26,007 nt of DNA from a virus. Positions 1 to 26,007 of the stretch are shown one piece after another. The position numbers were made by a program, and so were the translations under genes. The stretch is from the IMG/VR virus record IMGVR_UViG_3300037517_001683, positions 1 to 26,007 of that record; one strand, 5' to 3'. The notes under the pieces were generated by a model. It was not told the DNA's origin. It saw only the letters and a list, made by a program, of their open reading frames with translations, and ran no database searches. Positions within the stretch are counted from its first letter, which is position 1. The number at the start of each line of letters is the position of its first letter.

Positions 1-39
1 ACTCAAAAGCTGCTTGGCATAAGGTGCAATCACAATCAT
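1..39 (-). CDS. N-terminal fragment of a gene running off the left edge, possibly a GT9-like glycosyltransferase
   Basis: Only the first 13 codons are inside the window: MIVIAPYAKQLLS. The ATG overlaps the TGA of the upstream glycosyltransferase by four bases (ATGA), the coupling pattern used throughout this operon, which supports a real start. The hydrophobic beta strand followed by PYAK resembles the opening of phage proteins related to ADP-heptose:LPS heptosyltransferases (GT9 fold), which often begin MIVISPY-like. The position directly after two sugar-transfer genes agrees. Thirteen residues cannot prove a family, so the functional part is inference. Confidence 0.5.
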   Translation of the reverse strand, partial: MIVIAPYAKQLLS

Positions 40-1004
40 AAGTACAGCTTTCGATATGCAGACTCAAGGCTTGCCTTCCACTTCCAACGATCCATCTTGG
101 CATAAATGTTAAACATATCAATGTCACCAAACAATGACCTTGCTTCAGCGATGGATCGGCAGGGAACAATCTCGGGATAGCAACCAAACACCACAGGATT
201 TTTGATGTCTGGCAGCACATGCTTAAACACAATATGATCGCCCATCCCATTATCCAGCACAACCACCGTCTTGTCTTTATGGGCCATGGTATTGACGAAA
301 ATCTGCTCGTCATGCGCAAACATCTCATCTTTGGCATCCATCCTGATGCCCCCTAATGGCGCCTTCAAATGCCATGTCACGGCATCAGGAACAATCAGCA
401 ACTTATAGCCCTTTTGCTTGATGCCCCAAGTAAAAAGGGTCTCCTCACGGTGGGCAACCCTTGATAAGCCTAAGTTGTAGTCATACACGCCTGCACGATA
501 CAAAAAGCTACAGTGCAAATGATCAACTTCCTTCTTAGCCTTGATGCGCTGCCACTGCGGGTTAGGCTCATGATTGATCATCTCAATCTTGCCCGTGGGA
601 TTGGCATCTTCCCAAAAGTTGGGCGGTGTAAGCACTGAGCCACCAACCGCACCAACATCAGGTGCAATGTGAGCAAGTAAGTTTTCAAGCACTTGAGGCT
701 CAGGCAATGCGTCATCATCCACACGCCATACCCAGTCAAACCCCATCCAATTAGCTTTTTGGTGGTTGTGATGCTGACCCTTCTTCTCGGCAAATACCCA
801 CTCCCAGGCAATCTCTTTGGCTTGCATCATCCAAAAGAAATTGCAAAACATACGGTCCTGGCGCAAGTCTTCTTGCTGGTCGTTGTCATCAAAAATGACA
901 ATTTTGTCAGGCTTGCGGGTTTGGTTGATCACAGCCTGCAAGGCCATGGGTAGCGTTGTGCGTGACCTTCCTCGCGTTGAAATAGAGCACAGGATGCTAG
1001 GCAT
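36..1004 (-). CDS. GT2-like glycosyltransferase with extra C-terminal domain
   Basis: This 322-aa protein probably transfers a sugar from a nucleotide-activated donor. The N-terminal half looks like a GT-A fold of family GT2: an N-terminal strand with SISTRGR (residues 8-14), a KIVIFDDND strand (34-42) and a WRVDDDALPEP segment (93-103) whose DDD would be the metal-binding DxD motif. From about residue 245 a second part begins with VVVLDNGMGDHIVF. Its GxGD-type loop recalls the start of GT9 heptosyltransferase-like domains, so this may be a fusion. I chose the ATG at 1004; it overlaps the upstream gene's TAG by eight bases (ATGCCTAG), the same arrangement as at the portal gene. A TTG at 1016 in frame is less likely. 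Acceptor unknown; the nearby serine-rich fibre is one candidate. Confidence 0.78.
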   Translation of the reverse strand: MPSILCSISTRGRSRTTLPMALQAVINQTRKPDKIVIFDDNDQQEDLRQDRMFCNFFWMMQAKEIAWEWVFAEKKGQHHNHQKANWMGFDWVWRVDDDALPEPQVLENLLAHIAPDVGAVGGSVLTPPNFWEDANPTGKIEMINHEPNPQWQRIKAKKEVDHLHCSFLYRAGVYDYNLGLSRVAHREETLFTWGIKQKGYKLLIVPDAVTWHLKAPLGGIRMDAKDEMFAHDEQIFVNTMAHKDKTVVVLDNGMGDHIVFKHVLPDIKNPVVFGCYPEIVPCRSIAEARSLFGDIDMFNIYAKMDRWKWKASLESAYRKLYL

Positions 1005-2283
1005 GCCAGCGCCCAATGAGTAAGTTCAACTGATTGCGATCATCAATAGGCCTGACCGTCTCTGAAATGTTTCCTTCCTGATCAATGTAGTTAAACTCAA
1101 AGCCAGGAAAGTGCGATTCATTCAAACCGTGAAGCTTATGATGCGGACCCCAAAAGCCTGGCGGCTCATTCATGGGCACCGTAAAGAGCAGCGTCTTGCA
1201 ATGGTTTTTGAGTTTTTGCAGGACCTCAAGACCATTATCAATATGCTCAATGACTTCAAAAGCAATCACTGTGTCGTACTGACCAAGCTCAACTTTGTTG
1301 ATGTCAGCATGCATAAACTGAGCACTTGAACTCCAGCCTTGCTCGTTGGCCACATCCACGATGATCGGGTCGTAATCAAGCCCTGTGTAGTGAATGCCTT
1401 TAGGCATAAACTGCACGCCGTAACCACTTGAGCAACCAATCTCTAAAAGGGTTGCGCCCCTCACATGCTTGGCAGCCCATTGATAGCGCGTAGTCTCCCG
1501 CGGGTAAACGGGATCGCCCTTCAAGAAGACTGCACGCTCCCAATGATTGGATAAGCGCCACCGATACCATTCAGGGTTAAAGCGTTTGGCAAGCTTGAGC
1601 GAGTTACGCAAAAAGATGTCGTGATAGTTATCCACGAGACTAGGGTCTAGCATCGTCCCCTCACCCTTGTGATAAATTGGGAACGCGCCCGTGTACTGCG
1701 TACCATCCCAATGCTTTGGCGAGCATTCAGTAACCTCAAAGCCTGCCTCTTCAGCGCGAATGCAAAACTCGGTGTCCTCACCACCACCCACACCAAAGTC
1801 CATGCTGAGTAAACCAATCTGGCTAAATACGCGCCTGCGAATCATCACGCAGAAAAACACAATGAAGTCTCGGCCTGCAGGCTCTGACGGTCCTTTGATC
1901 ACCCCTGAAATGCCACATTTTGGATTGACAAAAGGGTTGTCAAGCAAGTGCAGCCACTGACTCTTTTCCTGGGGCAGGAGCACCGTATCGTTGTTGAGCA
2001 GCACAATTTTGTCAGTGCGTGTAGCCACAATCCCAGCGTTACACGCTCCTGAATAGCCCAAGGGCTGCTCATTCCATACAACCTTGAGATGACTCTCAAA
2101 CCCGATGCTGGCAAAGTGCTGCGTCAGTTCATCCAGATAGACTTTTGTATTATCCGTACAGCCATTGGCCGATATGACCAACTCAACATCGGTCATGTCG
2201 GTGTACTTGAAGATGGACTCTAGGCAGGGCTTGAGCAGGTCCTCACAATGGTTGTAAGTGGGTATAACAATTGAATACTTCAT
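997..2283 (-). CDS. Glycosyltransferase family 2 - SAM methyltransferase fusion
   Basis: A 428-aa two-domain enzyme. Residues 1 to about 220 are a GT2 glycosyltransferase: it opens with YSIVIPTYN, has the donor-binding strand ending ISANGCTDNT (37-46), an LLNNDTVLL segment (95-103) with the metal-binding acidic motif, and a GGGEDTEFC segment (166-174) that matches the usual acceptor-side acidic motif. Residues about 240-428 are a class I methyltransferase: motif I is LLEIGCSSGYG (279-289), the acidic end of strand 2 is GLDYD (301-305), and FEVIEHID (342-349) is the post-motif seen in UbiE/Methyltransf_11-type enzymes. It may therefore add and then O-methylate a sugar. Its ATG overlaps the TGA of the fibre gene (TGATG), so translation of the two is probably coupled. 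Confidence 0.88.
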   Translation of the reverse strand: MKYSIVIPTYNHCEDLLKPCLESIFKYTDMTDVELVISANGCTDNTKVYLDELTQHFASIGFESHLKVVWNEQPLGYSGACNAGIVATRTDKIVLLNNDTVLLPQEKSQWLHLLDNPFVNPKCGISGVIKGPSEPAGRDFIVFFCVMIRRRVFSQIGLLSMDFGVGGGEDTEFCIRAEEAGFEVTECSPKHWDGTQYTGAFPIYHKGEGTMLDPSLVDNYHDIFLRNSLKLAKRFNPEWYRWRLSNHWERAVFLKGDPVYPRETTRYQWAAKHVRGATLLEIGCSSGYGVQFMPKGIHYTGLDYDPIIVDVANEQGWSSSAQFMHADINKVELGQYDTVIAFEVIEHIDNGLEVLQKLKNHCKTLLFTVPMNEPPGFWGPHHKLHGLNESHFPGFEFNYIDQEGNISETVRPIDDRNQLNLLIGRWHA

Positions 2284-3926
2284 CAGAAGGTCCCACCATC
2301 TACGCCACTAGTAATTGCATTGGTGCTGCCATCCACAGCAAGTCCTGCATCTGCAAGCACTGACTGACTGCCACTTGTAGCAGCAGCAAACAGAATATAG
2401 CCAGCCGTAGCACTTGCAGTGACTGTCACCGTTGAAGGTGGCGTTCCTGAGAAGCCGCTAATACCTGAAAACCCTGAGATGCCACTGAATCCCGAAATTC
2501 CAGAAAAGCCCGAAATTCCTGAAGCGCCGGAAAACCCGCTAATGCCCGAGGCGCCTGAAAACCCACTGATACCTGAGAAGCCTGAGATGCCACTAAACCC
2601 TGACGTTCCACTGAACCCGGAGATGCCAGACGCGCCTGAAAAGCCTGATTGCCCACTGAAGCCAGAGATGCCTGAAAACCCACTCGTGCCACTAAAGCCA
2701 GAAATACCTGATGCACCTGAGAATCCTGAAAAGCCTGAAAAGCCCGAGGTGCCACTGAACCCCGAATAGCCAGAGATGCCACTAAAGCCAGAGACGCCTG
2801 AGAATCCGCTGATCCCAGAAAACCCGCTTATGCCTGAAAAGCCAGATTGGCCGCTGAATCCCGAGATTCCTGAGAAGCCAGAAATGCCTGAGAAGCCTGA
2901 GTAGCCGCTGACCCCAGAAAAGCCACTCGTACCCGAGAATCCACTCGCCCCTGAATACCCTGAAATGCCAGAGAACCCTGAAACCCCTGAAATACCGCTA
3001 AATCCGCTGATACCACTAAAGCCACTAATACCCGAAAAGCCCGAAATGCCTGAAAAACCAGAGGTGCCTGAGAAGCCGCTCGTGCCTGAAAAGCCTGAAG
3101 TACCAGAAAACCCACTCGTGCCCGAATAGCCACTGATGCCAGAAAAGCCTGAGTAGCCTGATTGGCCTGAAAAGCCACTTATTCCCGAGAATCCTGAGAT
3201 GCCTGAAGCGCCTAATGCATTAGTCCAAACACCTCCGACGACACCTTCAAACCGCGGGTAATCGATGTTGTAACGGATCATGCCGTCTTGTGGCGACGAT
3301 CTTTCAGCCGTTGTGCCTGCAGGGATCTGAACTGATCCCGTGCCTGGCAGTACAGGATCATCAGCCAATCCAATCGTTGGATTGCCGCCTACACCATCGC
3401 CGTTGGCTACATCAATTTCACTGGCCGTGCCTGTCAGCGTTAAAACACCGACGCCGCCTGCAGCGGTGCGTGACAGCAAGCCATTGCCTGAGGTGTTGGC
3501 CAGGTTAAGAACAATGCCCGAAAGCAGGATAGTTGGGTTGCCTGCAACCCCATCGCCGTCCGTAACGCTTAAACCCGTTGTTCCAGCCGCGATAGACCGC
3601 GCTGTGAGCGTTGTTGAGTTCGTCTTGACCTGAATACCCGTCCCTGCTGCTACGAGGCTTGCAGCGGCCCCAGAAAGGCTTAGAACAAGGGTTGAGCCAG
3701 CGCCGTTATCGACGAGCGATAAACCACTGCCTGAAGTTGTTAGTTGGCGCGACTGAGTTAATGAGCCTTCCGATGTAGCGGTGAGAAAACTGTAATTTGT
3801 GACAGGCGTTGCGGCAATGTCTGCAACTGTCGTTTGAACCGTAACGCCATCCTGAACAATAGGCACCGCTTCCGTACCTGCTAACGGATTAGCAATTGGA
3901 AGCTGGGTAATGGTCTGATTGGGCAT
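2283..3926 (-). CDS. Fibre-like structural protein with long Ser-Gly-X (collagen-like) repeat
   Basis: A 547-aa virion fibre candidate in three parts. Residues 1-40 (TITQLP...VPIVQDG) form an N-terminal module that also opens the 194-aa protein encoded at 5768-6352 and probably attaches the protein to the particle. Residues about 45-240 are a beta-rich region with repeated GDGVAGNPTI/GDGVGGNPTI strands. Residues 241-495 are 85 consecutive Ser-Gly-X triplets, mostly alternating SGF with SGI, SGT, SGA, SGQ or SGV. The last 52 residues are a short Ala/Thr/Ser-rich tail without a recognisable knob or chaperone domain. Glycine at every third position is collagen-like, but proline, the usual stabiliser, is absent from the repeat. 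Tail or head fibre is inferred from composition and context. The ATG lies two bases after the upstream TAG. Confidence 0.82.
   Translation of the reverse strand: MPNQTITQLPIANPLAGTEAVPIVQDGVTVQTTVADIAATPVTNYSFLTATSEGSLTQSRQLTTSGSGLSLVDNGAGSTLVLSLSGAAASLVAAGTGIQVKTNSTTLTARSIAAGTTGLSVTDGDGVAGNPTILLSGIVLNLANTSGNGLLSRTAAGGVGVLTLTGTASEIDVANGDGVGGNPTIGLADDPVLPGTGSVQIPAGTTAERSSPQDGMIRYNIDYPRFEGVVGGVWTNALGASGISGFSGISGFSGQSGYSGFSGISGYSGTSGFSGTSGFSGTSGFSGTSGFSGISGFSGISGFSGISGFSGISGVSGFSGISGYSGASGFSGTSGFSGVSGYSGFSGISGFSGISGFSGQSGFSGISGFSGISGFSGVSGFSGISGYSGFSGTSGFSGFSGFSGASGISGFSGTSGFSGISGFSGQSGFSGASGISGFSGTSGFSGISGFSGISGFSGASGISGFSGASGISGFSGISGFSGISGFSGISGFSGTPPSTVTVTASATAGYILFAAATSGSQSVLADAGLAVDGSTNAITSGVDGGTF
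2445..3206 (-). repeat. Coding tandem repeat: 85 Ser-Gly-X triplets
   Basis: The DNA encodes residues 241-494 of the fibre protein as an unbroken run of 9-bp and 18-bp units of the type TCN-GGN-TTY-TCN-GGN-ATH. Third codon positions vary widely between units, so amino-acid sequence rather than DNA sequence is conserved. This argues for selection on the protein and against a recent slippage expansion. The same stretch stays open in other frames, including a Pro-Glu-rich frame on the plus strand, which I regard as a composition effect. Confidence 0.92.
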
Positions 3927-3928
3927 GG

Positions 3929-4276
3929 CTATGGACTAGGTTGGAGGTTTATGCCATCAACATTACCGTCATTTTCAGGTATTTCTGTGTTTTGCTCAGT
4001 AGACAAAACAATTTGCTGAACGCCGTTTGACAAGATCGAATTTGGATCAACGGCCACGGAAACATCGGGCCTTGGGAACCGCAGATTAATGCGCTCAGTT
4101 TTCCTGGCTGGCAATCTGTACGGGTCCTTTTGATCGGCACATCCTTCATCGCAAACTTGCAGGCCTGGAAAGTTGGGATCAGGCCTCATGACAACGTAGG
4201 CACGCTTCATCTTGCAGCGATCACACACCGCAATCGCTACACTTGACAGCCCCTCTGTATTCAAAAAAACTGGCAT
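3929..4276 (-). CDS. Unknown phage protein with zinc-finger-like cysteine pairs
   Basis: A 115-aa protein of unknown function in the structural region. A CDRCKMKR segment near residue 18 and a VCDEGC segment near residue 41 supply four cysteines spaced like a small zinc ribbon, followed by basic, proline-containing residues (PYRLPARKTERINLRF). The C-terminal third is polar and probably disordered. It starts two bases after the stop of the connector gene and ends two bases before the fibre gene, so it is made from the same mRNA as virion proteins. A zinc-stabilised minor virion or assembly protein is plausible; the sequence alone does not say. Confidence 0.75.
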   Translation of the reverse strand: MPVFLNTEGLSSVAIAVCDRCKMKRAYVVMRPDPNFPGLQVCDEGCADQKDPYRLPARKTERINLRFPRPDVSVAVDPNSILSNGVQQIVLSTEQNTEIPENDGNVDGINLQPSP

Positions 4277-4278
4277 GG

Positions 4279-5361
4279 TCAGGATGTGTAAGGCATGATA
4301 TTGGGCGCGAAGTAGATCGGACTGCGATCACGTTCTTCTTGCTCAACTTCAGTCAGATATTTGGTTGACTGCGCCTCAAGATACTGAACTCGATCCAGTG
4401 GTACTTGTGGCAATTCCAAGGATAGCTGGTGACTGAGCATGGCCATGGTGGCCAAATACCATCGCTGAGGGATCTGTAGTTCATCAGTCAAATCGCCCAC
4501 ATCCATGATTTGCTTGGAATACCAAACCACCATTTGAACAAATGGTTCATTAGGAACCGGCCATAAGTAAATTTCAGGCTGCGGTATGGTCCTGTTAAAC
4601 CAATACTGATAAGGCTGATTGGCTGTGAAGTTCTTGTTGGGCAGATTGGTGTAATCGTCACGATTCAATCGTGACATCTGGATTTCACGCGATTGATTGC
4701 CAACATAAAATTCTCTAAGGGCTAACGTCGTTCCACTGTAAGCCCTGATCCGATAATACTGAACGAGTTGGCCAGGATCAATGTCATACCATTGCCATTG
4801 ATTATCAGTAACAAGCGTATTGCCAACATTCTCTAGCGTATTCCAAGTAATGTTGTCGCTGGAATATTCTAATGTGTAATTCCATGTAGCACTGCCGCCG
4901 CCGGCAACATAAGGCAAGACACCAATAGACCCGGCATAAACAGCATTGTCTGTGCCGTAATTGATAGCAATGTTGCCGTTTGCTGCCGTTTGCTGCGTAT
5001 AAGTATTGATGTTGTTATCAAACGCAAGGCCAACAATACCGCCATCTGATGATGTATAACCGCCACCACTGTTGGGCGTGGGCCTTTGCATGGTGCGATA
5101 GAGCACATTCAGGGCGTCATTGGCACCAACGGGCAAGCTGTAAATATATCTTTCGGGTGTAAGGCCAATAACTTCTTTCTTAACTGCCCAATATTGAATG
5201 CCAAGATTGATTAGGCTTGAAAGGGTCATGCCCAGCACCTGCCGAGCAGCAACAACTTGCTCGCTTGTTAGTTCTTCAGCAAGCTTGCCACACCGTCTTG
5301 CAGCGTGATCGATAAGTGTCTGGACGTTAAAAACCTGACCGTAAGTATCTGAATAGGCCAT
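4279..5361 (-). CDS. Probable head-to-tail connector (adaptor) with inserted discoidin-like domain
   Basis: A 360-aa protein. The ends look like a phage connector/adaptor of the gp4-like, stopper-type group: a helical N-terminus (residues 10-60) and a C-terminal part with MSRLNRDDYTNLPNKNF (229-245), QYWFNR (252-257), EIYLWPVPNEP, and a helical end with ERDRSP. Between about residues 96 and 224 a beta-rich block interrupts this: LAFDNNINTYTQ, TWNYTLEYSSDNITWNTL and YYRIRAY are typical of F5/8 type C (discoidin, galactose-binding-like) folds. If right, the connector carries a surface or carbohydrate-binding domain. The start follows the previous TGA by one base, with GGTGGTGAG upstream. Connector assignment is moderate; the insertion is the clearest part. 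Confidence 0.7.
   Translation of the reverse strand: MAYSDTYGQVFNVQTLIDHAARRCGKLAEELTSEQVVAARQVLGMTLSSLINLGIQYWAVKKEVIGLTPERYIYSLPVGANDALNVLYRTMQRPTPNSGGGYTSSDGGIVGLAFDNNINTYTQQTAANGNIAINYGTDNAVYAGSIGVLPYVAGGGSATWNYTLEYSSDNITWNTLENVGNTLVTDNQWQWYDIDPGQLVQYYRIRAYSGTTLALREFYVGNQSREIQMSRLNRDDYTNLPNKNFTANQPYQYWFNRTIPQPEIYLWPVPNEPFVQMVVWYSKQIMDVGDLTDELQIPQRWYLATMAMLSHQLSLELPQVPLDRVQYLEAQSTKYLTEVEQEERDRSPIYFAPNIMPYTS
4690..5076 (-). other. Discoidin (F5/8 type C)-like insertion inside the connector gene
   Basis: Residues about 96-224 of the 360-aa connector form a self-contained beta domain between two segments that read as one conserved connector family. Marks of the fold are AFDNNINTY near its start, LEYSSDNITWNTL in the middle, and YYRIRAYSGT near its end. 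Boundaries are estimates from where the connector-type sequence stops and resumes. Confidence 0.6.
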
Positions 5362-5362
5362 C

Positions 5363-5767
5363 TCACCACCCTGGGCAGTTCCAACGCTTCATGGAAGCCC
5401 TAGCCCTCGAGCCAGGCTCTGATTTGCGTGCAACAGGACCCATACGCGCACAGAATGAATCACGCCTTGGTCCTCCTTGGGGCTGCGGAGCCTTCAGGTT
5501 TGATCCTGTTTCTCGGTTGTACTTTGCCCGGCCTTTGGCGGTAAGACCCGCTCCTTGATCTGCCGGAAGTTTTTCACCACGGCCAATCGCCAGGCTCGGA
5601 CCACCGTTTTTAAGCTGTTCAGGAAGCTTTGCATACGATTTCCCTTTCACATTGGACTGCGTGTACTCTGCAGCCACATCGGGGCTAATGCCAACCTTCT
5701 TGGCAAACTTGGGATTGTTCTCAGCCGCTTTCATCAGCCGGAACTGCGCTTTAGTCTTGGCAGGCAT
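5363..5767 (-). CDS. DUF6321-like small basic phage protein
   Basis: A 134-aa, strongly basic protein. It opens MPAKTKAQFRLMKAAENNP and later has LPADQGAGLTAKGRAKYNR, then a C-terminal SFCARMGPVARKS segment and ASMKRWNCPGW. This arrangement (TAKGRAKYN, then a cysteine-containing SFCARM motif, then a KW-C end) is the pattern I associate with DUF6321, frequent in aquatic phages and of unknown function. The charge and the position between virion genes suggest nucleic-acid contact in the particle or during assembly, but that is inference. The ATG follows the upstream TAA directly (TAAATG). Confidence 0.8.
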   Translation of the reverse strand: MPAKTKAQFRLMKAAENNPKFAKKVGISPDVAAEYTQSNVKGKSYAKLPEQLKNGGPSLAIGRGEKLPADQGAGLTAKGRAKYNRETGSNLKAPQPQGGPRRDSFCARMGPVARKSEPGSRARASMKRWNCPGW

Positions 5768-6352
5768 TTAAGCTATCTGCCCCATGGTAACAATCAACGA
5801 AGGGATGGCCGGGTACGCAGGCGTCACACTTGATGGCAGCGCCTCAAGCGTTACATCCGTTGATTCAGGCAGCCAAAACAACTGCACATAGTTAGTGGCG
5901 TTCAAATCTAAGTAAAAGTTCCAGGCGGCCACCGCAAAACCAAAGATGCCTGCATTCTTACGCGCCGGCACCGTAACTTGCGTCGATGAGTTGGCAAGAT
6001 CTGAACCGTTGACCTTTATCCAAATCGTGACAATGTGCTGCTCGTTAGCGACATTCTTGAACTGGGCGCTGAACTGAAAGTTATAAATGCCGTCATTGGG
6101 CACCGTAAAACGGCTATTGCTAACCAGGGTAATGCCATCGGCAATATCCGTAGTGTTGCAAGTCATGGCCGTGCCAGCGGTGGTGCTTCCCGTCTGATCT
6201 AGGGTGCTGCTAAAGCCGCCATAAGCTGCGCCAAACGCACGCAAATCACCGATGGTTGATTGCACATTCGCGCCACTTTGCACTAACGGCACAAGCTCTG
6301 CGCCCGTCAGCGTTGCGGCTGCTGGCATTGCGCTAATTTTCTGGTCGGCCAT
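5768..6352 (-). CDS. Virion protein with N-terminal attachment module and C1q/TNF-like domain
   Basis: A 194-aa protein. Residues 1-38 (KISAMPAAATLTGAELVPLV) match the N-terminal module of the 547-aa fibre in order and spacing. From about residue 48 to the end it reads as a jelly-roll of the C1q/TNF type: a FTVPNDGIYNFQFSAQF segment, then IWIKVNGSDLANSSTQVTV, a WNFYLDLNATNYVQLFWL strand pair and a final PSLIVTMGQIA strand. Such domains trimerise and often form the tip or decoration of phage fibres. The ATG overlaps the upstream stop (TAATG). Confidence 0.75.
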   Translation of the reverse strand: MADQKISAMPAAATLTGAELVPLVQSGANVQSTIGDLRAFGAAYGGFSSTLDQTGSTTAGTAMTCNTTDIADGITLVSNSRFTVPNDGIYNFQFSAQFKNVANEQHIVTIWIKVNGSDLANSSTQVTVPARKNAGIFGFAVAAWNFYLDLNATNYVQLFWLPESTDVTLEALPSSVTPAYPAIPSLIVTMGQIA

Positions 6353-6591
6353 TACGATTGCTCCAAAACAATTTTGCTGTCGTCTTCTTGCAGCACATAC
6401 CCTGGCGTTGTCTCATCCAGGATGTAAAACGTGGTTGGCGGGAGGGCGCCGTAAGTATCAACTACACCATCATCGCCAACATCAAGGCCGTAGTCAGTAC
6501 CTCCGATGACATTCTGGGCGCCAACACCTAATGCAAAGCCATCCGAGGTATTGGCTTGGTTGGCAACGCTTGAGTAGCCAACAGGTGCCAT
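6352..6591 (-). CDS. Small acidic unknown protein in structural operon
   Basis: A 79-aa protein with no cysteines and a net negative charge; it contains DYGLDVGDDGVVDTYG and ends ILDETTPGYVLQEDDSK plus a short tail. I do not recognise a family. I chose the ATG at 6591, which shares its A with the TGA of the upstream gene (TGATG); an in-frame TTG one codon earlier is less likely. Its own stop codon overlaps the start of the C1q-like protein gene, so three genes here are translationally linked. Probably a minor virion component by position only. Confidence 0.72.
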   Translation of the reverse strand: MAPVGYSSVANQANTSDGFALGVGAQNVIGGTDYGLDVGDDGVVDTYGALPPTTFYILDETTPGYVLQEDDSKIVLEQS

Positions 6592-6893
6592 CAAATACCT
6601 GCTTGAATGAGTTTAAGCGTTGCAGTGCCAGAGCCTGAGTTAACAAGCAACTTGATGGCTGTTACAGGGAATGCGTAGTTGCCATCAGCAGCCGCCACTT
6701 GGCCAGCTACCGTGGGATGACTAAACCAAGTGGAGATCGTGCCACTGGGATCGTCAAATGAGTGCTGGACGGTGTAATTGACCGTGCCTGATACCGTGAC
6801 ACCAAAGCCCACATTGAACGGGCTGATGTTGGTATTCATGACCACGGTGCTGCTTGAGCCTACTCCGGTTTTGGATACGGTCACTACCTTCAT
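6591..6893 (-). CDS. Small beta-rich structural protein of unknown role
   Basis: A 100-aa protein. It reads as a single beta-rich domain: MKVVTVSKTGVGSSS, a central FNVGFGVTVSGTVNYTVQHS stretch, and a C-terminal LLVNSGSGTATLKLIQAG strand pair. I recognise the general type as a conserved small protein beside capsid and fibre genes of uncultured aquatic phages; its function is unknown to me. The start has GAAGGACAATC upstream, and a UUCG stem-loop lies between it and the preceding gene. The stop is shared with the next start. Confidence 0.78.
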   Translation of the reverse strand: MKVVTVSKTGVGSSSTVVMNTNISPFNVGFGVTVSGTVNYTVQHSFDDPSGTISTWFSHPTVAGQVAAADGNYAFPVTAIKLLVNSGSGTATLKLIQAGI

Positions 6894-6914
6894 GATTGTC
6901 CTTCAATGTGATGC

Positions 6915-6930
6915 AGGGGCCGAAGCCCCT
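6915..6930 (-). promoter_or_regulatory. Intergenic UUCG stem-loop
   Basis: On the coding strand the sequence is AGGGGC-TTCG-GCCCCT: a perfect 6-bp GC stem closed by a C(UUCG)G tetraloop, five bases after the stop of the lysine-rich gene and upstream of the next ribosome binding site. No U-tract follows, so it is probably an mRNA-stabilising or processing structure and not an intrinsic terminator. Confidence 0.75.
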
Positions 6931-6935
6931 ACTAT

Positions 6936-8027
6936 CTAGCACGCGCCGCCTGCTCGCTTCTTTGCTGGTGGTGGCGATACTGTCACAGACTTCTCTGTTT
7001 CAGTCACAGCACCTTGCCCTCGGAACTTATCCCGAAGCTTGCTACCAAGCTCTTTGAATATGCTCACTGGGTTAAGTGCCTCCTCAAGATCGCGACTAGC
7101 CTTGGCTGCTGTAGCCTCTGGATCTTTTACAGGCTTGACCGTCTTATTCATCAGGTCGCGCTCGTAATTGCTCACAGGGCCAGCAGCAGCACCGCCGGCG
7201 TTGTACTTGACCTTGCCACCACGCTTGAATGTGCCCGATTGGCGATCATTGGACACAGCCGCGGATGCAGGCTTTTTGGGATAGGCTACAGGCCGGCCTG
7301 AATCAACAAGACCCCCCGTAGCGTAACCCTTTTTTGGGGCACCACCTTTCTTGTAGCCGCCGGCATTACCTAAGCGAACTTCGCCAGTCTTAGTACCAGT
7401 AACACCAGGGGGCGTTGTTGAAACATTGCCTTCAACACCACCGCCCTTGGCATAAGCCCTGCCACCATGCTTGTAGCCACCAGGTTTACCCATTACCACT
7501 TCGCCCGTCTTTTTAGGCGTGTGATGCTCACCTTCAGCCGTGTCCATCTTGGTGCTTACATAGCCCTTAGCGCCACGCTCCGATTCAGCTACAGGCAGAA
7601 TGCCACTCTTGGGCACTGCTCCACCCTTTTTGAATCCACCTTGGCCCATGACCACACCGCCGGTTTTAAGGCCTTTGTGAGCCTTGGATGCAGGCATAGA
7701 AGCATGCTTTTTAAGCTTAGCCTCAGTACCCATCATCTTTTTCATTTCGGCTGCATGTTCAGCTTTGGTTTCGCCGCCCTCTTTCATCATCGGACGATTC
7801 ATCATGGCTGCACGGCGAGCGGCCATCGATGGGCGCTTAGGTGCCATTGCTGGCATCATGCCACCTCGAGTGCCGGGTGCTGGTGCCGATGATAAGCCGC
7901 TCATAACGCCGCCGTTCATCATCTTGGGCATCTTCTTCATGCCCTTCACCATGCCGCCCTTTTTGAGCTTCAGTTCAACTGAAGGCTCAGTGGTCATCAT
8001 TTTGACCATCGGCTTAAACTGACCCAT
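6936..8027 (-). CDS. Lys/Gly/Met-rich repeat protein with GG-x-V tags
   Basis: A 363-aa, very basic protein with low-complexity composition. The N-terminal 100 residues are rich in methionine and lysine. The middle has three related repeats at residues 121-138 (KTGGVVMGQGGFKKGG...), 173-190 (KTGEVVMGKPGGYKHGG...) and 213-230 (KTGEVRLGNAGGYKKGG...), plus single tags such as LKKGGMVKG (21-29) and FKRGGKVKYNAGG (267-279). The C-terminal 75 residues look helical and end PPAKKRAGGAC. The same K/A-GG-x-V tags occur in the 1654-aa protein encoded at 15547-20511. I do not know a function; abundant positive charge next to capsid genes would suit DNA or virion-interior binding. AAAGGAACAGAA precedes the ATG. 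Confidence 0.78.
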   Translation of the reverse strand: MGQFKPMVKMMTTEPSVELKLKKGGMVKGMKKMPKMMNGGVMSGLSSAPAPGTRGGMMPAMAPKRPSMAARRAAMMNRPMMKEGGETKAEHAAEMKKMMGTEAKLKKHASMPASKAHKGLKTGGVVMGQGGFKKGGAVPKSGILPVAESERGAKGYVSTKMDTAEGEHHTPKKTGEVVMGKPGGYKHGGRAYAKGGGVEGNVSTTPPGVTGTKTGEVRLGNAGGYKKGGAPKKGYATGGLVDSGRPVAYPKKPASAAVSNDRQSGTFKRGGKVKYNAGGAAAGPVSNYERDLMNKTVKPVKDPEATAAKASRDLEEALNPVSIFKELGSKLRDKFRGQGAVTETEKSVTVSPPPAKKRAGGAC

Positions 8028-8044
8028 TTCTGTTCCTTTCAGAT

Positions 8045-8062
8045 CCGACCCCGAAGGGCCGG
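8045..8062 (-). promoter_or_regulatory. Intergenic UUCG stem-loop
   Basis: Coding-strand sequence CCGGCCC-TTCG-GGGTCGG forms a 7-bp stem (one G-U pair) with a UUCG loop. It lies seven bases after the stop of the beta-helix gene, before the ribosome binding site of the lysine-rich gene. No U-tract follows. Confidence 0.72.
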
Positions 8063-8069
8063 AGTCTCA

Positions 8070-9110
8070 TTAGGCTGACGGGTTAACAGCAAGGCCGCCA
8101 GCGCTGTTACTTGGAGCAGGCATATCAATGTATGTCTGAGCCACAGCGTTAGCAGTACCAAGGCCGGTATAACCTGCCGTGATGCAGTCCTTCAGAACAA
8201 CCATGCCACCAGCCGAAGCAGGCAACGAGATTAGATCTGTTAGTGCCGTGCCAGTCGAAGCCACAGCATTTAAGAAGGAGCAGCCATCAAACAGTTGGAA
8301 GCGGTCAATTGCGCTTGCAGCAGCGGCATAAATTGCCGCACCGCCTGCACCGCCAGCACTTGCCCAGGAGGGGAACACGCAGTCTTTGAAGATATTGCGT
8401 GTCGTACCACCTGAGAGTTCCAGGGTGTAGTTAGCAGCCGAGCGCTGAACCGTGTCGCCACCAAAGGTGCAGTTGATAAAGGTGCGCTCACCACCGCCCG
8501 AAAGCTTGATGGAGCGAGCACCCGTACCGCCAGCAGACGCTGCATCAGCCATGCCATAAATATCGACATTGCTGTATGCGTTACGCGAGCCGCTATCAGT
8601 CCATGCCACCATGCTCGCGCCACCTGTGCTAAAGCCACAGAAGACTGAGAAGTTGGCAAAGTAGCAGCCACTTGCGGTGACGTTTACAAACTGCGTTGAG
8701 CTACCAAAGGTGGTAACCGTGTAGGTGCCACTGGGCGGTGCAATACGAGCACGCTGAGCGATTTGTGTGGGAGCACACACACCGATCAAGTGAGTCGCAT
8801 CTTTGTTCCAGGTAAGCACACCACTGGTTGCAGCAGAATTAACCTCTTGCGCCAGAGCCGTTGACAGACGAGCCGATCCACTGGCAGCGCCGTTACCGAT
8901 CAGCACAACAACATCATTGTTGCCGGCGGTACATTTGGCTAAAGCACCGTAAAGGGTTTTGAGGGGAAGTTCCACGCTGCCTTCGTTGCCATCAGCGCCG
9001 TTAACCGGGTCTACAAAATAGTAGTTACCAGTAAACGGCAAGCCGCCGATGGTTCCGAGCACAGGAACTCCGAAACTTGTAATCCCGTTGGGGAAGTTAG
9101 TCAGAGCCAT
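8070..9110 (-). CDS. Right-handed beta-helix virion protein
   Basis: A 346-aa protein. It opens MALTNFPNGITSFGVPVLG, an N-terminus typical of phage surface proteins encoded after the capsid gene. Then comes NYYFVDPVNGADGNEGS with LPLKTLYGAL, the conserved entry to pectate-lyase-like parallel beta-helices. The rest (about 100-330) is a series of short strands ending in N, D or G turns, for example YFANFSVFCGF, AYSNVDIYGM, RTFINCTFGG, IFKDCVF, LFDGCSF and VVLKDCIT. It is likely a head or tail spike/fibre. No catalytic residue pattern is clear, so enzyme activity is not claimed. AGGAGATTTAA precedes the ATG. Confidence 0.78.
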   Translation of the reverse strand: MALTNFPNGITSFGVPVLGTIGGLPFTGNYYFVDPVNGADGNEGSVELPLKTLYGALAKCTAGNNDVVVLIGNGAASGSARLSTALAQEVNSAATSGVLTWNKDATHLIGVCAPTQIAQRARIAPPSGTYTVTTFGSSTQFVNVTASGCYFANFSVFCGFSTGGASMVAWTDSGSRNAYSNVDIYGMADAASAGGTGARSIKLSGGGERTFINCTFGGDTVQRSAANYTLELSGGTTRNIFKDCVFPSWASAGGAGGAAIYAAAASAIDRFQLFDGCSFLNAVASTGTALTDLISLPASAGGMVVLKDCITAGYTGLGTANAVAQTYIDMPAPSNSAGGLAVNPSA

Positions 9111-9124
9111 TTAAATCTCCTGTA

Positions 9125-9142
9125 AGCGGGATTGCTCCCGCT
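9125..9142 (-). promoter_or_regulatory. Intergenic stem-loop after the capsid gene
   Basis: Coding-strand AGCGGG-AGCAAT-CCCGCT is a perfect 6-bp stem with a six-base loop, seven bases after the capsid stop codon and just before the ribosome binding site of the beta-helix gene. It lacks a U-tract, like the other hairpins in this operon. Confidence 0.65.
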
Positions 9143-9149
9143 GCTCGGT

Positions 9150-10067
9150 TTAGACGCCAGGCGTACCATACATGGCACGAGGATCAGTGAAGCCAACGTC
9201 ATAACGCTCAGTTGCCTTGTAGCGCATGGTGTCGGTTTCAAAGTCACCTTCCATGGTCTTCTCAAGGCGACGACGCATCATGAGCTTCATGCCCTCAGGC
9301 GCATCGGTCTGGACCCACCATGCAGTTGCTGAAGTCAAACGTGACAAGACAGCAGCACCCTCATCAAGAAGTCCGATGGACTTGATGGGGTTGATGTCGT
9401 TGTTTGCCTGACCGGCACGCAAGACGGACTTCAACAGCACTTCTGCCTGGAAGATATTGCCAGGAGCAACGACAAGCTGTCGTGGCACGAGGCGAATCTT
9501 TTTCCCGTTGTTGTCTACTGCCTGACGGATCTGGATGAGCATTTGCTCAAGCGATGTCTGGCTGAGAACAGCAGCGGTGGTCAGCAGGTTGCTGAAAGTG
9601 CCATTCACGATGGGGTGCGAAGCACTGTTAAGTGCCACACCGTCGCCACCAGCATACTGACCGCCCGTGAAGGCGTTGTTCAGGATGTTGGCGCACAGGG
9701 TTTCCTTGGTTTCAATCAAGGACTGTGCCAAGTGACGGGCATAGACCTGACCGATACGGATATGGTCGCCATCTTCAACAAGCACTTTGGTCAGTGCGAA
9801 GGCCAGGCCATACACACTGTAAACGTAACGCTTGAGGAAGAGCACGCCACCTTGCTGATAGGTCACCGGGGTGCCATCAGGAAGCTGAGGTGCTGCGCCA
9901 AAGCCGTAAAGGACCGGCTCTTCATGGTAGTTGCGTGGAATGCCTTGTTGCTCGCGGAAAACACGCGACCACTCGTCGGCACGCTGATCATAGACGCCAT
10001 CGAAGCACTCGTTGAGGATAGGCTCAACAATGCTCCGAAAGTCCGTACTGCGCATTGGGGCTGCCAT
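9150..10067 (-). CDS. Major capsid protein
   Basis: A 305-aa protein that I read as the HK97-fold major capsid protein. Supporting segments are EEPVLYGFGAAPQLPDG near the N-terminus, an E-loop-like stretch, a long helix with LAQSLIETKETLCANILNNA (about 114-133), GGDGVALNSASHPIV, LVPRQLVVAPGNIFQAEVLL, and the C-terminal TDAPEGMKLMMRRRLEKTME, GDFETDTMRYKATERYDVGF and FTDPRAMYG. The FETD...RYKA.ERYDVGF ending is characteristic of capsid proteins in this group. AAGGAGGGCTAACAA upstream of the ATG is one of the strongest ribosome binding sites here, as expected for the most abundant protein. Order scaffold - decoration - capsid also fits. Confidence 0.88.
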   Translation of the reverse strand: MAAPMRSTDFRSIVEPILNECFDGVYDQRADEWSRVFREQQGIPRNYHEEPVLYGFGAAPQLPDGTPVTYQQGGVLFLKRYVYSVYGLAFALTKVLVEDGDHIRIGQVYARHLAQSLIETKETLCANILNNAFTGGQYAGGDGVALNSASHPIVNGTFSNLLTTAAVLSQTSLEQMLIQIRQAVDNNGKKIRLVPRQLVVAPGNIFQAEVLLKSVLRAGQANNDINPIKSIGLLDEGAAVLSRLTSATAWWVQTDAPEGMKLMMRRRLEKTMEGDFETDTMRYKATERYDVGFTDPRAMYGTPGV

Positions 10068-10080
10068 TTGTTAGCCCTCC

Positions 10081-10689
10081 TTACAGAATCGTGGCCGGGT
10101 ACTGGATAGCTGCACCAGTGCCAATGCCAAGGAGTTGAGACTCAACGATTTGTACACGCACAATGGTGTATGCATCGCCCCAATTGTTGCCTGGATAAGG
10201 GGCAACATCAATCACACGCAACTGTGCGCTGTTGTACTGCGTAGCAGGCGATGTAGACATCGTGCAAGCAGACAAGCCAGTAGTCGAAGAACCATTATCG
10301 TTGTTGCTGATATCGAATTCTTGACCAAGCGAAGTTTGCGCAATCGAACCCGCTGCCTGAATTTCATAGACGATTTGCGGATCGGTCCAAACGTAGGCGA
10401 TCAGCGAACCTTCTTGATAGGCAGTGTTGGCAGGGTAGTAGTTGGAAACACGACGACGGCCCGTTACATCGGTCCACTCAACGCCATCGAAGACGCCATA
10501 AATAGCGCCGCCAGTAGCGGTTTTGATGAGTTTGCCCGTGTTAGGGTCCAGTGAAACGGCTTGGCCTTTGAAGACGTTAGAGGCATAGCCGCTCGCATAG
10601 TCGAACACGTTTGCGAGTGCGACAGCACGGTCCAACCCACTGGGGTGGAACACAGGCCGCAAACCAAACGGAGCACTTGTAGCAGACAT
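10081..10689 (-). CDS. Probable head decoration or capsid-associated protein
   Basis: A 202-aa protein starting MSATSAPFGLRPVFHPSG. The APFGLRPV opening is common to small proteins encoded directly before the capsid gene in many aquatic phages. The rest is beta-rich: FKGQAVSLDPNTGKL, a glycine-rich IYGVFDGVEW strand, SLIAYVWTDPQIVYEIQA, and a C-terminal LRVIDVAPYPGNNWGDAYTI segment. This pattern suits a capsid decoration or stabilising protein, but I have no direct proof. GGAGTAAGACT precedes the ATG, nearly the same leader as the next upstream gene. Confidence 0.7.
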   Translation of the reverse strand: MSATSAPFGLRPVFHPSGLDRAVALANVFDYASGYASNVFKGQAVSLDPNTGKLIKTATGGAIYGVFDGVEWTDVTGRRRVSNYYPANTAYQEGSLIAYVWTDPQIVYEIQAAGSIAQTSLGQEFDISNNDNGSSTTGLSACTMSTSPATQYNSAQLRVIDVAPYPGNNWGDAYTIVRVQIVESQLLGIGTGAAIQYPATIL

Positions 10690-10703
10690 AGTCTTACTCC
10701 GAG

Positions 10704-11252
10704 TTAGCCCTCGAATACCGGGGGCTTGTTAAAGGATGGTTTATCGATGCTGTCGATCCCCTGACCTTCCGTCTGCAAAAGTGTCCTGCCTTGACTGTCT
10801 CGTGCGCCTTGAAGATTGTCTAACTGCACTTTGATCTTCTCAGCCTCTTCACGAGGTTTCTCGTAATGCAAGCGTGTCATTACCTTCTGGTACACATCCA
10901 TTGGTAATTTAAACAGCAGCATTTCGTTGCAGGAAATATGCCCAACATGCTCACCTGCCTTGACCCGATAGTTCTCAAACCCTGGTAACTCATCAGCTAA
11001 CACTGGAACGTACCCAAGTCGGATTCTCTTATCAATGGTGTCGTAACTGTTGGTTGTGGAAAGCCAGCAAAGATGCCAACCCGGTATATCCGGGACTTTC
11101 GGCAGCGCCGATTGTGTCCACTCATCACTCCACATTTTGTCAATGTCCTGTGCTGAGAGGAACTGCTCCTGCACGGCTTGGCGCACTACGTCTTCGCTTG
11201 CGCGTGACTCGCGGCCACCGGCAGTGAGGGATTTCTTTAAGCGTGATTCCAT
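10704..11252 (-). CDS. Conserved unknown in head module
   Basis: A 182-aa protein between the probable scaffold and the decoration protein. Residues 1-45 look helical and charged. A central domain contains WHLCWLSTTNSYDTIDKRIR, LGYVPVLADELPGF, KAGEHVGHISCNEMLLFKLP, and the last 50 residues are polar (EEAEKIKVQLDNLQGARDSQ). The WHLCWLSTT and CNEMLLFKLP segments recur in phages of this gene order, but I know no function. Head assembly is likely from position. AGGAGTAAGAC precedes the ATG. Confidence 0.78.
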   Translation of the reverse strand: MESRLKKSLTAGGRESRASEDVVRQAVQEQFLSAQDIDKMWSDEWTQSALPKVPDIPGWHLCWLSTTNSYDTIDKRIRLGYVPVLADELPGFENYRVKAGEHVGHISCNEMLLFKLPMDVYQKVMTRLHYEKPREEAEKIKVQLDNLQGARDSQGRTLLQTEGQGIDSIDKPSFNKPPVFEG

Positions 11253-11261
11253 GTCTTACTC

Positions 11262-12236
11262 CTAGGCTCGTTTCTGTTGCTGTTGTTTCGCATACTGGGC
11301 AATGATCCGATTTCTTGCTTTCTCGTCATCCCACAAACCAGCGTCTTTGATAGCTTTAACCTGCTCGGGTTCAAGCATGAAGACTTGGCGACCACCTGCT
11401 GCCGCCGCTGATTCGCGACCAGTATTTGATTGCATATATCGGGGCCTATTTTTAGACGCAGAACCTCCTTCTGCTTGATTGTATCGGTTGGGTAGGTGTT
11501 GACGCAAGCGTCTATCTAACTCTTGCCAATACTGCTCCTCGGCAGGGTCCCAGCCCTGGCGCACCATGTCCTCATCAATCTCTTTGGTGAGGCGACTATC
11601 AAGGTCTCCCATGTTGGGATCAAACCATGGATTGCGCTGCTGCCAACGCTGAGCGAAGTTGGCAATCTTAGGATTTGGAAGACTTTGTTGTGTGCGCGGC
11701 TGTGCGGCAACCTTCTTCAGATTTTGTAACGCTTCAAGCTTTTGCCGGGCGTCGTACCACATCTCCTGAGCTTTGGTGAAGCCATCACCGTCTTGCTCAG
11801 TTGTGGCTTGTGACATCTTGATCTTGGCATACTCTAGGCTGGTAGCCGCCTGTCGTATGGCCTCGTCCATTTGAGCCAGTTCGCCGGCATGGGTCTTGCG
11901 CTCAATGACTGCCAGGCGCTGCAGCAACTCTTCGTTCTGACGTTGCAGCATGGACAGGCGGTGATCTTTTTCGATCTGATGCTGCTTGGCTGACTCACGC
12001 TTAGCCCGACGCCGAGCACGCTTGGCAGCACGAATCGCATCCGTATCGTCTTGATGATCGGCATCATCGTCACTCGCATCGGGTTGAGCATTATCTTGCG
12101 CCTGATAACTTTCTTGCTGCGGTGCATCATTATCATCATCTTGAGGCTCAGCATCACCGGGCATCTCAACGACAACCGAGCCATCAGGTTCTTCCTTGAT
12201 GGCAAGGACTTCATCTTCTTTGTTCTCGGTACTCAT
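11262..12236 (-). CDS. Probable scaffolding protein
   Basis: A 324-aa protein with the composition of a phage head scaffold. The first 67 residues are very acidic and disordered (Asp, Glu, Gln), followed by a basic cluster RAAKRARRRAKRESAK (69-84), a long predicted coiled coil from about 88 to 180 (MLQRQNEELLQRLAVIERK), then a folded part with NFAQRWQQRNPWFDPN and YWQELDRRLRQHLPN, and a C-terminal helix ending in glutamines and KRA. Its position between portal and capsid, overlapping the GroES-like gene by ATGA, supports the call. Scaffolds are poorly conserved, so this rests on architecture and not on a motif. Confidence 0.7.
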   Translation of the reverse strand: MSTENKEDEVLAIKEEPDGSVVVEMPGDAEPQDDDNDAPQQESYQAQDNAQPDASDDDADHQDDTDAIRAAKRARRRAKRESAKQHQIEKDHRLSMLQRQNEELLQRLAVIERKTHAGELAQMDEAIRQAATSLEYAKIKMSQATTEQDGDGFTKAQEMWYDARQKLEALQNLKKVAAQPRTQQSLPNPKIANFAQRWQQRNPWFDPNMGDLDSRLTKEIDEDMVRQGWDPAEEQYWQELDRRLRQHLPNRYNQAEGGSASKNRPRYMQSNTGRESAAAAGGRQVFMLEPEQVKAIKDAGLWDDEKARNRIIAQYAKQQQQKRA

Positions 12237-12673
12237 AAGAACGCCCTCGTCTCTAATGGGTTGCCCGTGATCTTGGCAATCACTTCATGGTCATTGATGA
12301 TCATGAAAAGTGCCGGATCTTCGTTATAGTCCTCGCCGGGCACTTTGACTTCCCAGCGATCACCGCCCCACTTAGGTACGCGGATAAAGTCACCGATCTT
12401 GCACCAGGCACCTTCTGGCCATGGTTCCATCGAATCACGCTTGCAAAATGCAAGTGCGCCCATGTCGATTACTTTTCCGATTTGGGTGTTCCACTTCTCT
12501 GTTTCTTTGGTCTCTTCGACCAGCACAATGCCTGCTTTGGTGGTTTTTTTCTTGGAGCGACGGATCTGTACCATCACACGGCCACCAAGAGGTTTCGCAC
12601 CAGGATCTACGCTTGGAAATGCCCAAGCCATCTCAGCGTCGTCAGACGCTACTGGTTCATTCATCTTCATCAT
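12233..12673 (-). CDS. GroES-like co-chaperonin
   Basis: A 146-aa protein containing a cpn10 (GroES) domain from about residue 26 to 137: KPLGGRVMVQI is the first strand, KKTTKAGIVLVEETKETEK corresponds to the mobile loop and following strand, IGKVIDMG is the second strand, KIGDFIRVPKWGG the conserved GD-V turn, and ALFMIINDHEVIAKIT the C-terminal strand. Phage GroES analogues such as T4 Gp31 cap the host GroEL so that the capsid protein can fold; no GroEL gene is in the window. The ATG lies within the end of the upstream 61-aa gene (17-bp overlap); an alternative ATG at 12664 is possible. An insert with CKRDSMEPWPEG (77-88) is longer than in cellular GroES. Confidence 0.8.
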   Translation of the reverse strand: MMKMNEPVASDDAEMAWAFPSVDPGAKPLGGRVMVQIRRSKKKTTKAGIVLVEETKETEKWNTQIGKVIDMGALAFCKRDSMEPWPEGAWCKIGDFIRVPKWGGDRWEVKVPGEDYNEDPALFMIINDHEVIAKITGNPLETRAFL

Positions 12674-12842
12674 CTTCTCGCATTAAATCGTCAATAATGT
12701 CTAGTGCCCTCTTCAGGCCTAGATGTTCCCCAACCATGCGCTGATAGGCGTCCCATGACGCAGCATGTCCTGCTGCTAGGGCAAGGCTTATTTCAGCCTG
12801 ACGCGATTTCAAAGCGCCGATGAGGTCCGATATGGTTCTCAC
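12657..12842 (-). CDS. Small helical unknown protein
   Basis: A 61-aa protein starting with GTG. It is entirely helical in character: MRTISDLIGALKSRQAEISLAL, a HAASWDAYQRMVGEH turn, and a C-terminal helix ending in acidic residues (REDDEDE). The start overlaps the previous gene's stop (GTGA), and the stop lies inside the GroES-like gene. It belongs to the portal-scaffold interval; small proteins like this are common there, but I know no function. Confidence 0.72.
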   Translation of the reverse strand: MRTISDLIGALKSRQAEISLALAAGHAASWDAYQRMVGEHLGLKRALDIIDDLMREDDEDE

Positions 12843-13006
12843 TTTTTCTTATTTAGATTCGATAAGCCTCCTTTGTTTTGATTAGCAGGTTTTGGTGCGC
12901 TGCCTTTGGATTGCAAGCTCGTGCCATCAAGGGCTGCGCCCATGGCAATACGCTTGTGATAAGGCACAGCTTCCAGGTCTTTGAGGTTATTGGATGGTTG
13001 GGCCAC
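12839..13006 (-). CDS. Small basic unknown protein, GTG start
   Basis: A 55-aa gene that fills the apparent gap after the portal gene. A perfect ribosome binding site AGGAGG lies five bases before the GTG, inside the last codons of the portal gene. The protein begins (M)AQPSNNLKDLEAVPYHKRIA and ends NKGGLSNLNKKK; the second half is Ser/Lys/Asn-rich and probably disordered. Its TGA overlaps the next GTG start (GTGA). The perfect Shine-Dalgarno sequence and the overlaps at both ends are the main evidence. Function unknown. Confidence 0.75.
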   Translation of the reverse strand: MAQPSNNLKDLEAVPYHKRIAMGAALDGTSLQSKGSAPKPANQNKGGLSNLNKKK

Positions 13007-15554
13007 GGAGACCTCCTAAGTTGCGTTGTGCTTCGTTCTGAAGCCGGATAGCAGTCTCATACTGCTCTGCCTGCAAGCGCTCATCCTGTTGGGTGAGTCG
13101 CGCAGTTTCGATGCGCTCTTTGGTGAGGTTATCTGTAGCGTTAAGCGCCACATCCAACTGATCACGCTCAGCAGCGCGTTGTTGTTCTGACTGCAGGCGA
13201 GCCATTTCCAGTTGGGCCTTTTGCTGCATGTCCTGACCTTTGAGTTGCATCTCAGCCTGATCACGCTGTGCGCGACGCTGCGTTTCAGCCATGGAAGTTT
13301 CACGCAGGACCATGGCTTCAGGCGGCAATTGCGGCTGAGGCGTAAGTTGCTGCATGGCTTGCAGTAGCTGCTGAATGAGCGGCAGAATCTGCTGGAAGGC
13401 TTGCGTGCTGTCATCTTTCACATGCTGCGACACAATGGCCAAGGTCTTATCAATCTCGGCTGTCATGCGCTGGTTCTGGTACTCCTCTTCATCCATAGGC
13501 TTACCACGCAACTTATGCAGGTAGCCTTGGCTGCGGTTCAAGTACCACAAGACCATGTGCTGCTTGATGTGCTCGAGCGCCCGCGGCAGGTAAATCGATG
13601 CCATGATGGGATTGCCACCAAACGCAGGGTTAAGCGCAAAGTCTAAGTGCGACTGGATGTGCGCCAGATGGTCCTGGTGCATGTAAGCGTAGCCATTTTG
13701 GCCAAGTGACATGGCCACATTCTCATCCACTGCGGAAAGCTCATTAGGTGACGGCGTGTTCTTGAGCAATTCGTTGTAACCAGGGATTTTTAGCTGCTTT
13801 AAAAGCCTTTCTTCGACGGCGCGTCGGTCATAGAGGTCTGGCGCTTTATCCGCACGGGCCAGTACCGCCTGAATCTGGGCCATGCGCTGGGTTTCGCTGA
13901 AAATATGCGGATCAGATACTGGTACAACGTCGCCATTAAGTTCAAAGTCAGAAGATTCAATCTCAAGATCGGCCACCACCTCGCCACGGCGCATATCTTT
14001 GAGATACCAGCGGTTTAGACGCCCCAAAACACGCAGCAAACGGGCTTGCGACGAGTGCAAACGGCTGTGAATAGCAGAAAAGACGGCTGCGCCTTGCTCA
14101 ATCAAGGCTTGTGTGGTGCCTACAGGGGCCTGTGCGGTCACATCAGCGATCTTTTCCTCGGCGGTGGTCACTACCCCCTTGGTTGCCTTATCAAGCCAGC
14201 CTAGAAGCTCGTAAAGCACCGCTGACGGCGGGTTAAACGGCATGGGCATGGCTAGTTTTTTGATGTCATCTACCCCTGGCGCAGCTTCAATCTCAACAAC
14301 CTGCGTAATATCGACTTGCTGAGACTGCCCTGAGACCTTGGCGCTCTTAAACTTTAGTAGTGCCGGGGCATTATTGATGTGCGCCGAGTCTAAAAGTGCT
14401 CGTAAGGTGCCTGTAAGGGCAGCAGACAGGCCACCAATCAGGTGGGGCATGCCGATAGCATAAGCACCGCGCCACGGGATAAATTTATATTCGATAACCC
14501 AGTCAAGCTTTGACATGGTTTCATCGCCGTCTTCCCAGTTTCGGTACAAACCAACCACTTCCGTGTCCAGTTTGTCGATCATCAGGATGTATGGGGCCAT
14601 TTCACCGTTGGCTACACCGTCTTCTTCGACCTCGAGGTAGGTGTAAGTATGGAAAACAGTTCTTAAACCGTCGTCATTCTCGTCATACTTGCGGCCTTCA
14701 ATCTTGTTGTTGGCTTTTTCTGCCCGTGTTTCATCCGGCTCCATGGTGGCGCGGATCAAATCCACCTCTTTGTACATGCCTGAGTCCACACGAGACTTAA
14801 ATTCAAACTCGGTAAGCTCGTGAATCTCTGTCGCACGCTGGGCGGTGTAGAAATTTGACGCGGCAAATGGGATCAAAACCTTGTCAATGGGCAAAAACTC
14901 GGCGCAGGGACGCAGCTTTTTCTCATCCCAGTACAGTTTGAGGTACTGCGAGCCGCCAAGTGGCAGTTGCGTGAGCAATTGCTCTTGCTCGTCTTTAAAC
15001 TCTTCGATCTGCTCAGTCAGTTGCCAGTTCATCCAGTCGCGTTTGCGCTCGGCACGCTCTGTTTTTTCTTTGTCAACCTTGCCTAAGATCTTGGTTTTGA
15101 CTGGGCCATCAGGCGGGAAAAGCTCCTTGATCGCACGGCTTGCAAAATCCACGCAGGCTTCAGCCATGGCCGGGTGAACAACCTTACTTGCACCCATGAA
15201 AGTTGCACCACCAGGGGCGTCTTTGCCCATGCCTGTGCGCTTTAAACCCTCTTCGTACTGCTTATCGCGGTCTTCCCTGGCTTGTTTGTCCTTATCGATC
15301 AGCCCGATGTAACGCAAAGCCAAGGCTTGCAGCTTGACGGTGTCGATTTTGAGCGCCAGGTTTTCATAAAAGTCAGGCGATTCTTCTGGACCTTTGAGGT
15401 TATCCATCGTGACGCGCACGCGGCCATCAGGCAACTCTTCGAGTTCTGCTTGATCAGCAGGAATCTCAACCTCTAGTCCCTCTTCCATGTCCTCTTCATC
15501 TTCCATCGGGTCGATGTACCGGCCATAGTTTTGTTCGATTGGCATCTCAGGCAT
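12987..15554 (-). CDS. Portal protein
   Basis: An 855-aa protein forming the dodecameric DNA entry ring, assigned by size, position after terminase and several portal-type segments: ATFMGASKVVHPAMAEACVD, a WMNWQLTEQIEEFKDEQEQL helix, FLPIDKVLIPFAASNF, IPWRGAYAIGMPHLIGGLSA, LTGTLRALLDSAHINNAPAL, and the long C-terminal stem/barrel helices (IQQLLQAMQQLTPQPQLPPE, then about 90 residues of Gln/Glu/Arg-rich coiled coil). Length and barrel-like tail resemble P22-type portals of podoviruses. I chose the ATG at 15554: AAGGAAAGCGTT is correctly spaced, and it overlaps the upstream TGA as ATGCCTGA. A GTG eight codons earlier is in frame but lacks support. Confidence 0.85.
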   Translation of the reverse strand: MPEMPIEQNYGRYIDPMEDEEDMEEGLEVEIPADQAELEELPDGRVRVTMDNLKGPEESPDFYENLALKIDTVKLQALALRYIGLIDKDKQAREDRDKQYEEGLKRTGMGKDAPGGATFMGASKVVHPAMAEACVDFASRAIKELFPPDGPVKTKILGKVDKEKTERAERKRDWMNWQLTEQIEEFKDEQEQLLTQLPLGGSQYLKLYWDEKKLRPCAEFLPIDKVLIPFAASNFYTAQRATEIHELTEFEFKSRVDSGMYKEVDLIRATMEPDETRAEKANNKIEGRKYDENDDGLRTVFHTYTYLEVEEDGVANGEMAPYILMIDKLDTEVVGLYRNWEDGDETMSKLDWVIEYKFIPWRGAYAIGMPHLIGGLSAALTGTLRALLDSAHINNAPALLKFKSAKVSGQSQQVDITQVVEIEAAPGVDDIKKLAMPMPFNPPSAVLYELLGWLDKATKGVVTTAEEKIADVTAQAPVGTTQALIEQGAAVFSAIHSRLHSSQARLLRVLGRLNRWYLKDMRRGEVVADLEIESSDFELNGDVVPVSDPHIFSETQRMAQIQAVLARADKAPDLYDRRAVEERLLKQLKIPGYNELLKNTPSPNELSAVDENVAMSLGQNGYAYMHQDHLAHIQSHLDFALNPAFGGNPIMASIYLPRALEHIKQHMVLWYLNRSQGYLHKLRGKPMDEEEYQNQRMTAEIDKTLAIVSQHVKDDSTQAFQQILPLIQQLLQAMQQLTPQPQLPPEAMVLRETSMAETQRRAQRDQAEMQLKGQDMQQKAQLEMARLQSEQQRAAERDQLDVALNATDNLTKERIETARLTQQDERLQAEQYETAIRLQNEAQRNLGGLRGPTIQ

Positions 15555-18500
15555 AACGCTTTCCTTGTTGTAATGCACTTAAACCACTGACTTTGCCGCC
15601 CTCTTTCTTCTCAGTGCGGTAGTCAGGTAAGGCTGGGCGCTTTTTGCTTTCAAAAAATGGCATCAACTGACCCTGGCCCGTGCCGATCATGTCAAGCACA
15701 TAGTTGCGCACCACACGAGGCGTCGGATTAATGCCTTGGCCGTGTAGTGTATAAGCTACTTGCTTTTCAAGCAGGTCCAGTGCGTCCCCGCGTGGCGATG
15801 CAAGGCCGGTCAGTTCACCGCCGCCAAACCAGCGGCCAGCTTGAGCCATGCCAGCAGGCAAACCTAGCTCTTCAGCCATGGTAAGCATGTAGTTTTCTGC
15901 AGGTCCGTATTCAGTGCGGCCAAAGCCGCCTTGCTCACTGAAGTAGGGATGATACTGACTGCCCTGCGTTTGGCCTGAAGCTTCATGCACATCAAGCACA
16001 TAAGACTTACCAAAGTCACCAGCCTTTTGCGTGCCGTAGGTTGGGATCTTGTAAGAGCCTGCTGTGCCACTTTTAGCCAAGTCACGCAAGTTTAGACCGC
16101 CCTCAAGCACTTCTTTAGCGCCTTGGTAATGACCCTTGAACAAAGGCAGGCCAACGCCATACTTTTCTGCAAACAGTGCTTTCTCACGCAGCACATTTTC
16201 TTCAGTGATGGGTATGCCACGGGCATGCATGTCACGCAGGAATTGGCCACCAGCCATTTCATTTAAGATCGTATTACGGGCTGAGACAGGCGCGATGCTG
16301 TAAATAAACTCGTTGAACTTTTCTTCAGGTATGCCGCGCTCAAGTGCTGCCAGCTTGACGGGATAAAGCGATGCGTAAAAGCTTTCGCCACCTAGCGGCA
16401 AGCCACGCTTAATCATGCCTTGAATGATGGCTCGGTTGCGTGGATCTTGATAGATCTCATCGATGTAACTTAGATTGGCACGAGGTGCCTCATAGCGTGG
16501 GAATCGCGTTTGCTCAACGCCAGGGAAGCCCTCCAAAGCATACTTGATGGCCTCACGGTCAAAGGCTTGCAGTTCTGGCCGCGGTGGCTTCCAAGCCTCA
16601 GTAGGCTGGGCAAGAAACTCCTCGGCACGTTTGGCACGTTGCTCGACCACCTCAGGCACGTTGCGAAGCTTCTCGCCACGCGATGCCGTATCAGGAACGG
16701 CTACCAGTGGCCCAAACTTCTTTTCTAGCTCAGGCTTTTCTTGCGTGCGCCACTTGATGTTGCTCTCTGCAATATCGCTGGCACGCTTCTCTAGGATCTC
16801 AGGCTTGATGTTTGGGTTGTCTTTGAGGATCTGCTTGGCAACTTTGTCTCTTTCTTTTTTAAGGTCCTTAGCAGCCTGTGCAGCTTCCTTTAGGCCTCTG
16901 GCAACAGCCTTGGGTTTGTCGCCGCCCTTGGCCATATGCACAACCATGCCCTGCACATCAGGATCATCGGTAAAGCGTACCTTGCCGCCTTTGGCATAAG
17001 GCTGCACCGGTGTCTTGCCAAACATCACAGCACTGGGCTTGGTTGACTGTGGGCTGAGGTAGCCGGCATAGCCATAGTCGCGGATCAAACGCTCAAGCGC
17101 GTTGGTTGCTTCGCCAGGCTGTGCCAATCCTTTGTTTGAGCTTGCCGTCATTGGAATCCTCGTAGTCTCTCGAGCTAACAGGTTAAGCATCAAGGGATCT
17201 GCAGCCAGGTCGTATAGGTTCTCGCCCATGGCGCGATAGCGGTTAGGCCCTAAGCCAGGCTCGGGCGTAATGCCTTCACCGGCATAGAAGTAAGTCCTTG
17301 GGCGTATGGCACCAGGAAGGTCTAGGCGTGCAGCCTCTTCGCCCTTAATGCCCGTGCCATAAAACGCAGGGTCGGTTTCAGCCAGGCCTGCTTGCTTGCT
17401 GTAATGCGTCAAAGGCGTGCTCACTGTCGTGCCAGCCTCAGGCTTGATCAGTGGTCGCAGGTAGTCGGGCATGCTGCCTTCATAGCGCGGGCTCAAAAAC
17501 TCGGGCGGCAACAGCAGCGGCTTTTGTGGGGCAAACTGGAAATCATTCCATGCTTGTTTCAACTGCGCATCAATCTCTTTGACCATGTCAGTTTTGCCGC
17601 GACGATTAGCTTCATAGCGCTGCATGTTCAGTTCGTTGATGGTGCGCTTGACCATAGCGTTAAGCGGCGTGTAGTTGACCGTGCTGTTCTGGCCTCGCGT
17701 CTCTGTGCTCATTGCAAGCTGTGCCAGCGGCGAGTACATGCGACTGTGCGCAGCCCAAGCCGTCTCTTCACCCTTGGGACCAAACTCATTACCGTGAATG
17801 GCATGGCCAAAGAAGTCATGCACAGCGCGGAACTTCTCGTTCTCGTTTAGACCTGTGGCCGGATCAACAGCTTTCAGGTAAGGGTGCTCATCACCACCTT
17901 GGAAGACATACAGGTGCTTGTTGCCGTACACATCCTGCAACATCTGCTTGCTATTACGGTAGTTGCCTTCACCTGCTCGATGATACGAAAGGCTTATGGG
18001 CAGACGCTTGAACTGCTCGTCGGTTTCTTTAGCCATCTGCCGGTATGAGGCAGCTACCAACTCATCGTAGTTCTTTGCCCCTGATTGCTTGATGACATCA
18101 GGCATCTGCCTGGCGTATTGCTCAAAGATCGTTTGCTTGTAAGCAGGGTCATCGCTGGCTGCCAGCATGAACGTGCGACCAATAGGTGCCTGCTTGAAGA
18201 TGGAGCTTTCAGGAACGTCGGGCAACTCGTAAGGCTTGCCAAGCACATCCTGAACGTAAGTGTCTGCTGATCGACGAACAAAGTTCGCCGGGTCAGCCAT
18301 TACTTGCCGTACTGCTTCATCCGTAATTGGTTGCGGAACATCGCTTCCAGTTCGTCCTGTGACAGCGTATCCGGCTTGAGTCCCATCGCTTTCGAGCGTG
18401 CCTCGACGCTGGCCTGCAGGCGCTTGAGAGACGCTAGGACGGACGCGGTAGAACGGTCCTTCTGTGGTTGTTTCATAACTAACTCCTTGGCTTGGCATTG

Positions 18501-20511
18501 TGACAGGCTTTGGTGCGGTTACGTCAGGAATTTTTGCCTTGCTCGCTGTTTTTGCAACATCTTTTAATGCGGCACCCATGCCCGGCATCGACGGCATGGT
18601 CATCATTTGCGGGATGATGGGCGGGATTTTGAAGTCAGGCAGGTTCTCGAGTGCCTCTGCGATGTTCAACAGGTAATCGGTGCCTGTCTCTGTTTGCGGC
18701 AGCCTGATGTTGCCTGTGATGTATTCCTGTGAGGCTTCACGAGCGCGCTGAAGGGGTCCTGTATCGCGTGGATCGCCGCTTGCTGCAGCTTCTTTAACGA
18801 AGGTGCCTAAGGACACCGCAGGCGAGGTAAGTGCTTTGGCCACGACGGGCGCGCCAGTCAGTAGTACATCAAGGCCACCAGCAAAACGAGGCATTACCCC
18901 TTCGATGCTTTGCAGGACATTGCCCTGACCATAACCTGGGAGTGACGACACGCCACGCGTTATAGACGTTGGCAATACAGTGTCCTGGGTTTTTACGCGA
19001 TCAATAGCACGGCGCATGCCGGGTGGTAGCCTTCCACCATCCTGCATGTGGACCTCGCCGCCAGCGGCCTTGTTTAGCAAGGGCACTGAAGTGTCGTAAG
19101 TACCTTCGTTACCAAGAGCGCTCTTGATGGCGCTGGGGTTGTAGGAAACCACCTCAGCCAGTTCACCATCGCGGTATTGCATCAGACCGTCATATCCTGC
19201 GGCTCTAGCGCGTGACTCGACTTCTTTGCCGATGTAGCCTTTGTTCTCGTAGGCACGCTCAACTAAGCGAGATGCTTTATTCTCATCTAGTCCCAACTTA
19301 ACCAGTGCTTCGATCATTGGGTCGCCCTCGCCACTGATCACCAATGGGTTGCGCATCTGGGCGTAGACAGGCAAAACATGGCCCCCAGTCGATGGAGGCG
19401 CGCCATACGGAGTGGTTACAGCATAGTACCCAGCATAATCAGCCTTGGGAGTCATGTAAACGCCCGATCCAAGTGCTCCTTCCTTGCTTGGCTTAAATTG
19501 TCGAATGGCCTCCTGGCCTTTACCACCCTCTGTCGCTGTCGTGCCATGGTAAAGACGCATCTGCACTGCGCTTGGCTCGAGGAACTTGGCCAGGTTGTCT
19601 GCACGCTCTTGTGCTGACAGACCGCTCTGCTTAGTCTTAACTGCCTCTGCTGCTTGCTTGAGCGCACCCACGATCTTGCCGCCCTTAGCTTTGCTCAGCT
19701 TGACGCCGGGAACGTCTGACTTCTTAGGTGCAATGAAGAGCGATTCATAAACGTCATGAGGCATACCGCTCGACAGCGTGACACGGCCAACCACATCGCC
19801 CATGCCAAACACATCGCCACGGCTCTTAGGGCGTAGGGTGGGGTTATCGCCTGTCATTGTGTTGTACATCTCAACAGGCGTGGCGTATTCGGTTCCTAAG
19901 CCGTATTTGTGGCCCATGCCAGACTGCTCAACCGTTGCGATGAACTTGAGCCTATCAAGCAGGGGATCGCCTTCAGGCTTGTAAAGCTGGCGGCGTACCA
20001 GATTGGACTTCGTGAGCGAGCCTTGCTTGGGGCCGCCCAGGTCAGGCTCAGTCTCACCGGCTGCGCTCATGATCGGGCGGTTAGTTACCGGGTCGATGAT
20101 GACGCCCACATCCTCCATGACCTTACGGTCAAGGATCTCACCCGTCCTGGGGTTAACGAAGGCTCCTGACGGGAAGTCAGCACGGGTCATGTTGTTGGCG
20201 GCCAGGACCTTCTCAACCAGTGGCTGGACCTGAGGGAACTTCTCGGGCTGGGAGAACCAGCGGTTGGGCACCGGCACAATCGATGTGCGGCCAGGCGTTG
20301 TCAGCCGGGCTGTGATGTCCTTCTCGGGGTCAACGGTTGACTTGATCGCCGTGCGACTGGCTGTGGCTGCCTCACGCAAAGCTTCTGCGACCTTGGGCAC
20401 CTTGCCACCACCGCCAAGCTTTAAGCGTGTGCGCAGGTCAGCACCGCCGTCTGCCATCTTTACTGGACCGCCATCCTTCAAGCCCAGACGCGCTCTTAAG
20501 TCGTTAGCCAT
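15547..20511 (-). CDS. Giant mosaic (polyvalent-type) protein with two ADP-ribosyltransferase-like segments
   Basis: A 1654-aa protein between terminase and portal. Layout by residue: 1-40 glycine tags (LKDGGPVKMADGG, LGGGGKV); 70-265 unknown domain; 318-472 ADP-ribosyltransferase-like domain; 680-880 unknown; 890-950 HDFFGH-containing segment; 1032-1170 second ART-like segment; 1200-1310 basic, helical; 1310-1620 unknown domain with GDFGKSYVLDVHEASG; C-terminal tag KKEGGKVSG. GG tags at 275-281, 483-493, 1173-1178 and 1194-1198 lie between the domains. Such phage proteins, delivered into the host with DNA, are described as polyvalent proteins; this one fits in architecture, but injection is inference. 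Its last codons overlap the portal start. The ATG at 20511 has GGCGAAGCGGG upstream, a weak site. Confidence 0.82.
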   Translation of the reverse strand: MANDLRARLGLKDGGPVKMADGGADLRTRLKLGGGGKVPKVAEALREAATASRTAIKSTVDPEKDITARLTTPGRTSIVPVPNRWFSQPEKFPQVQPLVEKVLAANNMTRADFPSGAFVNPRTGEILDRKVMEDVGVIIDPVTNRPIMSAAGETEPDLGGPKQGSLTKSNLVRRQLYKPEGDPLLDRLKFIATVEQSGMGHKYGLGTEYATPVEMYNTMTGDNPTLRPKSRGDVFGMGDVVGRVTLSSGMPHDVYESLFIAPKKSDVPGVKLSKAKGGKIVGALKQAAEAVKTKQSGLSAQERADNLAKFLEPSAVQMRLYHGTTATEGGKGQEAIRQFKPSKEGALGSGVYMTPKADYAGYYAVTTPYGAPPSTGGHVLPVYAQMRNPLVISGEGDPMIEALVKLGLDENKASRLVERAYENKGYIGKEVESRARAAGYDGLMQYRDGELAEVVSYNPSAIKSALGNEGTYDTSVPLLNKAAGGEVHMQDGGRLPPGMRRAIDRVKTQDTVLPTSITRGVSSLPGYGQGNVLQSIEGVMPRFAGGLDVLLTGAPVVAKALTSPAVSLGTFVKEAAASGDPRDTGPLQRAREASQEYITGNIRLPQTETGTDYLLNIAEALENLPDFKIPPIIPQMMTMPSMPGMGAALKDVAKTASKAKIPDVTAPKPVTMPSQGVSYETTTEGPFYRVRPSVSQAPAGQRRGTLESDGTQAGYAVTGRTGSDVPQPITDEAVRQVMADPANFVRRSADTYVQDVLGKPYELPDVPESSIFKQAPIGRTFMLAASDDPAYKQTIFEQYARQMPDVIKQSGAKNYDELVAASYRQMAKETDEQFKRLPISLSYHRAGEGNYRNSKQMLQDVYGNKHLYVFQGGDEHPYLKAVDPATGLNENEKFRAVHDFFGHAIHGNEFGPKGEETAWAAHSRMYSPLAQLAMSTETRGQNSTVNYTPLNAMVKRTINELNMQRYEANRRGKTDMVKEIDAQLKQAWNDFQFAPQKPLLLPPEFLSPRYEGSMPDYLRPLIKPEAGTTVSTPLTHYSKQAGLAETDPAFYGTGIKGEEAARLDLPGAIRPRTYFYAGEGITPEPGLGPNRYRAMGENLYDLAADPLMLNLLARETTRIPMTASSNKGLAQPGEATNALERLIRDYGYAGYLSPQSTKPSAVMFGKTPVQPYAKGGKVRFTDDPDVQGMVVHMAKGGDKPKAVARGLKEAAQAAKDLKKERDKVAKQILKDNPNIKPEILEKRASDIAESNIKWRTQEKPELEKKFGPLVAVPDTASRGEKLRNVPEVVEQRAKRAEEFLAQPTEAWKPPRPELQAFDREAIKYALEGFPGVEQTRFPRYEAPRANLSYIDEIYQDPRNRAIIQGMIKRGLPLGGESFYASLYPVKLAALERGIPEEKFNEFIYSIAPVSARNTILNEMAGGQFLRDMHARGIPITEENVLREKALFAEKYGVGLPLFKGHYQGAKEVLEGGLNLRDLAKSGTAGSYKIPTYGTQKAGDFGKSYVLDVHEASGQTQGSQYHPYFSEQGGFGRTEYGPAENYMLTMAEELGLPAGMAQAGRWFGGGELTGLASPRGDALDLLEKQVAYTLHGQGINPTPRVVRNYVLDMIGTGQGQLMPFFESKKRPALPDYRTEKKEGGKVSGLSALQQGKRYA
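17002..17418 (-). other. Second ART-like segment of the giant protein
   Basis: Residues about 1032-1170. The series TPLTHYSKQAGL, DPAFYGTGIKGEEAARL, RTYFYAGEG, NLYDLAADP and RLIRDYGYAGYL matches the LTHxS...DPaf.GTG..G.E pattern recurring in phage polyvalent and MuF-associated proteins, where it is taken as a divergent ADP-ribosyltransferase-like fold. The catalytic residues are not obvious to me. Confidence 0.5.
17803..17820 (-). other. HDFFGH putative metal-binding motif in the giant protein
   Basis: Codons 898-903 read H-D-F-F-G-H within a conserved-looking stretch that continues GNEFGPKGEETAWAAH and TETRGQNSTVNY. The H-x4-H spacing is that of the iron ligands in biopterin-dependent aromatic amino acid hydroxylases (HDxFGH in bacterial PheH), but the surroundings differ, so metal binding is only a proposal. 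Confidence 0.45.
19096..19566 (-). other. ADP-ribosyltransferase-like domain of the giant protein
   Basis: Residues about 316-472. MRLYHGTTATEGG (318-330) supplies the first-strand Y-H-G; GALGSGVYMTPKADYAGYYA (345-364) is the G-x-G-Y-[MF]-T block; HVLPVYAQMRNPLVI follows; and the end is AGYDGLMQYRDGELAEVVSY with NPSAIKSALGNEGTYD. This is the H-Y-[E/Q] plan of the phage ART-PolyVal-type family. E450 or E453 would be the third catalytic position. Confidence 0.72.
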
Positions 20512-20550
20512 GCTCGCCCCCCAGATTGGCGGGATGATACCCGCTTCGCC

Positions 20551-22032
20551 TTAAGTCGCATAGGGATTGGTCCTTGTCACGCCAGCGTCGATCAGGTCTT
20601 CAGGGTCATAGTCGTCAGGCGGTGGCGGGTCGATGCTGAGCCAGCCGGCATCGCGAAGGTAGCGCATGGCCTGGCTGAAGGCGTCCACAAAGTCATCATG
20701 CGTAGTTTGAGGGAACGAGCAGATCTGCGTAACCATGGCCTCAGCCCAGTCGCGAACATAGCCTTCACGGTTGCTTGACTCGGGCACATACACCCGGCCA
20801 GCCTTCACGATGTTGGCCACGATGCTCAGGCGCTGGACCTTGTCGGCGTTGCCTGGGTTGTAGCTCCTGACCGGGATGTGCGCACGCTGCAGGTCCTGGA
20901 TGAGCACGATACCGGCAGCCTTGTCCTCGACCAGCACCAGGTCAACACGCTTGGCGTCTTTGCCTTCACCGAAGACGATTTCGTACTCGTCTAATACTTT
21001 AGGCTTAAGGTCAGGGTACTGCAACCGGTCTTGCCAGGCGTCGATGATGAGCACACACATGCCGCCGTCCATGGGTTTGAAGACACCGAAAGTGATCGAT
21101 GCCGTGGGATCGTTGACCGTCTTTTCGGTGTAAGCACAGTCATAGCTCTGCAAGATGAACTCGAGCTTGGGCAGGGGCTTGTCAGCAGGCCAGAGCCTGA
21201 ACCAGTCACGCTTGACAATCCCGCCTTCTTCAGCATCGATGATCTCAGCGAAGATTTCCTGCCGGCCAAGGTTGGTGCCTTCGTAGCTGAGGATCTGCCT
21301 GCGGAAGTTCTCTGACAGGTTGTCGATGTTGGCGTAGGTCGATGCGGTGGTCAGTACGACATCATCACCTTCCCTGCTCATCAACTCGATGATCAAGTCT
21401 CGAGGCTTGGGTGTCGTTGTGCAGATCAGCCTGGTCTTCATGCCGTCCAACTTAAGACGCATACCGAATTGAATCTGATCCCAAGCTTCTTGGATGTACT
21501 CCCAGGCAGCCAACTCGTCCAGCCACCCGCCGTGAAACTGCGGCCCCCTGAAACGCTCAGGCTCCGAGGCAGGGATGCCTTTGATCAGCGAGCCGTTGGT
21601 CAAGCGTAGCTCATGCAAGGCCTTGTTGTAGTCATCGATTAGGACGGGTGGAATCACGTTCAGGAGGCCCGAATCGCCCTCGAAGCATGTGCCCCTTACG
21701 TCACTGCTCGTTGGGGCCGCCACGAGCCATCTGGTGGCTTTGTAGGACTGTGCCCACCAGCCAATCTGTTCTGCTGCAGTTCGAGTCTTGCCGGCACCGC
21801 GGCCTGCCAGCATGAGCCATATGGACCACCAATCACCGTGCGGTAGGATCTGGTGCTTGAGTGCTCGAGTGAGCCACATCATGCGCCAGGCCCAGGCGGC
21901 AGCCGCTTGTGGCTCTAGCCTGGTGTACTGCTCGCGGATCGCTGGATCTTTGAGCAGGGCCTCAAGATCACTTGTCCCCAAGTTGCCTCTTGGTCTCGAG
22001 GTTCTTGAGCATGGCGTCGAAGATGCTGACAT
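20551..22032 (-). CDS. terL: Terminase large subunit
   Basis: A 493-aa DNA-packaging motor. ATPase part: Walker A LAGRGAGKTRTA (75-86), Walker B GGWLDELAAW (168-177) with D172-E173, and the coupling motif ICTTTPKP (203-210). Nuclease part, RNase H-like (Terminase_6C type): FILQSYDCAYTEK with D298, VDLVLVEDKAAG with E369-D370, and THDDFVDAFSQAM with D446-D447. Both activities therefore look intact. The ATG at 22032 overlaps the small subunit gene by 65 bp, and its first 17 residues are Ser/Arg-rich and unlike the rest. A TTG at 21981 behind AAGAGGCAAC would give a 476-aa protein and a 14-bp overlap, and may be the true start. Confidence 0.93.
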   Translation of the reverse strand: MSASSTPCSRTSRPRGNLGTSDLEALLKDPAIREQYTRLEPQAAAAWAWRMMWLTRALKHQILPHGDWWSIWLMLAGRGAGKTRTAAEQIGWWAQSYKATRWLVAAPTSSDVRGTCFEGDSGLLNVIPPVLIDDYNKALHELRLTNGSLIKGIPASEPERFRGPQFHGGWLDELAAWEYIQEAWDQIQFGMRLKLDGMKTRLICTTTPKPRDLIIELMSREGDDVVLTTASTYANIDNLSENFRRQILSYEGTNLGRQEIFAEIIDAEEGGIVKRDWFRLWPADKPLPKLEFILQSYDCAYTEKTVNDPTASITFGVFKPMDGGMCVLIIDAWQDRLQYPDLKPKVLDEYEIVFGEGKDAKRVDLVLVEDKAAGIVLIQDLQRAHIPVRSYNPGNADKVQRLSIVANIVKAGRVYVPESSNREGYVRDWAEAMVTQICSFPQTTHDDFVDAFSQAMRYLRDAGWLSIDPPPPDDYDPEDLIDAGVTRTNPYAT

Positions 22033-22528
22033 CAGCTTGCACGGCTACGGGATTGTCAGCGTCACCAGCGTGGGTGAGGCGCTCGCCGTACTTCTTGGGG
22101 TTCCACTTTGCCAGCAGCTTGAGCCGTGTCTCGATCTGCAGCTTGCGGTGGCCGAGCATGTCTTCCCTGGTAACGATAACGCCGTCTTGAGACTCGACTT
22201 GCTTGGTGCCCCACTTGGGCGTGTCGGCTAGCTCGAGGCACTCCTCGGCCATCTTGTCGTATCCGATTTCGCGTGCGCGTGCGATGGCTGCAGAAAGACC
22301 GACTCCGCGCCCCGAAGCAACTTCCTTATCATCCCTATACATCCAGTCATAAATGGTTCGCCAATCAGGCATACCTTCATCTCGGCATATCTGTCTTAAC
22401 GGCTCAGCGTTACTTAAGCGCTCCACGATCTCTTGCGCAATCTCGGGGGTGTATTTGCTGGGGCGGCCTGTTTTCTTGGGCGCGGTTTGGGGTGCGGCCT
22501 GGGCCTTAGGCTTTGCGGTCTTGGCCAT
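21968..22528 (-). CDS. terS: Terminase small subunit
   Basis: A 186-aa protein that recognises phage DNA and recruits the large subunit. After a basic Ala/Lys/Pro tail (1-18) comes GRPSKYTPEIAQEIVERLSN, LRQICRDEGMPDWRTIYDWM, a helix-turn-helix of the kind found in phage small terminases, then a helical oligomerisation region (SAAIARAREIGYDKMAEECLEL) and RKLQIETRLKLLAKWNPKKYG, a hallmark near the end of Sf6-type and related small subunits. I chose ATG 22528, six bases after GAGAG; a GTG directly before it is in frame. It is the first gene after the 22563-22591 promoter. Confidence 0.88.
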   Translation of the reverse strand: MAKTAKPKAQAAPQTAPKKTGRPSKYTPEIAQEIVERLSNAEPLRQICRDEGMPDWRTIYDWMYRDDKEVASGRGVGLSAAIARAREIGYDKMAEECLELADTPKWGTKQVESQDGVIVTREDMLGHRKLQIETRLKLLAKWNPKKYGERLTHAGDADNPVAVQADVSIFDAMLKNLETKRQLGDK

Positions 22529-22562
22529 CACATACTCTCAGTGACTCGTCAATGATCCGTGG

Positions 22563-22591
22563 ATGATAGGGTTTTAGTGGCGTGGTGGCAA
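22563..22591 (-). promoter_or_regulatory. Probable sigma70 promoter for terminase and virion genes
   Basis: TTGCCA (-35), 17 bases, TATCAT (-10): each hexamer differs from consensus at one base and the spacing is ideal. Transcription would start near 22556, about 28 bases before the terS ATG. It lies between the terminator at 22642-22667 and terS, where a late-region promoter is expected. The stretch 22592-22641 between the two shows nothing else that I can support. Confidence 0.65.
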
Positions 22592-22641
22592 TTACTTGCG
22601 CAAGGCAAACTCTAACTGCTTGATTTTACTACAGCTTTACC

Positions 22642-22667
22642 AAAAAAAGAACCCCCAGGGCGGGGGT
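22642..22667 (-). terminator. Intrinsic terminator ending the right-hand module
   Basis: Coding-strand ACCCCC-GCCCT-GGGGGT hairpin followed by TCTTTTTTT: 6-bp GC-rich stem, five-base loop and U-tract. It lies 52 bases after the stop of the 38-aa gene and is the only U-tract hairpin seen in the window. Confidence 0.85.
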
Positions 22668-22719
22668 GTAACTCTGTTGGGAAGTACAGAGGATCTCAGG
22701 AAACACGCACACACATGGA

Positions 22720-22836
22720 CTACAACTCAGAGTCTAAATCCTCCTCATCATCTTGGCAATCCTCTTCACGCTCAGCACGCTCGCGCTCCCGGTCATACTC
22801 AAACAACTGTCGGTCTAGCCATGCGTCATAGTCCAT
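22720..22836 (-). CDS. Small acidic unknown protein (38 aa)
   Basis: A 38-aa gene: MDYDAWLDRQLFEYDRERER, then an acidic tail ending EEDLDSEL. The ribosome binding site GGGGAG overlaps the last codons of the upstream gene, seven bases before the ATG, and only four bases separate that stop from this start. The strongly acidic tail might bind a basic partner or mimic DNA, but this is speculation. It is the last gene before the terminator. Confidence 0.72.
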   Translation of the reverse strand: MDYDAWLDRQLFEYDRERERAEREEDCQDDEEDLDSEL

Positions 22837-22840
22837 TTAT

Positions 22841-23017
22841 TTACTCCCCAAGGAATTGGTTGAGGGCGTTGCGAAGTTCAATGACTTGCTCACGAGTCAG
22901 GTTCGCTGAGCAGTGGCTGCCAATCTTCCACACTGATAGCCAAAGGTTGTCATCAAAGTCACTAAGTTTGATGCTCTCGTATTCTTCAGTTTTTATGGTT
23001 ACGTCAAATTTGCTCAT
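22841..23017 (-). CDS. Small unknown protein (58 aa)
   Basis: A 58-aa gene: MSKFDVTIKTEEYESIKLSD, then DDNLWLSVWKIGSHCSANLT and a C-terminal helix REQVIELRNALNQFLGE. It reads as two or three strands followed by a helix, so it is probably a small folded domain. CCAGGAGCAAACC before the ATG is the leader shared by three other genes in this module, which is strong support for expression. A UACG stem-loop lies just upstream. Function unknown. Confidence 0.8.
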   Translation of the reverse strand: MSKFDVTIKTEEYESIKLSDFDDNLWLSVWKIGSHCSANLTREQVIELRNALNQFLGE

Positions 23018-23034
23018 GGTTTGCTCCTGGTGGT

Positions 23035-23048
23035 GGGGCCGTAGCCCC
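23035..23048 (-). promoter_or_regulatory. Intergenic UACG stem-loop
   Basis: Coding-strand GGGGC-TACG-GCCCC, a 5-bp stem with a UNCG-class loop. It lies seven bases after the stop of the 165-aa gene. The preceding bases ATCTAATCAAACC are shared with the 3' end of the 90-aa gene. No promoter is visible here. Confidence 0.72.
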
Positions 23049-23055
23049 GGTTTGA

Positions 23056-23553
23056 TTAGATTGCTGCGAACTTTGATGCGGGGGTGAATTTGCCATCGAC
23101 ATAAATGCGGCTTGGGTACTGGTTGAACAGCGTACCCTTCGATGAGCAGTTGATGATTTGCTGTTGGTCGATACGGACACCGCGGCCATTTTTGGTGCCG
23201 GTAATCACGAAGTTGGCTGAACCTGCGTACAACACATTTGCATCGGCCAACTCACCAACCTTTGCATCAACTTTGTTAAGCACCTCGGTGGCCCACTGAT
23301 CAGCCAGCGCTGCTGCAAACTTTGCAAGACGCTGCTCGCAAAGCATGAAAGGCTCGTCCCTACGAGTGCCTGTCCCTGTTCTTACAACGCAAAATCGCAC
23401 GGTGTTGCGCCACACGCTAGCGCTGCGAGAGTTGTACACGCCGCTGACTGTGGGTCCAAACTGCTCAACGAGGTAGTTAAAGGTGCTGGTCACACTACGG
23501 GTGATTTGTGCGGTGAACTCTTTGACCAATTCAGCTTTGAGGTTTGCGTTCAT
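23056..23553 (-). CDS. Conserved unknown early protein
   Basis: A 165-aa protein of unknown function. The first 40 residues are helical (LKAELVKEFTAQITRSVTST), the middle has WRNTVRFCVVRTGTGTRRDE and LCEQRLAKFAAALADQWATE, and the end has FVITGTKNGRGVRIDQQQII, SSKGTLFNQYPSRIYVDGKF. The final GTLFNQYPSRIYVDGK segment resembles a conserved ending I associate with unknown proteins of aquatic phages. It has its own promoter at 23589-23617 and an AAGGAGCAAACAAC leader, so it is probably made early and in quantity. Confidence 0.8.
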   Translation of the reverse strand: MNANLKAELVKEFTAQITRSVTSTFNYLVEQFGPTVSGVYNSRSASVWRNTVRFCVVRTGTGTRRDEPFMLCEQRLAKFAAALADQWATEVLNKVDAKVGELADANVLYAGSANFVITGTKNGRGVRIDQQQIINCSSKGTLFNQYPSRIYVDGKFTPASKFAAI

Positions 23554-23557
23554 GTTG

Positions 23558-23618
23558 TTTGCTCCTTGTGTTTGCTTGGTGAGATTTAATTATCTGAGTA
23601 TTTAGTCCAGTTGTCAAC
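23558..23618 (-). repeat. Promoter-RBS cassette, copy A
   Basis: This 61-bp stretch is identical to 24491-24551 except at two positions. It covers the -35, -10, leader and ribosome binding site of the 165-aa gene. Confidence 0.93.
23589..23617 (-). promoter_or_regulatory. Strong sigma70-type promoter, copy A
   Basis: TTGACA, 17 bases, GATAAT, followed by an AT-rich start region and the AAGGAGC ribosome binding site of the 165-aa gene. The -35 is a perfect match and the -10 differs at one base. Confidence 0.85.
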
Positions 23619-23630
23619 AATATTTTTTAA

Positions 23631-23644
23631 GGGGCTTTCGCCCC
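23631..23644 (-). promoter_or_regulatory. Intergenic GAAA stem-loop
   Basis: Coding-strand GGGGC-GAAA-GCCCC, a 5-bp stem with a GNRA tetraloop, four bases after the stop of the 279-aa gene and 13 bases before the next -35. It is followed by TTAAAAAATATT, not a U-tract. Confidence 0.72.
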
Positions 23645-23648
23645 ACGA

Positions 23649-24488
23649 TTACCAACCGAAACGCTCAGCGCATACAGGTCCAATACCAAGATCGATGGAT
23701 TCCTGATTGCTAAGCTCGCGGCCACAGGCGCTGCAAGATCCAAAGCGCTTGCCATAAGCGATGGCTGCAGACTTGGGATCATGAGCGGCATCGATGATGC
23801 GCTGCTCTTGCTCAGCGCTGCAATCACGCGACTTGAAAAGTTTGCCGTTGAGTACCTTGCCAAGGTAGGTGTCGCCCTCTTTGATGTACACAGCGCCAGC
23901 GTTTTTGCTGCTCTCGCCAGCAGGGCTAAACACAAAGCTATCAAGGCGAAGCTTGGGCCACTTGATGCCAGCGCTCTTGGCGTTACCGAATGCCACCTCA
24001 ATGGCCTCAACAGTGACTTCTTTAGCCTGGGCTTTACTCACAGCACGCTCTGCTTCCCATTTCGCCTGGCGCTCTGCCCAGCCCTCAGCGCACTTAGTGG
24101 CAGCCGCTAACTGGCGCTCAGTAAGCTTGCCCCACTTCTTGATTGCCTCGAGCATAGCGGCTGCAAACTCGAAGCGCTCAGCCTGGCTGTTAGCCCACTG
24201 CCATACGAGAGGGTTAGCCTGGGCAAAGGTTTCGAGGGCTTGCTGCTGTTTGCGCTCGGCACGGGCCGCGGCCTTCTGACGACGGGCGTCGCGCTCAGCC
24301 TTGGTGAACTTGAAAACCTGATAACCGCGGCCCTTGCAAAGGGTACAGCTACGGTCACCCGTGCAATCACCATAGCCAGTCCAAATGCCAGTACCTCCAC
24401 ACTTGCCGCAAAACTCGCGGATCTCAGTATTTGCGACGACAGGCTTTGCATCGAAGATTGCTTCAAGGTCATCTTTCAAGTCGATCAT
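23649..24488 (-). CDS. Zinc-finger protein with DUF6011-like C-terminus
   Basis: A 279-aa protein with two cysteine modules. Near residue 27 are CGKCGGTGIW and CTLCKGRGYQ, two CxxCxGxG-type repeats like half of a DnaJ zinc finger. The middle (60-170) is helical, Ala/Lys/Glu-rich. Near the C-terminus SCSACGRELSNQESIDLGIG with PVCAERFGW is the DUF6011 pattern (CxxCGRxLxNxxSIxxGIGPxC). The part before it (FSPAGESSKNAGAVYIKEGD, YLGKVLNGKLF) resembles a small beta domain often found with it. Function unknown; DNA or protein binding is a reasonable guess. It has promoter copy B at 24522-24550 and a CCAGGAGCAAAAC leader. Confidence 0.85.
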   Translation of the reverse strand: MIDLKDDLEAIFDAKPVVANTEIREFCGKCGGTGIWTGYGDCTGDRSCTLCKGRGYQVFKFTKAERDARRQKAAARAERKQQQALETFAQANPLVWQWANSQAERFEFAAAMLEAIKKWGKLTERQLAAATKCAEGWAERQAKWEAERAVSKAQAKEVTVEAIEVAFGNAKSAGIKWPKLRLDSFVFSPAGESSKNAGAVYIKEGDTYLGKVLNGKLFKSRDCSAEQEQRIIDAAHDPKSAAIAYGKRFGSCSACGRELSNQESIDLGIGPVCAERFGW

Positions 24489-24490
24489 GT

Positions 24491-24551
24491 TTTGCTCCTG
24501 GTGTTTGCTTAGTGAGATTTAATTATCTGAGTATTTAGTCCAGTTGTCAAC
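24491..24551 (-). repeat. Promoter-RBS cassette, copy B
   Basis: Second copy of the 61-bp cassette at 23558-23618 (59 of 61 bases identical), placed directly before the 279-aa gene. Confidence 0.93.
24522..24550 (-). promoter_or_regulatory. Strong sigma70-type promoter, copy B
   Basis: TTGACA, 17 bases, GATAAT, identical to copy A. A perfect 8-bp inverted repeat overlaps its -35, which could make this copy differently regulated. Confidence 0.85.
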
Positions 24552-24559
24552 TGACAACT
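24542..24559. promoter_or_regulatory. Inverted repeat overlapping the -35, possible operator
   Basis: AGTTGTCA-AC-TGACAACT: two perfect 8-bp arms separated by two bases, covering the -35 of promoter copy B. Copy A keeps only the promoter-side arm and a short GTTG-A-CAAC remnant. A dimeric repressor site is the simplest reading. Confidence 0.5.
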
Positions 24560-24562
24560 TGA

Positions 24563-24578
24563 AGGGGCCGAGGCCCCT
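24563..24578 (-). promoter_or_regulatory. Intergenic stem-loop before promoter copy B
   Basis: Coding-strand AGGGGC-CTCG-GCCCCT, a 6-bp perfect stem, eight bases after the stop of the 90-aa gene. No U-tract follows. Confidence 0.7.
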
Positions 24579-24586
24579 GGGTTTGA

Positions 24587-24859
24587 TTAGATGACTGAGA
24601 AGGGTGCTACGAGTTCTTGGAAAGCATCGCAACCACTAACTTTATGACTTTGAGGAACACCCCAGTATTTGTAATTAAGTTTCCAAGGGCTGGTTCCACG
24701 AACCTTTTGCAAGAAACGCTCGGCACGATTTTTGTCGCGGAAAATGGCAGCGTGTGCAATTGCCTCCCAATGACTATCGCTGCAAGCGCGATCCAAACCT
24801 TGGATCTGAAAGCCGTCCATGCCCTTGATGTTTACTTTGACTACTTGAAGGTTTCTCAT
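24587..24859 (-). CDS. Small unknown early protein
   Basis: A 90-aa protein starting MRNLQVVKVNIKGMDGFQIQ, with a helix HWEAIAHAAIFRDKNRAERF and a Trp/Tyr-rich PWKLNYKYWGVPQSHK segment, ending in a short hydrophobic tail. I chose the ATG at 24859 because CCAGGAGCAAACAA, the shared leader of this module, lies just before it; an ATG 19 codons earlier has no ribosome binding site. I do not recognise a family. The fold looks like one small alpha/beta domain. Confidence 0.78.
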   Translation of the reverse strand: MRNLQVVKVNIKGMDGFQIQGLDRACSDSHWEAIAHAAIFRDKNRAERFLQKVRGTSPWKLNYKYWGVPQSHKVSGCDAFQELVAPFSVI

Positions 24860-24903
24860 TTGTTTGCTCCTGGTTGGTTTGCGTTGTTTGCTACTGAGAC
24901 TCA

Positions 24904-24934
24904 ACTGTACTCTCATTTAGTCCACTTGTGTAGA
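24904..24934 (-). promoter_or_regulatory. Degenerate third copy of the early cassette, weak promoter
   Basis: Upstream of the 90-aa gene, TGGACTAAAT and the downstream TCTCA-AGCAAACA words of copies A and B are kept, but the hexamers are poor (TCTACA, 19 bases, TACAGT). It overlaps the last codons of the nuclease gene. It may be a weak promoter or a conserved protein-binding site. Confidence 0.35.
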
Positions 24935-25243
24935 CACACGCCAACCATCTGACAAATGGTCATGGTAAGCAACCAAACGGCGGGTCACATGCAACAGTTC
25001 AGCCTCGTCTACCTGGTAATGCCTCGTAAAAGCTTTGATACCCATGCCATGAATGCCAGTGCGTCCCCTATGGTGCTCAGGGCATAGCGGGATTGCGTCA
25101 TAGTGAGATGCGCGCTGGGCCATGCCCGTGCCTTTACGAGGGTGATGGATCTCTGCTGGCGTGCCTGGCGTGCCTAATCTGAAGCACAGAATGCAACCAA
25201 TCGCCGCCACTTTATCGAGGTGTTTTTTCTCGTCGGCAGTCAT
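24917..25243 (-). CDS. Ref-type RecA-dependent nuclease
   Basis: A 108-aa protein of the phage P1 Ref (recombination enhancement) family, HNH-like nucleases that cut at RecA-bound D-loops. Features: CILC (17-20) as the first zinc pair; PAEIHHPRKGTGMAQRASH (29-47) with the H33-H34 catalytic histidines; AIPLCPEHHRG (50-60) with the second cysteine and histidines; then GIHGMGIKAFTRHY (63-76), the family signature. Only the C-terminal nuclease domain is present; the basic N-terminal tail of P1 Ref is absent, as in many phage homologues. It overlaps the previous gene by ATGA and stands near a RusA resolvase, which supports a recombination or genome-processing role. Confidence 0.88.
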   Translation of the reverse strand: MTADEKKHLDKVAAIGCILCFRLGTPGTPAEIHHPRKGTGMAQRASHYDAIPLCPEHHRGRTGIHGMGIKAFTRHYQVDEAELLHVTRRLVAYHDHLSDGWRVSTQVD

Positions 25244-25413
25244 GGCGTTTTTTGTGCAAGCTTTGCAGCATAAGCCAGGCCTGAACGAAAGCCAGCGCTC
25301 CAGCCCTCGGCGTACACCTCCTCAGTCCAGCCCTTATCGTCTTCCCAAGCCACTGAACCAATGAAGTCGGCCAGGTCTGCCAGCATCTGCTTGTGGCGTC
25401 CATCGTTGCTCAT
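25240..25413 (-). CDS. Small unknown protein (57 aa)
   Basis: A 57-aa protein: MSNDGRHKQMLADLADFIGS, then WEDDKGWTEEVYAEGWSAGF and RSGLAYAAKLAQKTP. It reads as three helices and is slightly acidic. I chose the ATG at 25413, which shares its A with the upstream TGA (TGATG) and has GAGGGCAAGG before it; an ATG at 25500 is in frame but would overlap the upstream gene by 88 bases. The stop overlaps the ref start. No function is known to me. Confidence 0.7.
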   Translation of the reverse strand: MSNDGRHKQMLADLADFIGSVAWEDDKGWTEEVYAEGWSAGFRSGLAYAAKLAQKTP

Positions 25414-25745
25414 CAGATCGTTGCCTTGCCCTCGTTGCGCAGATTGGCTTGTTCCGTTCTCCATATGTCCACTCTGGCTTGTGCTGCTATCAAATCCCAT
25501 CTTAATTTCTCCTCAGTTTGGACTGCAATTTCAATGCCCCTCAACAATTCGATGTACTCGGGGTGCGCGTAAGCGTCACGCTCTTGAGCGCCCAGCGCTG
25601 TCTCGAGCGATTGCTTCATCAACAGAGCCTTCTTACTTTTCCTAAATTCTTCAAGGTACACGCGCTGTGCTTTTGCGTCAGCAAATTGTTTTGCGTGTTT
25701 GATGATGTAGTCAACCGCGGCGTGCGGATCACGATCTTTGCTCAT
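25413..25745 (-). CDS. Small helical unknown protein next to the RusA gene
   Basis: A 110-aa, almost wholly helical protein: HAAVDYIIKHAKQFADAKAQ, RVYLEEFRKSKKALLMKQSL, and a C-terminal helix with LRWDLIAAQARVDIWRTEQA. The first two helices resemble a small unknown protein often encoded beside RusA-type resolvases in aquatic phages. It may bind nucleic acid, but no motif proves it. The ATG lies inside the end of the RusA gene (17-bp overlap) with GAGAG before it. Confidence 0.78.
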   Translation of the reverse strand: MSKDRDPHAAVDYIIKHAKQFADAKAQRVYLEEFRKSKKALLMKQSLETALGAQERDAYAHPEYIELLRGIEIAVQTEEKLRWDLIAAQARVDIWRTEQANLRNEGKATI

Positions 25746-26007
25746 AGACTCTCACTTTCACCATGCCGGCAATAATTGGGTTGCGATAGATTCTCAGGTC
25801 CGAGATTTGGTTGTCGTCCTTCCAGACTTTGGCGTGCGTCAAGCTGTCGAGCAGGGACTTGAGCAAGTTGTCGATGTCCCGCTTGCGTTTGTCCGGCGGG
25901 AACACTTCGATCTCGACCCGCAGGTCCCCCTCGAGTTCGTAAGTCTTCACCCCATGTTCCATGAGACACAGATTGACTGCTTTGCGGTAGGCCTGGCCCT
26001 CCTGCGA
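25729..26007 (-). CDS. rusA: RusA-family Holliday junction resolvase, 5' end outside window
   Basis: The last 92 codons of a RusA-like resolvase; the reading frame stays open to the window edge, starting ...SQEGQAYRKAVNLC. The catalytic acidic cluster is present: PPDKRKRDIDNLLKSLLDSL has the two aspartates of the RRDxDN motif, and VWKDDNQISDL has the third. These correspond to D70, D72 and D91 of E. coli RusA. The enzyme resolves branched DNA before packaging. An internal ATG at 25962 would lose the conserved SxEGxAYR segment, so the gene almost surely begins beyond the window. Confidence 0.88.
   Translation of the reverse strand, partial: SQEGQAYRKAVNLCLMEHGVKTYELEGDLRVEIEVFPPDKRKRDIDNLLKSLLDSLTHAKVWKDDNQISDLRIYRNPIIAGMVKVRVYEQRS

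What the first reader, a model, noticed from the sequence alone, without database searches (positions are those of the whole stretch)
15547..20511. A 1654-aa mosaic protein between terminase and portal: candidate injected effector
Proteins of this size in this position are usually polyvalent proteins or ejection proteins. This one combines two ART-like segments, an HDFFGH segment and at least three domains I cannot name (70-265, 680-880, 1310-1620). Together they could form a package of enzymes that reaches the host with the DNA. Its position inside the packaging/portal operon would place it in the head at assembly time.
Basis: partly seen in the sequence, partly recalled or inferred. Interest (0 to 1): 0.85.

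Follow-up and report, generated by a model that had tools for sequence, protein, structure and literature searches.

The report
Modular cargo protein for phage injection
Between its DNA-packaging and portal genes this freshwater phage encodes a 1,654-residue, cysteine-free chain of exchangeable enzyme-like modules joined by a repeated glycine tag, most likely loaded into the virus head and pushed into the bacterium with the DNA, but nobody has yet looked for it in virus particles.

Summary
The ORF is real: minus strand, 15547-20511, 1654 aa, between TerL and portal. It is a polyvalent protein, a known kind (Iyer 2017), with modules A (41-275, unknown), B (318-471, ART-PolyVal, E 2e-14), C, D (733-990, HDFFGH, helical, no PDB fold match), E (1030-1165, second ART fold) and F (1250-1620, unknown).

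(1) In relatives the same slot holds 0.8-2.5 kaa proteins with modules lost, gained, split or permuted (A-B-C-D-E-F, B-F-D-E, D-E-B|F); homology breakpoints fall at a recurring peptide tag, KxGGx[VI]xMxxGG (within 10 aa: 69 against 14.5 expected for right ends). (2) The family is almost cysteine-free (13 Cys in 101,318 aa; about 640 expected), like proven short-tail ejected proteins (N4 vRNAP, gp51, gp52; T7 gp15, gp16: all zero); scaffolds are too. (3) The tag recurs 5-9 times in one other gene, a basic 'KGG-repeat' protein downstream of the capsid gene. A relative whose slot cargo is unrelated keeps tags and repeat protein; two relatives with an empty slot lack the repeat protein.

Best reading: injected effector cargo (0.72). 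Tag-plus-repeat-protein loading is plausible but unproven (about 0.3). Virion presence and enzyme activity are untested.

The parts
15547..20511 (-). 1654-aa modular polyvalent protein (slot polyprotein), zero cysteines
20443..20478 (-). tag 1, aa 12-23 KDGGPVKMADGG
19687..20391 (-). module A, aa 41-275, unknown; in A-clade relatives the C-terminal module of the first slot ORF
   Evidence: low-confidence model
19672..19695 (-). tag 2, aa 273-280 SKAKGGKI
   Evidence: DNA homology of A-only relatives ends at aa 274-279
19099..19560 (-). module B, ADP-ribosyltransferase (ART-PolyVal), aa 318-471; H322, D442 region
   Evidence: Pfam; alignment; fold match to 6kyf and tankyrases
19033..19071 (-). 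tag 3, aa 481-493 KAAGGEVHMQDGG
   Evidence: homology ends at aa 493-499
18412..18999 (-). module C, aa 505-700, moderately hydrophobic linker-like stretch
17542..18315 (-). module D, aa 733-990, helical domain with invariant HDFFGH/E/H/ETRGQN residues
   Evidence: no PDB fold match
17803..17820 (-). HDFFGH, aa 898-903
   Evidence: H898, D899, H903 in 30/30 or 30/31
17017..17424 (-). module E, aa 1030-1165, second ART-fold domain, always directly after D in this family
16975..17001 (-). tag 4, aa 1171-1179 PYAKGGKVR
   Evidence: D-E homology ends at aa 1166-1197
15652..16764 (-). module F, aa 1250-1620, unknown helical domain; distant relatives match PHROG 3842
15589..15612 (-). C-terminal tag, aa 1634-1641 EKKEGGKV
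6936..8027 (-). KGG-repeat protein, 363 aa, pI 10.2, six GGx[VI] tags, invariant N-terminus and last residue Cys in homologues
20551..22032 (-). terminase large subunit
12987..15554 (-). portal protein (no tags)
12233..12673 (-). GroES-like co-chaperonin, conserved next to portal across the family
9150..10067 (-). major capsid protein

Best explanation
A phage polyvalent protein: one polypeptide of effector modules made late, loaded into the head near the portal and ejected into the host with the DNA. Cysteine depletion is best explained by selection for passage, unfolded, through a narrow short tail and the periplasm. In the cell the ART modules (B, perhaps E) would modify host proteins early in infection; the most conserved unit, D-E, would be the core activity and A, B, F interchangeable extras. 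Shown: gene, position, modules, shuffling, tags, cysteine depletion. Inferred: packaging, ejection, enzyme activity, targets. A further inference (about 0.3) is that KGG tags dock the cargo to the basic KGG-repeat protein, much as the inner-capsid proteins Hdf and DarA are needed to load the other Dar proteins in phage P1 (PMC12810830).
For: ART-PolyVal domain above Pfam's cut-off and ART folds for B and E with AcrIF11 as top PDB hit. TerL-slot-portal position and module shuffling in dozens of loci. 13 Cys in 101,318 aa against TerL 1.4%, portal 0.35%, other ORFs 0.63%; the proven ejected proteins N4 vRNAP (3500 aa), gp51, gp52 and T7 gp15, gp16 have zero, and the no-cysteine/injection argument is published for N4-like vRNAP (PMC3915230). 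In the same genomes the SLT ejection cassette is also Cys-free. Tags occur in unrelated proteins with tape-measure or lytic-tail similarity. A relative with a non-homologous slot protein keeps tags and repeat protein; empty-slot relatives lack the repeat protein.
Against: No virion proteomics for any member was found. Scaffolding proteins are also Cys-free (T7 gp9; the scaffold here), so depletion does not prove ejection. P1 DarB has 9 Cys, so ejected polyvalent proteins need not be Cys-free, and ctpbd312's slot protein has 3. Module B's strand-2 residue varies (Y/W/F) and E lacks the clear third ART residue, so activity is unproven. The empty-slot comparison rests on two genomes and related phages are not independent.
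Confidence: 0.72

Rival explanations
1. Internal head or scaffold-type morphogenesis factor: the modules hold tagged sites around the portal during assembly and are not ejected.
For: Scaffolds are also Cys-free; position beside the portal and a conserved GroES-like gene.
Against: Two ART domains and, in relatives, a GNAT domain are unlike scaffolds; content is hypervariable whereas assembly factors are conserved; related phages assemble without it.
Confidence: 0.12
2. Intracellular late effector that is not packaged: acts in the producing cell and merely lies in the late operon.
For: ART effectors such as ModA/ModB of T4 are not injected but made in the cell (PMC5512222).
Against: A cytoplasmic protein has no reason to be Cys-free over 100 kaa; late timing is poor for takeover.
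Confidence: 0.1
3. Polyprotein cut at the KGG tags by a protease into separate head proteins (compatible with later injection of the pieces).
For: Tags sit between modules and at ORF ends (112 of 143 complete ORFs); relatives encode the same modules as separate ORFs.
Against: No peptidase domain was detected in the protein or in the window genes scanned; the repeat protein would also be shredded.
Confidence: 0.15
4. Tags are only flexible linkers and recombination seams with no docking function (rival to the loading step, not to injection).
For: Gly-rich composition; tag DNA is near-identical between modules, enough to seed recombination; BLAST alignments tend to end in linkers.
Against: Does not explain the strong concentration of the same tag in one other gene, nor tag retention on non-homologous cargo.
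Confidence: 0.5

Closest known systems
Phage polyvalent proteins (Iyer et al. 2017, PMC5512222), with ART-PolyVal PF18760
   Same: Disparate domains in one large polypeptide, Tox-ART-HYD2-type ART, near virion genes in a terminase-portal phage
   Different: No match to Pfam's LPD or metallopeptidase domains; KGG tags between modules, a companion repeat protein, and near-total absence of cysteine are not described in the parts of that paper read here
N4 virion RNA polymerase and N4/T7 ejection proteins
   Same: Very large, Cys-free, in a podovirus-type genome, expected to pass a narrow tail
   Different: No sequence similarity found; the likely ejection cassette is elsewhere in relatives' genomes
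P1 Dar system (DarA, Hdf, DarB, DdrB; PMC12810830)
   Same: Large injected anti-host proteins whose loading depends on small inner-capsid proteins
   Different: P1 is a contractile-tail phage, DarB has 9 Cys, no homology to the window protein found
AcrIF11, anti-CRISPR ADP-ribosyltransferase (6kyf; PMC12421852)
   Same: Closest solved fold for both ART modules
   Different: Small single-domain protein, not described as packaged in virions in the passages read; target need not be shared

Membership tests
Phage polyvalent protein | two or more domains of disparate activity in one polypeptide | tested here: met
   ART B, ART E, D, F, A in one ORF; GNAT in relatives
Phage polyvalent protein | encoded near virion genes of a terminase-portal phage | tested here: met
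   between TerL and portal
Phage polyvalent protein | carried in the virion and injected | not testable with these tools
   indirect only: cysteine depletion as in N4/T7 ejected proteins
ART-PolyVal (PF18760) | score above curated cut-off | tested here: met
   54.9 against 31.2 bits for module B
ART-PolyVal (PF18760) | H-Y-D active-site pattern | tested here: inconclusive
   H322 in 17/18; strand-2 residue Y/W/F; two candidate D (near 441 and 473)
T7/N4-type podoviral ejection proteins | cysteine-free | tested here: met
   0 Cys in 1654 aa; family 0.013%; T7 gp15, gp16 and N4 gp50-52 zero
T7/N4-type podoviral ejection proteins | part of the ejection cassette (SLT and trans-envelope channel proteins) | tested here: not met
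   SLT cassette lies elsewhere in relatives
Aromatic amino acid hydroxylase fold (for D) | fold match plus 2-His-1-Glu site | tested here: not met
   no such hit in Foldseek pdb or hmmsearch of PDB

The most novel reading that the evidence does not exclude
A two-part cargo-loading system: a short KGG tag (KxGGx[VI]xMxxGG) marks any module, homologous or not, for docking on a basic KGG-repeat hub protein inside the head, so that these phages can swap injected effectors by recombination at the tag, and the same tag serves other virion proteins in marine and freshwater phages.
Probability: 0.28. Interest if true: 0.85.

Novelty: new variant of a known kind. Interest (0 to 1): 0.66.

Why it matters
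How polyvalent proteins are selected for packaging and passed through short tails is open. This family offers a concrete candidate signal, a candidate receptor protein, natural cargo swaps and empty-slot controls, so the question becomes testable. If tags do load cargo, they could be used to send chosen proteins into laboratory bacteria.

Tried and rejected
Aromatic-hydroxylase idea for HDFFGH (from memory of bacterial PAH): no support in Foldseek or profile search of PDB. HhH-glycosylase idea for F (from memory, from a G..K..D..H pattern): the lysine is not among the conserved residues; not supported. Host search: no relative of F in GTDB genomes, so the host is unknown. Structure of A: model too poor to use. 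NCBIfam gave nothing for the window protein. Literature search for the tag string MQEGG in phage papers: none. Virion proteomics for mycobacteriophages carrying D, or elemoC-like phages: none found. First alignments with a misaligned C module or with disallowed rows were rebuilt.

Full report
OBSERVATION. The ORF is on the minus strand, 15547-20511, ATG, 1654 aa, and overlaps the portal start by a few bases. Order on the minus strand: TerS, TerL, this gene, portal, GroES-like, scaffold-like, capsid genes. An identical or near-identical copy is in L001 (complete) and in L005 and L013 (cut by contig ends).

MODULES. B is ART-PolyVal (PF18760, 54.9 bits, cut-off 31.2); Foldseek of the model gives 6kyf (AcrIF11) and tankyrases. 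D matches PHROG 3170, a family without function. Across phages of very different hosts D keeps N, FR, HD..GH, GE, H, ET.GQN; in this family H898, D899, H903, E915, E916, H922, E937, Q941 and N942 are (nearly) invariant. Its model is confident over most of its length (block means mostly 76-97) and helical, with no PDB match and only viral matches, several named polyvalent or structural. E is a second ART fold (6kyf probability 0.98, E 0.08). In this family D is followed by E wherever the contig allows a check. F is helical; its distant relatives match PHROG 3842, which also occurs in the gene next to D in mycobacteriophage Alice (gp98/gp99) and Gordonia phage Skog (gp165/gp166). So D and an F-like domain keep company over great distances. 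A could not be modelled.

SHUFFLING. In the relatives where both flanks are on the contig the slot between TerL and portal holds one to three ORFs: e.g. 1184 aa (L006), 1418 (L002), 2038 (L004), 2248 (L007), 2551 (L003), nested N-terminal additions in otherwise close phages; split ORFs ending in A and starting with B (L014, L018); orders B-F-D-E (L137), D-E-B|F (L040), B-D-E-F (L130). DNA homology to the window ends at aa 274-279, 493-499 and 1166-1197, where tags sit at 277, 484-493 and 1175. Over 77 non-redundant proteins, breakpoints lie within 10 aa of GGx[VI] 91 times against 25.8 expected (left ends) and 69 against 14.5 (right ends). Breakpoints of related pairs are not independent, and alignments tend to stop in linkers, so this shows association, not cause. 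Tag DNA (GGC GCA GTC CAC ATG CAA GAC GGT GG) is near-identical between modules.

TAG. GGx[VI] occurs 623 times in the slot proteins against 173 in shuffles; 112 of 143 complete ORFs carry GGx[VIAL] in their last 30 residues. In the window only this protein (9 against 2.9, counting GGx[VIL]) and the 363-aa gene at 6936-8027 (6 against 1.1) are clearly enriched. In four 55-57 kb relatives the only other gene so rich in the tag is the homologue of that gene (7, 5, 7, 6 against 0.4-0.7). A DNA pattern for the longer form was in frame inside a long ORF in essentially all the loci recovered, many of them unrelated proteins; two of ten scanned have tape-measure or lytic-tail similarity. So the tag is a general motif of large, probably virion, proteins of aquatic phages.

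COMPANION. The KGG-repeat protein is basic (pI 10.2), with an invariant N-terminus MGQFKPMVKM.T.EP...LKLKKGG.V and an invariant last residue Cys in six homologues. It was found in 8 of 9 records first searched and in 8 of 14 more; of the six misses, three contigs stop before that interval and three are distant phages (judged from locus coordinates). ctpbd312 (TerL 68%) has an unrelated 890-aa slot protein that still carries tags, and a 449-aa repeat protein. Caulobacter phage RW (capsid protein 77%) and G009 (76%) have portal directly after TerL (RW with one tRNA between) and no repeat protein. This pattern fits cargo plus loader, but only two negative genomes support it.

CYSTEINE. The window protein has none. 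The family has 13 in 101,318 aa; 70 of 77 have none. At the 0.63% of other large ORFs, zero in 1654 has probability about 3e-5 and the family should have about 640. TerL homologues have 1.43%, portals 0.35%. Controls: N4 vRNAP (3500 aa), gp51, gp52, T7 gp15 and gp16: zero; tail, terminase and replication proteins are not Cys-free; T7 scaffold and N4 capsid protein zero; P1 DarB 9. The published reasoning for N4-like vRNAP is that disulphides would hinder injection (PMC3915230). In the relatives the SLT transglycosylase cassette is equally Cys-free. This is the strongest evidence here for ejection, with scaffolds as the main caveat.

MECHANISM. Shown: gene, modules, shuffling, tag, companion, cysteine depletion. 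Inferred: late synthesis, tag-dependent loading, passage in unfolded form, refolding, ADP-ribosylation of host proteins by B and possibly E, an unknown metal- or nucleotide-dependent step by D. The anti-CRISPR resemblance is of fold only.

COMPARISON. It is a polyvalent protein by the testable criteria; virion presence remains the untested criterion. The tag, companion and cysteine signature make it a new variant rather than an ordinary member.

Noticed in passing
L006 3136-5481, L012 2132-4477, L041, L043, L054, L105: TerL homologues with large insertions (765-1167 aa instead of about 476), probably inteins or homing elements; in L006 and L012 the insert interrupts the nuclease domain about 45 residues before the end.
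   Followed up: no
window 5363-5767: 134-aa protein with an N-terminal SKAQ-like motif and a C-terminal SFCARMGP...WNC motif that PHROGs show at the ends of several unrelated large phage proteins: another recurring end tag.
   Followed up: partly
window 12233-12673: GroES-like co-chaperonin (Cpn10) gene conserved after the portal in the family and in Caulobacter phage RW.
   Followed up: partly
window 2283-3926: Collagen-like fibre protein made of GFSG[IT]S-type repeats, without KGG tags.
   Followed up: no
L284-L286 (G004) 22267-31230 and L287-L289 (G008) 49308-56714: Giant Cys-free proteins of 2987 and 2468 aa, the first next to an SLT transglycosylase, probably ejection proteins; function unknown.
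   Followed up: partly
L159-L277: The long tag form GGx[VI]xxMQxGG recurs in unrelated 500-900 aa proteins of marine phages (for example at aa 55 in QMARGGVVKMQEGG).
   Followed up: partly
plasmids NZ_CP038257, NC_009453, NZ_CP060403, NZ_CP064874: Module D homologues on actinobacterial plasmids, annotated hypothetical.
   Followed up: no
L293 (Caulobacter phage RW) 2445-5247: Two TerL-like ORFs separated by a methyltransferase gene, and a further TerL fragment at the other genome end.
   Followed up: no
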